Shown in pieces: positions 1 through 57,395 of a DNA stretch of 57,395 nucleotides. Each line of letters starts with the position of its first letter. Position 1 is the first letter of the stretch. The translations under genes and the position numbers were made by a program. The notes below the pieces were generated by a model. It worked only from the letters and a program-made list of their open reading frames with translations. It was not told where the DNA came from and did no database searches. The stretch lies in assembly GCA_023251435.1 (NCBI GenBank), contig JAHEYU010000003.1, positions 196,675 through 254,069 on the forward strand, written 5' to 3'. Source of the DNA: Bacteroidota bacterium (GTDB lineage Bacteria > Bacteroidota > Bacteroidia > Bacteroidales > Prolixibacteraceae).

Positions 1-1
1 T

Positions 2-697
2 GGCGCCATGTTTTCGCTCGACGATATGAACCGGGTTACCTGGGGCACTCCTTTCCGCGGTTTGGAAGCTGTACTGACGTTTCACAATGTTGCCCTCGGA
101 CTGGCAGTGCTATTTCTGGCGCGTGTTCTTGGTTTGCTGTATTTTATGAATTCAATTGACAATGCTGCCATTTACGAACGGTCGAAAAAGCATCTTTTCT
201 ACAATACCATTCCGTTTCTGGTTTTCTTTCTGTATTTCCTGATTGCCCTGCTATTTATGGATGGTTTTGCATACAATCCTGAAACTGGCCTAGTCTCGGT
301 TGAATCCTATAAATACCTGCACAATCTGCTGGCCATGCCAATCAATACCATTATGCTTTTAATAGGTGTTATTCTGGTGTTGTATGGAATTGGTTCTACG
401 CTTCTGAAGGGTGGAACCAAAGGAATCTGGTGCGCAGGCATTGGTACCATTTTTACAGTTTGGGCTTTGTTTATTCTGGCCGGATTCAACAATACCAGTT
501 TTTATCCGTCGCTATTCGATTTGCAGTCGTCACTGACCATCGAAAACGCCTCGTCAAGCCATTTTACCTTAACGGTTATGAGCTACGTTTCGTTGTTTGT
601 TCCTTTCGTGCTGGGCTACATCTGGATTGCCTGGAAAGCGATGAACAACAAGCAAATGACTACCGAAGAACTCGAACAGGAACATCATACCTATTAA
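2..697 (+). CDS. cydB: Cytochrome bd ubiquinol oxidase subunit II, C-terminal part (5' end outside window)
   Basis: The reading frame is open from the first bases, so the gene starts upstream of the window; the ATG at 8 is internal. The visible 230 residues carry the typical late CydB segment (WGTPFRGLEAVL, then ARVLGLLYF) followed by about five hydrophobic helices and the conserved block SSSHFTLTVMSYVSLFVPF near the end. CydB is the second membrane subunit of the high-affinity quinol:O2 oxidoreductase and pairs with CydA, presumably encoded just upstream. It is followed 41 bp later by a small single-helix protein and then a terminator, so this is the 3' end of a cyd operon. Identification is by sequence recognition of a well conserved family. 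Confidence 0.93.
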   Translation, partial: GAMFSLDDMNRVTWGTPFRGLEAVLTFHNVALGLAVLFLARVLGLLYFMNSIDNAAIYERSKKHLFYNTIPFLVFFLYFLIALLFMDGFAYNPETGLVSVESYKYLHNLLAMPINTIMLLIGVILVLYGIGSTLLKGGTKGIWCAGIGTIFTVWALFILAGFNNTSFYPSLFDLQSSLTIENASSSHFTLTVMSYVSLFVPFVLGYIWIAWKAMNNKQMTTEELEQEHHTY

Positions 698-738
698 TAA
701 AGTAAATTGTAAATATTTAAATTGTAAATAAATCAATT

Positions 739-876
739 ATGTACTGGAATTCAATACTTTGGTTTTTAAGTTTACCGGTTATGGTCTATATTTCGTACCT
801 GCTGGTAAAATTTACAATACGCAAATACGAACCCATTCTCGAAAAGCCTTTAAAAAAGGCGAATCCTGAGAAGTAA
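739..876 (+). CDS. CydX-like 45-aa membrane protein
   Basis: A 45-residue protein beginning MYWNSILWFLSLP with one hydrophobic segment (about residues 5-24) and a basic, then mixed-charge tail (FTIRKYEP...). Size, single N-terminal helix and position directly after cydB match the small accessory subunits of cytochrome bd oxidases (CydX/CydS type), which stabilise the heme sites. The ATG at 739 is the only reasonable start, and the hairpin terminator at 885-908 lies 8 bp after the stop. Homology to CydX proper cannot be shown at this length; the assignment rests on context and topology. Confidence 0.7.
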   Translation: MYWNSILWFLSLPVMVYISYLLVKFTIRKYEPILEKPLKKANPEK

Positions 877-884
877 TTGGGGTG

Positions 885-908
885 CTGCGATTTGTAATCG
901 CAGTTTTT
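885..908 (+). terminator. Rho-independent terminator of the cyd operon
   Basis: A perfect 8-bp stem CTGCGATT/AATCGCAG with a TGT loop is followed by five T residues, 8 bp after the stop of the small cydX-like gene. Confidence 0.85.
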
Positions 909-915
909 AGAACGG

Positions 916-941
916 AAGTTGAAAACTTCTGCACCCATAAA
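916..941 (+). repeat. Left copy of 26-bp direct repeat bracketing the CRISPR-Cas locus
   Basis: This short element (AAGTTGAAAACTTCTG followed by CACCCATAAA) contains the dyad GAAGTT-gaa-AACTTC at 915-929. It recurs in the same orientation at 10639-10664 with 24 of 26 positions identical. The two copies enclose exactly the CRISPR array, cas genes and tracrRNA. It could equally be one of many dispersed small palindromic repeats in the genome. Confidence 0.7.
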
Positions 942-975
942 TATCAGACAAGATAAATGCCGTCACAAATATAGT

Positions 976-3021
976 GGTGGCATTTGCTTTCAAATTGTAT
1001 CTTTAACGAGTTTTATCACAGCGACCGTTAAACTTGGAAAGAACTGCACCCTGTTGTGATTTGCTTTCAAATTGTATCTTTAATGCGTTCTATCACAGCA
1101 CTGAAAACTTGGTTCCAAACTCAACAAAGTTGTGATTTGCTTTCAAATTGTATCTTTAATGCGTTCTATCACAGCTACCGTGCGTTTGGCTCCGTTCAAA
1201 TCGGTGTTGTGATTTGCTTTCAAATTGTATCTTTAATGCGTTCTATCACAGCCGAAGAATTTGAAAATTACATGGCAATCCGGTTGTGATTTGCTTTCAA
1301 ATTGTATCTTTAATGCGTTCTATCACAGCTCACCGTATAAAGCTTCAAATTGATCAATCGTTGTGATTTGCTTTCAAATTGTATCTTTAATGCGTTCTAT
1401 CACAGCTCTTACTGCAAAAATTGAATATGGAGTCCGTTGTGATTTGCTTTCAAATTGTATCTTTAATGCGTTCTATCACAGCACCAAGAAAATTAAACGT
1501 CATTCCTGAATGAGTTGTGATTTGCTTTCAAATTGTATCTTTAATGCGTTCTATCACAGCATGATCTTGTAGGCTTAATTTCTTTTAGCTGTTGTGATTT
1601 GCTTTCAAATTGTATCTTTAATGCGTTCTATCACAGCCGGAACAAGAGGTATTACAGCTTACGGAGGGTTGTGATTTGCTTTCAAATTGTATCTTTAATG
1701 CGTTCTATCACAGCTTGTCCCCTTCAAAGGTGGGCGTTTAGGACGTTGTGATTTGCTTTCAAATTGTATCTTTAATGCGTTCTATCACAGCTTGGTGAGA
1801 TTCCTATTATTTCTCCGGTTCGTTGTGATTTGCTTTCAAATTGTATCTTTAATGCGTTCTATCACAGCCCTGGCTTTCGAGTGCGGTGAACTCGTCGAGT
1901 TGTGATTTGCTTTCAAATTGTATCTTTAATGCGTTCTATCACAGCCGGTTACCGGCCATTTACGTTCGGTGCTGTGTTGTGATTTGCTTTCAAATTGTAT
2001 CTTTAATGCGTTCTATCACAGCTCATTCCTTGATTCTTCGCTATATATTGAGTTGTGATTTGCTTTCAAATTGTATCTTTAATGCGTTCTATCACAGCTT
2101 AAAAGTTGTTGGCTGGTTGCAGCCCCGGTTGTGATTTGCTTTCAAATTGTATCTTTAATGCGTTCTATCACAGCGGGAGACGCCCACATATTGCATTTTA
2201 ATTGGTTGTGATTTGCTTTCAAATTGTATCTTTAATGCGTTCTATCACAGCAGAAGCAACTTTCAAACAAATCGGGTTATTGTTGTGATTTGCTTTCAAA
2301 TTGTATCTTTAATGCGTTCTATCACAGCTAATTCGGATACCCATATTTACATGAGTGAGTTGTGATTTGCTTTCAAATTGTATCTTTAATGCGTTCTATC
2401 ACAGCTTAATGTGTTTTCTACTCCATGTAAAATGGGTTGTGATTTGCTTTCAAATTGTATCTTTAATGCGTTCTATCACAGCTCCTTCTTCGGGCAGTAC
2501 TTCAGCGCCTCAGTTGTGATTTGCTTTCAAATTGTATCTTTAATGCGTTCTATCACAGCGCATCATAATGAAAGCCTATGTAAGTGCTGGTTGTGATTTG
2601 CTTTCAAATTGTATCTTTAATGCGTTCTATCACAGCACTCCATCAAAATCATGTCTTGACTGAATAGTTGTGATTTGCTTTCAAATTGTATCTTTAATGC
2701 GTTCTATCACAGCATCCGGCATACATTCTAGAATCAGCTTCGGGTTGTGATTTGCTTTCAAATTGTATCTTTAATGCGTTCTATCACAGCACTCGTAGGT
2801 TTTTCCGTTGTGGTGTTTTTGTTGTGATTTGCTTTCAAATTGTATCTTTAATGCGTTCTATCACAGCATTTTTCTATTTATGATGTCGCCGCCGCAAGTT
2901 GTGATTTGCTTTCAAATTGTATCTTTAATGCGTTCTATCACAGCTAACCAGATCGCTATCCGCACAAACATGCAGTTGTGATTTGCTTTCAAATTGTATC
3001 TTTAATGCGTTCTATCACAGC
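976..3021 (+). CRISPR. Type II-C CRISPR array, 27 repeats of 47 bp, 26 spacers
   Basis: The repeat is 47 bp, starting GTTGTGATTTGCTTTC and ending TTCTATCACAGC. Twenty-six copies (starting at 1053, 1129, 1206 and so on to 2975) look identical. The first (976-1022) is degenerate with six mismatches, marking the old end. Spacers are 29-31 bp, mostly 30. The first 22 nt after the initial G pair with the tracrRNA anti-repeat at 10261-10282, so crRNAs are read on the plus strand, opposite to the cas genes. Each intact repeat holds a Bacteroidota-type promoter match (TTG at repeat positions 2-4, 18-nt gap, TATCTTTA at 23-30). Reading frames across the array are repeat artefacts, not genes. Confidence 0.99.
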
Positions 3022-3059
3022 GTGTACCTTGTTTTGAGTTAAAAGTCAGCAAGTTGACG

Positions 3060-3117
3060 AACGTGACAGAAAACAAAAAAGCGGATTTTTCTCCGCTTTT
3101 TTGTTTTCTGTCACGTT
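3060..3117. terminator. Perfect 26-bp inverted repeat / bidirectional terminator between cas2 and array
   Basis: Arms 3060-3085 and 3092-3117 are perfectly complementary over 26 bp around a 6-nt loop. The core AAAAAAGCGGA/TCCGCTTTTTT is a strong intrinsic terminator on both strands. It lies 12 bp beyond the cas2 stop and 38 bp beyond the last CRISPR repeat, so it should separate cas-operon and array transcription. Confidence 0.85.
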
Positions 3118-3129
3118 GATTTTTTATTC

Positions 3130-3468
3130 CTAAAACAATTCCAGTTGTTGCGCAATTCCGGGTTTTTCGATGTTACGTTTGCTGAAAAACAGTTCCATCA
3201 TCCCAAATTGTTTATCGGTTATTTTCAAAATGCCTATATGTCCGTATTCGGGTAGCATATTTTTGATGCGCTGGGTGTGCACTTCGGCGTTCTCGCGGCT
3301 GGGTGAGTTACGCATATAAATCGAAAATTGGAACATTGTAAATCCATCTTTGATCAGATCTTTTCGAAACTTTGCCGCAGCCTTTTGCTGTTTCTTGGTT
3401 TCAACCGGAATATCAAAAAATACCAGTACCCACATACAACGATATTGGTTTAAAGCATCAAACGACAT
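3130..3468 (-). CDS. cas2: CRISPR-associated endoribonuclease/adaptation protein Cas2
   Basis: A 112-aa protein with the ferredoxin-like Cas2 fold signature: strand 1 with the acidic residue in [12 protein letters not shown] (about residues 13-24), and the central [21 protein letters not shown] block typical of type II-C Cas2. It forms the Cas1-Cas2 integrase complex that inserts new spacers. It is the last gene of the operon, 27 bp after cas1, and points toward the array. The start [10 protein letters not shown] was kept because Bacteroidota II-C Cas2 proteins commonly carry about ten residues before the first strand. Confidence 0.96.
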
Positions 3469-3495
3469 CTGTTATAGTTTTTGTTTTTTCGAAGG

Positions 3496-4398
3496 CTAAT
3501 TGTAAAACTCCGGATAAACAATTTTTCTCCGCGATCCTTCAAAACATTCAAACAGAGAATTGGTCGTGCGGCTTAGTGCAATCATTAACGGACTTTTTTT
3601 TCCATCAATCAGCACATCGCAGGTAGCGATACTTAATAGCTTCGCTTTTTGTTCGCGGGTAATGTTTTCGTTTTCAATCATTCCATCCGAGAAGAGTTGA
3701 TAAACCAATTCGTCGCAAAACGGACGATAAGGTTCCATAATATCGTCGGCCAAACAATAGGCATTGTATTTATTGCGGTGATGAATGCCCAGTGTAGGCA
3801 ACATTCCGCTACTAACCAGCGCACGGGCTACAATAGCGCGCAAAATGGCATAACAATAGTTTAAATGCGAGTTGGGTTCTATTCCATATCGGTTGCGGGT
3901 AAATCCATGCTCACCATACACCAACTTCCAGTAAACCGCGGCTGCACGACCTTCTGTATTTTCAGGATCTCCGGTTTTGATTTGCGGTATCAGGGCAAGT
4001 AATTGTTTATTTTCCATTCCAGCCCGTTTTAGCATAGCCGCCTGATTTTCGATTTTTGCCTTGATGGTTTGGGCCCACAGGTTCTTCAGCAAAGGTTCCG
4101 AGGCCGCAATCTGGATACGGAAACGTTCGGTCTGAACATGGTTGCCATCTAACGGAAGCATCAGTCCGGTGGGTAAATGCGTGCTGTCGCAACTAATCAA
4201 CCCCACGTTACGTTCAATCAGGTCGGCCATCAGCGCGTGGGTAATTGTTATTTGTGGATGATCGAGCAGGACAATGGCAATGTCTTCTAATGGGATCGTT
4301 GCTTTTTCGGTTCGAGTTTCCGGTTCTGCTACTTTTAATTGCTGGTCTTTTTTGTGCAGATACGCAGGGTTGCCAAAATAAAGGGTTCGTTTAATCAT
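3496..4398 (-). CDS. cas1: CRISPR-associated integrase Cas1 (type II)
   Basis: A 300-aa Cas1 beginning MIKRTLYFGNPAYL. Expected metal ligands are present: Glu149 in NTEGRAAAVYW, His206 in LGIHHRNKYNAY and Asp219 in LADDIMEPYRP. Cas1 joins Cas2 to integrate protospacers at the array end. A longer frame to 4452 exists, but the family start is at 4398, and its ATG overlaps the stop codon region of the upstream HUH gene (ATGATTAA), which indicates translational coupling. There is no cas4 or csn2 nearby, which fits subtype II-C. Confidence 0.97.
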   Translation of the reverse strand: MIKRTLYFGNPAYLHKKDQQLKVAEPETRTEKATIPLEDIAIVLLDHPQITITHALMADLIERNVGLISCDSTHLPTGLMLPLDGNHVQTERFRIQIAASEPLLKNLWAQTIKAKIENQAAMLKRAGMENKQLLALIPQIKTGDPENTEGRAAAVYWKLVYGEHGFTRNRYGIEPNSHLNYCYAILRAIVARALVSSGMLPTLGIHHRNKYNAYCLADDIMEPYRPFCDELVYQLFSDGMIENENITREQKAKLLSIATCDVLIDGKKSPLMIALSRTTNSLFECFEGSRRKIVYPEFYN

Positions 4399-5188
4399 CT
4401 TTTGGTTTAGGTATTTCGAGCTCGTAAATAGCTGTGAAGTCTTCGAGAGCAAACCGGTGTCGTTCGGTAAAAGATTCCAGTCCTCCGGCCATTTTCAGTA
4501 ATTTGTTTGTTTCAGTCAAATCACAAACACCGTTAATAATATCGTTGTACGAACTATAATCCCAATCTTCATATTTTGAGCAAAAGCCATGATGAACGGG
4601 ATTACGGTGGGTATAAACAACTACGTTAAGAAAGTGGGTTTTATCGCGTATCGGTTCGCGTTTAAAATTCTTGATAAACAACGATCCCATCCGGTTATAT
4701 ACCTTGTTGAACGACTGCGTATAGCAGCTAAACAGATTCGCGAATTGTTTCGATAAATATTTTTCGATTTCGCTATCGCTAATTATAATTTCCTCAACTT
4801 TTCCAAAGTTTACAGTCTTTGTTATATTGAATTGATTTTGAGATAGATTAACGTTTTTAACTTTTCCAAAGTTTACAGTTTTTGTTATATTGAATTGATT
4901 TTCAGGTATATTATAGCTCTGTTCAAGGTTTGAAACTTTGGAAAAGTTATTTTTCGTTTTATTTTTATTTCGAATCAGCTCTTCTATTACCGCGCGTTTA
5001 CGAATCCTGACCACCAAATGAAAATGATTGGGCATCAGGCAATACGCGTAGGTCTCGGCAATAGGGGAGATGTATAGCCGATACTTTTCCAGAAAGAAGT
5101 AGAAATTCTCTTCTTTCCTGAATACATTTTCGAACCCATTGGCGTGGTTGAAAATATGGTAGCTGGTATCGGGTTGAAGGGGTTGCAT
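4391..5188 (-). CDS. REP-associated tyrosine transposase (RAYT / Y1 HUH family) embedded in the cas operon
   Basis: A 265-aa Y1-transposase-like protein. It has the family N-terminus (YHIFNHANGFENVF), the HUH metal-binding motif His55-Phe-His57 in MPNHFHLVVR, and the catalytic-tyrosine region with Tyr192 in VVYTHRNPVHHGF, followed by the usual EDWDYSSYND. Both catalytic elements are intact, so it could cleave and join single-stranded DNA. Its ATG directly follows the cas9 stop (TAG|ATG), and its stop overlaps the cas1 start, so it is translated as part of the cas operon rather than being a recent random insertion. Residues about 81-131 are an expansion containing three NF(G/S)KV units, two within a duplicated 14-aa block. 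A role in adaptation, or simple hitchhiking, are both possible; function is unknown. Confidence 0.9.
   Translation of the reverse strand: MQPLQPDTSYHIFNHANGFENVFRKEENFYFFLEKYRLYISPIAETYAYCLMPNHFHLVVRIRKRAVIEELIRNKNKTKNNFSKVSNLEQSYNIPENQFNITKTVNFGKVKNVNLSQNQFNITKTVNFGKVEEIIISDSEIEKYLSKQFANLFSCYTQSFNKVYNRMGSLFIKNFKREPIRDKTHFLNVVVYTHRNPVHHGFCSKYEDWDYSSYNDIINGVCDLTETNKLLKMAGGLESFTERHRFALEDFTAIYELEIPKPKDD
4796..4948. repeat. Three REP-like 15-bp palindromes inside the RAYT coding sequence
   Basis: The palindrome AACTTT-TCC-AAAGTT occurs at 4796-4810, 4859-4873 and, in reverse orientation, 4934-4948. All are in the same reading frame of the minus-strand gene and encode NFGKV, NFGKV and NFSKV. The first two lie in a 44-bp direct duplication (4796-4839 and 4859-4902, one mismatch, period 63 bp). 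Confidence 0.9.
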
Positions 5189-8100
5189 CTAGCTTATTCT
5201 TGAGATATTCCCTAATCTATCAACTTTCAATTTCCAACAAACAGATTTTATCTGAACACCATCAAAAGAATTTTGATTCTTAGATTGAGGGCTACCTACC
5301 CCTAATTCATTTTGAATAAATAAATTGAGTCCGATCTTTTCTTGTTCCTTCTTGGACATATTGAACAACAAGTTAGCAACATTTACAGGAATAAAATTCA
5401 TAGTTGTTCCACTGCCATCAGTAAAACGATAAACTCTATTTAGCTGATCTATGGATATATTATTTAGATTGACAGTCTCATAATTTTCAAATTCTGATGC
5501 TTCTGGAACATATACTAAATCATTTGGATTGAGTTTGAAAATCAATTTATAATCAGGATATTCAGGATGAGTTTGTGGACAAGGATCAAAACCTTCTTTC
5601 AAATTGACAAGTGACTCCCTTAATGTCGGAATATAATACTTTCTCTCATTCCCTTTTTGATAAACACCACAAAAAGCATTGCTTCCACCAGCTGTTGCAA
5701 CATATTTTGAAGATTTAAGACCATCCTCTGATACTGGAAATTTAGTCCCCATAGCATCAGCCATCCTTACTTTATAAATTGGTTGATGGGATTTACCATT
5801 GTTTAATGATCTAATGTTCTGATTTAATTCCTTTATTCCTTCAGGGGAAAAAGCCAAAGTCTGCGGAGCAATTTCCTTTCCTTCATCATCTATTTTTCCT
5901 TTATAATTTTCAAGATGATTTAAAAGTATTTTCTGAATCCCGCTATCAGTAATTGATTCTAATGCTTTACGAATCTTATCCGATGAAGCCAAAGAGGTTA
6001 GTTCATTTCCAAATCTTGAAGCAACAAATTTTGCATAAACTCTAACTTTGGGATATTCACTGCTTAATAAACTGATAATTTCGCTATTGGATAGTTTTTG
6101 AACACGAAGAATTCTTATTCTATCAATAATATCTGTTTCAAAAAAATCATAGTTTTCTTCAATCGCAGTTCTAAAATCTACTTCGATTACATTTGTGTTG
6201 GTTTTTTCATTATTTTGAAGCTTGACTTTACCGTAAAAAGTATCTAAATGCAATGCCTGTCGTACGTTGTATTTCTTTTTTAATTCCAGATTTTCTTCTT
6301 TGTGAATTTCAATCTTTTCGATTTCATTATACTTGAGATACTTATTCCAGCGTTGACGGATAATCCGGTTTTTTTGTTTGAAACTTGCAACAGTATTATC
6401 AAGTGCTTCTTTGGCAATATCTTTGAATACTTTGCTTTTAGTCTCTTTATATTGATATTCAAATTCATAAATTCCTTCAGCTGATTTTGTTTGCGCAGGT
6501 GGTAAAAAGTACCATTCTTTTTCGTCATTAAAACCTCTACGGGAATTAGTCAGTATATACTTCAAGCCTTTTCTGGATTTCAATTTCTGTTCATCATTTT
6601 CCTCTTGTGAAGAAATATTATTAAGATATTGTACATGTTCTTCTGTAGTCAAAGCAATTACTAATGCATCCATTGCATGGTGACGATGGTCAATTCTTTT
6701 GGGATCAAAGTCTTTCTTAATCGCTTCTGGAACGTCATTCACAAACACATCATGCCCGTTGATTTTTCGATAATCACCAAATAGATTCGAGTTCGTTAAT
6801 TCGTTCAGCCTTTTGAATCTTGGAGAAGTCAATTCATTCCATGCTTCGTTTAATTTCCAATGTCTTTTCAGTTCTGAAGTTATTGTTCCATTTGTTGCTA
6901 CAACGTTTTTTGAACGATAAGTATCTTCATCCTTTTCCCTGACGATATTACTCAACAGTTTCATAGCCATTTTAGAAATATATTGCATATTAACCTTCTG
7001 GCTATTAGTAAAATCACCGGGAATATCTTTGCTTAATAGAATTTCTCTTTTTTTATCAATGAAATTTTGATTGACTAGTTGCTCATAACCTTCCACACTA
7101 AGAATTCTAACTTTAGCATCATGTGCTGCACAGTATATTTCTTTTTCATTCGCACTCAAAATGAAACCATATCCTGTATTTGATTTCTTTTCCTTATTAA
7201 TCTCAGTTTCACAGATGACTTTATTTGACAAAGCATTTAAGGTAATTCTTTCTTGCGGGAAGATATGCTCTATTTCATATTTTTTCCTGTCGAATAAGTC
7301 TGACAATTTAATGATCTGACCAGTATATGGAGATTGGTATCTTTGATCTAGCCAAAGTTTGTAACGTTCAAAATCGCTCCTGCTAACTTTCGTAATCTCT
7401 TTTGTAGTTATTTCTTTTATTTGCTTTTTTGTAATTTTTCCTTCTGGCAGATTATACTCTGTAGTATCCTTGTCGAACTCAATAGCAGATAGTAATCCTT
7501 CCTCTAAAATGCGGAGCTTTTCTTGTTGGAACGGTGATTTAACTTCAAGTGAAGTATTTTCTTTTTTCAGTTCTTTTAGAATTTCAATAATACGTTCGTT
7601 AGTTTTTCGGTTTTCTTTGTTTTGTTTGTCATCTTTCTCTTTTTGTTTGTTGTTTTTCTTCATCTCACGACCAAGTTCAATATGAATCTTATCAAATAAT
7701 TTGGCATAAACAGGATTTCCCTTTTCGTCTTCACCTAACTTTTCACCAAAGTATTTCCATACATCTTTTACCAAGTGAAGGGTCTCAACAAGCACTTTCT
7801 CGACAATGGGATTGTTCAATGAGTGCTGTTTGAATTCATTCTTTAAATACTTTTCAATATCATAAGGTGAATTCCAAAATTCAACTTCCCCAACTTCTGA
7901 ATACCTACCATATACTAAATAACAAGCACTTGATATCCAAAATCCCTGAAAATCATTTATTTCTCCATTTATACTTTCTTTATCTATTGCCTTTTTAATT
8001 ATTTCATCTGGTAGGTCTTTTTTGAGATTGTTCTCAATTTCTTTTGCATTCCAATATTTTCCTAAACGTAAGAATGGGAGTAGTTTTTTTATAGCTTTTT

Positions 8101-10219
8101 CAGAATAAGTTCCATAATCATTTGGATATCCTCCAAAAGAGCTGAAGTTTCTCACTAATTCGGGCAGATAATCGTTCGATAGTCCTGATTTCTCCAATAA
8201 TTGACTGAATAAACTATTTAATCCTTTGTAAAATTCTTCTTTTCTTTTTACCGAATAGAAGAAGTGCCATAGTTTATACTCTGTTTCACTAGACAGGAAT
8301 AACTTATAATCAAAGCCATTAACACGTTTAGTTCTTAATATGAACTCATGTCTTGTGGTATTACAGGGTTCTTTCTCTGAAGTAAAATTCCATTTGTAGT
8401 TTTCGGACTTAATTGTTTTATCATTGTAAGTTTTGCTCAAAAAATCAAGAATATTTTTCTCTGTAACAAAGTCCTTATCATTGAGATAGTCAAACAGTTT
8501 TTCTCTGATTTCTAATGAATTAAGATATTGGGATGTTACATCAATGTTTAATTTTGTCTCATTGTTAACAACGTCTTGTTTCTTCATTATTTTGAGTCGT
8601 TTAACAAACTGCCAAAGTCTGAACTCCTGAAATAATGGATTGAATTTATGGATTGCTTTAATTGGAACATCTACACTTTTATGAGTTTCTCCATCTCTGT
8701 ACTTTCTTGTTTCATATACACAGTCGGCAATCAAAGATTTTTTGGATTTCAAATCACGTTGATGCATTAAAATGTCTTCTTTAATTAGATAATTAAAATC
8801 TAACTCTTTGATTGTCTTTTGATGATTAATATTGTTTGGATACAATAGTTTTATTGCCTGTTCATACAATATTCTGTTTTTTAATTCCGGATGAAACCTT
8901 TCTTGATTTACAAATATTCTATCCAATTCTTCTCGGTAATAATCACGTTCAATGACTGTTACTAAATCACCTTTGATTCTCTGTTTCGGATTTTGCAATA
9001 GATTGTAATAGACAAAAGAAGCTATTCCTACCGTATTGTTCTTTGTGTTGAAATTGGTTATCGAAGTTTCTGTTTTTAGCTTCATCAATGTCCAATCCTC
9101 TTCTTTAGGTATCCCAATATTTCGCCCTTTGTCTACACCTTTTAATATTCGCTCCCCATTTTCATTATACTTTGTCTTTATAATGAAATCTCTCTTTGTG
9201 TCTTTCCACTTAGGAGTGAATCGACTCTGCTGTTCCTTAATCCAGCCAGTTTCTAGTTCTATCTCAAAAACAAAGTTCTCTTTTCTCTTTTGCCAAGTAT
9301 TTTGGACGTTGGTAATGCGTAATTCTCTAATCTCGTTGACGACGTATTCTGTTTTAGAGTTATCGATCTCTCCAGCATCATTAAATTTCGAAACCCTTTC
9401 AATTTCTTTCAAATCACCGATCTCCGTGATGGGAATTGTGGATTCTTCTTTATAGCGAAATAATTCAAGTGCCTCATTATTAATATCCGAAAGTACTATT
9501 TCATAGATGTCTTTCTCTTCAAGTTTTTGAACACTTTTTACTTTGCCAATAAAAGTATCTGATCTTTCTCCCTCTTTTTGCACTTTCTCATCCTGTCCAA
9601 TAACTTTTTCATAACCTCTTTTCTGGTTGAAACTTAATGTTATCCAAGCCAATTGTTCTTTTGTTAATTCAAAACTTGGGTCAGTTACAGCCTTATGCCT
9701 TAAATAATACAGTGTCCAATCATGTGGCAATTTTGTTACGTTGCCATTTCTCTTTTGATAGAATAGTTCGGGGTGACGTAATTTGAAGTCAGCTTCCATT
9801 TTTTCATAGGCATCCATAAAAAGGAACTGATCTTTCCCATTCTCGCCTTTATAATAGGCTAATTTTACTTCTGCTCCTTTTTTTAACTTACCACTTCGTT
9901 TTCCTTTTTCGTTTTCAAACTCAATTGAAAGTTGATAATGCGAAGGCAAAGTATTTAATAGATTTAGAATACAATGAAGTCGGTCTCTTCTTAAAAGGTA
10001 TCGTTCGTTTAATTTTCGAGGCGTACGCCTCTCTGTCCTTTGTGCAGCAGCACTTGAAAGTTTTGCTCCGCTTTCAAATTTTGCAATCTCAGCGGCATCC
10101 ATATTTAGTATCCGAGAACCAAGCCCTAAGATTCTTACTATTCTTTTATGATGTTCAATTTCTACCAGAGCCCAACCTATCGAGTTGGTTCCTAAATCCA
10201 GTCCTAAAATTTTTTTCAT
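5189..10219 (-). CDS. cas9: CRISPR-associated endonuclease Cas9, large type II-C form
   Basis: A 1676-aa Cas9, RNA-guided DNA nuclease. RuvC-I has Asp8 in ILGLDLGTNSIGWALVE. An arginine-rich bridge helix follows (QRTERRTPRKLNERYLLRRD). RuvC-II has Glu848 in IHIELGREMKKN. HNH has His985 in YEIEHIFPQER followed by LSNKV. RuvC-III has His1181 and Asp1184 in HRHHAMDALVIA. All catalytic residues are present. The protein is unusually long for II-C, with about 840 residues between RuvC-I and RuvC-II and about 490 after RuvC-III, a size more like Francisella II-B Cas9. The gene is visibly more AT-rich than the metabolic genes around it, suggesting transfer. It heads the operon cas9-RAYT-cas1-cas2; tracrRNA starts divergently 42 bp upstream. 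Confidence 0.98.
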   Translation of the reverse strand: MKKILGLDLGTNSIGWALVEIEHHKRIVRILGLGSRILNMDAAEIAKFESGAKLSSAAAQRTERRTPRKLNERYLLRRDRLHCILNLLNTLPSHYQLSIEFENEKGKRSGKLKKGAEVKLAYYKGENGKDQFLFMDAYEKMEADFKLRHPELFYQKRNGNVTKLPHDWTLYYLRHKAVTDPSFELTKEQLAWITLSFNQKRGYEKVIGQDEKVQKEGERSDTFIGKVKSVQKLEEKDIYEIVLSDINNEALELFRYKEESTIPITEIGDLKEIERVSKFNDAGEIDNSKTEYVVNEIRELRITNVQNTWQKRKENFVFEIELETGWIKEQQSRFTPKWKDTKRDFIIKTKYNENGERILKGVDKGRNIGIPKEEDWTLMKLKTETSITNFNTKNNTVGIASFVYYNLLQNPKQRIKGDLVTVIERDYYREELDRIFVNQERFHPELKNRILYEQAIKLLYPNNINHQKTIKELDFNYLIKEDILMHQRDLKSKKSLIADCVYETRKYRDGETHKSVDVPIKAIHKFNPLFQEFRLWQFVKRLKIMKKQDVVNNETKLNIDVTSQYLNSLEIREKLFDYLNDKDFVTEKNILDFLSKTYNDKTIKSENYKWNFTSEKEPCNTTRHEFILRTKRVNGFDYKLFLSSETEYKLWHFFYSVKRKEEFYKGLNSLFSQLLEKSGLSNDYLPELVRNFSSFGGYPNDYGTYSEKAIKKLLPFLRLGKYWNAKEIENNLKKDLPDEIIKKAIDKESINGEINDFQGFWISSACYLVYGRYSEVGEVEFWNSPYDIEKYLKNEFKQHSLNNPIVEKVLVETLHLVKDVWKYFGEKLGEDEKGNPVYAKLFDKIHIELGREMKKNNKQKEKDDKQNKENRKTNERIIEILKELKKENTSLEVKSPFQQEKLRILEEGLLSAIEFDKDTTEYNLPEGKITKKQIKEITTKEITKVSRSDFERYKLWLDQRYQSPYTGQIIKLSDLFDRKKYEIEHIFPQERITLNALSNKVICETEINKEKKSNTGYGFILSANEKEIYCAAHDAKVRILSVEGYEQLVNQNFIDKKREILLSKDIPGDFTNSQKVNMQYISKMAMKLLSNIVREKDEDTYRSKNVVATNGTITSELKRHWKLNEAWNELTSPRFKRLNELTNSNLFGDYRKINGHDVFVNDVPEAIKKDFDPKRIDHRHHAMDALVIALTTEEHVQYLNNISSQEENDEQKLKSRKGLKYILTNSRRGFNDEKEWYFLPPAQTKSAEGIYEFEYQYKETKSKVFKDIAKEALDNTVASFKQKNRIIRQRWNKYLKYNEIEKIEIHKEENLELKKKYNVRQALHLDTFYGKVKLQNNEKTNTNVIEVDFRTAIEENYDFFETDIIDRIRILRVQKLSNSEIISLLSSEYPKVRVYAKFVASRFGNELTSLASSDKIRKALESITDSGIQKILLNHLENYKGKIDDEGKEIAPQTLAFSPEGIKELNQNIRSLNNGKSHQPIYKVRMADAMGTKFPVSEDGLKSSKYVATAGGSNAFCGVYQKGNERKYYIPTLRESLVNLKEGFDPCPQTHPEYPDYKLIFKLNPNDLVYVPEASEFENYETVNLNNISIDQLNRVYRFTDGSGTTMNFIPVNVANLLFNMSKKEQEKIGLNLFIQNELGVGSPQSKNQNSFDGVQIKSVCWKLKVDRLGNISRIS

Positions 10220-10226
10220 GGTTAAG

Positions 10227-10256
10227 TTGATTTATGTTATTAGTTTAATATCTTTG
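10227..10256 (+). promoter_or_regulatory. Promoter of tracrRNA
   Basis: TTG at 10227-10229, a 19-nt spacer and TATCTTTG at 10249-10256 match the Bacteroidota -33/-7 promoter. The predicted start, about 5-7 nt downstream, falls at the first base of the anti-repeat. Confidence 0.65.
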
Positions 10257-10260
10257 ACTC

Positions 10261-10348
10261 ACAATTTGAAAGCAAATCACAATAAGGATTATTCCGTTGT
10301 GAAAACATTTAAGTCACCCTCGTCTTACAATACGGGGGTATTTTTTTT
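10261..10348 (+). ncRNA. tracrRNA
   Basis: Positions 10261-10282 are perfectly complementary over 22 nt to the start of the CRISPR repeat (anti-repeat ACAATTTGAAAGC...). Then comes a nexus-type stem (CACAA...AAGGATTATTCC...TTGTG), a short linker AAAACATTTAAG, and a terminal hairpin ACCCTCGT/ACGGGGGT (10316-10339) followed by eight T residues. This is the expected architecture of a II-C tracrRNA of about 88 nt, transcribed divergently from cas9. It directs crRNA maturation and Cas9 loading. The 5' end is inferred from the promoter match. Confidence 0.92.
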
Positions 10349-10403
10349 GATAAATTTTTCGAAAATATTCATTGCAAAATTTTATTAAGTGATCAATGCG
10401 TCT

Positions 10404-10429
10404 AAAGCGGCCTTAACGGGTCGCTTTTT
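10404..10429 (+). terminator. Possible secondary terminator downstream of tracrRNA
   Basis: A weak stem AAAGCG/CGCTTT with a 12-nt loop is followed by T residues, 56 bp beyond the main tracrRNA terminator. It may be a backup terminator; the support is only structural. Confidence 0.35.
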
Positions 10430-10530
10430 CGTTTTTAAATTTACAATAATTATTTGCAATATTTTATGGTTTAATTGGGAAGATCGATAATTTTCAAAAA
10501 AAATATTATATGCCAGCAAAATGATAGATA

Positions 10531-10561
10531 AGCAGCCGGAGTAAACAGATTCGGCTGCTTT
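10531..10561 (+). terminator. Terminator-like hairpin in the gap after tracrRNA
   Basis: An 8-bp stem AGCAGCCG/CGGCTGCT with a 13-nt loop and a short T run. No gene is visible immediately upstream, so it may end an unseen small RNA or be a relic. The rest of 10350-10638 shows no gene. Confidence 0.4.
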
Positions 10562-10638
10562 GTAATAATCAGGTTAACAAATACTTCGTTACAATTATTG
10601 CATGCGGATGACATGCAGAGGAATCTGTTTCATTAATC

Positions 10639-10664
10639 AAGTTGGAAACTTCCGCACCCATAAA
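10639..10664 (+). repeat. Right copy of 26-bp direct repeat bracketing the CRISPR-Cas locus
   Basis: AAGTTGGAAACTTCCG followed by CACCCATAAA differs from the left copy at 916-941 in only two positions and has the same orientation. It ends 6 bp before the IS1182 remnant. Confidence 0.7.
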
Positions 10665-10703
10665 AACTAAGAGGCTGTCTCAAAAGAGTTCAGCCTCTTT
10701 TTA

Positions 10704-10933
10704 GTATGTAGGGCATGGTATTAAGCTAACAGGATGCAAGTTCCTGTATGTGATGAGTTGACAGGAAACATTAGCGATTGGCAAGGGTGTTGCGGGTGAC
10801 TGCAAATCTGAAAGAAGCCATCAGCAAAACTGAAGTTCTGACGAACAGAAACCAGATATAAGGCTCACTATAGAAGGCAAATGAGCTATGGATTGGGAAT
10901 GCCCCAAAGTCAACCGTAACTCAAGCGAGTAAA
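10704..10933 (+). mobile_element. Group II intron 5' fragment (domain I region), truncated
   Basis: The segment begins GTATGTAGGGCATGGT directly after a terminator-like hairpin. It aligns with the sequence starting at 57283. Both copies contain GGCAAGGGTGT and ATCTGAAAGAA, the landmarks I recognise from bacterial group II intron domain I, and copy 1 continues with CTGACGAACAG and ATATAAGGC. Stems covary between copies: ACAG/CTGT here versus GCAG/CTGC at 57308-57326. The fragment stops where transposase-coding sequence resumes. There is no intron RT in this copy. The class is not assigned. Confidence 0.5.
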
Positions 10934-11032
10934 TCAGGCAGAACGTGCATAAAACACCGCAAACAGCGATCGGCAGATGTAGAGGCAACCTTTGGAAACA
11001 TCAAACAAAACAAAGGTTTTAGAAGATTTATG
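10934..11032 (+). pseudogene. IS1182-family transposase, C-terminal remnant
   Basis: One frame encodes HRKQRSADVEATFGNIKQNK followed by GFRRFM, the conserved C-terminal signature of IS1182-type DDE transposases. Nothing upstream of it is transposase-like, and the normal continuation after RRFM is lost. It is a dead fragment inside the element 10670-11119. Confidence 0.75.
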
Positions 11033-11180
11033 TCTTGTCAAAACAAAAAGCCAACTCAAAAAAACGGGAGAAAGTGTAAAAAGAAAAACCGTCCCAAATT
11101 TTGTTTTGAGACGGCCTCTTTTTATTTATATTTTAGATGTCAGCCCCTTGGGATGCATTTAATTTTATGATGTTTTTGTC

Positions 11181-11378
11181 TTATGCATAATCTAAATCGT
11201 CGTCGTCAGAATTATAATCAAGTTCGCCAGGATTTTCATCTGAAAAATCGTCGTAAATCGACAATCTTTTTTTAGAGCTCTTGTCCTTCTGTAATTTAGG
11301 TCCTTTAATCGTATCACCATCTGCTTTTAAAGAGAGAACACCTTTCTTAGTAATTTTCAGATTCTTGTTTGTTTTCAT
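11181..11378 (-). CDS. Small hypothetical protein with acidic C-terminus
   Basis: A 65-aa protein with a lysine-rich N-terminal half (KTNKNLKITKKG) and an acidic tail ending in DDDDLDYA. There is no signal peptide or transmembrane segment. It is isolated between the IS remnant and a long AT-rich leader, about 60 bp from the IS right end. I do not recognise the family. The composition is protein-like and the frame is uninterrupted, but a short isolated ORF of this kind could be spurious. Confidence 0.45.
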   Translation of the reverse strand: MKTNKNLKITKKGVLSLKADGDTIKGPKLQKDKSSKKRLSIYDDFSDENPGELDYNSDDDDLDYA

Positions 11379-11647
11379 TTTAGAAAAATCTAAAAGTTTG
11401 ATAATTAAGATTTTAAAAGTTTATAAATAGTTTTATTATTTGATTGTTAAACTATGAAAAAATAAATAAATATTACAATCTTTTTTTTGAAAAAATAATT
11501 TGCATTTTTTTGAGTTACTGATAATGTGTTTATTATGGTCGATATGGAAATTTGATAAAATAAAATACGACAAAAAGGATTAAAAGTTTCCTGATAAAAT
11601 TCTAACCAGTGAAATAATTATAAATTCGTTCCAGCAATTAGATTAAT

Positions 11648-13585
11648 ATGAAAATCAGCCTCATTACTATACTTGTCTTTCTTACCGTTTTTTCTTTCGG
11701 ACAAAGCTATTCTACGAATGACAAAAAAGCGATCAGGCTTTTTGAGCAGGCAAAACAAGCATCCGGAAATTATCTTTATGGCAAATCGCTGGTAATGTTG
11801 AATGATGCGCTTGCTTTGGATCCTGATTTTCTTGAAGCATACCTGATGAAGTCGGACATTTATCAGGAAATGGACTCTGTTTCTTTACAAATAAAATCTC
11901 TTGAATCAGCTATCCTAATTAACCCTACCAAGTTTCCGAAAGTGTATTATTCGCTCGGAAATGCTTGTTATCGTTCGGGTTATTATCAAAAAGCAGTTGA
12001 GTCCTTCAGAAAATATCTCAGTTATGCAGGTGAGAAAGGAACATTTGCTGAAAAAGCAAAGCAAAATATTGAAAAATGCATGGGAGCCGACATTTTATTG
12101 AAAGAACCTGTCCCTTTCGAATCTGTAAATCTTGGGCCAAACATCAATTCGGCTGACGACGATTACTGGCCAAGTATAACTGTTGATGGAAAGACGATGA
12201 TTTTTACAAGGTTATCAGACAAGTATAATCCAACCGGACAAGGGCAACTGATAGAACAGGAAGATTTTTACACATCAAAGCTGATAAATGATGAATGGCA
12301 GCCAAGTGAACCTCTTGCTTCTATAAATACTATATACAATGAGGGTGCGCAATCAATCTCGACCGATGGCAATTTGTTGTTTTATACGGCTTGCAACAGA
12401 AAAGATGGTATTGGCAGTTGTGATATCTATTTTTCGAGAAACGATTGCGGTGTTTGGTCGCTACCACAAAATACCGGAGAACCTGTAAATTCGACTGCCT
12501 GGGAATCGCAGCCATCGATTTCGGCCAATGGTGAATCGCTTTATTTTGTAAGCAGCCGTCGCGGTGGAAAAGGCGGTATGGATATCTGGAAATGTAAATT
12601 GCTTGCATTCACAAACGAGGGATTGCCTGTATGGAGTAATGCTGTAAATCTTGGTGATTCGATCAACACTCCCGGAAACGAGATGTCGCCGTTTATTCAT
12701 TCTGATGGGAAAACCCTGTATTTTGCTTCCGATTACTGGCCCGGAATGGGCGGTTTCGATATGTTTTACAGCCGTTTGATAAATGATTCTGTCTGGGCAA
12801 AACCTCACAATATAGGTTACCCGATTAACTCCTTCAAAGACGAACAGGGTCTGATAGTGGACGCATCAGGCAAAAATGCGTATTATTCATCTGATCGGCC
12901 AGGTTCGCAGCGCATGGATATTTATTCGTTTGAATTGCATAAAAAAGCCCGGCCAACTTCGGTTTCGTACATTAAGGGAAGGGTGAGGGACGCTGTTTCG
13001 GGGAAGCCGCTCAATGCTAAAGTTGAGTTGATTGATCTGGCTAATTCAACTTCGGTAATAAAAGCAGAATCGTGCGACGAAAACGGCGAATTTTTGATGT
13101 GTCTTCCGTTAGGAAAAGAGTATGCTTTTAATGTTTCGAAGGAAGGGTATTTGTTCTATTCACAAAACTTTCAGATGAAAGAACGGATGGAAATAATTGA
13201 TCCTTATATACTTGAAATCAAGCTAAACGAGATAGAAGTTGGTGGATCGGTAGTTCTTCGAAATGTGTTTTTCAATACCGGATCGTATCAATTATTGCCT
13301 GAATCGAAGATTGAACTTCAACGATTGATCGATTTTCTGATTTTGAACAAAACCTTGTATATTGAATTGGAAGGTCACACCGATAATGTGGGCGGCGAAG
13401 ATATGAACCGGAAGCTTTCTGAATCGAGAGCAGAAGAAGTTTACAAATACCTTGTCAATCAAGGAATTGAAAAATACAGAATGACTTTCAGGGGATTTTG
13501 GTATTCACAGCCTATAAGTACGAACGAAACAATCGAAGGACGTGCTTTAAACCGTAGAACAGAGTTTAAGATTACCAGAAAGTAG
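11648..13585 (+). CDS. PorE-like outer-membrane protein (TPR, PD40 propeller, carboxypeptidase-regulatory domain, OmpA)
   Basis: A 645-aa protein with a signal peptide (about residues 1-19), TPR-like helices (about 25-145), a PD40/WD40-type beta-propeller (about 165-430), a carboxypeptidase regulatory-like fold beginning SYIKGRVRDAVSGKPLNAKV (about 438-535), and an OmpA C-terminal peptidoglycan-binding domain (about 536-645, with EGHTDNVGGEDMNRKLSESR). This order and length match PorE (PG1058 in Porphyromonas gingivalis), a periplasmic type IX secretion component thought to anchor the machinery to peptidoglycan. Bacteroidota genomes carry several paralogues of this architecture, so the T9SS role is likely but not certain. 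Three or more T9SS-exported proteins occur in this window. Confidence 0.82.
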   Translation: MKISLITILVFLTVFSFGQSYSTNDKKAIRLFEQAKQASGNYLYGKSLVMLNDALALDPDFLEAYLMKSDIYQEMDSVSLQIKSLESAILINPTKFPKVYYSLGNACYRSGYYQKAVESFRKYLSYAGEKGTFAEKAKQNIEKCMGADILLKEPVPFESVNLGPNINSADDDYWPSITVDGKTMIFTRLSDKYNPTGQGQLIEQEDFYTSKLINDEWQPSEPLASINTIYNEGAQSISTDGNLLFYTACNRKDGIGSCDIYFSRNDCGVWSLPQNTGEPVNSTAWESQPSISANGESLYFVSSRRGGKGGMDIWKCKLLAFTNEGLPVWSNAVNLGDSINTPGNEMSPFIHSDGKTLYFASDYWPGMGGFDMFYSRLINDSVWAKPHNIGYPINSFKDEQGLIVDASGKNAYYSSDRPGSQRMDIYSFELHKKARPTSVSYIKGRVRDAVSGKPLNAKVELIDLANSTSVIKAESCDENGEFLMCLPLGKEYAFNVSKEGYLFYSQNFQMKERMEIIDPYILEIKLNEIEVGGSVVLRNVFFNTGSYQLLPESKIELQRLIDFLILNKTLYIELEGHTDNVGGEDMNRKLSESRAEEVYKYLVNQGIEKYRMTFRGFWYSQPISTNETIEGRALNRRTEFKITRK

Positions 13586-13586
13586 T

Positions 13587-13994
13587 TTACCTGAGCCCAT
13601 TCTTATAAAAACATTCCCGGTATTTCATATCCTCTACCAAAATATGGTGTGTAATCCAGGTTTTCAGAAAGTTGATTAATTCGAAAGAAGAAGTTAGTTT
13701 TCCCAATTTGGCATCTGACTTTATCGAAGCAATTTTTTCAATAAATCCCTGATGCTCTTTTATATGCTCTTCAGTTTCGGCATAGTTGAACTGCTTAAAG
13801 AAAAATTGCTCTTTATGAAAATGCATCACTGCATATTTCTCTAATTCAGCAATAATCTGAATGGTAGCGGGAACAGCCTGCCCGGCATTGAGCGCATCAA
13901 ACAACTTATTTAGCAGCCTGAAAATTTCTTTGTGCTGATCGTCGATAGACTGGAATCCAACGCTATATTTTTGTTCCCATTGGTAGCCTTGCAT
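13587..13994 (-). CDS. Bacteriohemerythrin
   Basis: A 135-aa four-helix hemerythrin with the full set of di-iron ligands visible: His21 in DDQHKEIF, His and Glu in MHFHKEQFFF, two His in EEHIKEHQGF, and His and Asp in WITHHILVEDMKY. Such proteins bind O2 reversibly, for storage, sensing or delivery, consistent with a microaerobic lifestyle and the nearby cytochrome bd genes. The gene converges on the PorE-like gene with only 1 bp between stop codons. Confidence 0.93.
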   Translation of the reverse strand: MQGYQWEQKYSVGFQSIDDQHKEIFRLLNKLFDALNAGQAVPATIQIIAELEKYAVMHFHKEQFFFKQFNYAETEEHIKEHQGFIEKIASIKSDAKLGKLTSSFELINFLKTWITHHILVEDMKYRECFYKNGLR

Positions 13995-14067
13995 ATTCTT
14001 TAAATTAAAAACTCAAAGCAAATTATTTTTACCGAAATTCCATTGTTTTTTATGCTTTTTACCAGTA

Positions 14068-15009
14068 TTAAATCTGAAAATCGAGATTGAAGCGCAATGG
14101 CTCATCTAAATTATATGGAGTTGCCTGGTATACGTAATAGTTTAACCAATTAGAAATTAATAGATTGGAATGACCTCTCCAACGCATTACAGGTTCCTGG
14201 GTCGGGTCGTTTTCAGGATAATAATTTGCCGGAATATTTATCGGAAGGTTTTTCTTTAAATCGCGTTTGTACTCTGTGTCCAGGGTAAATCTTGAATATT
14301 CGGAATGACCTGTAATAAAGAACTGGCGGCCATCGTGAGTCATCACCATGTTTACTCCTGATTTGTCTGATTTTGAGGCGATCTTCAATGCCTTAATCTT
14401 TTTAATATCAGCTTCCCGAACTTCGGAATGGCGCGAATGAGGCACAAAATACTCGTCATCAAATCCCCTGAAAATAGGCAATGTATTGTTCACATTCTTG
14501 TGCCTGAAAACTCCAAACATTTTATCGGGAAGTATATATTTTGGAACGCCGTAAAAATGGTACAACCCGGCCTGCGCTGCCCAGCAAATAAACATCGAAG
14601 AAGTAACATGTTGTTTCGACCATTCGAATATATCTGTCAGCTCCTTCCAATAGGTAACTTCCTCAAAAGGAAGCATTTCAACTGGTGCACCGGTGAAAAT
14701 AATTCCATCGTAATTATGAGATTTCAGCTGGTCGAAAGTCTTGTAAAAAGCTTTCATGTGAACATCTGAAGTATTTTTTGATTGATGTCCTTTCATACGA
14801 AGGAATTCAATTTCGATCTGTAGCGGAGTATTGGAAAGAAGCCGGATTAAATCGGTTTCTGTCGTTATTTTAACCGGCATCAGGTTGACAATGATTATTT
14901 TTAATGGGCGAATATCCTGATGTGCCGCACGCGATTCGTCCATAATAAATATATTCTCTTTCTCGAGCAATTCAACAGCGGGTAATTGATTTGGAATATT
15001 AATTGGCAT
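14068..15009 (-). CDS. metA: Homoserine O-acetyltransferase, MetA family
   Basis: A 313-aa MetA-family acyltransferase. The nucleophile is Cys142 in MFICWAAQAGLYHFYG, and the catalytic His/Glu lie in PHSRHSEVRE. Position 111 is Glu (GAPVEMLPF); in this family Glu111 marks acetyl-CoA users while Gly111 marks succinyl-CoA users. O-acetylhomoserine is the substrate of the MetY encoded just upstream, so the pair forms the direct sulfhydrylation route to homocysteine. It is the last gene of a three-gene methionine operon, 73 bp after metY with a strong stem-loop between them. Confidence 0.94.
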   Translation of the reverse strand: MPINIPNQLPAVELLEKENIFIMDESRAAHQDIRPLKIIIVNLMPVKITTETDLIRLLSNTPLQIEIEFLRMKGHQSKNTSDVHMKAFYKTFDQLKSHNYDGIIFTGAPVEMLPFEEVTYWKELTDIFEWSKQHVTSSMFICWAAQAGLYHFYGVPKYILPDKMFGVFRHKNVNNTLPIFRGFDDEYFVPHSRHSEVREADIKKIKALKIASKSDKSGVNMVMTHDGRQFFITGHSEYSRFTLDTEYKRDLKKNLPINIPANYYPENDPTQEPVMRWRGHSNLLISNWLNYYVYQATPYNLDEPLRFNLDFQI

Positions 15010-15032
15010 AATATCAATAGTTTAATTTGTAA

Positions 15033-15067
15033 TACCGGAATCTCTGGTTGAAGCAGAGATTCCGGTA
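15033..15067 (-). other. Intercistronic stem-loop between metY and metA
   Basis: A perfect 13-bp stem (TACCGGAATCTCT/AGAGATTCCGGTA) with a 9-nt loop. No T run follows on the minus strand, so it is unlikely to be a terminator. It could protect or process the metY mRNA. Confidence 0.6.
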
Positions 15068-15082
15068 AAAAGTGATGTGAAA

Positions 15083-16405
<1,323 letters not shown>

Positions 16406-16413
16406 TTAAAAAT

Positions 16414-17757
16414 CTAATTAAAAAATATTTGATGAATTTCTTTAATGGCTTTTTGTGTGTCTTTCTGATCGACAATTAAATAGCTTACAAGATCGGAAGC
16501 TCCTGAACCACTTAGTAATACATTTATTTTGTGTTGTGCCACAGCGGTGAATAATTTAGCAGAAACGCCATGGTGCTGCTGCATTCCGTGACCAACCACT
16601 GCAATAAGTGAAACCTGATCTTCAATGATTATTTCACTTACTGAACTTAGCAGAAGTTCTTTGCAAATTTTTCGGGCTCTGGCAATTTCATTCTTGTTCA
16701 GGATAATGTTAATGCTTACTTGTGAAGTAATTACAGAGCGAATATTTATTCCGGAGTTATGAAATGCCGTTGTTACTTTTGCCAGAATTCCAGGTTTAAA
16801 ACCAACGCCAGGGCCATTCAGTTTTAAAACCGCAATTTCGTCGGTATGCACCACACTTTTTACCACATTGGGCGTAACGAACGATTCAGAATTAATGACC
16901 GTGGTCAATTCTTTGCCTTTGTTTACCAGTCTGAAAACCTGAATGGGAATGTGTTTGCTGATCAATGGCTCAACGATGCGGGGATGAATCGAAAGTTCGC
17001 TGAAATAAGACAATTCAGAGGCTTCGGAATAGGTAAGTCGTGGAATTAGTTTTGCATTTGTAACTGTTTCTGAATCACAGGTCTTAAATTCTTTGTCGAG
17101 TTCCCAAAGCTGAAGCGAATCAGCCTCTGTCAGTCTGGTAATTCCGGCTGCGGTATAATCAGCCGAACGTTTGCCCAACCTTGCAATTTTGCCACTTAGT
17201 GTAATTCCGTATGATCCGGGAATTAAAACTATTCCTTTTGATAATGAGTTCTTAATGTTGAGAGACTCTTTGTATAAAAAGGTTGCATTCCCAAATTCTT
17301 CGGTAACGATAAGTCCCAAATTTTCAGGATAAATAATGCGTGCATCGAGTTGGTTTTTCGATAAAAACAATAGCAGAACTGCCGTGGTAATCCTCTCCGA
17401 AAAACTAATGACCTGATCTTTAAGCGATAGGGAGAAATCACCTGTAAATTCAATTCCCTTAAGCAAATTTTGCAGGGAATTCAGTTCATTTTTCAGAAGT
17501 TCACTTAATTCGGTTTCATTAAATACACAAATTTTCTGCACAACAGAATCGCTGATCTGCTGCATGATATGAGACGTGGTATCGGCATTGCTTACCAACA
17601 GTTCAATGCCTTGTTCTATACTTTGTTGTATTTCTGGTATAGCGGAAACGATCACAGTTGTGTTTTTGCCCGATGCGCCCAATTGATTGGCAAATGCTTC
17701 AAGTACTGGGAATTTTGACAAGCTGTTTCCGCCAAATCGTACGACACAATTTGACAT
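16414..17757 (-). CDS. Divergent aspartokinase-like protein with tandem ACT domains
   Basis: A 447-aa protein with an amino-acid-kinase domain (about 1-290) and two ACT-type regulatory domains (about 305-447). The family start motif KFGGTSV is RFGGNSL here: the catalytic lysine is Arg and Thr is Asn. The usual GRGGSDY motif reads LGKRSADYTAA, and WTDVDG reads WELDKEF. Phosphorylation of aspartate, the first step toward homoserine, is the expected role at the head of a methionine operon, but these changes make activity uncertain. It may be a methionine-responsive regulatory paralogue. It is the first structural gene after the Met leader. Confidence 0.8.
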   Translation of the reverse strand: MSNCVVRFGGNSLSKFPVLEAFANQLGASGKNTTVIVSAIPEIQQSIEQGIELLVSNADTTSHIMQQISDSVVQKICVFNETELSELLKNELNSLQNLLKGIEFTGDFSLSLKDQVISFSERITTAVLLLFLSKNQLDARIIYPENLGLIVTEEFGNATFLYKESLNIKNSLSKGIVLIPGSYGITLSGKIARLGKRSADYTAAGITRLTEADSLQLWELDKEFKTCDSETVTNAKLIPRLTYSEASELSYFSELSIHPRIVEPLISKHIPIQVFRLVNKGKELTTVINSESFVTPNVVKSVVHTDEIAVLKLNGPGVGFKPGILAKVTTAFHNSGINIRSVITSQVSINIILNKNEIARARKICKELLLSSVSEIIIEDQVSLIAVVGHGMQQHHGVSAKLFTAVAQHKINVLLSGSGASDLVSYLIVDQKDTQKAIKEIHQIFFN

Positions 17758-17800
17758 GTTCAGAATTTAAAAATGAAAAAAGGATGAATTTTTTGGTTGG

Positions 17801-17845
17801 ATAAAAGCCTTCAAACAATATGCATAATCACACCGCCTGAAGGCT
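17801..17845 (-). terminator. Attenuator terminator of the methionine operon
   Basis: On the minus strand the arms AGCCTTCA (17838-17845) and TGAAGGCT (17806-17813) form an 8-bp stem followed by TTTTAT. The stem begins at the stop codon of the Met-rich leader peptide. A competing pairing of GCCT inside the leader (GATGCCTATG) with AGGC in TTCAGGCGG could act as antiterminator. Confidence 0.6.
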
Positions 17846-17939
17846 AGCGCATTATCATAGGCATCGAAGACATCATAGAATCATTGCAACCCATGAACTG
17901 GGAAATGCCGGAAACGCTATTTTTTGCTGAATGATTCAT
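17844..17939 (-). CDS. Met-rich leader peptide (attenuation) of the methionine operon
   Basis: A 31-codon ORF beginning MNHSAKNSVSG with Met at positions 1, 16, 22, 23, 26, 28 and 30. Six of the last 16 codons are ATG. It follows a strong promoter by about 20 nt, has AAGG upstream of the ATG as a possible ribosome-binding site, and its stop codon lies in the 5' arm of a terminator hairpin. This is the layout of ribosome-mediated attenuation. When charged Met-tRNA is scarce the ribosome would stall at the ATG run, disrupt the terminator and let transcription enter the aspartokinase-metY-metA genes. Confidence 0.78.
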   Translation of the reverse strand: MNHSAKNSVSGISQFMGCNDSMMSSMPMIMR

Positions 17940-17965
17940 TTTTGATAACCTTGTTTTGATGAGTG

Positions 17966-17996
17966 CAAACATAGACTCTTTTTGCAAATAGACAAA
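17966..17996 (-). promoter_or_regulatory. Promoter of the methionine operon
   Basis: On the minus strand TTTG (17993-17996), 19 nt and TATGTTTG (17966-17973) form a full match to the Bacteroidota -33/-7 consensus. Transcription should start near 17959, about 20 nt before the leader peptide. Confidence 0.75.
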
Positions 17997-18048
17997 ACTT
18001 ATTGGAAAATGTTCCGGAAAATTGTCGTTAAATAATTGTTAACCGCAT

Positions 18049-18699
18049 TTATGCTTTGAAAAGTCGCTCGAAATTTTCAAGAATTATTCCTGATAGGGTC
18101 TCGTTGTCAATTTTTAAAACCGTCGATGCGAGCGAGTAAATTTCACTTATGGAAGTTTCCCTATCGTCCGTTTCCAGAAAAAGCCGGTCTGCAGGAAGCA
18201 ATGTCAAAATATGATTTTTTAGACGGTTGGAAAGAAGAGTTTCTCCAACCGAAAAGTAAAAATTGTGCCTGATCAGCTGCATTGCTGTTTGTCGATTACC
18301 CTGAAATCCATGTATAATCCAGGGAACCGAAGATTTCGATTCTTTTTTAAGTTTTATAAGGTCAGCATACGCACGTACACAATGAATAATCAAAGGCTTA
18401 GAGTACTTTTCGGCAATGTCGGTTTGTATTTTGAAATGATGCTCCTGTACTGCGAATGCCGTATTTATAATTCGATCGAGACCACATTCGCCAACTGCAA
18501 GCATGTTTTTTTTACTCATCGCAAACTCGATCGAATTTAAACACTCTTCTGTATTTACACTATCAATATGCCACGGATGTAATCCCGCTGAATAGAAAAA
18601 ATTGTCTTCAGGAACAGGCAGATCCTGCGCAAAAGTATTCAGGATTTGAATAGATGAATCGCTTTTAAACCGATGTGTATGTAAGTCTATTTCGTTCAT
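18049..18699 (-). CDS. tatD: TatD-family metal-dependent hydrolase / DNase
   Basis: A 216-aa TIM-barrel hydrolase of the TatD family with metal-ligand motifs IDLHTHRF (His7, His9), GECGLD, LIIHCVRAYADL, IIHGFQG and LFLETDD. It is somewhat shorter than the classical 255-aa TatD, as is common for Bacteroidota members. TatD proteins act on DNA 3' ends and in quality control. It is monocistronic, upstream of the methionine operon on the same strand, with the met promoter in the 109-bp gap after its stop. Confidence 0.88.
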   Translation of the reverse strand: MNEIDLHTHRFKSDSSIQILNTFAQDLPVPEDNFFYSAGLHPWHIDSVNTEECLNSIEFAMSKKNMLAVGECGLDRIINTAFAVQEHHFKIQTDIAEKYSKPLIIHCVRAYADLIKLKKESKSSVPWIIHGFQGNRQTAMQLIRHNFYFSVGETLLSNRLKNHILTLLPADRLFLETDDRETSISEIYSLASTVLKIDNETLSGIILENFERLFKA

Positions 18700-18777
18700 A
18701 AGTCAGCATTCAATGGTCAAATTTACACCGTTTTGACAGAATTTTATGCAATTGGACAACCATAAAGTTATTTATCT

Positions 18778-18785
18778 TATTTTTG
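18778..18785 (+). promoter_or_regulatory. Candidate -7 element upstream of the serine protease gene
   Basis: TATTTTTG matches TAnnTTTG 20 bp before the ATG at 18806. A TTG at 18752-18754 is a little too far upstream (23 nt), so the -33 element is uncertain. Confidence 0.35.
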
Positions 18786-18805
18786 AATTTCATAGAAATT
18801 AGAGA

Positions 18806-21001
18806 ATGCATTTTTTAAAACCGATATCCACCATAGTTATTGCCCTTTTGTTTCTTCTGCCTGCGATGGTAAAAGGACAGATTTCGATTGGCGGAACGCC
18901 AGTAAAGATTGAAAAACTTAAGTCAGCTGCTCCAACAGATCTGATTGTTTTACCATCTGTTGACAACTTTATGCTTCGTCGTGCAAATGATATTGCCCCG
19001 GATCAACCAACGCTTAAACCGCTTCGTTTTGCTCATCCGTTTGATGTTAAACTAAACCTGAAAAACGCTGGGAAATGGTATTCTGATGATGATTTGAAAG
19101 TTTGGCAACTTCGGATCAGATCGGTTGGTGCTTATTCGCTTAACGTGATTTTCAATCAATTCAATTTGCCTGAAAATGCCCGGCTTTTTCTGATTGGTGT
19201 AAACAGCGGTGAAATTTTGGGAGCATATAGTTCAGCGAACAATACAGAAAGTCGCGTATTGGCTGTAGAACCTGTGGCCGGAGACGAATTGCTTATCCAA
19301 TACGAAGAGCCGGTTGGGGTTGAATTTCCCGGAGAGTTTGAAATTTCAAGAGTTTCGCATGATTTTGTTGGGATTAAATCTTATGATCCTCGTCGTCCAA
19401 TGAGCATATTATCAGGATCTTGCAATGTAAATGTTAATTGCGATCTGGCCAATGGAACTGAAAATCTCAGAGATGCTGTCTGTCGGATCATGATTGAAGG
19501 AACTGAACTTTGTACCGGAACACTTATTAATAATACTTCATTCGACAGAACACCCTATTTATTAACTGCTTACCATTGTATTGGTACCGTCAAAAAAGCA
19601 ACATCGGCAGTATTTCTTTTTAACTTCGAATCGCCGTCCTGCGCATTTATTCCGGGCGATGTAAGTCGTTCTTTATCCGGAAGTACGATAAAAGCCTCGT
19701 TTGATAGCCTTGATTTTGCATTGCTTCAACTCAATAATGCAGTACCGTATAGTTACAGACCTCATTTTGCCGGCTGGAACAGGAGAAATGTTGCCCCGTC
19801 ATCTTCAATGAGTATCCATCATCCTCAGGGCGATGTTAAAAAGATTTCGATTGATAAGGATGCCGCATTAACAGGCAAGTTCAGCAGCAGTTATCTGGCA
19901 AAGGGATTCTGGAATATTATTAGATGGGACAACGGTACGACAGAAAATGGTTCTTCAGGAGGACCTTTGTTTGACCAAAATAAACTCTTGATTGGCACCG
20001 AAACCGGTGGTGCTGCCACTTGTCAGTTGCCCACCAATGATTATTTTTCCAAATTTGCATTGGCCTGGAATTATAGAAGCGAAACTTCCAGGCAACTTAA
20101 ACCATGGCTTGATCCGATTAACTCGAATGTGGAAAGTCTTAGTAGTTTATCGCCCGATCCCGGGAAAAACCTTTGTAAACCCGTTACCAACTTTAAAGAT
20201 AACGATGCTTATGCTGCTATCCAGATAACTAACGGAATAACAAAAAAAGGATATTACAGCGGATCGAACCTTGCCGGTTTTACAGATTTTGCCGAGAAAT
20301 ATACTTTCGCAAAGAATTGTGAAATTCAGGGAGTTACAATTGGTATTGCCAAAGTAAAAACAAATCCTTTGTTTGATAAGGCTTACATAAATATTCAGGT
20401 TTTTGAGGGTACTGATCAACCGACAACTTTATTGTATTCCGAAAAATATGACATTAAAAAATTCTGGATCGACGGAATGAATTATCTGCCTTTTCAAACT
20501 ACGGTAAAAACTACGGGTAACTTCTTTATTTCCTATAATATACAGGAGTTGCACCAAGGCGACTCGATTGCGGTTTACATGGCCAACCGGAAATCTGATT
20601 TCACTAACAGTTTTTACCTGAAAAGTCAGACGGGTTGGCAGAACTATAATTCTCAAAACCTGAATGGCAATGGTTCAGCATTGCTGATTGAACTGATTGC
20701 GTGCAATGTCGATTCGCCATCGGGATTAACAGATATTGATGATGAATTGGTTGATGCCCGTTTTTTCCCAAATCCCATGCAGGGAAATTCGATTTTGACA
20801 GTAAAAACCAGGGATACCATCGAGTGTGTTGAAAATACTGTGATTTATGATTTACTTGGCAAAGAGCAAAATGTACCTTGTATTCAAAAGGGCCCTAATG
20901 AACTGATGCTGAATTTTTCAGGTAAAAGACCGGGAATTTATTTTGTTCATATTGAAGCCGGTGATAGAAAAATAGTGGGAAAAATTGCATTTATCCCTTA
21001 A
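18806..21001 (+). CDS. Secreted trypsin-like serine protease with T9SS C-terminal sorting domain
   Basis: A 731-aa exported protease. It has a signal peptide (residues 1-24), an N-terminal propeptide-like region (25-200) and a chymotrypsin-fold domain (about 205-450) with triad His257 (LLTAYHC), Asp303 (SLDFALL) and Ser384 (NGSSGGPLF), resembling lysyl endopeptidases. A middle beta domain (about 470-640) follows, then a type A T9SS sorting domain (about 645-731, ARFFPNPMQGNS to GIYFVHIEAGDRKIVGK). It should be exported by the type IX system and attached or released at the surface. A transporter operon begins only 21 bp downstream on the same strand, so co-transcription is likely. Confidence 0.9.
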   Translation: MHFLKPISTIVIALLFLLPAMVKGQISIGGTPVKIEKLKSAAPTDLIVLPSVDNFMLRRANDIAPDQPTLKPLRFAHPFDVKLNLKNAGKWYSDDDLKVWQLRIRSVGAYSLNVIFNQFNLPENARLFLIGVNSGEILGAYSSANNTESRVLAVEPVAGDELLIQYEEPVGVEFPGEFEISRVSHDFVGIKSYDPRRPMSILSGSCNVNVNCDLANGTENLRDAVCRIMIEGTELCTGTLINNTSFDRTPYLLTAYHCIGTVKKATSAVFLFNFESPSCAFIPGDVSRSLSGSTIKASFDSLDFALLQLNNAVPYSYRPHFAGWNRRNVAPSSSMSIHHPQGDVKKISIDKDAALTGKFSSSYLAKGFWNIIRWDNGTTENGSSGGPLFDQNKLLIGTETGGAATCQLPTNDYFSKFALAWNYRSETSRQLKPWLDPINSNVESLSSLSPDPGKNLCKPVTNFKDNDAYAAIQITNGITKKGYYSGSNLAGFTDFAEKYTFAKNCEIQGVTIGIAKVKTNPLFDKAYINIQVFEGTDQPTTLLYSEKYDIKKFWIDGMNYLPFQTTVKTTGNFFISYNIQELHQGDSIAVYMANRKSDFTNSFYLKSQTGWQNYNSQNLNGNGSALLIELIACNVDSPSGLTDIDDELVDARFFPNPMQGNSILTVKTRDTIECVENTVIYDLLGKEQNVPCIQKGPNELMLNFSGKRPGIYFVHIEAGDRKIVGKIAFIP

Positions 21002-21022
21002 TTTTGCACTTTTCAGTTTAAA

Positions 21023-22150
21023 ATGAAAATCAATAAATTTTTACTTTGTTCGCTAATTTTGGGCTTGTTATCATGTGGAAATCAACCTCATAAACAAAAC
21101 AAGTCCGATTCCAATAAATATGCCCACGGATTTCACATTGTCAAAATGGGGGAGATTACCCGTCTGGATGTTTTTAACCCATGGGAGAATGCCCGTAATT
21201 TCATCTATTCATACTATCTGATTCCCAAAAGTATTGCCATTCCTGATTCATTGGCCGACCGTGCAATTATCCGAACTCCTGTTGAAAAGGTGGTGGTACT
21301 TTCAACGACCCACATTGGATTTATTGCAAAACTAGGTTTAGAGTCCACGATAATAGGGGTTTCGGGCAAAGACTTCGTTTCAAATCCAATTGTGAGAAAA
21401 GGCATTGAAGAAGGTTTGGTGCATGATATTGGCTACGATCAAAACCTGAATTACGAACTTTTGCTTCAATTAAAACCTGATTTGGTAATGGCTTATGGGG
21501 TTGGTTCGGATGTGGCCGCCCATCTTTCGAAGATGAAAGAATTGAATATTCCAGTTGTGATCAATGCCGAATACCTTGAAGAAACTCCCCTCGGCAGAGC
21601 TGAATGGCTGCTTTTCGTTGCTTCATTTTATAATCAAGATAATCATGCTCAACAGATATTTAATGAGATTGTTATGGATTACGATAGTATGAAAACATTG
21701 GTTTCTACAAGCAATCACAAACCTCTTATTCTTTCGGGATTGCCATACAAGGATAGTTGGTGGGTTCCGGGAGGAAAATCGTACATGGCCAATATGATTG
21801 CGGATGCCGGAGGTGATTATATCTGGAAAGACAATCCTTCGCGAGAGAGTTTTGTTGTTTCGCTCGAAAACGCCATCGTGAAAGCCACACAGGCCGATCT
21901 TTGGATTAATACCGGACAAACAAACAGTATTCAGGATATTCTTGAAAGCGATGAAAGGTTTAAAATAATTCCGGCTCTTCAGAAAAAAATGGTTTTCAAT
22001 GACAACAAACAGATGAACCCGACCGGCGGCAACGAAGTCTGGGAAACCGGAGCAGCCAATCCGCAGGAATTATTGCGCGACCTGATTCATATTTTTCATC
22101 CTGAAATCAAGACAGACAGTGCTTTTCACTATTATAAAAAACTAAACTAA
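21023..22150 (+). CDS. ABC importer substrate-binding lipoprotein (BtuF/FecB type)
   Basis: A 375-aa lipoprotein with lipobox LLSC at residues 15-18 and a class III periplasmic-binding fold: VVVLSTTHIGFIAKLGLESTIIGVSG, LLLQLKPDLVMAYG, then a long helix and NPTGGNEVWETGAANPQELL. Such proteins deliver cobalamin or ferric siderophores to FecCD/BtuC permeases. The substrate cannot be read from sequence; a cobalamin-linked gene lies 3 kb away (27040-28920), but no riboswitch precedes this operon. The stop codon overlaps the start of the permease (TAATG). Confidence 0.88.
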   Translation: MKINKFLLCSLILGLLSCGNQPHKQNKSDSNKYAHGFHIVKMGEITRLDVFNPWENARNFIYSYYLIPKSIAIPDSLADRAIIRTPVEKVVVLSTTHIGFIAKLGLESTIIGVSGKDFVSNPIVRKGIEEGLVHDIGYDQNLNYELLLQLKPDLVMAYGVGSDVAAHLSKMKELNIPVVINAEYLEETPLGRAEWLLFVASFYNQDNHAQQIFNEIVMDYDSMKTLVSTSNHKPLILSGLPYKDSWWVPGGKSYMANMIADAGGDYIWKDNPSRESFVVSLENAIVKATQADLWINTGQTNSIQDILESDERFKIIPALQKKMVFNDNKQMNPTGGNEVWETGAANPQELLRDLIHIFHPEIKTDSAFHYYKKLN

Positions 22151-23193
22151 TGCAGAAAGACCGTTTGATATCGAGGGATTTTTTGCTGTTTGGGCTGCTT
22201 GGACTGCTTGCAATTCTGCTGTTTATTCTCGACATATTTTTCGGCTCGTTGCTGATTCCATTTAAAACCATTTTGCAGGTTCTAGCCGGAATTGGAGATG
22301 TCAATCCTGAAATTAAAAGCATTGTTCTTGACTTCCGGTTACCTAAAGCAATTACTGCGGTAATGGCTGGCATGGCTTTGTCAATTAGCGGATTACAAAT
22401 GCAAACGATATTCAGAAACCCACTTGCCGGTCCTTTTGTTTTGGGAATCAGCGCCGGTGCCAGTCTGGGAGTTGCCATTTTGGTTCTGGGGTTTTCATCG
22501 GTATTTACACTGGGACTTTTTACCATCAGCGGCTCGTGGGCTTTGGTAATTGTAGCCTGGCTGGGTTCAGCACTTGTATTGTTTCTGATTCTGGCCGTTT
22601 CAATTCGCATCAAAGATATTCTAACCATACTGATTCTCGGAATGTTATTCGGAAGTGCTTCGGGTGCTTTGGTAAATATTCTTCAGTATTTCAGTAACGA
22701 ATCAATGCTTAAATCGTTCGTTATCTGGACGATGGGTAGTCTGGGAAGTGTCACAAAGTCGCAACTGAACGTGCTGATTCCTTCAGTAATGATTGGTTTA
22801 GTTTTAAGCTTTTTTAGTGTGAAGTCGCTCGATGTAATGTTACTGGGCGAACAATACGCAAAAAGTATGGGATTGAGGGTTCGAAATGCCCGTTTTCTTG
22901 TATTTACCAGCACCAGTATTCTTGCTGGCAGCATTACCGCTTTTTGCGGCCCCATTGGATTTATTGGTATTGCAGTGCCGCACATTGGCCGTTTGCTGTT
23001 CAAGACAGCCCGGCATAAAATCCTAATTCCTTCAAGTTTGCTTATCGGCTCAATTGTGATGCTTTTAAGCGACATCGTTTCACAAATGCCCGGCTACGAA
23101 AGTACTTTGCCCATCAACTCGGTAACTGCGCTGGTAGGTATTCCGGTGATTATCTGGATTATTTTAAAGAACAGAAAATTCTCTTCGGTCTGA
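22150..23193 (+). CDS. FecCD/BtuC-family ABC permease
   Basis: A 347-aa polytopic membrane protein with about ten helices and the FecCD signatures RLPKAITAVMAGMALSISGL, QTIFRNPLAGPFVLGISAGA and GPIGFIGIAVPHIGRLL. It forms the inner-membrane channel for vitamin B12 or siderophore uptake together with the neighbouring binding protein and ATPase. The ATG overlaps the previous stop by 1 nt and its own stop overlaps the ATPase start (TGATG), so all three are translationally coupled. Confidence 0.93.
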   Translation: MQKDRLISRDFLLFGLLGLLAILLFILDIFFGSLLIPFKTILQVLAGIGDVNPEIKSIVLDFRLPKAITAVMAGMALSISGLQMQTIFRNPLAGPFVLGISAGASLGVAILVLGFSSVFTLGLFTISGSWALVIVAWLGSALVLFLILAVSIRIKDILTILILGMLFGSASGALVNILQYFSNESMLKSFVIWTMGSLGSVTKSQLNVLIPSVMIGLVLSFFSVKSLDVMLLGEQYAKSMGLRVRNARFLVFTSTSILAGSITAFCGPIGFIGIAVPHIGRLLFKTARHKILIPSSLLIGSIVMLLSDIVSQMPGYESTLPINSVTALVGIPVIIWIILKNRKFSSV

Positions 23194-24218
23194 TGAGCAA
23201 CGAACAGGTAAATATTACGGTACGAAACCTTTCTGTGGGATACAAGAAAGGGAAGAACTTTGTTGCCATCAAAGAAGGTATCAATGTAAATGCTCATTCC
23301 GGCGAATTGATTGCATTAATTGGCAGTAACGGAATTGGCAAAAGTACTTTGCTTCGCACACTCACTGGTTTTCAGAAAGCATTGGGAGGCGAAATACTTT
23401 TTAACGACCGTAAACTTGGCAATTTCAGCATCAGGGAATTGGCACGGGTGTTGAGCTTTGTTTCTACGGAAGCTATTCGCGTGCAAAACCTGCGCGTTTG
23501 GGAACTTTTGGCTATGGGACGATATCCGTACACCAATATAATGGGAACGCTCACAGACGAAGATAACCGCATCATCCAACGAGCCATTCAGCAAGTCGGA
23601 CTGGCAGGTTACGAAGACCGGATGATCGACCAGATCAGCGATGGTGAACGGCAACGTGCAATGATTGCCCGGACACTTGTTCAGGATACACCGCTCATAA
23701 TTCTGGACGAACCAACCGCTTTTCTGGACATCAGGAACAAATACGAAATTATTCACCTTTTGCACGACTTTGTGAAGACGGAAAACAAGACTGTACTTTT
23801 TTCAACGCACGATCTGAATATTTCAACTTCGGAAGTGGATAAAATATGGCTGATGCTTGACGATAAGGTTGTTGAAGGTGCTCCTGAAGATTTAATACTT
23901 GCAGGAAATTTTGATCAGATGTTTCATTCCGACAAGGTTTATTTTAATGGCGAATCGGGAGATTTTATGCTTCGGAAAAATGTGATCGGAACTTACACTT
24001 TGATAGGCTCTGAAGGCAAAATATTTAACTGGACCTGTCGTGCCTTGCAGCGAATAGGCTTGGTTTATGCTGAAACAGATCCTCTGGTAGTGATAAATAT
24101 CCCAAATATGGAGGAAAATCCAGTTTGGAAGGTCGAAATAAATTCAAAGGAAAAATTGGAAATTTATTCGCTTTATGAATTAACGGCAGAGTTGTATAAG
24201 CGTTTATCAGGCCTTTAA
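23193..24218 (+). CDS. ABC transporter ATPase (FecE/BtuD type) with C-terminal extension
   Basis: A 341-aa ATPase: Walker A GSNGIGKST, signature ISDGERQRAMIARTL, Walker B PLIILDEPTAFLD and H-loop FSTHDLN. It is about 85 residues longer than the canonical 255-aa FecE/BtuD because of a C-terminal domain (from about residue 255) of mixed alpha/beta character, a form often seen in Bacteroidota. It energises the importer encoded upstream and ends 2 bp from a convergent gene. Confidence 0.92.
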   Translation: MSNEQVNITVRNLSVGYKKGKNFVAIKEGINVNAHSGELIALIGSNGIGKSTLLRTLTGFQKALGGEILFNDRKLGNFSIRELARVLSFVSTEAIRVQNLRVWELLAMGRYPYTNIMGTLTDEDNRIIQRAIQQVGLAGYEDRMIDQISDGERQRAMIARTLVQDTPLIILDEPTAFLDIRNKYEIIHLLHDFVKTENKTVLFSTHDLNISTSEVDKIWLMLDDKVVEGAPEDLILAGNFDQMFHSDKVYFNGESGDFMLRKNVIGTYTLIGSEGKIFNWTCRALQRIGLVYAETDPLVVINIPNMEENPVWKVEINSKEKLEIYSLYELTAELYKRLSGL

Positions 24219-24220
24219 AT

Positions 24221-25018
24221 CTATTTGGGCACCACAAAATAACCGGCCATTTTAATGGCTTCCTTAGTGTTGACAAAATCTGCCTTTGAAGTTTGAATAA
24301 TATCAGCAACCGCTTTATAAGCTGGGCAATTTCGGAAACTTATTTTTTTGTTTTGTGCGTGCACTTTGGCAACCATGTCCTTAATTTTTTGAAAATCCTC
24401 AAAAGGAATGTTCCCGGTTCCTTTCCAACTGGTAATTTCGCTGAAATCAACTTCAATTATTGGCATTTTTCCTGAATCGGTATTTTTGTCAATATCGGCC
24501 AGACTGCCCGCCAAACCCAGAAAGCTGGGTTTTACGCTGTTAATTTTTTCAAGCTGAATATTGTCTTTTATCAGAATACGCAGTTTCCCGGGATGTTTTA
24601 CACCACCAAGTTCGAAAGTAAGCATTTCTGTAAACGGGCGCATTTCGGTAGCCAGTTCTTTATAAACCTGTACGGGTTGATTGGAGATGTTCAATATCAA
24701 AAATATATCTCCCTGATAACCAGGAATTATTTCGCCATTATTCTTCTTAAATTGGTTGAAAAGAGGATAGAGGTATGCATCCGTAAGCGTTGGAATTTTG
24801 TGGTTCGCACTATCTGGCATCAGCGAAGTCACGTAAAGTTTTCCGTAGATATACATTACATCGGCCTCGAAATTGATAATACCGTTACCAATCGATTCCC
24901 ATAATTCGTTTTTACTGGTGAAATTGAGGGACGAAATAATCGGCTTTGTATTCCTTTGGGGGAAGGCAGAAAGAATAAACAAAAATGCCAAAACTCCTGT
25001 AAATAGTGCCTTTTTCAT
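24221..25018 (-). CDS. Secreted PI-PLC-like phosphodiesterase-fold protein
   Basis: A 265-aa exported protein (signal peptide about 1-20). The region NGIINFEADVMYIYGKLYV, then a TLTDAYLYPLFNQF helix and later PIIEVDFSEI, resembles the PI-PLC-like/glycerophosphodiesterase TIM barrel of the Altered-inheritance-of-mitochondria-6 type. The usual His of the active site is not obvious: the family 'VxHD' after the GKLYV strand reads VTSLMPD. It may therefore be a non-catalytic or divergent member. It is monocistronic, convergent with the ABC operon. Confidence 0.6.
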   Translation of the reverse strand: MKKALFTGVLAFLFILSAFPQRNTKPIISSLNFTSKNELWESIGNGIINFEADVMYIYGKLYVTSLMPDSANHKIPTLTDAYLYPLFNQFKKNNGEIIPGYQGDIFLILNISNQPVQVYKELATEMRPFTEMLTFELGGVKHPGKLRILIKDNIQLEKINSVKPSFLGLAGSLADIDKNTDSGKMPIIEVDFSEITSWKGTGNIPFEDFQKIKDMVAKVHAQNKKISFRNCPAYKAVADIIQTSKADFVNTKEAIKMAGYFVVPK

Positions 25019-25131
25019 TATTCAGAAACTTAAAATCTGTCCAAAGTTAGCAAAATAACTATCCTCCAATTGGTATAGAGCGCTAAATTACTATACAATA
25101 GCTGTGTATAATCGATACAGGAAATTACGAA

Positions 25132-26205
25132 TTATAGGTGATTTATCCTGTTCAGTAAATAATGATCGGCCAAAACGATGGCTGCCATTGATTCCACAAT
25201 CGGAACAGCACGAGGTAAAACACAAGGATCGTGACGGCCTTTGGGATTTATTACGACCTCATTTTCAGCACGATCAACAGTATTTTGTTCTTTTAGTAAA
25301 GTGGCAATTGGTTTAAAGGCAACATTGAAGTAGATGTCTTCGCCATTTGAAATGCCGCCCTGTATTCCTCCTGAATGGTTCGTTTTTGTGCGGACACCTT
25401 TGTCAGTTTTGATAAAAACATCGTTGTGCTCCGATCCCGACAAACGAGTTCCCTCGAATCCGGAACCATACTCAAAACCCTTTACAGCATTGATTCCCAA
25501 CATTGCAAAGCCTAAATCAGCATGAAGTTTGTTAAAAACCGGTTCGCCCCAACCGGCAGGAACTCCGGTAATGACCCCGGTTACAATTCCGCCAACAGTA
25601 TCGTGGTCTCTGCCTGCTTCTTCGATACGGGCAATCATTCGCTCGGCTGTTTCCAATTCCGGACAACGAACAATATTTGTTTCGGTTTGGCTTAAATCTA
25701 ATTCAGTATAAGGTTTTCCCAATTCAATTTCGCCAACTCTCGAAACAAAAGCCTGAATTGAAACACCGGCATTTTTTAGGAGTAATTTTGCGACAGCTCC
25801 AGCAACAACGCGGGCAATGGTTTCGCGTGCCGATGAACGACCTCCGCCACGATGGTCGCGGGTTCCGTATTTTTGTATGTAAGTATAATCAGCATGAGAA
25901 GGGCGAAAGACATCCTTCAGATCATTGTAATCAGCCGAATGTTGATCTTTGTTCCGAACCAAGAAACCAATGGGTGTGCCCTGCGTTTTTCCTTCAAAAA
26001 CTCCGGATAAAAATTCAACCTGATCGCTTTCGTCGCGTTGAGTGGTGATTTTTGACTGTCCTGGTTTGCGACGGTCCAATTCGTTCTGAATGAAGTTAAT
26101 GTCGATTTCGAGACCGGCCGGGCAACCATCAATAATTCCACCGATTGCCTTTCCGTGTGATTCGCCAAAAGAAGTTAACCTGAAAATCTGTCCAAAGCTG
26201 TTCAT
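25132..26205 (-). CDS. aroC: Chorismate synthase
   Basis: A 357-aa AroC starting [18 protein letters not shown], the universal family start. Conserved signatures are present: [35 protein letters not shown], and the C-terminal [19 protein letters not shown]. It converts 5-enolpyruvylshikimate-3-phosphate to chorismate with reduced FMN, the last shared step of aromatic amino acid synthesis. Length is typical. No other shikimate genes are adjacent. Confidence 0.98.
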
Positions 26206-26235
26206 GCTGACAAAAATGAGATTTATAAAAACTAA

Positions 26236-26274
26236 AAATGTTGTTTCAAAATACGAAATTCTGAAACAACATTT
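26236..26274 (-). terminator. Intrinsic terminator of slyD
   Basis: A perfect 13-bp stem (AAATGTTGTTTCA/TGAAACAACATTT) with a 13-nt loop, followed on the minus strand by a T-rich stretch. It lies 30 bp after the slyD stop and 31 bp before aroC. Confidence 0.75.
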
Positions 26275-26303
26275 AAAAGATATTTGATTGTGCTATTTGC
26301 TGA

Positions 26304-26900
26304 TTAGCAACCACATCCGCAACTTCCGTTGCTTTCGGTGCCGCAACCACCATCACCACAGCCTTCGTCTCCGCATCCGCCATCGCCACAACCACCGCTT
26401 CCGCAGCCACAACCACCACCACCTAAAGTAGCAGCAATTTCTTCGTCGGTTGCTTCTCTCACTTCCAGAATTTCACCTTTGAAGAATAAATTTTCTCCGG
26501 CAAGTGGGTGATTGAAGTCCATTTTTACGATATCGTCGGTAATTTCCATTACCAAGCCGTTCAAACGTTGTCCGCTTGTGCTCATCATCGGAACAGTATT
26601 ACCAACTGCAACAATCTCGTTATCAAATTCACCTTCAATAATAAAAAGATGTTTTGGGAGGTCAACAATGGCATTTTCGTCCAGTTCTCCGTAAGCATCA
26701 ACATCATTCAAGCTAATTTGAAACGGATTACCAGCTTCAAAACCTTCCAGCTCCGATTCGAATTTTGGAAGCATTAATCCTGTGCCAAACACAAAACTCA
26801 ATGGTTTCTCGCTGGTTGCCTGCTCAATCAATTCGCCTTCAGCATCATCGTAATGAAGATCGTATGTCAGTGAAACCATTTTGTTTTTACCTATTTTCAT
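26304..26900 (-). CDS. slyD: SlyD-type FKBP peptidyl-prolyl isomerase with Cys/Gly-rich metal-binding tail
   Basis: A 198-aa protein. Residues about 1-155 are an FKBP domain with the insert-in-flap chaperone domain of SlyD (KNKMVSLTYDLHYDDAEGELIEQ, GLMLPKFESELEGF, MDFNHPLAGENLFF). The tail (about 158-198) is a run of GCGCG, GGCGDGG and SCGCGC units with many cysteines, replacing the His-rich tail of E. coli SlyD and suited to Ni or Zn binding. It works as a cytosolic prolyl isomerase/chaperone, possibly in nickel delivery. Confidence 0.92.
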   Translation of the reverse strand: MKIGKNKMVSLTYDLHYDDAEGELIEQATSEKPLSFVFGTGLMLPKFESELEGFEAGNPFQISLNDVDAYGELDENAIVDLPKHLFIIEGEFDNEIVAVGNTVPMMSTSGQRLNGLVMEITDDIVKMDFNHPLAGENLFFKGEILEVREATDEEIAATLGGGGCGCGSGGCGDGGCGDEGCGDGGCGTESNGSCGCGC

Positions 26901-27039
26901 AGCTTTCTGTTTAAATTTTAATTTTTAATAATTGTACAAAGAAATAAAATAAGTGGATAATACAAAAAGTATCCTCTTATTCCTTTTCGATTGTTAAGGA
27001 TAACATCAGAAACGTAGATTGGTTTATTTTCAATTTCAG

Positions 27040-28653
27040 TTATTTCTTCAGTAATCTGGTTGTAACCTGGTTTCCTCCTTCAATAATTTGGATGAAATAA
27101 ACTCCTGATTTAAGATTATTCAATCCGTAAATTATCTGGTTATTCGAAATGTTAAGGTATTCGTTTATCTTTTGTCCCGAAATATCAGAAATGACGACAT
27201 GGGCATTTCCTTTTATTCCAGAAATAATAACTTGATCTTCAAATGGATTTGGATAAACGGAAGCATGTATTTGCCGGATATCCGTAGTTGAAGTCGGTAT
27301 CTCGCGGTTTAGGTTATCAATACAGAAATAGCCGGGAGTATTCATTCCCCAATTGCCGTTATCTGACGAGCGCAACGAAAATTCGAGTCTGGAAATACGG
27401 CCCAGTTTTTTGAGATCTACCCATTTCCAGGTATCCAAAATGTAATCGTTTGAGTTGATATCGTATCCAAAATCAGCCAAAAATATTTCAGCTTTACCGG
27501 TCGATTTCTTATAAGAATCAAATCCTTCGATATTCAGAATTAAATAATCCTCGTCGTTTCCACTTTTGCCACCAAATTTCTTCGAAAATGCGTCTCCGTT
27601 TTTCATCGAAAGGTATGCGTAAGTGCTGTTTGTTACGTACAATCCTGAAATGATGGTATCTTTAAATAAGATGGTAGAAACCGGATTAGGATAGACAACA
27701 GCATAAGCCGGAGTTCCGGCAACACCTTTTCCGGTAATAGCACTATATTGATTTTCATAACCAGGAGTCGTCACATCGGTTTTTTCAGAAACTGCAAAGC
27801 CCGACCAGCTGTTCCACGCTTGATTGAACTCGTTTAAAAGCCTGAAATTACCGCTTAAAAAGCTACCTGTGCCATCGCTTCCGTTGTAATATCCCGATCC
27901 GCCAAGGTTAACATTTTCGAAACCGGCATAAGTCACCGGTTGATAGTTGAATGGTCTTTCTCCGTTCAAATCGTCCATGCAGAAATAACCGGGTGTATTC
28001 ATAAACCCAAAACTATTGTCGCTCGAACTTAGGCTAAAGCGCAATCTGTGAGCTTCTTTCAGTTTACTTAAATCTACCCATGTCCAGGTGTTTAGAATGT
28101 AATCTTTCGAATTGTCGGCAAATCGGAAATCGGCCAGATAAAAATCAAGCGAATTAACAGGCTCACCATTTTCGTTCAAAGCTTCAATCTTCAATTTGAA
28201 AAAGTCAGGATCATTACCTGTTTCGCCACCAAATTTTTTGGAGAATTGATCTCCGTTTTTCATTGAAAGATAGGCGTAGGTTGAATTTGTTACATAAAAC
28301 CCGCTGATTTTTGTTGCTGATTTAAAATTAGCTTCCGCAGATGGAGAAGGGTAGCAGACAGCGTAACTAGCGCTTCCTTCGTAGCCTTTTCCTGCAATTG
28401 CACTATACTGGTTGCCATATCCGGCAGTTATAACATCGGTCGTGTTAGAATAGGCAAAACCGCTCCAATAGTTCCAATCTTTGTTATACAAATTGAAGAA
28501 GGTGATATCGCCACTTTTAAAACTTCCGGATTGATCCGATCCGTTCCAGAAACTTTCCGGAGAAAGAAATAAATCGTCGAATTTGGCAACCGGCTGCGCA
28601 ACTGTGGTAAATGCAAAAAATGTGGCAATTATTGCCAGGTAGATGTGTTTCAT
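27040..28653 (-). CDS. Tandem DUF4465 protein with T9SS sorting domain, cobalamin-regulated
   Basis: A 537-aa exported protein: signal peptide (1-19), two DUF4465 domains (about 22-240 and 243-450) that repeat SxWNGSDxxGSFxSG, WSGFAxSxxTDV, NQYSAIxGKG, YVTNSTYAYLSMKNGD and MNTPGYFC(M/I)D, then a type A T9SS sorting domain (about 462-537, VYPNPFEDQ to GVYFIQIIEGG). DUF4465 is, from memory, the family of the Bacteroides surface B12-binding protein BtuH. A full cobalamin riboswitch precedes the gene, supporting a role in surface capture of cobamides. Unlike BtuH, export here would be by T9SS rather than as a lipoprotein. Confidence 0.85.
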   Translation of the reverse strand: MKHIYLAIIATFFAFTTVAQPVAKFDDLFLSPESFWNGSDQSGSFKSGDITFFNLYNKDWNYWSGFAYSNTTDVITAGYGNQYSAIAGKGYEGSASYAVCYPSPSAEANFKSATKISGFYVTNSTYAYLSMKNGDQFSKKFGGETGNDPDFFKLKIEALNENGEPVNSLDFYLADFRFADNSKDYILNTWTWVDLSKLKEAHRLRFSLSSSDNSFGFMNTPGYFCMDDLNGERPFNYQPVTYAGFENVNLGGSGYYNGSDGTGSFLSGNFRLLNEFNQAWNSWSGFAVSEKTDVTTPGYENQYSAITGKGVAGTPAYAVVYPNPVSTILFKDTIISGLYVTNSTYAYLSMKNGDAFSKKFGGKSGNDEDYLILNIEGFDSYKKSTGKAEIFLADFGYDINSNDYILDTWKWVDLKKLGRISRLEFSLRSSDNGNWGMNTPGYFCIDNLNREIPTSTTDIRQIHASVYPNPFEDQVIISGIKGNAHVVISDISGQKINEYLNISNNQIIYGLNNLKSGVYFIQIIEGGNQVTTRLLKK

Positions 28654-28767
28654 TATGTAATAATTTTGAATGGTTTCAAAACAATTACAATACGCAAAAC
28701 TGCTGAAATAACCTTGTGAATATGCTTTGGGTTACTCCAAGCTTTTTCTCCCGAAAGCTTTGAATAT

Positions 28768-28920
28768 TGTATCACGAAATGGCAGGTCTTCTGGCTCACT
28801 CCATTTTTGCGGCCTTCCCATCCCGGTTTAGCGGTACAGTGGCGTGAGTTGCAAAAATTCATCAGAGTTTACAGCTGCGGGTACAGCTCCGGATTTTAAC
28901 CGGATTCCCTCTTGATACTC
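28768..28920 (-). promoter_or_regulatory. Cobalamin (AdoCbl) riboswitch
   Basis: On the minus strand the hallmark elements appear in order: GGGAATCCGGT and AAATCCGGAGCTGTACCCGC, the B12-box core GCCACTG (28838-28844), GGGAAGGC, and finally AGCCAGAAGACCTGCC (28781-28796). GTATCA/TGATAC can pair as the closing stem. It lies 115 nt before the DUF4465 gene. The downstream AAGCTT...AAGCTT hairpin probably belongs to the expression platform. Cobalamin is expected to turn the gene off. Confidence 0.95.
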
Positions 28921-29029
28921 GAAAAAAGTATCACCAATTCGGTGGCTAAGATAAGGCAAAATCGAATTCAGGAATGGATTCGACGAAAAAAATATTAGCT
29001 AAAAATGTTAATCGGTTAGATTACTGAAG

Positions 29030-29536
29030 TCACAGAGTAACCAGTCGTGCAGTTTTAAAAGTATAATATTTCTGAACAAAGTAGCTGTAAATTACTACGA
29101 TAACTGTAGTGATAATTTTTGAAAGCGTTGGCCAAAGTCCTCCAAATTCGACCAAAAGTTTGAGGAAAATATAATTCAGGAAAATTGATCCAGAAACTGA
29201 TAACATATAACGAATCAGTTGAATACGACCACGAATCTCGGAGTTAGTAAAGGTGATGTACCGGGCAAAAAGAAAGCCGGTAAAGAAAGTGATCGGAAAT
29301 ACAATTAGAAAAGCGGCAATGTGCGGACTGATCGAAACAATTTGCAGATCAATGAGTCGCTTGTCGAGAACGAAATTGTAGCAGAAAAAATAGAGAAAAA
29401 TATCGAGCATCGTATTAAACCCACCAGTAGCGGCATATCTGAATGTTTCCTGTGGAATGATTGTCTGAAAAGGGGTATAAAAAAAATCAATTATCTGAAT
29501 GATTATAGATCTCAGGTACTTTGCCACTTTTGCCAT
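29030..29536 (-). CDS. GtrA-family membrane protein
   Basis: A 168-aa protein with four hydrophobic helices and the GtrA signatures FRYAATGGFNTMLDIFLYF, FARYITFTNSEIRG and YFVQKYYTFK. GtrA proteins are thought to move or support lipid-linked sugars across the membrane for surface glycan modification. It is monocistronic; no glycosyltransferase neighbour is present. Confidence 0.88.
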   Translation of the reverse strand: MAKVAKYLRSIIIQIIDFFYTPFQTIIPQETFRYAATGGFNTMLDIFLYFFCYNFVLDKRLIDLQIVSISPHIAAFLIVFPITFFTGFLFARYITFTNSEIRGRIQLIRYMLSVSGSIFLNYIFLKLLVEFGGLWPTLSKIITTVIVVIYSYFVQKYYTFKTARLVTL

Positions 29537-29688
29537 AAATCAGAATAAATTAAGCTAAACCCATTTGTTCGTATGGCAAATATCGAAAATGCCAGTTGAT
29601 CAAATAACAGTTTTTGGTTTTTACTGCAAAATAAAGAGAAAAGATTGAAAAATGAATCGGGGATAGTAAAATATGTATAAAAACTAAA

Positions 29689-32625
29689 TTATGCTTTCGG
29701 ATTCTTCAGAAATGGCATTTTGGCCATCTTTTCCACTTCGAGGCTTGGGAAGCCAAATTCTTCAACCACCTTACCCAAAATCAAATAAATTCCATCGCCA
29801 CGGAAAGGATAATTTTTCAGCGATGGAGGAAAGTGCACCGTATCGAAAAATTCGCCTTGCACATCGGTGAATGTGCCAAAGTGCATGATTTCTCCACGAA
29901 CAGTGCGTACATATTTGATAGTCACCAAACGACCCAGCATTCGCACTGTACGCCCTAAATTACTCATCATTTGCATGGAAGTTATTTCGCCCCTGAACCT
30001 GGTTTCGAGCATATCAAAAGCAGTCATCGAAACCGGAAAACCGATCAGCTCAATTTCGTCCCAGGCATCGCCCAAAACCGACTGTTCCAGTTGGGGAAGG
30101 ACGAATTCGCGTGGCGCTGCTTCGAACAAAGCCCGGTTTTTTGCCACCGGAACAGTTTTATTCAGTAGCATGTGAGCTTTCCACAAAAGTTCGGCTTTGG
30201 ATGTTCGGGTGAAATGAAATGCGCCCAACCGGATCAAAATAATCAATTGCTCTTTCGTAATGGCTGTTCGTTCAATAAAATCAGAAAGAGAACCAAATTC
30301 TCCGTTTTGCTGCCGTTCGTTTAGTATTACCGAAATGACCGACTGTTCAAGGTTCTGAACATGCACAAATCCTGTGAAAATAGTTTTGCCAATAATTCGG
30401 GTTTCACTCCGGCTTTGGTTTACACAGGGCAGTTCGATGTGGGCGCCGCAACGCTGTGCCTCATTAAAATACACCCAGGTGCGGTAAAACCCGCCGAAAT
30501 TATTGATTACGGCCACCATAAATTCGAGCGGATAATGCGATTTCAGAAATAAACTCTGAAAACTTTCGACCGCATACGATGCCGAATGTGCCTTCGAAAA
30601 CGAATAACCTGCAAACGATTCGATCTGACGCCACACCTCGCGGGTAACGTCTTCTGAATAACCCCGTTCCCGACAATTGCTAAAATACCTGTCGACGATC
30701 CGCTGAAACTCAACTTTGGAGCGGAATTTTCCGCTCATAGCGCGGCGCAGCACGTCGGCTTCGGCCAGGTCGAGTCCGGCAAAATGATGTGCTACTTTTA
30801 TTACATCTTCCTGATAAACCATCACCCCATAAGTTTCTTCCAATTGATCCTTCATTATAGGATGTAAATATTGGATTGACTGTGGATTGTGAAACCGTTG
30901 AATGTACTGTTTCATCATTCCCGATTTGGCTACTCCGGGCCGGATGATGGAACTGGCAGCCACCAGCGACAAGTAATTGTCGCAATGCAATTTGGTGAGC
31001 AAACCGCGCATGGCCGGACTTTCAATATAAAAACAACCATTGGTTTCGGCTGTCCGCAACTGTAATTTGACCTGCTCGTCCTGAAAGAATTGCTCAACCT
31101 GATGCACATCCACCACTTCACCCCGGTTTTCGCGGATGATATCCACCGCTTCTTTGATGTGCCCGATACCTCGCTGGCTGAGAATATCCAGTTTTTCGAA
31201 GCCCAGAAATTCGGCCATGTACATGTCCCATTGGGTTGTCGGGAAACCCTTGGGTGGTAAATCGAGCGCGGTGTAGTAGGTGAGGGGTTCTTCCGAAATC
31301 AGGATTCCACCGGCATGGATGCTTCGCAGATTCGGGAAGTCAACCATTTTTTCGGAAATCGTTTTGATCAGTCTGGTGATTTTATTTGAATTTCGGTCAT
31401 CGTTCGGATTGTCAACCAGAGAATCAATTTCTTCTTTTGGAAGACCAAAGACTTTACCCAGCTCGCGATAAATGGAACGGTCTTTAAACGTGGAAGTTGC
31501 GCCTAGTAAAGCCACATGATTACGTCCGTAGCGCTTAAAAATATATTCCTGAATTTGCTCGCGGTCGCGCCACGAATAATCGATGTCGAAATCGGGTGGA
31601 CTGCTGCGTTTCGGGTTCAGGAATCGCTCAAAGTAAAGGTTTAGTTTAATGGGGTCAACATCTGTGATTTTCAGACAGTAAGCAACAATGCTGTTGGCTC
31701 CGCTTCCGCGCCCAACATGGTAAAATCCGCAAGATATGCCGTAACGAACAATGTCCCAGGCAATCAGAAAATACGACGAAAAATTCAATTTTTCAATGAT
31801 TTCCAGTTCGTGGCGAATTCGTTTATGGGCTTCAATATTGTCGATTCCATAACGGTAAACCATGCCGTCGAGGGCTAGCCGTTCAAGCAAATGCTTGTCT
31901 TCGTAAGCCGAATGGGTAAATATTTTTTTGTTCTTGATTACCTTAAATTCGAAGCTGATGCTACAGGCGTTCATTATTTTTTCGGTATTCAGAATAATCT
32001 CCGGATGATTTTTGAACTGGTTTGCCAGATTCTGATAGTCCATGATTTCCATATCGTCGGTAAACTGATTTTCCAAAAGTTTTGTAATCAGTACGTTGTG
32101 ATCGATGGCCCGAAGGGTTTTATGCAGAAACTGGCCTTCCTGATTTTTATTTGTAACAGGTTGCCAAACAACCAGTTTTTCCGGGTATTTGCGATATTCG
32201 GAGGTCAGCAGTTTATTGATTTGTTTGGCTTTGATTCCGGTAAATTCATTTTCGCGCAGTTCTTCGGGCAATTTTCTTCCGAAGGGGTAAATCACAAACA
32301 CCTGCTTAAATTCCGGAGCATCTGCAGGATAGGACTTTTCCTGAAGATTGTGCTCTGTTTGCCAGTCGTTCAGTTCTTTCAGGCCTTCGCGGTTTTGGGC
32401 CAGACCAATATATAGCAGGTCATCTCCATTACGAAACTCGCATCCGGCAATGGGTTTGATGCCTTTCTGCATTGCTTCTTTTACAAATTCAGGAATGCCC
32501 ATCGTGGTATTGATGTCGGTTAAGGCAATCGTTCCGACATTATTTTGAATGGCCAAATCGAGCAATTCGTTGATGCTGAGCGTGCCGTAGTGAAGGCTGT
32601 AGTAGGAGTGTGTATTCAGGTACAT
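29689..32625 (-). CDS. dnaE2: DNA polymerase III alpha subunit, short error-prone type
   Basis: A 978-aa C-family polymerase. It has an N-terminal PHP domain starting MYLNTHSYYSLHYGTLSINEL, a palm with PPDFDIDYSWRDR as the catalytic aspartate motif, the fingers and tandem HhH region, and a C-terminal OB domain (VRMLGRLVTIKYVRT). It is shorter than replicative DnaE (about 1160-1250 aa) and sits next to a Y-family polymerase and a LexA-like regulator, the pattern of ImuC/DnaE2 mutagenesis cassettes. The frame extends upstream to 32736, but that part is translated from palindromic repeats; MYLNTHS matches the family start. Confidence 0.88.
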   Translation of the reverse strand: MYLNTHSYYSLHYGTLSINELLDLAIQNNVGTIALTDINTTMGIPEFVKEAMQKGIKPIAGCEFRNGDDLLYIGLAQNREGLKELNDWQTEHNLQEKSYPADAPEFKQVFVIYPFGRKLPEELRENEFTGIKAKQINKLLTSEYRKYPEKLVVWQPVTNKNQEGQFLHKTLRAIDHNVLITKLLENQFTDDMEIMDYQNLANQFKNHPEIILNTEKIMNACSISFEFKVIKNKKIFTHSAYEDKHLLERLALDGMVYRYGIDNIEAHKRIRHELEIIEKLNFSSYFLIAWDIVRYGISCGFYHVGRGSGANSIVAYCLKITDVDPIKLNLYFERFLNPKRSSPPDFDIDYSWRDREQIQEYIFKRYGRNHVALLGATSTFKDRSIYRELGKVFGLPKEEIDSLVDNPNDDRNSNKITRLIKTISEKMVDFPNLRSIHAGGILISEEPLTYYTALDLPPKGFPTTQWDMYMAEFLGFEKLDILSQRGIGHIKEAVDIIRENRGEVVDVHQVEQFFQDEQVKLQLRTAETNGCFYIESPAMRGLLTKLHCDNYLSLVAASSIIRPGVAKSGMMKQYIQRFHNPQSIQYLHPIMKDQLEETYGVMVYQEDVIKVAHHFAGLDLAEADVLRRAMSGKFRSKVEFQRIVDRYFSNCRERGYSEDVTREVWRQIESFAGYSFSKAHSASYAVESFQSLFLKSHYPLEFMVAVINNFGGFYRTWVYFNEAQRCGAHIELPCVNQSRSETRIIGKTIFTGFVHVQNLEQSVISVILNERQQNGEFGSLSDFIERTAITKEQLIILIRLGAFHFTRTSKAELLWKAHMLLNKTVPVAKNRALFEAAPREFVLPQLEQSVLGDAWDEIELIGFPVSMTAFDMLETRFRGEITSMQMMSNLGRTVRMLGRLVTIKYVRTVRGEIMHFGTFTDVQGEFFDTVHFPPSLKNYPFRGDGIYLILGKVVEEFGFPSLEVEKMAKMPFLKNPKA

Positions 32626-32656
32626 GAGAAAATTCCAGGTTTCGTACGTCATTTTT

Positions 32657-32830
32657 AGGACTAAAGTCCTGTTCTTCTGTTGTCTCATGTCCGTCACATA
32701 AATGTGACAGCCTGTCCCGATTTTTATCGGGAGCAAAGGATACTGCTCTGATGATTCGTTGCGCGATATCCTTTGCCGTTGGCTTCAGCCAACGGACATA
32801 AAGTTCTTTATTCTGCTGGGGCTTTAGCCC
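32657..32830. repeat. Cluster of five small palindromes between dnaE2 and dinB
   Basis: Palindromes: AGGACT-aa-AGTCCT (32657-32670), GTCACAT-aa-ATGTGAC (32693-32708), CCCGAT-tttt-ATCGGG (32716-32731), CCGTTGGCT-tc-AGCCAACGG (32776-32795) and GGGCT-tt-AGCCC (32819-32830). The last overlaps the 3' end of dinB. They resemble REP-type elements and could limit read-through into dnaE2. Confidence 0.75.
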
Positions 32831-33998
32831 TTTTATCACTGGCACTCTTTTCAACTCCCGAAGCGCGGTGAATGGCGTCGGAGCCGTAACGCAGCCTGAT
32901 TTTATCCATCGACAGGTATAGTTTGATCAGTTTATCGTTGTTGTCGAACAGGTCCAGTTGCTGAACGCCGCCAATCAGTCCGCCCAGTTTAACGCCAATT
33001 AACCGGATGAGCATCCGTCGTTCATACAGTCGCCGGAACAATTCCAGTGCAGTGCTCATCAGTGTATGGTCGAACGAAGTGTAGGCAATCTTTTTTTGCA
33101 GCGTGTGCGTGTCGTAATTGGCATAACGGATTTTAACCGTAATCACCGATGTTAGTTTTTGCTTTTTTCGCATTTTGAAAGCAATTTTTTCGACCATCGC
33201 AATCAGTAAACGTTCGAGCATCTGAATATCAATGGTATCCGTTTCAAAAGTTCGTTCGGTGCTGATCGACTTTTCTTCAGAATAGGATACCACCGGTGTA
33301 AAATCAATGCCATTCGCCTTTTTCCAGATGTCAATTCCTGATTTTCCAAGCAGATTTTGCATCATTTCAGGAGGAATGCCACTCAAGGTATGAATGGTAA
33401 TCACACCCATTGATCGCAACAGATGATAGGTTTTATCGCCCACGCCCGGAATCTTTTTGATCGAAAGCGGATTCAGAAAAGGTTGCACCAGATCGCGCGG
33501 AACCTCTTTTTCGCCGTTTGGTTTCGCTTCGCCGGTAGCGATTTTCGAAACGGTTTTATTCACCGACAAACCGAACGAAATGGGTAGCCCGGTTTCAGAG
33601 ATGATTCGGTTTCGCAGTTCGTGCGCCCATTTGTAGCAGCCAATAAAGCGATCCATTCCCGAAATGTCGAGATAATGCTCGTCGATAGAGGCCTTTTCGT
33701 ACACAGGAGCGCAGTCGGCAATCACATCGGTTACCAATCGCGAGTATTTGGTGTACTGATCCATGTCTCCGCGAATAACGGTGGCATCGCGGCAGAGGTT
33801 CAGCGCCATCCGCATGGGCATGGCCGAATGAACGCCAAATCGTCGTGCTTCGTAACTGCAACTGGCAACTACACCACGATCGGAAAGTCCGCCAATAATA
33901 ACGGGTTTGCCGATTAATCCGGAATTCATGAGCCGTTCTACCGACACAAAAAAGGTGTCGAGATCGAGATGTACTATGGTGCTGTTTTGGATGTTCAT
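32808..33998 (-). CDS. dinB: Y-family DNA polymerase IV (DinB)
   Basis: A 396-aa translesion polymerase. Catalytic residues lie in VHLDLDTFFVSVE and SIDEHYLDIS. SYEARRFGVHSAMPMRMA is the family DNA-binding loop, and LLRSMGVITIHTLSGIPPE a helix-hairpin-helix. The clamp-binding motif QQLDLF is near residue 360. The last dozen codons (ending RAKAPAE) run into a REP-like palindrome, so the C-terminus may have been altered by repeat insertion. Partnered with dnaE2 downstream on the same strand, it would insert opposite lesions while DnaE2 extends. Confidence 0.95.
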   Translation of the reverse strand: MNIQNSTIVHLDLDTFFVSVERLMNSGLIGKPVIIGGLSDRGVVASCSYEARRFGVHSAMPMRMALNLCRDATVIRGDMDQYTKYSRLVTDVIADCAPVYEKASIDEHYLDISGMDRFIGCYKWAHELRNRIISETGLPISFGLSVNKTVSKIATGEAKPNGEKEVPRDLVQPFLNPLSIKKIPGVGDKTYHLLRSMGVITIHTLSGIPPEMMQNLLGKSGIDIWKKANGIDFTPVVSYSEEKSISTERTFETDTIDIQMLERLLIAMVEKIAFKMRKKQKLTSVITVKIRYANYDTHTLQKKIAYTSFDHTLMSTALELFRRLYERRMLIRLIGVKLGGLIGGVQQLDLFDNNDKLIKLYLSMDKIRLRYGSDAIHRASGVEKSASDKRAKAPAE

Positions 33999-34127
33999 GG
34001 TGTTTTATCGTTCCTGTGTTTTGGTTTTTTGTTTTTCCGATCCTGATTTTCGGGCCTGGTCAAATTTGCTTCTATTTTGTGATGATATTCAACCCTTTCA
34101 GGGCTGCTGGTGCACTTACTTCATTTT

Positions 34128-34269
34128 CCGTGGGTTTCACCCACGGTTATTCAGATTAAACCCTATTCAGGGTTTTTAGGTAGAAAAGTCCGAAGGACTT
34201 TAATTTGAATAACCTCCGGTTGCACCGGAGGCATACAAAACCATACAATCCAGAACCCCGAAGCGGGTT
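34128..34269. repeat. Cluster of REP-like palindromes upstream of dinB
   Basis: Five palindromes in 142 bp: CCGTGGGT-ttc-ACCCACGG (34128-34146), AAACCCT-attc-AGGGTTT (34158-34175), AAAGTCC-gaa-GGACTTT (34185-34201), CCTCCGGT-tgc-ACCGGAGG (34213-34231) and AACCC-cgaagc-GGGTT (34254-34269), with a shorter CCCT-ttc-AGGG at 34093-34103. No gene is visible in 33999-34391. Confidence 0.8.
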
Positions 34270-34330
34270 CAACATTCTTTATCAAAAAATTCCTTCAACT
34301 CTTGCATTTCAATTTCAATTTTGTATTTTT

Positions 34331-34370
34331 GATTGTAATTTAGTCAAAATTAACGATTGTAATTTAATCA
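34331..34370. promoter_or_regulatory. Candidate operator pair for the S24 regulator
   Basis: GATTGTAATTTAGTCA (34331-34346) and GATTGTAATTTAATCA (34355-34370) are direct repeats with one mismatch, 24 bp apart, each with dyad symmetry (GATT...AATC). They lie 22-61 bp upstream of the XRE-S24 gene, fitting autoregulation, and may also control dinB-dnaE2. Confidence 0.6.
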
Positions 34371-34391
34371 ATCAATTTTAAACTACCAAGC

Positions 34392-35195
34392 ATGTATTTC
34401 GATTCGAACATTAAATTTTTGAGAAGCCGTAAAAAACTAACGCAGGATCAACTTTCCAATATACTGGATATCAAGCGATCGACCCTTAATAATTACGAGA
34501 ACGGAATTTCAGGACCAAGCATTCAGTCGCTGGTTATTTTATCTGATTATTTTCATGTAGCTATCGATACCCTGTTACGGGTTGATCTGGCCAAACTGCG
34601 CGAAAGTCAGCTATATGAACTGGAACATGGGCAGGATGTTTTTCTGAAAGGGAGCAACCTCCGGATAATGGCAACTACGGTTGACCGGCTGAATCACGAT
34701 AACATCGAACTGGTTTCTGAAAAAGCCAAAGCGGGCTATACCAACGGATTTTCCGATCCTGAATACATTTCGGAGTTGCCGGTTTTTCAGCTTCCATTTT
34801 TGTCGCCCGAACGAAAATACCGCACTTTCCAGATCAATGGTGACTCGATGTTGCCCATTCCTGACGGCGCATGGATTACCGGAGAATTTGTTCAGGATTG
34901 GAACGAGGTTAAAACCGGCGATTTGTATATAGTGCTGACGCTGAACGAAGGTTTGGTTTTCAAACAATTGGAAAATGAACTCCCAGAACGAGGATGTTTC
35001 CAGCTGATTTCGCTTAATACAGCTTATCAGCCTTACGAACTAGCGGCCACCGAAATTCGTGAAATCTGGAAATTCGTGCATTACATCAGTAGGGAAGTGG
35101 CTGAAATACCGTTGACTGACAATCAGGTGGCCATACAATTGAAGATATTGACTGAAGAAATCTGCGCGTTGAAACGGAAGTTTGAAAGTCAGTAA
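34392..35195 (+). CDS. XRE-HTH / S24 LexA-like self-cleaving repressor
   Basis: A 267-aa regulator: helix-turn-helix XRE domain (about 4-62, RSRKKLTQDQLSNILDIKRS), linker, and an S24 peptidase domain with the self-cleavage dipeptide Ala114-Gly115 (EKAKAGYTNGF), nucleophile Ser152 in INGDSMLPI and general base Lys191 in LVFKQLEN. DNA damage acting through RecA could trigger autocleavage and derepress the divergent dinB-dnaE2 pair. The C-terminal 30 residues look coiled-coil. Its stop abuts the convergent lytT stop. Confidence 0.92.
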   Translation: MYFDSNIKFLRSRKKLTQDQLSNILDIKRSTLNNYENGISGPSIQSLVILSDYFHVAIDTLLRVDLAKLRESQLYELEHGQDVFLKGSNLRIMATTVDRLNHDNIELVSEKAKAGYTNGFSDPEYISELPVFQLPFLSPERKYRTFQINGDSMLPIPDGAWITGEFVQDWNEVKTGDLYIVLTLNEGLVFKQLENELPERGCFQLISLNTAYQPYELAATEIREIWKFVHYISREVAEIPLTDNQVAIQLKILTEEICALKRKFESQ

Positions 35196-35939
35196 TTATA
35201 GAATTCGTTTCAGCACCTCGTCCCGTTTCTGTCGTGAAATTGGGACACTGCTTCTATCGGTCATTGAGATATAGCCACCATCGGTTTTAACGTATGCTGC
35301 AATCTTCCGGCAATTGATGAGATGCGATTGGTGTGTGCGCAAAAAGTGGTGTTGTTCGAGTATTTCCTGGTATTCTTTGAGGGTTTTGCATACCAGGTAT
35401 TCCTTTTTGCCTTCCAGAAAAATGCGGGTATAGTTGCTGTCAGCTTCCAGACGGATGATCTGGCTGACGGCGATAAACTCAATCTTATCGGCCAATGGCA
35501 AGGCAATGCGTTTTTCATCTTCGGAGCGGTCAATGTTGGCCACCAGCTCTACCAAACGCTGGTTTTCCTTTTTTCGGATGATTTGTGCCTGCGCTTTCTC
35601 CACTGCTTTCGACAATTCAAAAATATCAATGGGTTTTAAAATGTAGTCGATAGCGCAGAATTTTACGGCCTGAATTCCGTATTGGTCGAAGGCCGTCACG
35701 AAAATGACTTCGAAATTTTGGTTGTTGAGCGACTTTAACAGATCGAATCCTGAACCGCCGGGCATCTCAATGTCCAGGAAAATCAGATCAGGCCCGTGAA
35801 GTTTGATCAGTTTCAGCGCTTCTGTTGCTGATGCTGCTTCGCCAACGATTTCAACCTGCTGGCAATATTCCTGAACCAAATCGCGCAGGTTGTTCCGGCT
35901 CTTGGGTTCGTCGTCAACGATAATACTTTTCAATTTCAT
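35196..35939 (-). CDS. LytTR-family response regulator
   Basis: A 247-aa response regulator: receiver domain (1-120) with phospho-acceptor in PDLIFLDIEMPG, acidic pair VDDEP, and Lys in DYILKPID; then a LytTR DNA-binding domain (about 145-247, RLEADSNYTRIFLEGKKEYLV, HQSHLINCRKI). It is 3 bp downstream of its histidine kinase and is certainly its partner. Targets are unknown. Confidence 0.95.
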   Translation of the reverse strand: MKLKSIIVDDEPKSRNNLRDLVQEYCQQVEIVGEAASATEALKLIKLHGPDLIFLDIEMPGGSGFDLLKSLNNQNFEVIFVTAFDQYGIQAVKFCAIDYILKPIDIFELSKAVEKAQAQIIRKKENQRLVELVANIDRSEDEKRIALPLADKIEFIAVSQIIRLEADSNYTRIFLEGKKEYLVCKTLKEYQEILEQHHFLRTHQSHLINCRKIAAYVKTDGGYISMTDRSSVPISRQKRDEVLKRIL

Positions 35940-35942
35940 AGG

Positions 35943-38723
35943 TTAATCAATTGGAATAATAAGCGTTGCAATAGTTCCGGTAGTGTTGCTTCGGTTTTCG
36001 ACCGTCAGCCGGGCCTCTTTGCCGTCTAAATTTAGAATGTTTATCCGTTCTTCCACCAGCTTAAGGCCAAAACCTTTCTGGCTTAATTCATCTATCTTTT
36101 GTGACTGCAAACCAGCGCCATTGTCCGAAACACAAACGCAAAGGTTTCCGTTTTGCCGTTTCACCTGAATGTCTAGTTTACCCCGATCGCCTTTGCCAGA
36201 TAAACCATGCACCACGGCATTTTCGGCCAATGGCTGAATAATCATTCCGGGGATTTCAATCAAATCGCCATTCACGTTCGGATCAATGCTGATTTCGAAT
36301 TTAAATTCGAATCGCAATTGTTCCAACTGGCAATACAGCTCAACAGCCTGAAGTTCGTCGGACAGCGAGATCCGGCTTTTCTCCGAGTTATTCAGCACTC
36401 CGCGCAGCAACACAGCGAATTTCGACAGGTAAATATTCGCCTCTTTAAACTGGTTTCCGTTGATGAGCGACTGGATGGAATTCAGCGCATTGAAGATAAA
36501 ATGCGGATTCATCTGTGAACGAATCGCCTTTATTTCCAGCTCTTTGATGCGCCGTTTGGCAGCTTCCTGCTGTTTGATGCGGCGAATGCGAATCCGGTAA
36601 ATCCACAAACCTCCCAGAAACGTGAAAAGGATGGAGCCGAAGCTCCACCCTACAGTTTTGATCATGGCTGATTTTTCAGCCTTCGAATATCGTTTGGTTT
36701 CAATTGTTTTTCGAAGCGATTTTTCGAATTTAGAAATACTTCCTTTATATGAATGAGTCATTGGATCTTCTGCATTGTTTTCTACAATTCGAAACCATTT
36801 ATCGAGCATAAATATTTTAGTCCGATCTAAAAGTAATTCCGATTTCAGATACTTTTCCGGAAGCTCGATGTAAGATACATTAGGCTTTTTCAAAATTGTG
36901 CTATCCAATTCACTTTCAATATATTTGTATCTGGTTGATCGAACAAAAACAAACTCCACTTCCTCCAGCTTGAATTTTTCAATATTTTCTTTAAATTGAT
37001 TAAGTGAACTTTTAGGGCCATCAAACAAGACCAGGCAGATTGGTTTTCCTTTAAACTTTTCCAAACTTAGGACCGAACTATCTTGTAATACAAATGATTT
37101 GATTGGGAATTTGTTTCCTATTTTCAATTGGCCTACTGTTTCGTAGACTTTTTTAAGCGGGATCGTCAAAACTGGATCTGAGCAATTATTTATAAAGTCG
37201 TGATAATATGGAGTCACAATATCAATTTCCGCTTGCCCCTTCCTTAATTCCAAATCTATTGATTTTGCAATTTGGTTGTATAGCGGAAATCCCTGAAGTG
37301 AGGCCTGACTGAAATAATAGTCTTCGAGGAAGGATCCAGAGTTTTTCTTTCCTGCCGCCCAACCCGAACGGTTTTGCTTTAAATGCTGCGCGCTTTGAAT
37401 GAAGTTCAGGTAATTATTATCCCATTCAAAAGGATTCATCAGAATCGGCATGGTGTCAAGCTCCAGAAAGAAATCTGTTGGATATTCTATTTCTGGTAAC
37501 TTAACTCCATTCTGAGTTGGGTTACTTTTCGATACTATGGATGTTTTAAGCATATCAAAGTATGTCAGTTTGGTATTCGCAAAAATGTATTTGAAAGAAG
37601 ATTGAAAATACTCGATACATTTATTGGATGCTTTTCCTTGATAGCTGTCTATTATCAACTTAACTGAAATCGCCTTATTTTTTTCATTTTCTTTTATGTC
37701 TGTAACATCTTTTTCATGAAAAAAACGACTTTGACATTGATTCAGATCGTTGGTAAGCATGGTGTTATAGGCAGCATTTCCAGAGTAGTAATCCGATTTT
37801 TTTATATCTGAAGAATAATATTTGTTTGTTTTTGTTTCAACATATTGACTGTTTCCTTCCCCGAATATTTGGTTTTCAATAGCTGATATATTTAAAGTAT
37901 CACCAGGTTCCATGAAGGTGGTTAAAAATTTTTTCCCTACTGTAACACAGAGGTAAAGGGGTCTTTTCAGAAAAATGGGACAGCAAAAAGATCCGTCAGT
38001 TTGTGTCCTAAAATGTTTAACAGGAAAATAGTATTCTGAGTTTTCGCCAATCATGTTAATTCTAACTTCCTGATCCGTTTGGTCTTTCAACTTTCCGCGA
38101 ATAATTGAATTATTGGGTAACTGGAATGACGCGTCGGTTAAAAACAACTGCATATCAGGTCGTTTGATCAAAAAAGGTATTTTACTTTCCGAATCGCGTG
38201 AGATCGTTCTTGACAAAGAATCCGGAAGCATCAAATAGTTAGAAATAAGGCCAATCATCAACGAATCGATATTGCTTTCGTTATAGGTTACTGTACTCAT
38301 AGCCAGATATGAAGAGCCAATCTCTGTGAGTTTTATCTCCGATGATTTGTTGGTTTTAGAAGGCGTAAACCGAACGATTTTACCTGTAGGTGTTACTTCC
38401 AGATTGAATTGATTTTTTGTTTCAGGATTCGTTTTGTTTTCCTCAAATATTGGGTAGAAAGAATCATAGCCAACGCTTTTTCCACCATTCTTCCTGATGA
38501 TTCTAAAACGATCTAAACGTACTCTGTACTGCTGGTTTTTGTTTGGTAATTGCTTCTGCAACTGGTAATTCAAGAGGTAAGTTGAGCCAGCGTTTTGTTC
38601 AACCTGTATCTCAAACCAATCGCCTTCTTTGAGGCGAAAACGTCCTTCGGGATTTTGGGCAAAAAGGTTGGAAGACAGAAACAGCAGCCAACCAAGTAGG
38701 ATTGTAAATGTTTGTTTTTTCAT
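35943..38723 (-). CDS. LytS-type sensor histidine kinase with periplasmic thioredoxin-like domain
   Basis: A 926-aa protein starting MKKQTFTILLGWL. It has a signal sequence, a large exported region (about 25-690) that includes a carboxypeptidase-regulatory-like beta stretch and a TlpA/AhpC-like thioredoxin fold (about 530-650, KIGNKFPIKSFVLQDSS, KPICLVLFDGPKSS), one membrane helix (about 690-712), and a His_kinase/HATPase pair with phospho-His in MNPHFIFNALNSIQ (about 735-750) and the N-box LAENAVVHG. The thioredoxin fold lacks the CxxC pair (LFDGPKSS), so it probably senses rather than reduces. A TTG three codons upstream is possible, but ATG at 38723 is better. Confidence 0.9.
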   Translation of the reverse strand: MKKQTFTILLGWLLFLSSNLFAQNPEGRFRLKEGDWFEIQVEQNAGSTYLLNYQLQKQLPNKNQQYRVRLDRFRIIRKNGGKSVGYDSFYPIFEENKTNPETKNQFNLEVTPTGKIVRFTPSKTNKSSEIKLTEIGSSYLAMSTVTYNESNIDSLMIGLISNYLMLPDSLSRTISRDSESKIPFLIKRPDMQLFLTDASFQLPNNSIIRGKLKDQTDQEVRINMIGENSEYYFPVKHFRTQTDGSFCCPIFLKRPLYLCVTVGKKFLTTFMEPGDTLNISAIENQIFGEGNSQYVETKTNKYYSSDIKKSDYYSGNAAYNTMLTNDLNQCQSRFFHEKDVTDIKENEKNKAISVKLIIDSYQGKASNKCIEYFQSSFKYIFANTKLTYFDMLKTSIVSKSNPTQNGVKLPEIEYPTDFFLELDTMPILMNPFEWDNNYLNFIQSAQHLKQNRSGWAAGKKNSGSFLEDYYFSQASLQGFPLYNQIAKSIDLELRKGQAEIDIVTPYYHDFINNCSDPVLTIPLKKVYETVGQLKIGNKFPIKSFVLQDSSVLSLEKFKGKPICLVLFDGPKSSLNQFKENIEKFKLEEVEFVFVRSTRYKYIESELDSTILKKPNVSYIELPEKYLKSELLLDRTKIFMLDKWFRIVENNAEDPMTHSYKGSISKFEKSLRKTIETKRYSKAEKSAMIKTVGWSFGSILFTFLGGLWIYRIRIRRIKQQEAAKRRIKELEIKAIRSQMNPHFIFNALNSIQSLINGNQFKEANIYLSKFAVLLRGVLNNSEKSRISLSDELQAVELYCQLEQLRFEFKFEISIDPNVNGDLIEIPGMIIQPLAENAVVHGLSGKGDRGKLDIQVKRQNGNLCVCVSDNGAGLQSQKIDELSQKGFGLKLVEERINILNLDGKEARLTVENRSNTTGTIATLIIPID

Positions 38724-38885
38724 TGTTTTCAAAGATTATAATTTATAATTCAATGGCAAAGGACATCAAACAAATTTTATGGCAATTGGGCGACTTAGTA
38801 AACAGCAGTTTTGGTTTACTATTCGGATATTTTTGTGGTATTCCCGCCAAAAACCATACTTTTGAACTTCCAAAAATCAATCGTT

Positions 38886-39719
38886 ATGCCTGTTATCGAC
38901 CTCGAAAAATGTACCCGCTGTTTAAAGTGTGAAAAAGATTGTCCGGCTCGTGCCATTACCATCGAAACCGGCGAAATATCTGATGCCTGCATCCATTGCG
39001 GACATTGCGTGGCCATTTGTCCTGAAATGGCTGTAAAACCTGATTTTGGAGAAATTTTTTTGCTTCAGCCACCTTCGGTTACTCCGGAAGATTTCAGGAA
39101 TCTGACAGCCGGAATAAGAACCTGCCGTAGTTATCAGCAAAAGGAAATTCCGGAAGAGGTTTTGCTGCAACTGGTTGATAACATGAAGCATTATCCGTCA
39201 GCAAGTAACGCACGTCCGATACAAATCACCATTGTTCGTTCAAACGAAAAAGTAAAACTACTGAATGATCTTACCGCAGAAGCCCTGATCAGGATGTTTT
39301 CTTTGATTACATCACCGGTTATAAGTTTGGTTATCAGGCTTTTTATTCCTTCGCTGGATGTAAAAAAGCTGAAACGATACAAAACTGCATTTGCCGAACT
39401 AAACAAAACCAACGATTCGCAGATTTGCCACCATGCGCCTGCAGTAATGCTGTTTCATGGCGAAGTTTCTAAAACCGGAATGGCAGAAGCCGATGCCAAT
39501 ATTTGGGCAACCTATACTTCAATTTACGCCAATACAATGGGATTGGGAACCTGTTTCAATGGGTTTATTGTGAAAGCGATGGGAAAGAAAAGCAAATTGA
39601 ATACTCAGTTCAATGTTCCGGCAAATCATCAGGTTTATGCTTCATTACTCATTGGTTACCCCAAAGTGAAATATAAGAATGAAGCTTCGAGACCGGAGCC
39701 TAAGGTGAGTTTGTTGTAG
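38886..39719 (+). CDS. Ferredoxin-nitroreductase fusion protein
   Basis: A 277-aa protein beginning MPVIDLEKCTRCLKCEKDC. The N-terminus holds two [4Fe-4S] motifs (CTRCLKCEKDCP and CIHCGHCVAICP); the rest (about 75-277) is a nitroreductase-family FMN domain (RTCRSYQQKEIPEEVLLQLVD, YPSASNARPIQITIV, YANTMGLGTCFNGF). Such fusions pass electrons from ferredoxin-type clusters to flavin for reduction of nitro or other organic substrates; the substrate is unknown. The frame runs 25 codons further upstream, but the conserved start is at 38886. Confidence 0.9.
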   Translation: MPVIDLEKCTRCLKCEKDCPARAITIETGEISDACIHCGHCVAICPEMAVKPDFGEIFLLQPPSVTPEDFRNLTAGIRTCRSYQQKEIPEEVLLQLVDNMKHYPSASNARPIQITIVRSNEKVKLLNDLTAEALIRMFSLITSPVISLVIRLFIPSLDVKKLKRYKTAFAELNKTNDSQICHHAPAVMLFHGEVSKTGMAEADANIWATYTSIYANTMGLGTCFNGFIVKAMGKKSKLNTQFNVPANHQVYASLLIGYPKVKYKNEASRPEPKVSLL

Positions 39720-40041
39720 ATGTAGTTCTACTTCTTCATTTAGGTATATCAAAATACTTATATTTCATACAAGTGTGCGAAAAATAGTTGTGAAAGTGCA
39801 CCGTCAAAACATACCTTCCGAATTAAAAAATTAAAAACAGCTTTTTTGTATATCAGCTAAAATTCAGTATTACTGTGTTTTATGATGAAGTATTGTGATT
39901 TTCCGAACCATCAGTTTATCTTTTGGTACAGCCTTTGGATTTAAAAGCAACGTTGATTCCATTATCTGATTGAATAAATCATGGGGAGAAGAATTGAGGA
40001 GAGTGGGATACTATTCAATAATTATTTAAAAAAGAATCAAG
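39720..40041 (+). promoter_or_regulatory. Intergenic region with a weak candidate promoter
   Basis: No gene is seen in these 322 bp. TTG (39893-39895), a 21-nt gap and TATCTTTT (39917-39924) is a loose match to the Bacteroidota promoter and could serve the secreted protein genes that follow. Confidence 0.35.
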
Positions 40042-41727
40042 ATGAAACGATTTTACAAAACAAACAGGAAAAGCTTGCTGATTACAATGTTGCTGTTACT
40101 TTTTGCCGTTGTTGGAAATGCCGGCAACGATCAATTGGCAGAAACGACTCCAACACATTATACTACAGTATGGCAAGGCGAGAATGGTCTGAATCACATG
40201 AACTTTATGGTAATTTCTTCGGTACTTGAAGATTTACCAATGTCGGTTGATAATGAAATTGCAGTTTTCAGCGGTACAAAATGTGTAGGCGCAAAAAAAA
40301 TTTCTCAGGTTATCAATCCATTAGAATACACTACGTTTCTGAATATTCCGGTTTCGCAAGACGATGGAGCTGGCAACGGTTTTACAGAGAACGATACCGT
40401 TATTTTCAAGATTTGGGATAATGCAAATCAGCGGGAATTGGTGGCAAAGGCAGTTACTTACAGAAATGATGAACCGTTATGGCAAACCAACGGAAAATTT
40501 ACTGCAGGTGCTACTTCGGTTGTCGAAATTGTTTCGTTCGTCGAAGTAACACAGACTATAAGCCTTATAAAAGGATACAACATGGTTTCAGCTTATGTTG
40601 CCGCTAAAAATCCTGATATGATTGCTGTTACCAAAACGCTGTGTACAGATGGTAACCTCGTGAAAGTTCAGGATGAAGTTGGTAATTCGCTTGAAAACTG
40701 GGGTTCTTTCGGTGGCTGGATCAATAAAATAGGATCGATCGTAAAGACCGAAGGTTATAAAATAAAAGTTGCCAATAACAGTACTTTGCAAATAACCGGA
40801 CGTCCGTTGGTTTTACCGCTCGATATTCCATTAATCGCGGGCTGGAACATTATTTCGTTTCCTCTTTCGTATGAGGTTAACGCCATGAGTGTTGTTCAAT
40901 CGTTGATCGATCAAAATCTGTTGTTAAAAGTTCAGGACGAAGCCGGTTATTCTATCGAGAACTGGGGAATTTTTGGCGGATGGAAAAATGGTATCGGCAA
41001 CTTTAAGCCAGGAAAAGCATATAAAGTAAAAACAAGTGCCAATGCAACGCTAAACATTCAGGCGAATTACCTTAAATCAGCAAACGTTCAGTCTGAAGTT
41101 AAAAACACTGATTACTTCTACACAACGATTGATGGCAACGGAACTGACCAGATGAATATTAATATCGTTGGATTAAAGGAAGTTGGACTTTCGGTTGGTG
41201 ATGAATTGGCAGCATTTTCAGGAGATGTTTGCGTTGGAACCATCAAAATTACTGCTGAGCATATTTCTTCGGGCGCCAGTATAATCGCTTCATTTTCAAC
41301 CGATGATAAGAATCAGAATGGATTTAAAGATGGCGAATTGGTTCAGCTTTATGCCTGGAATCAATTATCAGGAAACGAATCTGCCGTTCAGGTTGAAGTT
41401 GTTGCCGGACAATTGTCTTACGAAAAAAGTGCCAGTGTACTCGTAAAATTGAAATCGCTGACTACTGAAGCAAAAAGTATAGAAGATTTTGTAAAAGTCG
41501 ACATATTTCCCAATCCAAGTGTAGGCAGGGTAAATGTCCGTTTCTCTCAATTGGCTCAACCGGGCAGTACAATTGAAATTCTTGATCTTTCGGGAAGAAA
41601 GGTTGCATCGCGTTCAATATTAGGTACTACCGAAGTATTTAATCTGAACGGTGTGTCCAAAGGAATTTATTTGGTGAAATCTGTAATAGGCTCATCAGAA
41701 ACAGTTCAGAAATTGATTATTGAATAG
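40042..41727 (+). CDS. T9SS-exported surface protein of unknown function
   Basis: A 561-aa protein with a signal peptide (about 1-27) and two related beta domains that share TxxWxGENGxxHMNF...DEIAVFSGTKCVGA (about 37-160) and YTTIDGNGTDQMNI...GDELAAFSGDVCVGT (about 352-470). Between them are two copies of a module with LVKVQDE(V/A)GxSxENWGxFGGWxNxIG (about 205-260, 290-345). A T9SS type A sorting domain closes it (about 485-561, DIFPNPSVGRVN to GIYLVKSVIGS). Function is not recognised; the layout suggests a surface adhesin or structural protein. A truncated paralogue follows 33 bp later. Confidence 0.82.
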   Translation: MKRFYKTNRKSLLITMLLLLFAVVGNAGNDQLAETTPTHYTTVWQGENGLNHMNFMVISSVLEDLPMSVDNEIAVFSGTKCVGAKKISQVINPLEYTTFLNIPVSQDDGAGNGFTENDTVIFKIWDNANQRELVAKAVTYRNDEPLWQTNGKFTAGATSVVEIVSFVEVTQTISLIKGYNMVSAYVAAKNPDMIAVTKTLCTDGNLVKVQDEVGNSLENWGSFGGWINKIGSIVKTEGYKIKVANNSTLQITGRPLVLPLDIPLIAGWNIISFPLSYEVNAMSVVQSLIDQNLLLKVQDEAGYSIENWGIFGGWKNGIGNFKPGKAYKVKTSANATLNIQANYLKSANVQSEVKNTDYFYTTIDGNGTDQMNINIVGLKEVGLSVGDELAAFSGDVCVGTIKITAEHISSGASIIASFSTDDKNQNGFKDGELVQLYAWNQLSGNESAVQVEVVAGQLSYEKSASVLVKLKSLTTEAKSIEDFVKVDIFPNPSVGRVNVRFSQLAQPGSTIEILDLSGRKVASRSILGTTEVFNLNGVSKGIYLVKSVIGSSETVQKLIIE

Positions 41728-41760
41728 AATTGGTTTTACAAAACTTCAAAAAAATTGAAC

Positions 41761-42762
41761 ATGAAAAATTATTTTACAATAGGGAAAAGCGTCTGTATTC
41801 TGATGGTCATGGTACTATTGGCATCGAAAAGCTTTGCAGGTATTGGTGCAACTACTCATTTCACAACTGTTTGGGAAGGCGAAAATGGTCAGGATCACAT
41901 GAATTTTATGGTTGTTTCGGCAATCTTCGAAGATGTTGCACTTTTGGTTAATGACGAAATAGCTGTATTTAGCGGGTCAAAATGTGTTGGAGCCACTAAG
42001 CTCACCAGCAGTATAAATCCTGCCGATAATACTTCCTATCTGAAAATTTCGGCATCACGCGATGATGGCTCCAATAATGGGTTCATCGAAAACGATACAA
42101 TCATCTTCAAAATCTGGGATAATTTGAACCAGAAGGAAATAGTGGCCAAATCGGTTACCTTCAGAAATGATATTTCAACCTGGGTGGCAACAGGAAAATT
42201 TAGTTCAGGTGCAACCTCTGTTGTTGAAATTGTTTCGTACAACGAGTTTACTCAGACAGTTAGTTTTATTAGGGGCAACAATATGTTTTCTAGTTATTTA
42301 AATCCTGAAAATCCGAATGCGGCACTTGTTATGAAAGCGCTTTGCGATGGTGGTTACCTTTCTAAAATGACTGACGAAACAGGGAAAGCGTTTTCTTTGA
42401 CCAAAAATGTTGGTTGGGTTAATAATATCGGATCGATGGAAAATACAGAGGGCTATCTGCTAAGTATAAATTCGAACTGTACTTTCCAGCTTACTGGCCG
42501 AATGATAAAGCTTCCGTTAGCTATTCCACTTAAATCGGGCTGGAATTACATTTCTTTCCCGAAGACCGTTTCGGTAAATGCGATGACCATCGTACAGCAA
42601 TTAATTGATCAGAACAAACTAATAAAAGTACAGGAAGAAGCTGGTAATTCAATTGAAAATCTGAAAAGACTTGGAGGTTGGAAAAACGGGATTGGCAACT
42701 TTTTGCCCGGAAAGTCATACAAAGTAAATGTGAATGCCGATGCTATTTTAACCATTCAATAG
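41761..42762 (+). CDS. Truncated tandem paralogue of the preceding secreted protein, lacking the T9SS domain
   Basis: A 333-aa exported protein that aligns with residues 1-343 of the preceding gene product (HFTTVWEGENGQDHMNFMVV, NDEIAVFSGSKCVGATK, VQEEAGNSIENLKRLGGWKN) and stops after ILTIQ, exactly where the upstream protein continues into its second beta domain and sorting signal. The start is ATG 41761; a TTG two codons earlier is less likely. Without a C-terminal sorting domain it should remain periplasmic or depend on its partner. The loss looks like a clean stop at a module boundary, not a frameshift. Confidence 0.8.
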   Translation: MKNYFTIGKSVCILMVMVLLASKSFAGIGATTHFTTVWEGENGQDHMNFMVVSAIFEDVALLVNDEIAVFSGSKCVGATKLTSSINPADNTSYLKISASRDDGSNNGFIENDTIIFKIWDNLNQKEIVAKSVTFRNDISTWVATGKFSSGATSVVEIVSYNEFTQTVSFIRGNNMFSSYLNPENPNAALVMKALCDGGYLSKMTDETGKAFSLTKNVGWVNNIGSMENTEGYLLSINSNCTFQLTGRMIKLPLAIPLKSGWNYISFPKTVSVNAMTIVQQLIDQNKLIKVQEEAGNSIENLKRLGGWKNGIGNFLPGKSYKVNVNADAILTIQ

Positions 42763-42886
42763 AATAATCGTTTCATCGCTATTATTTTCAACGAGTTACA
42801 TTAAAGGATTTTGGTTTGATTTTCCTTTTTTGTAGCTCGTTTATTTTTACTGAATTTTCGAAGAATTTTGATGATGAGATACAATG

Positions 42887-44053
42887 TTAGCTCAATGCCA
42901 TCGCAATTGAAACGCCAATAAATGTGCCGATTACATAGCCAAGAATGCCAACCAGAATTCCGGGAGTAATTAGTTTTTTCTGCCCAAGAGAAGCAGCCAT
43001 TGGTGCGGCAACCGATGGACCCATAATGTTGGCCGCCGAAGAAATAATCACTTCGTAAACATCGAGTTTGAAAAGTTTTGCCAGCGAAACCAAAAATATT
43101 AAGTGAAAGAACATGATAATCAGGTAAAAACCTAAAACGGCAGGGCCAACGTTCAACATATCCGCCAGGTTTGTTGATGCTCCTATGGCTGCCAGAAAAA
43201 TATACATCATCCATAATCCGATGGCAAAAGCGGTGTCTTCAAGTTTTTTAAGCCGGGTCGGAAACAGATTGGCAATTAATACCGAAAGTATCGTGACAAT
43301 CAGTATGTTCATACTCATTTTCGACGAAAACAAATTTTGAATAACAGGCGAAATTAAGCTGCCGGCACCTGCAATAAGCGCTGCAATTAATAATGAAAGC
43401 GCGATTCGTTCTATTGTTATAGGATAAGCTTCTTCATTGTGGCTCTTTTCTTCTGCTTCCAGATTTTCAGCCTTTGGTTTTACGAAAAAGCGAGCCATAA
43501 ATTTCATGGAAGGTACTGCAAATAGCAGTAAAATATAGGCGTTGGCAGCAAAGTTATCTACTGCAATGGTTGCCGAAAATAATGGATGTGTGCTGAAATT
43601 GAGGATTTCGCCGGTGGCAATAAAATTCATGCTTCCACCAATGAGGGTTGCCGAAATTACACCGGCAGCATTTCCTGAATTGGAACCCAAATCAATGAGA
43701 TAAAATGCCAGAAAACTTCCCAATATAACGCCAACGGCGCCAATCAAAAATGCGATCAATAGTTTTCCACCTTCACGTATAATGCGTACGATGTTTGATC
43801 CCAACAACATCATTGGTATTGAAAATGGAATGAAGTAATTGAAAATCAATTCGTAAACTTCTATTTTCTGTTTGGGGTTGGATGCCACCGGAACTACGCC
43901 CGACATGGATAAAACTGACATTAGAATCATGGTCACCAGTATCCCGGAAACCTTGCCGAACCATTTTTTGTGTTCCGACCAGATTCCGAGTGCTGCGGCA
44001 CCAACTATAACAGCAAAAAGTACCAGGTGATTTTCAGGAGCAATCAACGACAT
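42887..44053 (-). CDS. DUF819-family membrane protein
   Basis: A 388-aa integral membrane protein with about ten helices starting MSLIAPENHLVLFAVIVGA. Family hallmarks include the helix pairs around AGVISATLIGGSMNFIATGE and ISSAANIMGPSVAAPMAASLG, giving inverted-repeat halves of a sodium-symporter-like fold (YjcL/DUF819). A transport role is inferred; the substrate is unknown. A TTG two codons upstream is a weaker start. No operon partner. Confidence 0.85.
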   Translation of the reverse strand: MSLIAPENHLVLFAVIVGAAALGIWSEHKKWFGKVSGILVTMILMSVLSMSGVVPVASNPKQKIEVYELIFNYFIPFSIPMMLLGSNIVRIIREGGKLLIAFLIGAVGVILGSFLAFYLIDLGSNSGNAAGVISATLIGGSMNFIATGEILNFSTHPLFSATIAVDNFAANAYILLLFAVPSMKFMARFFVKPKAENLEAEEKSHNEEAYPITIERIALSLLIAALIAGAGSLISPVIQNLFSSKMSMNILIVTILSVLIANLFPTRLKKLEDTAFAIGLWMMYIFLAAIGASTNLADMLNVGPAVLGFYLIIMFFHLIFLVSLAKLFKLDVYEVIISSAANIMGPSVAAPMAASLGQKKLITPGILVGILGYVIGTFIGVSIAMALS

Positions 44054-44120
44054 AGACAAAGTTTTAGGCTGCTAAAATACTTCGATCATTGATTCTGATT
44101 ATTAACGGAGGTAAAAAAAA

Positions 44121-44282
44121 TTACAATTTTTTAAATCCCAGGCGTGAAATATAGCGGCTTTTTGCTTCTTCCGGATCGGCGCCAATGGAAATGTAGATGA
44201 TGGTTCTCATATCAATTACTACTGCCTGTAATTTGGTCAGATCTGGCGATTTAATTGTTGCTATTGGCTTTTTTTCGTACAT
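44121..44282 (-). CDS. Small conserved-looking protein, 53 aa
   Basis: A 53-residue ORF beginning MYEKKPIATIKSPDL, containing VVIDMRTIIYISIGADPEEA and ending LGFKKL. A strong ribosome-binding sequence AGAAGGGAAC precedes the ATG by about 8 nt. No signal peptide or membrane helix is seen. I do not recognise the family, but the coding-like composition, good RBS and position in a real gap support a true gene. Confidence 0.6.
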   Translation of the reverse strand: MYEKKPIATIKSPDLTKLQAVVIDMRTIIYISIGADPEEAKSRYISRLGFKKL

Positions 44283-44649
44283 GCAATTGTTCCCTTCTAT
44301 TAATTATTTATAATTAGCACAGTATCAGTTACCATGCAGTTTTGCTATTAACCAGAAATACTTTACGGATTAGAATTGTTTTAAATAAAGCTATAATGAC
44401 CCGAAGATTTTTAATTAGGCGAATATAGTTAAAAAAAACGGTAAGTTTTGATTGTTTTGACACTGTTTATTTTTAGGTAAATGTAATGTTAATATGCTTA
44501 TAAACAGATTTTTAAGTGTAAATAGCAGAGCGCTCTATGTTCTACAGCTCTCTGCCAAAAATTGCTGTTTAACTCGATTTATTAGATCAAATACATTAAG
44601 TATGGATTATTTCTCATGATTATTGTGTCTGTTTCTGTAAACAATTAAC
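44283..44649. other. AT-rich gap with no gene seen
   Basis: No ORF or clear promoter was found in these 367 bp. An imperfect inverted repeat, GCAGAG...CTCTGC around 44527-44557, lacks a T run and is not called as a terminator. Confidence 0.4.
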
Positions 44650-47600
44650 TCATTTTGAGTTGCCGGTTTCTTTTCGGGTTAGTAATCCGGTGAGGTTGGT
44701 AATTAATACGGTTCCTCCTCCAAGAACTATAAAAAGTTTGTTCAGGTTATCGAGAAAGGCTCTGTTGGCTATAAACAGAAAAGAGAAAAGCCCGATCATT
44801 ACCAGTACCAGCACCAGTTTATATCCTTGCCAGCTTTTTCCGGTATCGCCGAGTTTTACCTTCAACTTTAGCTTTTCTTCGGCAGTAAAACGTGTCATGA
44901 TATGCTTTCTGAAACTTTCGTTCATAAATCTGATACCGTTGCTACCTACAACCAGCAATCCTCTCCTGATCAAATGAATTATTACCTTTTGGTTTTTTGA
45001 ATTTACTATTACATCGGGTGCCATATCGCACAAAACAAATTGCTCCATGTGTGTGCACGAGTCCAGAATACTTTCGTAATATAAGCCGCTCATTTCCATT
45101 ATTTTGGCAATAATCCGCTTTTCTATAATCTTTTCCTGAAGGTTACTTTTAACGAGTTCTTTATAAAATGTCATCATTTCATCTTGATGAACAAGCAGAT
45201 AGTCGCTTGCCGCCAATTCATTACAAATCAGGCATTTTATGTTCTCCTGGTGGTTTTCAGAACATTCAGGTACATAACTTTCGTATTCCTTTTTCGAACT
45301 CATTCCGGTTCTCGGTATGTTTTGATTTTGTTTTTCAGGAGTGAAAATCATATCTAAATTCGACAGTATATATTTAAATTTCAAGCTAAGTTCCTCCCAC
45401 GATTTTATCTCAGTAACATTCTTTTCGGTTGATACCGCTTTAATTTGTTTTTCAAGGTATTCGAGAATTAAATAGGGCGCTGTTTGGCTTACAATCACCA
45501 TTTTTTCCTTTCTTCTGATCTTTGCCTCAATTTTCCCGAGTTGGAGGGTGAGGCTTTGCAAGGAATAATAATTGTTTGCGAAGTTCTTAACGATCAAAAC
45601 ATTTTTTTCATCGTAAATCTTCACTTTTTCAATTGTGTCATTTTGTTCTGAAAGGTCGAGTGAGCCTAATTTGTATTTGCTTGCTAACTGCTTTTTTATA
45701 TACTCGGTAGGATTAATGTAAGGTGATCGAATGATTAGAACCGATTGTCCACTGTCAATTCGCTGACAGATAGAATTTCCGAAATTAAATCCGGTATGCA
45801 TTTCAAGAATTGAAGTGCCAAACATCTGCTTTGTTCCGAACATTGTTATCCTGTAGAATATATAAAAAACAAATATTAGAATCAGGAACAATAAAATGCT
45901 GTCGTAATTCTGAAATCGCGACAGTTTACTTGCGGCATCAGCAGAAGTTAGCGGGTTAAAGATACCCGGACTTTGCAATTTTGTGTATATTCTGCAACTA
46001 TCCGGTATGAGGGAATTATATGTTTCGGAAGTGGAAACGTAATTGAAAATGAGATTTGAATCACATTGAATCCATAATTGTTTTCCATTAAGCAGCCTGT
46101 CGCTTTCAAGAAACTTCGTTTTAACCGAGATTTTGTCATACACAGGCCTGATAAGATTCATTATGTCTTCACTCTGGTGATTTAGTTCATTTTTGCAGCA
46201 TTCATCTTTGTCGTTCCAGCCATTTTTACCCTTTGCAAAAAATGAAATTCCAGCAAACTGCGAATAAATACCCCGCTGCATTCTTTGTTCAAAAACACTT
46301 TCAACTGTCGAATCGAGTTTGTGATTAATTTCCATCTGCTTATAATAATCACGTAATTTTATGTTCCTTAATTCCTTTTGCCTGGCAAACTCAAGCTGCT
46401 CATGCTTGGTATTTCTGATAATTTCGTGGTTGACCGAAGCCTCAAAGAATTTAATGGAAGGGGCAACGCTGAAAGTGACCAGCAACGACGTCAGGAAAAT
46501 GACATATAAATTGACTGTATATTTTTGAAGGTTTTGAAAAACATCTCTTTTCAGAATAAAATAACCCGGAACTAGCAATCCGATTATGGCAATCTGAAAG
46601 ATTATAAATTTTAATAAATCACTGTCAGACAATGCCTTGGTGGCTGAAATGTTTATCAGGATGAGTAGGAACAGGTTAAAAATGGCGAAACTATTACGAC
46701 TGACCGACTTGAAAGAGAAGTCGTTAAGGGCGAAATTTGAATATGGAAATAGGATTGACACCAATGCCATCGCAAAATGAAGCGGAGCAAGAGTATTTAC
46801 CGGATTGCTTAGTAAAAGATAAAAAACAGCGCTGATAACTAGCAAAATACTCATTGTCAGATAAATTGTACAATGGTTACTTTTTGGTCCAGTGGCATCA
46901 ATCATCAGACTTTTCAACCCGGTTTTTTTTTCAAGGTGCCTCAAAAAAAATAATGCGACTGTTTGAGTAATAATAAACAACACCAATGACCAGAAGAGTA
47001 AAAATGTAAGTGTCAGTGCCTGAATCTGATAAGAATACTCCGCATGTTTATCGAACATGGTTACCAGGTATAATGGCATTGGCGATAGAGGTTTTATGTG
47101 TATCCTGTAAGGTTCGTCGTAATAGTTAACTTCGAGTGTTTTGGTGGCATTTGCATAAATTGCTGCCGATAAGCTTTTATCTTCACTGCATTCCTTTATA
47201 AAATTCTCCTGCAAATTCCTTAGTTTGTCCGAATGCAACCAAACCAATCCGTTTTGGTCTATGATGCAAAATTTGTAATCGGTTGGCAAAATCGGTTCAA
47301 TAACAGAATAAAACCGTCCGGTCATAGCGATTACTTCTCTGTCAATATCCGATCGTTTCGATAATGCGACTTTGGTAATTCCACTGGTAATTGAAACGAT
47401 TGATTCCAACCGGAACCTTTTGTCCTCATGCTTGGGCAAAATCCATTCGTCGGGTTTGCTAAAATATTCTCTGTTTTTCAGGTTCGAAGGCTTGTCAATT
47501 TTAACGAAAGGTGTAATTATCACGTTTTGAAGTCCGGTGGTATCCATCCAGAACGCATAATCAAAATATGGATAATCGTTTGTTTTCAGGTCATTACAAT

Positions 47601-48798
47601 TTAGCAGATTACTTGTGCTTGAAATAGATTTGCCCTTGTTGTCACTTTTAATTGCTTTTTTGTCGTAACAATCAAGTTGGTCCCATGCATTTACGATTTC
47701 GGTATCGAACGAAAAATTTATCTCAGTTGCCAGGTCTTTTAACCGGGTTTCGTTTTGCGCAATATACCAAATAGCATTTGCGACAAAAATGATGAACAGA
47801 AAAATGAGACTGACGCCCAGAAATAGTGAGATGCCCGAATTTAGTAATGATCCGGAGCCAAGGTGCTCTGTTGCCGACATTACTTTAAGTTTAATAAAAG
47901 GTAATCCGAGGATCATAAGGGCAATGATCATGAAAATCAGCAAAATAATAGAGGGTGCGATTTCTCTTTTTGCCTGACTGAGAAGATCGGTATCGACCAA
48001 TCCGCAGATATACAATGAGTTAGTTTCGATTAGTGTTTGGCATACGAAAATTTTATAGGAGACGTTTGATATGGTGATATCATAAGCCATAACTCCTCTG
48101 ATTGCTGCTTTTTGGATATGGGATTTTGTTTTTATATCGAGGTACCCAATCGATGCTTCCTTGCCCGAACTATTCCCGGTCATTGATAGGTCTTGATTTA
48201 TATCCTGATTGATATACGCAAGATTTGGATTGCCTGGGAGGGTAGAGAAGGCGATATTGCTATCAACAATCAGTATATATTCATTAAATATATTCCGCTG
48301 CATATAATCCGACATCAGCAACTCATAACCGGTTCTGAATTTTATTGAATCCTGCACTTTATATTTATTTTCCAGAACAAGCTTAAAATACAGGTAATCT
48401 GATTCCGCTTGTGGAAATACATTAATTACTGTATCAACCAGGCCAATAATTGATTTTTTAGAATCGGCATATTCAAGGTTATGATTGAAATTTTCAATGT
48501 CTTGTCGTTTTTCAAGCAACGACAATAAATAGTCGTCAGCATAATTCTTCGTTTCTTTTTTTTTCTTCTCGTTTAAATCAATCAGATGGTCAACATATTC
48601 AGTCGCATTAGTCTCCATCGATTTTACTTTCGCCTGAAGGTTTCTGCTCATCTGTTCAAGTATCCTCGATTTTGTGGCAATAATATGAGCTTCTTTACTA
48701 TTTGTGTAAACTTCCAGGTAGAAGTAGTAGCCGATAGCAAAAATGATTAATGTTATAATAATGATAAACAGGTTGTGGCTCAATTGTTTGCTTTTCAT
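44650..48798 (-). CDS. Giant multi-pass membrane protein with Cache-like sensor region and cytoplasmic NTPase-like tail
   Basis: A 1382-aa protein (start MKSKQLSHNLF). It has about 11 predicted membrane helices near residues 10-28, 283-303, 333-353, 604, 650, 676, 713, 736, 770, 973 and 1336-1375. Between helices 3 and 4 (about 355-595) lies a dCache-like ligand-sensing region (LKNREYFSKPDEW, YKFCIIDQNGLVWLHSD). A second exported loop is at about 790-960. The cytoplasmic part (about 1000-1330) alternates beta strands and helices (QSVLIIRSPYINPTEYI, KNVLIVKNFANNYYS, KMVIVSQTAPYLI), like a degenerate P-loop or STAND domain without a visible Walker A, plus a winged-helix-like end with CLICNEL. 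No kinase, cyclase or methyl-acceptor domain is seen. Function unknown. Confidence 0.7.
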   Translation of the reverse strand: MKSKQLSHNLFIIIITLIIFAIGYYFYLEVYTNSKEAHIIATKSRILEQMSRNLQAKVKSMETNATEYVDHLIDLNEKKKKETKNYADDYLLSLLEKRQDIENFNHNLEYADSKKSIIGLVDTVINVFPQAESDYLYFKLVLENKYKVQDSIKFRTGYELLMSDYMQRNIFNEYILIVDSNIAFSTLPGNPNLAYINQDINQDLSMTGNSSGKEASIGYLDIKTKSHIQKAAIRGVMAYDITISNVSYKIFVCQTLIETNSLYICGLVDTDLLSQAKREIAPSIILLIFMIIALMILGLPFIKLKVMSATEHLGSGSLLNSGISLFLGVSLIFLFIIFVANAIWYIAQNETRLKDLATEINFSFDTEIVNAWDQLDCYDKKAIKSDNKGKSISSTSNLLNCNDLKTNDYPYFDYAFWMDTTGLQNVIITPFVKIDKPSNLKNREYFSKPDEWILPKHEDKRFRLESIVSITSGITKVALSKRSDIDREVIAMTGRFYSVIEPILPTDYKFCIIDQNGLVWLHSDKLRNLQENFIKECSEDKSLSAAIYANATKTLEVNYYDEPYRIHIKPLSPMPLYLVTMFDKHAEYSYQIQALTLTFLLFWSLVLFIITQTVALFFLRHLEKKTGLKSLMIDATGPKSNHCTIYLTMSILLVISAVFYLLLSNPVNTLAPLHFAMALVSILFPYSNFALNDFSFKSVSRNSFAIFNLFLLILINISATKALSDSDLLKFIIFQIAIIGLLVPGYFILKRDVFQNLQKYTVNLYVIFLTSLLVTFSVAPSIKFFEASVNHEIIRNTKHEQLEFARQKELRNIKLRDYYKQMEINHKLDSTVESVFEQRMQRGIYSQFAGISFFAKGKNGWNDKDECCKNELNHQSEDIMNLIRPVYDKISVKTKFLESDRLLNGKQLWIQCDSNLIFNYVSTSETYNSLIPDSCRIYTKLQSPGIFNPLTSADAASKLSRFQNYDSILLFLILIFVFYIFYRITMFGTKQMFGTSILEMHTGFNFGNSICQRIDSGQSVLIIRSPYINPTEYIKKQLASKYKLGSLDLSEQNDTIEKVKIYDEKNVLIVKNFANNYYSLQSLTLQLGKIEAKIRRKEKMVIVSQTAPYLILEYLEKQIKAVSTEKNVTEIKSWEELSLKFKYILSNLDMIFTPEKQNQNIPRTGMSSKKEYESYVPECSENHQENIKCLICNELAASDYLLVHQDEMMTFYKELVKSNLQEKIIEKRIIAKIMEMSGLYYESILDSCTHMEQFVLCDMAPDVIVNSKNQKVIIHLIRRGLLVVGSNGIRFMNESFRKHIMTRFTAEEKLKLKVKLGDTGKSWQGYKLVLVLVMIGLFSFLFIANRAFLDNLNKLFIVLGGGTVLITNLTGLLTRKETGNSK

Positions 48799-48984
48799 AA
48801 CTGGAAGAATTAATAAGCTGTTTATTAACAGATTGAATTGCAAATTTTTTTATATACGTTAAAGCAATGCTTACGTTTCAAAAACAGAGAATACCTACTT
48901 ATACCAGATGTGTCATTGGACTAATTTGTAATGGCATTTGGTATGATTGTCAATTCGGCGATCGTGTGTACTGCATAAGCATGA

Positions 48985-49020
48985 AAAAAGCGCTCAAATC
49001 ATTTGATTTGAGCGCTTTTT
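48985..49020. terminator. Bidirectional intrinsic terminator
   Basis: Perfect 17-bp arms (AAAAAGCGCTCAAATCA and its complement) with A and T runs at both ends; serves the minus-strand gene ending at 49124. The remainder of 48799-49123 probably holds the promoter of the giant membrane protein, not resolved. Confidence 0.85.
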
Positions 49021-49123
49021 CCTGACGGGAACATTCCCTTTGATTTTTTCCAAATCCAGTTTAGATAAAAGTTAATAAATTGCTATATAAACGATTGAGA
49101 TATCTCTGGATGTCTATGATTAT

Positions 49124-49636
49124 TTATTTCTTCTTGCCTTTACCACTATTTTTTTCATTGCCGTGCCCGGAATTTTTTTCAACATTGTGACTCTTATTCT
49201 GATTTAAACGGACTTTGGTAATTGCTTTGGGCCCAGAGTTTCCTTTACCCGGTTTCTCTCCAATACTTTTTTGTGCGTGGCCTTTGTATCCTTTGGCATA
49301 TTTTACTTTATGTTCCTTGAAATGGGCATAAGGCGAGTTGCCGCGATAGTCGGTCATTACGACTTTATATCCGTTGTAAAGATCGTAGGTTCTGTAACGA
49401 CCTGGAAGAGTTGCACTTCGCACCCAGGTTTTGCCGCTGTAATAAATAAACTTCGACGCCGGAACATCATAATAAGCTTCTAAATCGGGAAGATAATAAT
49501 ACTGAACATCGTTGTATCCGGCTGGTCCCCATTGCGGAGGAGCTCCCAGATTTACATTCACCGATATTTGTGCCTGGCCTGTGTATGCAAAAAACAACAG
49601 GATTCCGATGGCAATGAATTTTATCGACTTTAGCAT
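49124..49636 (-). CDS. Secreted basic protein of unknown function
   Basis: A 170-aa exported protein: signal peptide (about 1-22), a middle region rich in aromatic residues (VQYYYLPDLEAYYDVPASKFIYYSGKTWVR) and a Lys/Gly/Asn-rich basic tail ending in GKGKKK. The middle part resembles small periplasmic proteins of Bacteroidota that carry repeated YYY.LPD motifs; no function is known. Its ATG is 2 bp after the ompA-type gene, so both form an operon under the bipartite motif at 50518-50552. Confidence 0.75.
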   Translation of the reverse strand: MLKSIKFIAIGILLFFAYTGQAQISVNVNLGAPPQWGPAGYNDVQYYYLPDLEAYYDVPASKFIYYSGKTWVRSATLPGRYRTYDLYNGYKVVMTDYRGNSPYAHFKEHKVKYAKGYKGHAQKSIGEKPGKGNSGPKAITKVRLNQNKSHNVEKNSGHGNEKNSGKGKKK

Positions 49637-49638
49637 GG

Positions 49639-50457
49639 TTACTTGTATAAAAGATTGTAAAGTTCTTTCATGTCGGGCGACAAAATAACTTCAGTTCTAC
49701 GGTTGCTTGCGCGTCCTTCAGCTGTGTCGTTGGTTTGTACCGGAAAAAACTGACCTCTGCCCGATGCAGTAATACGATTTGAATCAAAACCGTTGTCTTT
49801 TGTCAGGATGCGCACAATTGAGATTGCCCTTGAAGTGCTAAGATCCCAGTTGTCGTTGAATTTATTGGTTTTGATAGGCACATTGTCTGTATGTCCTTCA
49901 ATTTGTACAGTAATGTCTTTGGTGCTCGAAAGTACCTTAGCAAGTGTCGAAAGCGCTTCTTTTCCTTTTGGATCAACCACATCGCTTCCCGATTTGAAAA
50001 GCAATTTTTCTGCCAGCGAAACATATACGTTTCCATCTTTAATGTAAACCGACAATTCATCACTTTTATATTTCATCAGTGCATCGGCAATCGAATTCTT
50101 CAGATTGTCCATTACATTTCTTTGCGACTGAATCATGTTCTGAAGGTCTTTTAACCGTTTTGCCTGATCGGCAATCGTCATTTTCGATTCTTTCGAAAGT
50201 GTCTTCAAATCATTCAGAACTGAAGCGTTTTCATCCTGAAGTGATGAGGTTTCCTGTTTCAGGTTTCTCACCTGCAGGTTGCAGTCAATAAGTTGATTTT
50301 GTGTATTGTCCAGCTGACTTTGTTTTTCGGCGTTTTCTTTTTGTAATTTATCCACTCTTGCCTGCGAAGTCACGAGTTTTTTACTTGGACCACATGATGT
50401 TAAACTCAAAGCCAGAATCAGAGATAAGAAACCCAGCAAATGCAATGTTTTTTTCAT
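49639..50457 (-). CDS. OmpA-family lipoprotein with long coiled coil
   Basis: A 272-aa lipoprotein: lipobox in LSLTSCG, a heptad-rich coiled coil (about 30-125, LVTSQARVDKLQKENAEKQ to MDNLKNSI) and an OmpA/MotB peptidoglycan-binding domain (about 150-272, IEGHTDNVPIKTNKFNDNWDLS, GRASNRRTEVIL). It likely tethers the outer membrane to the wall. ATG 50457 gives a clean signal peptide (MKKTLHLLGFLSL); an upstream extension to 50490 does not. Confidence 0.9.
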   Translation of the reverse strand: MKKTLHLLGFLSLILALSLTSCGPSKKLVTSQARVDKLQKENAEKQSQLDNTQNQLIDCNLQVRNLKQETSSLQDENASVLNDLKTLSKESKMTIADQAKRLKDLQNMIQSQRNVMDNLKNSIADALMKYKSDELSVYIKDGNVYVSLAEKLLFKSGSDVVDPKGKEALSTLAKVLSSTKDITVQIEGHTDNVPIKTNKFNDNWDLSTSRAISIVRILTKDNGFDSNRITASGRGQFFPVQTNDTAEGRASNRRTEVILSPDMKELYNLLYK

Positions 50458-50517
50458 TTTATTTTCTTTATAAGTAAATGATTGCCACAAATTTGAGCAT
50501 GTTTTAAATTTAATGTG

Positions 50518-50552
50518 TTACACAACTTTTAATTAATATTGCATAATTCACA
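50518..50552 (-). promoter_or_regulatory. Bipartite motif TGTGAATTATG-N16-TTGTGTAA upstream of ompA-type lipoprotein
   Basis: This is one of four copies in the window with identical 16-nt spacing (others at 51558-51592, 55680-55714 and 55728-55762). It ends 60 bp before the ATG at 50457. Confidence 0.7.
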
Positions 50553-50598
50553 GGTTTTCAAAAGCGATCGTATTATTTCCTCCTATTCGATGGTTCAC

Positions 50599-50634
50599 TA
50601 AAAAAGAGACTGAACTCTATTGAGAACAGCCTCT
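50599..50634 (-). terminator. Terminator of the DUF4382 gene, IS-end-like
   Basis: On the minus strand AGAGGCTG...CAGTCTCT (8 bp with one wobble) is followed by six T residues. Its sequence closely resembles the hairpin at the left end of the IS1182 remnant (10670-10702). Confidence 0.75.
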
Positions 50635-50694
50635 TTGTATTATTGCATCAGAAACGTATTCTGTCACAACTTTGTGCGAATTGATTGATTTCGG

Positions 50695-51492
50695 TTAAAA
50701 TACCACTATACCCAGGTCGGTCGAAACTCCAACAACCACGGTTTTTGCTGCAATGGTAACGGGCAAAAATGGTAGGGCAGGGGTTACTGTAATACTATAA
50801 GTTCCTGAAGGAAGTCCTGAAATTAGAAACTTGCCGCTTGCATTTGTTACTGATGAGTAAGATACACCATTTGAAGTAGCAGTTACCACCACATTTTCGC
50901 CGATTGGTGAAATGCTACCTTTGATTGATCCGGTTACCGCTGCATTAATTGTTCTGATAACAGGTTTTAATTTGTAAGTACCGCTGCCTGTTGAAACAAC
51001 CGATTGACTTGCATCAAAATCGAGCAGTATAAAGTATTCAACGCCAGGTTCGAATGTCTGGTTAACCTGAAGTTTCAAGCCCGATTGCTCGGCGCTTGGT
51101 GTGCTAAGCGGATAAGAAACACCATCAACTACTACGGTATTATTGGTTCCCAGTATCAGTCTGATTTGTGAAACCGATCCTGCTTCAAGATCGCCCGAAG
51201 CAATCATGGTGTCTAATCCGTTCGAAAAATCAAGAAGGTTATAGATACCTGCATTGGTGTTTAGCAAAACTGCAGTTCCGCCATTGCCGGTAATTTCAAC
51301 GCTTTTTACATCCACCATCACGGCATCGTAATTTGCAGGAGCATCTGTCATCCGAACTGTCAGATGTGCTTTCTCATTGTCTTTTTCCGAATCGCAGGAT
51401 GTAAACTGCAAAAATAGTAGTCCAATAAATGTGGCAAACATTATCTTCTTAAAGATGGTGTTTGTCCCTGTTTTCATTTGAATTGTTTTCAT
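50695..51492 (-). CDS. DUF4382 lipoprotein with carboxypeptidase regulatory-like domain
   Basis: A 265-aa lipoprotein with lipobox in LQFTSCD. A DUF4382 domain (about 42-185) contains HLTVRMTDAPANYDAVMVDVKSVEI and YNLLDFSNGLDTMIASGDL. A carboxypeptidase-regulatory-like beta domain (about 188-265) contains GSIKGSISPIGENVVVTA and GKFLISGLPSGTYSITV. DUF4382 proteins are surface or periplasmic lipoproteins of unknown function. ATG at 51492 or 51477 are both possible starts. It lies downstream of a copy of the bipartite motif. Confidence 0.88.
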   Translation of the reverse strand: MKTIQMKTGTNTIFKKIMFATFIGLLFLQFTSCDSEKDNEKAHLTVRMTDAPANYDAVMVDVKSVEITGNGGTAVLLNTNAGIYNLLDFSNGLDTMIASGDLEAGSVSQIRLILGTNNTVVVDGVSYPLSTPSAEQSGLKLQVNQTFEPGVEYFILLDFDASQSVVSTGSGTYKLKPVIRTINAAVTGSIKGSISPIGENVVVTATSNGVSYSSVTNASGKFLISGLPSGTYSITVTPALPFLPVTIAAKTVVVGVSTDLGIVVF

Positions 51493-51557
51493 GTTTTTTG
51501 TTTAAATGAACTGTAAATAATTACCCCGCAAAGTTGAGGGCTTAAGCTCGGTTTTAG

Positions 51558-51592
51558 TTATATAATTCCGATTATAACATACACTATTCACA
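51558..51592 (-). promoter_or_regulatory. Bipartite motif TGTGAATAGTG-N16-TTATATAA upstream of DUF4382 gene
   Basis: Most divergent of the four copies but with the same 16-nt spacing; ends 65 bp before the ATG at 51492. It occupies part of the 309-bp gap 51493-51801, which also has TATTTTTG (51664-51671) as a possible -7 box for the plus-strand RCC1 gene. Confidence 0.6.
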
Positions 51593-51801
51593 CATTTCAG
51601 GTGATTTTCAGAATAAATTAGAAAAAGCTCTCAGCCTTATTCATGGCATCGACTTTAATTCTATATTTTTGCACTTTCTGATAATAACTTCCGTTTAAGA
51701 AGAATACTCAATACAAACCTGGACATGAAAAGAAACCCAATTTGTTGGGAAAATGAATTTTATGATGTGTTTATTTAAGTATTTAATTTACATCTTTTCG
51801 A

Positions 51802-54003
51802 ATGAAAAAACTTCTTCTGTTACTTGTCATTGTATTGATTGCATCTGTAGTAAATGCCATAAGTTTTTACTCACAGAAAATAGTTAGCTGTTCCGCGGGG
51901 GCTTATCACACTTTAGCAATTGATGAATCGGGGAATTTGTGGGCATGGGGTTATAATTACAGTGGTCAGTTGGGAGATGGGACCAATCTGGAAAAATACA
52001 TGCCTGTACAAATTATGCAAACTACTAAATTTAAAATCGCTTTAGCCGGATTCGATTACAGCATGGCGATTGACGAATCGGGAAACCTTTGGGGCTGGGG
52101 GACTAATAATTCCGGTCAGTTGGGTAATGAAACTATTTCAGGCAATGCTTCTACGCCGGTGCCGGTCAAACCCGGAACAAAGTTTAAAACAGTTTCAATT
52201 TATTACACTCATACACTGGCCATCGACGAATCAGGAAATTTATGGTCGTGGGGATCGAATAGCAAAGGTCAGTTGGGCGACGGTACCACTTCAGATAAGT
52301 CAAGTCCGGTAAATATTAAATCAGTAACAAAGTTTAAATTCATAGGAGCAGGTACTGCACACAGCATGGCGATTGATGAGTCTGGCAGCATTTGGACATG
52401 GGGAAACAATAAATATGGACAGTTAGGAGATGGCACCACTGCTGATAAGTCTACTCCTGAAAGGATAAAATCGGGTACTAAATTTAAAGCTGTTTCAGCT
52501 GGGTTTGGGCACAGCATGGCCATTGATGAATTGGGAAACTTGTGGACCTGGGGCGGAAATTCTTCCGGTCAACTGGGCGATGGAAACGATTTGAATAAAT
52601 CCATTCCGGAACAGATCATGTCAGGAAAAAAAATCAGGAATATAACGGCAGGATCTTCCAGCAGCATGGCCATTGATGAAACGGGACATCTCTGGGCCTG
52701 GGGATACAATGGTTCCGGAAAATTAGGTGATGGAACAACTTCTGAAAAAAAGATACCTGTAAATATCAAGTCAGGCACAAAATTCAGAAGTGTGTCAGGC
52801 GGTTATAACCATACAATGGCTATTGATGAATCGGGAAAACTTTGGGGATGGGGAACAAATGAAAGTGGCCAGTTTGCTGACGGAAGTACTTCAGGCAAAT
52901 CGCTGCCGGTAAATATTAAAGCAGATTTAAAATTTAAAAACGTATCAACCGGAAATGAGCACTCGCTGGCCATTGATGAATCTGGAAATCTGTGGGCATG
53001 GGGTGCCAATTCTTACGGACAGATAGGTGATGCAACCAAATTTGGTAAAAACATACCGGTACACATAAAATCAGGTACAAAATTTAAAGCAGTTGCCGCC
53101 GGAAAATACAATACCAGTCTGGCCATTGATGAGTCGGGAAATTTATGGGCCTGGGGATATAATTATTACGGACAGTTGGGTGATGGAACCAATGAGGACA
53201 GGGAAATTCCGGTAATAATTAAATCCGGAACAAAATTTAAGATGATATCGACCGGTACTTCTGTTACGATGGCAATCGATGAATCGGGTAAACTTTGGGC
53301 CTGGGGTTACGGACAGTTGGGAGATGGTGCCACTTCATCCAAATCCCTACCCGTAAATATCAAACCAGCCTTAAAATTCAGATTCGTTTCGGCCTGTACC
53401 ACTTACGCAATGGCCATCGACGAATCGGGAAATCTTTGGGGATGGGGAGCGAATAAATCGGGACAATTGGGAGATGGTACCAATACAGACAAATCAACTC
53501 CAACGCATATCAGGCCCGGAACAAAATTTAAGACCGTTGCGACCTACTATTCTCACACCTTAGCGATTGATGAATCGGGAAATTTGTGGGCCTGGGGAAG
53601 TAACGAATACGGAAAGTTGGGAAATGGTGCTTTAAAAGCAGTGTCGAAACCGGTATCGATCAAAGCTGGAACAAAATTTAAATTTGCTGATGCCGGATCT
53701 GTTCATTCAGCTGCCATTGATGAATCTGGTAATCTTTGGACCTGGGGATACAATAAATATGGCAGGCTGGGAGATGGCACTACGGCTGACAAGTCAATAC
53801 CGATACAAGTAAAACCGGGCACAAAATTTAATAATATATCAGCCGGTTATAATTACACTTTAGCCATCGATGAGTCTGGAAAACTCTGGGCCTGGGGATA
53901 CAATGATTTGGGTCAGTTGGGCGACGGTACTGCGTGGCACGATTCTCCAACACTGATCAATTCCGATGGTCAGGCCAAAGGAAAAGACAAACGTGGCAGA
54001 TGA
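51802..54003 (+). CDS. Secreted RCC1-repeat protein, 14 repeats (two seven-bladed propellers)
   Basis: A 733-aa exported protein (signal peptide about 1-19) made almost wholly of RCC1-type repeats of about 51 residues, each with (S/T)xAIDESGNLWxWGxNxxGQLGDGT. I count 14 copies of the AIDE core. Fourteen equals two complete seven-bladed RCC1 propellers. The tenth copy is shorter (LWAWGYGQLGDG, missing the NxxG residues). The tail is basic (GKDKRGR) with no T9SS domain. Bacterial RCC1-repeat proteins usually bind carbohydrates or proteins at the surface; the target is unknown. DNA repeats of about 153 bp make it prone to recombination. Confidence 0.88.
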   Translation: MKKLLLLLVIVLIASVVNAISFYSQKIVSCSAGAYHTLAIDESGNLWAWGYNYSGQLGDGTNLEKYMPVQIMQTTKFKIALAGFDYSMAIDESGNLWGWGTNNSGQLGNETISGNASTPVPVKPGTKFKTVSIYYTHTLAIDESGNLWSWGSNSKGQLGDGTTSDKSSPVNIKSVTKFKFIGAGTAHSMAIDESGSIWTWGNNKYGQLGDGTTADKSTPERIKSGTKFKAVSAGFGHSMAIDELGNLWTWGGNSSGQLGDGNDLNKSIPEQIMSGKKIRNITAGSSSSMAIDETGHLWAWGYNGSGKLGDGTTSEKKIPVNIKSGTKFRSVSGGYNHTMAIDESGKLWGWGTNESGQFADGSTSGKSLPVNIKADLKFKNVSTGNEHSLAIDESGNLWAWGANSYGQIGDATKFGKNIPVHIKSGTKFKAVAAGKYNTSLAIDESGNLWAWGYNYYGQLGDGTNEDREIPVIIKSGTKFKMISTGTSVTMAIDESGKLWAWGYGQLGDGATSSKSLPVNIKPALKFRFVSACTTYAMAIDESGNLWGWGANKSGQLGDGTNTDKSTPTHIRPGTKFKTVATYYSHTLAIDESGNLWAWGSNEYGKLGNGALKAVSKPVSIKAGTKFKFADAGSVHSAAIDESGNLWTWGYNKYGRLGDGTTADKSIPIQVKPGTKFNNISAGYNYTLAIDESGKLWAWGYNDLGQLGDGTAWHDSPTLINSDGQAKGKDKRGR

Positions 54004-54013
54004 GGATATAAAA

Positions 54014-54044
54014 AAAGTCCATGCCAGAATCTGACATGGACTTT
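54014..54044. terminator. Bidirectional terminator between RCC1 and OmpA genes
   Basis: AAAGTCCATG/CATGGACTTT (10 bp) with an 11-nt loop, A-rich on one side and T-rich on the other, between convergent genes ending at 54003 and 54065. Confidence 0.85.
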
Positions 54045-54064
54045 AATTTTTCAAACTGAATTGA

Positions 54065-55399
54065 TTATTTTGTTTTGATAACTTCGAATGTTACCCTGCG
54101 GTTCAAAGCGCGGCCTTCTTCAGTGTCGTTGGTTGCGGCAGGTTTAGATTCACCAAGAGGTTTTTGTTTCGAGATACGAGCCGATTTAACTCCTGAAGAA
54201 GTGATTGATTTTACAACCGAATTGATTCGTTGTTCAGAAAGTTTCATGTTGTATTCTTCAGTTCCCTTGCTATCAGCATTTCCTGTTAGGTCAACACTGT
54301 AATTATCGTTTGACTTCAATATCTTGACCAGTTTCTCAATTTTAGCTTTTTCTACCTGGAGAATATTTGATTTGTCATAGTCAAAATATACAGGTTCAAT
54401 CATCATTTCAGGAGCTACAGTTTCCTGTGTGGCTTCTTCAATTACCGGGCAACCATTGTTTTCTTTAGGACCTGCAACAGTTGGGCATTTGTCAAGGTAA
54501 TCAGCTACTCCGTCACCATCGGTATCAATCGGGCAACCGTCTTTGTTAACAACAGTACCTGCCGGGGTATTCGGACATTTGTCAATTGCATCGTTAACTC
54601 CGTCTTTATCAGTGTCAAGCGGGCATCCAACTGCATCTACTTTCATACCTTTCGGAGTGTCTGGACATTTGTCATTTTTATCGGCAACACCGTCACCATC
54701 AGCATCGGGGCAACCTTTCAGCGAAGTTAATCCGGCTACAGTCGGGCAATCGTCAATATAATCGGCAACGCCATCACCATCTGTATCAATCGGGCAACCA
54801 TTTTCATCAACAGCAACTCCGGCAGGAGTATTCGGACATTTGTCCTTTGCATCAGAAACGCCATCCATGTCAGCATCTTTGGCTTTTCCAAAAGCGAGTT
54901 CAACACCTGCTGTAACTTTCCAAAGGTTTTCTCTTTCGGTTATCCCGTCGTAGGTGGTCGATTCAAGACCACGAACATAACCGGCCTGCATATAAAATGC
55001 ACTGCTTTGGTTCATGTAGTACTTTACACCCAATCCCAAATCAAAGTTAAAGCCTGTTACGCCATTGTCAGCCAAAAAGCCTGGTCCGGCAAAAAGATAA
55101 GGGCGAAATTTGCTGCTTTCGTCAGATAGTTTTAATCTCAGGTTCAAAAGTGGATTAACCAAATCAAGATTATTTTTCAATCCCGATCTGAATACACCTA
55201 TGTCACCTTTAACAATCAAATCCAAGCGCGAATTAAGGTATCTGCTTAAATATAATTCAGGCATGATGCCTATTCCTCCGTTTTCAATAGTACCGTAGGC
55301 TCCGGCTCCACCACCGAAACCCCATTTTTTATCACTCGTTTGGGCATTTACACTTGCCACAAAAGCTAAAATCAATGAAAGTAAAAGTAATTTTCTCAT
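54065..55399 (-). CDS. OmpA-family outer-membrane protein with TSP3 calcium-binding repeats
   Basis: A 444-aa protein: signal peptide (1-19), an eight-stranded-barrel-like N-terminal domain (about 22-172), five thrombospondin type 3 repeats (about 174-320; DADMDGVSDAKDKCPNTPAG, DTDGDGVADYIDDCP and similar) that bind calcium, and an OmpA peptidoglycan domain (about 335-444, VYFDYDKSNIL, NADSKGTEEYNMKLSEQR, GRALNRRVTFEV). It is the Bacteroidota equivalent of OprF/OmpA. It lies 33 bp downstream of csbD, likely in one transcript. Confidence 0.93.
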   Translation of the reverse strand: MRKLLLLSLILAFVASVNAQTSDKKWGFGGGAGAYGTIENGGIGIMPELYLSRYLNSRLDLIVKGDIGVFRSGLKNNLDLVNPLLNLRLKLSDESSKFRPYLFAGPGFLADNGVTGFNFDLGLGVKYYMNQSSAFYMQAGYVRGLESTTYDGITERENLWKVTAGVELAFGKAKDADMDGVSDAKDKCPNTPAGVAVDENGCPIDTDGDGVADYIDDCPTVAGLTSLKGCPDADGDGVADKNDKCPDTPKGMKVDAVGCPLDTDKDGVNDAIDKCPNTPAGTVVNKDGCPIDTDGDGVADYLDKCPTVAGPKENNGCPVIEEATQETVAPEMMIEPVYFDYDKSNILQVEKAKIEKLVKILKSNDNYSVDLTGNADSKGTEEYNMKLSEQRINSVVKSITSSGVKSARISKQKPLGESKPAATNDTEEGRALNRRVTFEVIKTK

Positions 55400-55432
55400 A
55401 ATTGTTCTGGTTTTAATGTTTATGATATAATG

Positions 55433-55618
55433 TTATAAATCTGCAATAATCTTTTGTAATTCTTCCTTTGTTTTGCCAAGTTTTGCCTGAAGTCGTCCAA
55501 GTAGTTCCTCTGTTTTGCCATCCAATAGCATAAGGTCGTTATCAGTTAAAACTGCAAATTTCTGTTTGAGCTTTCCCTTCTGTTCTGCCCAGTTCCCTTT
55601 TATTTCTGTTGTGTTCAT
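55433..55618 (-). CDS. csbD: CsbD-family stress protein
   Basis: A 61-aa CsbD-like protein: MNTTEIKGNWAEQKGKLKQKF is the family start, followed by LTDNDLMLLDGKTEELLGRL and a helical end. CsbD/YjbJ proteins are highly expressed general-stress proteins with no defined biochemistry. It heads a likely operon with the OmpA-TSP3 gene and lies behind a copy of the bipartite motif, supporting the idea that the motif marks a stress or envelope regulon. Confidence 0.93.
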   Translation of the reverse strand: MNTTEIKGNWAEQKGKLKQKFAVLTDNDLMLLDGKTEELLGRLQAKLGKTKEELQKIIADL

Positions 55619-55679
55619 ATCCGAAAAATTTTAGTATATAATTTAACAACAAAGATGGGGTTCCTGAACCTGATGCGAA

Positions 55680-55714
55680 TTACACAATTCCTTAAAAGTG
55701 TTACATAATTCACA
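55680..55714 (-). promoter_or_regulatory. Bipartite motif TGTGAATTATG-N16-TTGTGTAA upstream of csbD
   Basis: Both half-sites are identical to those of the copy at 50518-50552; ends 61 bp before the csbD ATG. It faces away from the plus-strand copy 14 bp further along. Confidence 0.72.
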
Positions 55715-55727
55715 CTATCCGAAAATG

Positions 55728-55762
55728 TGTGAATGTTGCAACTCTTATCAAAAGTTATGTAA
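55728..55762 (+). promoter_or_regulatory. Bipartite motif TGTGAATGTTG-N16-TTATGTAA upstream of glycine-zipper OmpA gene
   Basis: Plus-strand copy; ends 68 bp before the ATG at 55831. A TATTTTTA (-7-like) follows at 55785-55792, so the motif would be centred about 50-55 bp upstream of the start, an activator-like position. Confidence 0.68.
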
Positions 55763-55830
55763 CTTCTCGAAATGTAAATAGGCCTATTTTTACAAAATAA
55801 ATAAAGATATCAAAAATTAAAATCATTATC

Positions 55831-56502
55831 ATGAAAAAATCGAGAATTAGTTTTGTTATAATTTTAAGCACAGCACTCTTATTTTCAAGTTGTTCCTCTT
55901 TAAATAAAACACAAAAAGGTGGAGCTGTTGGAGCCGTTGCCGGTGGTGCAATGGGTGCTATTATAGGTAAAGTCGCAGGAAATACTGGACTGGGTGCAAT
56001 TATTGGAGCCACTGTTGGCGGTGCTACCGGCGCAGTGATTGGCAATAAAATGGACAAACAGGCAAAGGAAATAGAAAAGACTGTACCGGATGCAAAAGTT
56101 GAACGTGTAGGCGAGGGTATTGTTGTTGAATTTAGCAGCAATGTTTTGTTTGGATTCGACAGTTCAACTCTTTCGGCCGATGCAAAAACAAATCTTGATA
56201 AACTGGTAAAAGTTCTGAATGTTTATCCTGATACGGATATTGAAATTCAGGGACATACCGATAGTAAAGGTAGTGAAACTTATAACAGAACTCTTTCTGA
56301 AAAACGTGCCGGGGCTGTGTCTGGATATCTGACCAGCAAAGGAATTACCTACAACCGCGTAAGAATTAATGGATTTGGCGAATCTTTGCCAAAATATGAT
56401 AACACTACAGATGATGGGCGCAGTCAAAACCGCAGGGTAGAATTTTTAATTACTGCCAATGAAAAGATGAAGGCTGAAGCAGAAAAAGAAGCTGGAAATT
56501 AA
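55831..56502 (+). CDS. OmpA-family lipoprotein with glycine zipper (YiaD-like)
   Basis: A 223-aa lipoprotein: lipobox in LFSSCSS, a glycine-zipper segment (about 30-73, GGAVGAVAGGAMGAIIG, GLGAIIGATVGGATGAVIG) that inserts in the membrane, and an OmpA domain (about 95-210; VLFGFDSSTLSADAKTNL, QGHTDSKGSETYNRTLSEKR, DGRSQNRRVEFLI). This is the YiaD/Gly-zipper OmpA class linked to envelope stress. It is divergent from csbD; each has its own copy of the bipartite motif. Confidence 0.92.
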   Translation: MKKSRISFVIILSTALLFSSCSSLNKTQKGGAVGAVAGGAMGAIIGKVAGNTGLGAIIGATVGGATGAVIGNKMDKQAKEIEKTVPDAKVERVGEGIVVEFSSNVLFGFDSSTLSADAKTNLDKLVKVLNVYPDTDIEIQGHTDSKGSETYNRTLSEKRAGAVSGYLTSKGITYNRVRINGFGESLPKYDNTTDDGRSQNRRVEFLITANEKMKAEAEKEAGN

Positions 56503-56607
56503 AATTAGTGTTCAGTTGCAGTGTTCAGTTTATCAGCAAGACTAAACACATTTACCATTTATACAATAAACAATTATTCACAGAAATTACCATTTTAAAA
56601 TTAGAAC

Positions 56608-57228
56608 ATGAAAAACAGACTATTATCAATTGTATTAATCCTGGTGCTTTCAACATCATTTGCGTTTGCACAGGAAAAGGGAAAAATGTCATTCGGCATT
56701 TTAGGTGGAGTAAATTTTCAGAATTTGAACGGAAAACTATCGAGTGGAGACAAACTTGAAAACGATATGTTAATGGGTTTCCACGGTGGTGTAAATGTTC
56801 AGGTACCTATTGCTCCTGAATTCTATTTTCAGCCTGGGCTTATGTATGCTTTAAAAGGCGCTAAAAATACCTACACCTTTTTAGGAAATGAAATCACAGA
56901 TGAGATCAAGCTAAATTATATTGAAGTGCCTTTGAACCTTGTTTACAAAGGAGCATTGGGCAACGGATTTGTAATGCTTGGATTTGGACCTTATGTTGCC
57001 TATGGTATCAGTGGCAAGCAAGTGTTTGAAGGAAAAGATGTAACTTATGAAAAAGGTGTTGATTACAATGCATTGGATGCAGGTGCCAACATCTTCGTTG
57101 GTTTTGAAATGGCAAGTGGGATCTTTTTACAGTTGGATACCCAATTCGGTATGCTCGATATTGATCCGGATGAAAACTTAACAGCAAAGAATACTGGCTT
57201 TGGTCTGTCTTTAGGATATAGGTTTTAG
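56608..57228 (+). CDS. Outer-membrane beta-barrel protein (porin-family)
   Basis: A 206-aa exported barrel: signal peptide (1-21), then alternating strands typical of the eight-stranded OMP_b-brl family (MSFGILGGVNFQNL, MLMGFHGGVNVQV, FYFQPGLMYALKGA, LNYIEVPLNLVYKG, FVMLGFGPYVAYGIS, TGFGLSLGYRF) ending in the C-terminal Phe needed for Bam recognition. Transport or structural role is unknown. It follows the OmpA lipoprotein by 105 bp and ends just before a terminator and an intron insertion. Confidence 0.88.
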   Translation: MKNRLLSIVLILVLSTSFAFAQEKGKMSFGILGGVNFQNLNGKLSSGDKLENDMLMGFHGGVNVQVPIAPEFYFQPGLMYALKGAKNTYTFLGNEITDEIKLNYIEVPLNLVYKGALGNGFVMLGFGPYVAYGISGKQVFEGKDVTYEKGVDYNALDAGANIFVGFEMASGIFLQLDTQFGMLDIDPDENLTAKNTGFGLSLGYRF

Positions 57229-57248
57229 GTTAGTGGTTGATGTTTGTT

Positions 57249-57281
57249 AGGCCATCTCTCAAAAGGGGATGGCCTTTTTTT
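57249..57281 (+). terminator. Terminator of the barrel-protein gene
   Basis: AGGCCATC/GATGGCCT, an 8-bp stem with loop TCTCAAAAGGG and a run of seven T residues, 21 bp after the stop. Its loop TCTCAAAAG matches that of the hairpin at 10671-10697. Confidence 0.85.
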
Positions 57282-57282
57282 A

Positions 57283-57395
57283 GTATGTCGGGCATGGTGA
57301 TAAACTAGCAGGATGGAAGTTTCTGCATACGCCGAGTTGAGAGGAAGTATTAGCGAATGGCAAGGGTGTCCAGAGTGATTTGGGATCTGAAAGAA
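57283..57395 (+). mobile_element. Group II intron 5' end, continues beyond window
   Basis: Starting GTATGTCGGGCATGGT just past the terminator's T run, this sequence parallels 10704-10816. Stems covary (GCAG/CTGC at 57308-57326 versus ACAG/CTGT in the other copy), which argues for a structured RNA. Insertion right after an intrinsic terminator is a known habit of some bacterial group II introns. No RT is visible because the window ends. Confidence 0.5.

Follow-up and report, generated by a model that had tools for sequence, protein, structure and literature searches.

In Bacteroidota, a transposase-derived RAYT (REP-associated tyrosine transposase) gene recurs before cas1 in CRISPR-Cas loci, a position that suggests help in the acquisition of CRISPR memory. 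We analyzed a 57,395-nucleotide stretch of DNA (the window) in which the minus strand carries cas9, an HUH gene, cas1, and cas2, followed by the array. A preliminary description had reported the order of the four genes, which open reading frames (ORFs) and NCBIfam matches confirmed. The features of the locus are as follows.

5189..10219, minus strand: cas9, type II-C (1676 aa; TIGR01865 at 295 bits versus a cut-off of 100; RuvC_III, HNH_4, and bridge helix)
4391..5188, minus strand: RAYT/TnpA-REP HUH gene (265 aa; H55, H57, Y192)
3496..4398, minus strand: cas1, type II (TIGR03639 at 297 bits versus a cut-off of 120; ATG at 4398)
3130..3468, minus strand: cas2 (TIGR01573 at 73 bits versus a cut-off of 24.5)
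3060..3117, minus strand: terminator-like perfect inverted repeat of 26 bp between cas2 and the array
976..3021, minus strand: CRISPR array (27 repeats of 47 nt each, period 77)
10261..10282, no strand assigned: candidate tracrRNA anti-repeat of 22 nt that can pair with the CRISPR repeat (from the inverted-repeat listing)
4934..4948, minus strand: REP-like palindrome AACTTTTCCAAAGTT, inside the RAYT ORF
4859..4873, plus strand: REP-like palindrome in the opposite orientation, inside the RAYT ORF
4796..4810, plus strand: third copy of the REP-like palindrome, inside the RAYT ORF

An intact RAYT gene in a type II-C operon

The window combines cas9, a type II cas1, and cas2 in one operon, the encoded proteins all scoring above their NCBIfam cut-offs, and at the sequence level it adds an array and a candidate tracr anti-repeat, as expected of type II-C. 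The start of cas1 at 4398 was picked from the sequence MIKRTLYF, which is conserved in relatives. Both gene junctions were as previously described: the cas9 stop codon (TAG) abuts the ATG of the RAYT gene, and the RAYT stop and cas1 start overlap by 8 nt (ATGATTAA, 4398-4391). Among ORFs of at least 80 aa between 3130 and 10219, there was no csn2 (II-A) or cas4 (II-B/II-D); cas9, RAYT, cas1, and cas2 were accompanied only by short ORFs overlapping those genes. The locus is otherwise an ordinary type II-C system, sharing Cas9, type II Cas1, Cas2, array, and anti-repeat with others of that type and differing by the RAYT gene between cas9 and cas1. A 26-bp direct repeat, with only two copies in the genome, bounds the CRISPR locus. 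As a conserved boundary it was rejected, being seen only in the window; among 33 other loci, just one was flanked by a repeat, and that repeat was different and inverted.

The HUH pair His55/His57 and the catalytic Tyr192, which the preliminary description had singled out, align with the HxH motif and Tyr115 of Escherichia coli TnpA-REP (PDB entry 4er8, our yardstick for the residue alignment). The E. coli Y115F mutant is described as catalytically dead (PMC8266576). As in other RAYTs, the HUH motif is paired with a single catalytic Tyr in a YxxxNP motif (YTHRNP in the window). The motif sets the protein apart from TnpA of IS200/IS605 insertion sequences, for which a YxxxQ-type motif is described (PMC6006769). 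No tnpB-like ORF was seen by eye in the window's ORF listing, and the genome holds a single further, distant RAYT rather than the many TnpA copies of such an element. The predicted model (pLDDT 74.8) has the TnpA-REP fold, with 4er8 as best PDB match (E = 1.7e-6, probability 1.00, TM 0.40/0.60). The sole NCBIfam match was NF047646 (E = 1.4e-14), at 54 bits versus a curated cut-off of 80. Because all seven of the seven relatives tried also scored below 80 (46-61 bits), that cut-off seems not to cover this RAYT branch. Motifs, NCBIfam match, and fold rule out a misannotated Cas gene such as Cas4 or Csn2. The earlier claim that an intact RAYT is built into a II-C operon is supported.

REP palindromes, a further hallmark of RAYTs, occur as the three copies inside the ORF and as a related element of ~90 bp elsewhere in the genome. 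Direct repeats at 4796-4850 and 4859-4913 lie 63 bp apart and in frame, and the single-stranded DNA fold of 4780-4960 has a z of -5.5. By resemblance, the gene may be matched to subclasses 2.4 and 2.6 of Quentin 2018 (PMC6006769), with which it shares the HUH fold, the NHFH and YxxxNP motifs, and occurrence in Bacteroidetes; a REP inside the gene recalls subclass 2.4, and structures on its flanks, where present, subclass 2.6. The embedded RAYT differs from the RAYTs of that study in being operonic with cas genes, and the study's main text does not contain the word "CRISPR."

Recurrence of the slot upstream of cas1

Of the 22 type II loci in the family to which the window belongs, 17 have a RAYT upstream of cas1 and on its strand; the same holds for 35 of 130 examined type II loci of its order (the window and G268 being counted in both totals) and for at least 3 of 55 type II loci outside the order. 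The 130 loci correspond to the strongest 130 among the 146 listed Cas1 matches from the order. Since at most seven candidates were scored per genome in the profile searches, RAYT counts from those searches are lower bounds, and contigs that end early, such as L106, can hide a RAYT. Within the order, 33 of the 35 RAYTs lie within 200 bp of cas1 (using the nearer of two copies or pieces for L095 and L107); larger distances occur in L086 (~0.8 kb) and L176 (2.2 kb). The slot is conserved across genera and families of the order; beyond the order it extends to one further family of the class and to a single family from a different class. It is occupied by the window's RAYT type in two other members of the window's genus and in one genome from a different genus. 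This recurrence rules out a one-strain artefact or chance insertion. The conservation across genera that the preliminary description had proposed to look for is thus present, and its counter-scenario, an arrangement in a single strain whose closest relatives lack the gene, does not hold.

The placement of these genes is consistent. All 35 RAYTs are co-oriented with cas1, compared with 74 of 135 other RAYTs and their downstream gene (Fisher, P = 1.9e-8). The 135 come from 142 control RAYTs in stretches without type II cas9 or cas1 (including nine RAYTs from eight loci holding type I cas genes), among whose downstream genes no neighbor family had more than four members. In the stretches examined of the 130 loci, no RAYT lay between cas1 and cas2 or past cas2; there were two hits elsewhere. 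Five type I operons have a RAYT directly before cas4 (L279 and L270, I-C; L020, I-B; L322 and L412, likely I-B). The slot lies at the boundary of effector and adaptation genes.

RAYTs are dispensable, as 95 of the 130 examined loci lack one. Arrays with and without RAYT have similar repeat periods (75-77 in 17 of 19 RAYT-bearing arrays; mostly 75-79 in RAYT-less arrays, with 66 in 13 of 59), and an effect of RAYT on spacer length was rejected. Median copy number was 29 with RAYT (9 loci) and 21.5 without (40 loci; P = 0.017), a difference on which we do not rely because it is confounded by ancestry and by the limits of the fetched stretches.

Replacement, linkage, and selection

The slot has been filled repeatedly by different RAYTs, even within the window's genus. 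There, G423 (cas1 88% identical) holds a different RAYT type. In a separate case, L066 carries a class A RAYT within a Cas1 clade (15 loci, support 99) in which the remaining 13 RAYTs belong to class B. RAYTs of the window's type group in a clade of their own (five rows, support 99), with members at cas loci in five of five cases. Embedded RAYTs overall are intermixed with scattered ones (one tree labels L199 as scattered, though it is situated behind cas9), so the check proposed in the preliminary description, whether embedded RAYTs form a separate clade, came out positive for the window's type and negative for the whole set. Distances between RAYTs and between Cas1 proteins showed no significant correlation in the Cas1 clade rich in RAYTs (r = 0.22, P = 0.10; 13 loci) and a weak one among 26 class B loci (r = 0.38, P = 0.001). 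A single ancient acquisition inherited with cas1 is ruled out by these weak or absent correlations together with the lack of one common clade of embedded RAYTs.

RAYT, cas1, and cas2 stay linked where cas9 has been exchanged in the window's genus. Identities of the window to G407 and G435 were 88 and 87% for cas1, 73.5 and 61% for RAYT, and 38 and 23% for cas9. This exchange makes doubtful the fixed expression ratio with Cas9 that had been drawn from the coupled genes.

The window's RAYT type is under purifying selection (dN 0.115 and dS 0.66 against G407; 0.213 and 1.14 against G435; 0.15 and 2.4 against G393). Across 12 RAYT pairs, 5 were saturated, and the highest unsaturated dN/dS ratio was 0.39 (L035/L044). 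Active-site motifs were present in 65 of 70 cas-associated RAYTs, a set that leaves out L107 and drops family RAYTs shorter than 150 aa (G423). The five without a full match were L084, L038, L283, L285, and L307; L084, a close homologue, has Phe at the catalytic Tyr position. Purifying selection by itself does not separate an accessory function from selfish persistence.

Possible roles of the embedded RAYTs

Our leading interpretation, to which we give a little less than an even chance, is that the RAYT was recruited to the CRISPR adaptation module (cas1-cas2; in type I, cas4-cas1-cas2) as an accessory that would be expressed together with it. On this view it would probably act in spacer acquisition as a single-strand nuclease or strand-transferase. 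It would cut single-stranded DNA beside a hairpin, probably at replication forks, leaving a 5'-phosphotyrosine and a free 3'-OH, and so produce or trim the fragments for integration by Cas1-Cas2. Its own cognate sites would be the REP palindromes in or next to the gene, derived from a REP-RAYT cassette. A bolder proposal, which we consider unlikely, casts RAYTs as an adaptation enzyme that recurs in three subtypes of Bacteroidota CRISPR (II-C, I-B, and I-C), a single-strand nuclease or strand-transferase capturing hairpin-adjacent DNA via the 5'-phosphotyrosine and feeding it to Cas1-Cas2; the repeated filling of the slot by different RAYTs would be explained by the new sequence preference that each one introduces.

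Several observations argue against an accessory function: the RAYT-less majority of loci, the mixing with scattered RAYTs, the retained REP palindromes, and the weak or absent correlation with Cas1 distances. In addition, some loci carry different cargo in the cas9-cas1 gap (Bro-N, nucleotidyltransferase, 23S IVP, or DUF6155), in 3 of 8 type I loci the RAYT sits at cas6, away from adaptation genes, L084 has Phe instead of the catalytic Tyr, 2 of 36 RAYTs of the order are broken (L107 and L113), and G485, outside the order, has its RAYT ~2.5 kb past cas1 on the opposite strand. The main rival, which we regard as rather unlikely, is that weakly mobile REP-RAYT-REP cassettes are selfish elements with a tendency to insert into, or persist at, the junction between cas9 and cas1 in dispensable, horizontally moving loci, and play no part in CRISPR. 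Gap cargo of other kinds fits this explanation, as do palindromes with 10-bp arms, which accompany embedded RAYTs (left in 15/35, inside in 24/35, right in 14/35) as they do scattered ones (63/138, 62/138, and 69/138). The cas9 stop is part of the left palindrome in G024 and G312, while the junction in G234, of the same genus, is free of RAYT. Moreover, the exact REP core was restricted to the RAYT unit or cas operon in 4 of 10 genomes searched; in 4 of the 10, including G146, which entered the set in error, it had zero copies. However, selfish insertion leaves unexplained the single strand at all 35 loci, why none of the 130 loci showed a RAYT between cas1 and cas2 or past cas2, and the boundary before cas4 in five type I operons. 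In the window's lineage, flanking palindromes are absent and the RAYT is packed into the operon, yet it is under selection.

It is improbable, in our view, that the palindromes between cas9 and cas1 are what matters, tuning expression of cas1-cas2 versus cas9 through mRNA ends or pausing, with the RAYT kept to maintain them. Many RAYT-bearing loci do have hairpins between cas9 and cas1, and REPs have been hypothesized to act in termination and mRNA stabilization (PMC3733652). But in the window and L084, genes are separated by only 0-17 bp with no palindrome there, the window's palindromes lie within the ORF, and selection acts on a protein that retains its catalytic residues. Highly improbable is a nuclease that nicks the module boundary and so drives cas9 swaps or locus movement: within the window's genus, RAYT-cas1-cas2 is retained behind different cas9 genes, and the window's locus is bounded by the direct repeat with just two genomic copies, but the other loci fetched did not show that repeat and cas9 swaps have already been reported for II-C (PMC12669027). 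RAYT as the cause of these swaps was rejected because RAYT-less loci also swap cas9.

As an adaptation accessory, the RAYT would join RT-Cas1, the CAPP primase-polymerase, Cas4, and Csn2, all of which are linked to adaptation. It resembles them as an extra nucleic-acid enzyme or factor beside cas1 and differs in being a predicted HUH/Tyr single-strand nuclease that is unfused, of transposase origin, and apparently recruited several times. PcrIIC1 is likewise an extra gene in some II-C loci, though it has a PIN-type fold and is described as enhancing targeting, not adaptation (PMC12669027). A figure legend of the FLSHclust survey (2023) names "Y1 Tpase" as one of the putative genes auxiliary to CRISPR (PMC10910872), a Y1-type transposase with CRISPR, as here; this legend entry may or may not denote the same gene. 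With that reservation, the literature searched held no described system of this layout, as the preliminary description had stated.

RAYTs have been described as maintained like housekeeping genes and co-opted for host benefit (PMC8266576). A conserved slot before cas1 connects two questions, what this benefit is and how spacers are produced and trimmed in II-C systems that have neither Cas4 nor Csn2, and both are addressable with one point mutant. If the accessory reading is true, an HUH transposase would have been recruited repeatedly beside the Cas1 integrase. Cas9 itself arose from relatives of IS200/IS605 transposases, and under the bolder proposal a transposase family akin to IS200/IS605 would supply a step in spacer acquisition as well.

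The RAYT gene in the window operon

The preliminary description had placed an HUH transposase gene in a cas operon, in the order cas9, HUH, cas1, cas2 with abutting or overlapping junctions, and the open reading frames (ORFs) and junction sequence bore this out. On the minus strand of the window, cas9 is followed by the 265-aa HUH gene, cas1, cas2, and a CRISPR array of 27 repeats. The HUH gene starts directly after the cas9 stop, and at its other end 8 nt are shared between its stop region and the start of cas1. Cas9, type II Cas1, and Cas2 all exceeded their NCBIfam cut-offs. The HUH protein had no Pfam match at 1e-3; its single NCBIfam match, REP-associated tyrosine transposase (RAYT), scored 54 bits against a cut-off of 80, which seven relatives that we tried also missed. 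With a threshold of E ≤0.001, a profile of 18 RAYTs from inside cas loci ("embedded" RAYTs) matched a single PDB sequence, that of 4er8 (E. coli TnpA-REP; E = 1.9e-4), aligning Tyr192 with Tyr115 and PNHFH with PEHMH. The AlphaFold model (mean pLDDT, 74.8) also had 4er8 as its top match (E = 1.7e-6; probability, 1.00). From these matches, we identify the protein as a RAYT. Features of the window are as follows.

4391-5188, minus strand: RAYT (HUH) gene
916-941 and 10639-10664: 26-bp direct repeat flanking the CRISPR-Cas locus, 24/26 identical
10790-10967: group II intron D1-D4-like RNA (RF02001, 87 bits), upstream of cas9
28765-28953, minus strand: cobalamin riboswitch

The 26-bp repeat had no further copy in the window's genome at ≤2 mismatches and was not seen in the other fetched loci. 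Judged by eye, the RF02001 RNA lies within a short element with inverted ends; the window's ORF listing held no intron-protein ORF for it.

Recurrence in type II and type I loci

The arrangement recurs in other genomes. Among 60 genomes of the window's family, 20 had type II cas1 matches (n = 22), and a same-strand RAYT ORF lay just upstream of cas1 in 17 of the 22, one of them (G423) interrupted by a contig end. Across the order, 141 of 393 genomes had a Cas1 match. We examined 130 loci out of the 146 matches listed and found a RAYT upstream of cas1 in 35, on the cas1 strand in all and the opposite strand in none, at ≤200 bp in 33 and at ~0.8 and 2.2 kb in the remaining two. (Family and order counts include the window.) A phylum sample gave 58 Cas1 matches in 57 of 395 genomes, 55 of them outside the order; at least three of these 55 had a RAYT (G633, G765, and G575, the last of another class than the window's). 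In G485, also outside the order, a RAYT lies ~2.5 kb past cas1 on the opposite strand. Finally, we scanned named genomes with a profile of class B RAYTs. Of the best 80 contigs considered, 19 carried cas9 or cas1 (17 type II, 2 type I-C), including type II contigs of the isolates Perlabentimonas gracilis M08_MB and Marinilabilia salmonicolor MSL42, although the RAYT frame of the latter is short (180 aa). One cas locus holds a tandem pair of RAYTs, 94% identical (L095 4948-6350), and a second II-C locus of the same genome (L178) a third close copy (89%).

Of 141 RAYT loci in which a first screen showed no type II genes, 9 had type I cas genes; because two of the nine are the same place, there are eight distinct loci. 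The effector/adaptation gene border was the most frequent RAYT position, since cas4 follows the RAYT in five of the eight. Two I-C loci read cas7(Csd2)-RAYT-cas4-cas1c (L279, which also has cas2, and L270, with a RAYT-cas4 gap of ~0.4 kb), and L020, I-B according to its Cas1, reads RAYT-cas4-cas1b. L322 (cas7-RAYT-cas4-23S IVP) and L412 (cas3-149-aa ORF-RAYT-cas4-23S IVP-cas1) look like I-B, although their cas7, cas3, and partial cas1 matches are below cut-off. At the other three, the RAYT is at cas6 (L325, L323, and L006/L038); in L325 it lies between cas6 and an ORF without family match that we took for cas8.

Origin and evolution of embedded RAYTs

The loop separating the HUH and Tyr motifs of the RAYT ORF contains three exact copies of the REP-like palindrome AACTTTTCCAAAGTT, two of them parts of direct repeats spaced 63 bp. 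At ≤2 mismatches, the window has four matches versus 0.58 expected. Strand folding at the palindromes is strong (z = -5.5), and a ~90-bp element related to them occurs elsewhere in the window's genome, outside recognised genes. A REP inside a RAYT gene is an already known trait, because it is described for subclass 2.4, subclass 2.6 having flanking structures (PMC6006769). The cas9 stop of G024 and G312 is supplied by a palindrome that extends across it, whereas the cas junction of G234, of the same genus, lacks a RAYT; this fits arrival of the RAYT as a REP-RAYT-REP cassette.

Whether embedded RAYTs form their own clade, a question from the preliminary description, was answered yes for the window's type and no for embedded RAYTs overall. 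The window type is a single clade (99*) of the window, G407, G435, G393, and L084, with no RAYT from outside cas loci ("scattered") inside it among 202 rows. Overall, embedded RAYTs form several groups interspersed with scattered ones: embedded/scattered label changes numbered 20 on an 86-row tree (shuffled mean, 27.7) and, with three labels, 35 on the 202-row tree (shuffled mean, 61.1). The Cas1 tree of the 130 loci has a clade of 15 (99*), 14 with a RAYT (13 class B and 1 class A). Within the window's genus, cas1 of three further genomes (G407, G435, and G423) shares 87-88% identity with that of the window; G407 and G435 share its RAYT type, and G423 has a different RAYT. G268, of the window's family, lacks a RAYT, with cas1 67% identical.

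Possible roles of the RAYT

As a control, we used 142 RAYTs not in II-C loci. Their downstream gene was co-oriented in 74/135 cases, their upstream gene in 86/134, and both in 49/127, and the largest neighbour family had at most four members. Co-orientation with cas1 was 35/35 versus 74/135 in the control (Fisher's test, P = 1.9e-8). In the fetched stretches of the 130 order loci, neither the cas1-cas2 interval nor the region beyond cas2 contained a RAYT; two matches lay elsewhere, a 64-aa fragment upstream of cas9 (L092) and one 5.5 kb upstream of cas1 (L170). In a profile search of the 393 order genomes, at least 53 class B RAYTs scored more than 258 bits. By coordinates, at least 27 of them precede a cas1 match by no more than 0.8 kb, and one further lies behind cas9 at a contig end; the profile derives from embedded proteins and may favour them.

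The window's RAYT type is under purifying selection. Window-type pairs had dN/dS of ~0.06 to 0.19 (0.115/0.66, 0.213/1.14, and 0.15/2.4); among 12 further pairs, 5 were saturated, and the 7 unsaturated gave 0.11 to 0.19 in six and 0.39 in one. HxH and YxxxNP motifs were present in 65/70 cas-associated RAYTs. The L084 RAYT may be dead, because it has Phe at the catalytic Tyr position, and the RAYTs that have been studied lose cutting on this substitution (PMC8266576). The L107 RAYT is split, and in L113 the N-terminal part of the RAYT is interrupted by an in-frame stop.

We tentatively read the RAYT as an accessory to adaptation, at slightly under an even chance. Selfish parking in the operon is possible but rather unlikely. 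Against a slot special for RAYTs, the cas9-cas1 gap of some RAYT-less loci holds Bro-N (2), nucleotidyltransferases (2), 23S IVP, or DUF6155.

L103, L114, L102, L152, and L047, cas9-cas1 gap: Bro-N, DUF6036-like nucleotidyltransferases with a small upstream ORF, DUF6155
L089 7606-7977: 23S rRNA IVP-type four-helix protein, before cas1, II-C locus
L322 50-427: 23S rRNA IVP-type four-helix protein, after cas4, type I cas operon
L412 394-768: 23S rRNA IVP-type four-helix protein, after cas4, type I cas operon

Service as a regulatory cassette seems improbable. Palindromes occur on one or both flanks of many embedded RAYT units, and the window lineage has its RAYT without such flanks, tightly packed in the operon. 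The cas9 of G407 and G435 is only 38% and 23% identical to the window's, with RAYT, cas1, and cas2 retained, and G393 is the converse case (cas9, 89%; cas1, 82%). A part for the RAYT in module exchange or mobilisation is nonetheless very improbable, cas9 exchange being already known (PMC12669027) and also seen here at RAYT-less loci. The G407 cas9 (L334 5519-10136) is divided between a 408-aa and a 1187-aa frame that overlap, from mutation or assembly error.

A full-text literature search, judged by titles and abstract starts among the matches listed, found no published account of a RAYT in a cas operon, and the terms HUH and RAYT do not occur in the main text of PMC12669027. In the survey PMC10910872, the legend to a panel on putative auxiliary genes of CRISPR systems names a "Y1 Tpase", which may or may not be the present gene, and the adaptation panel includes 23S rRNA IVP. 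Other RAYTs cleave REP hairpins in single-stranded form at CT (or CA); this leaves a 5'-phosphotyrosine together with a free 3'-OH, and the enzymes also perform strand transfer (PMC8266576). As an adaptation accessory, the embedded RAYT would put this chemistry to use for Cas1-Cas2, its most likely task being to generate or trim the single-stranded ends of prespacers.
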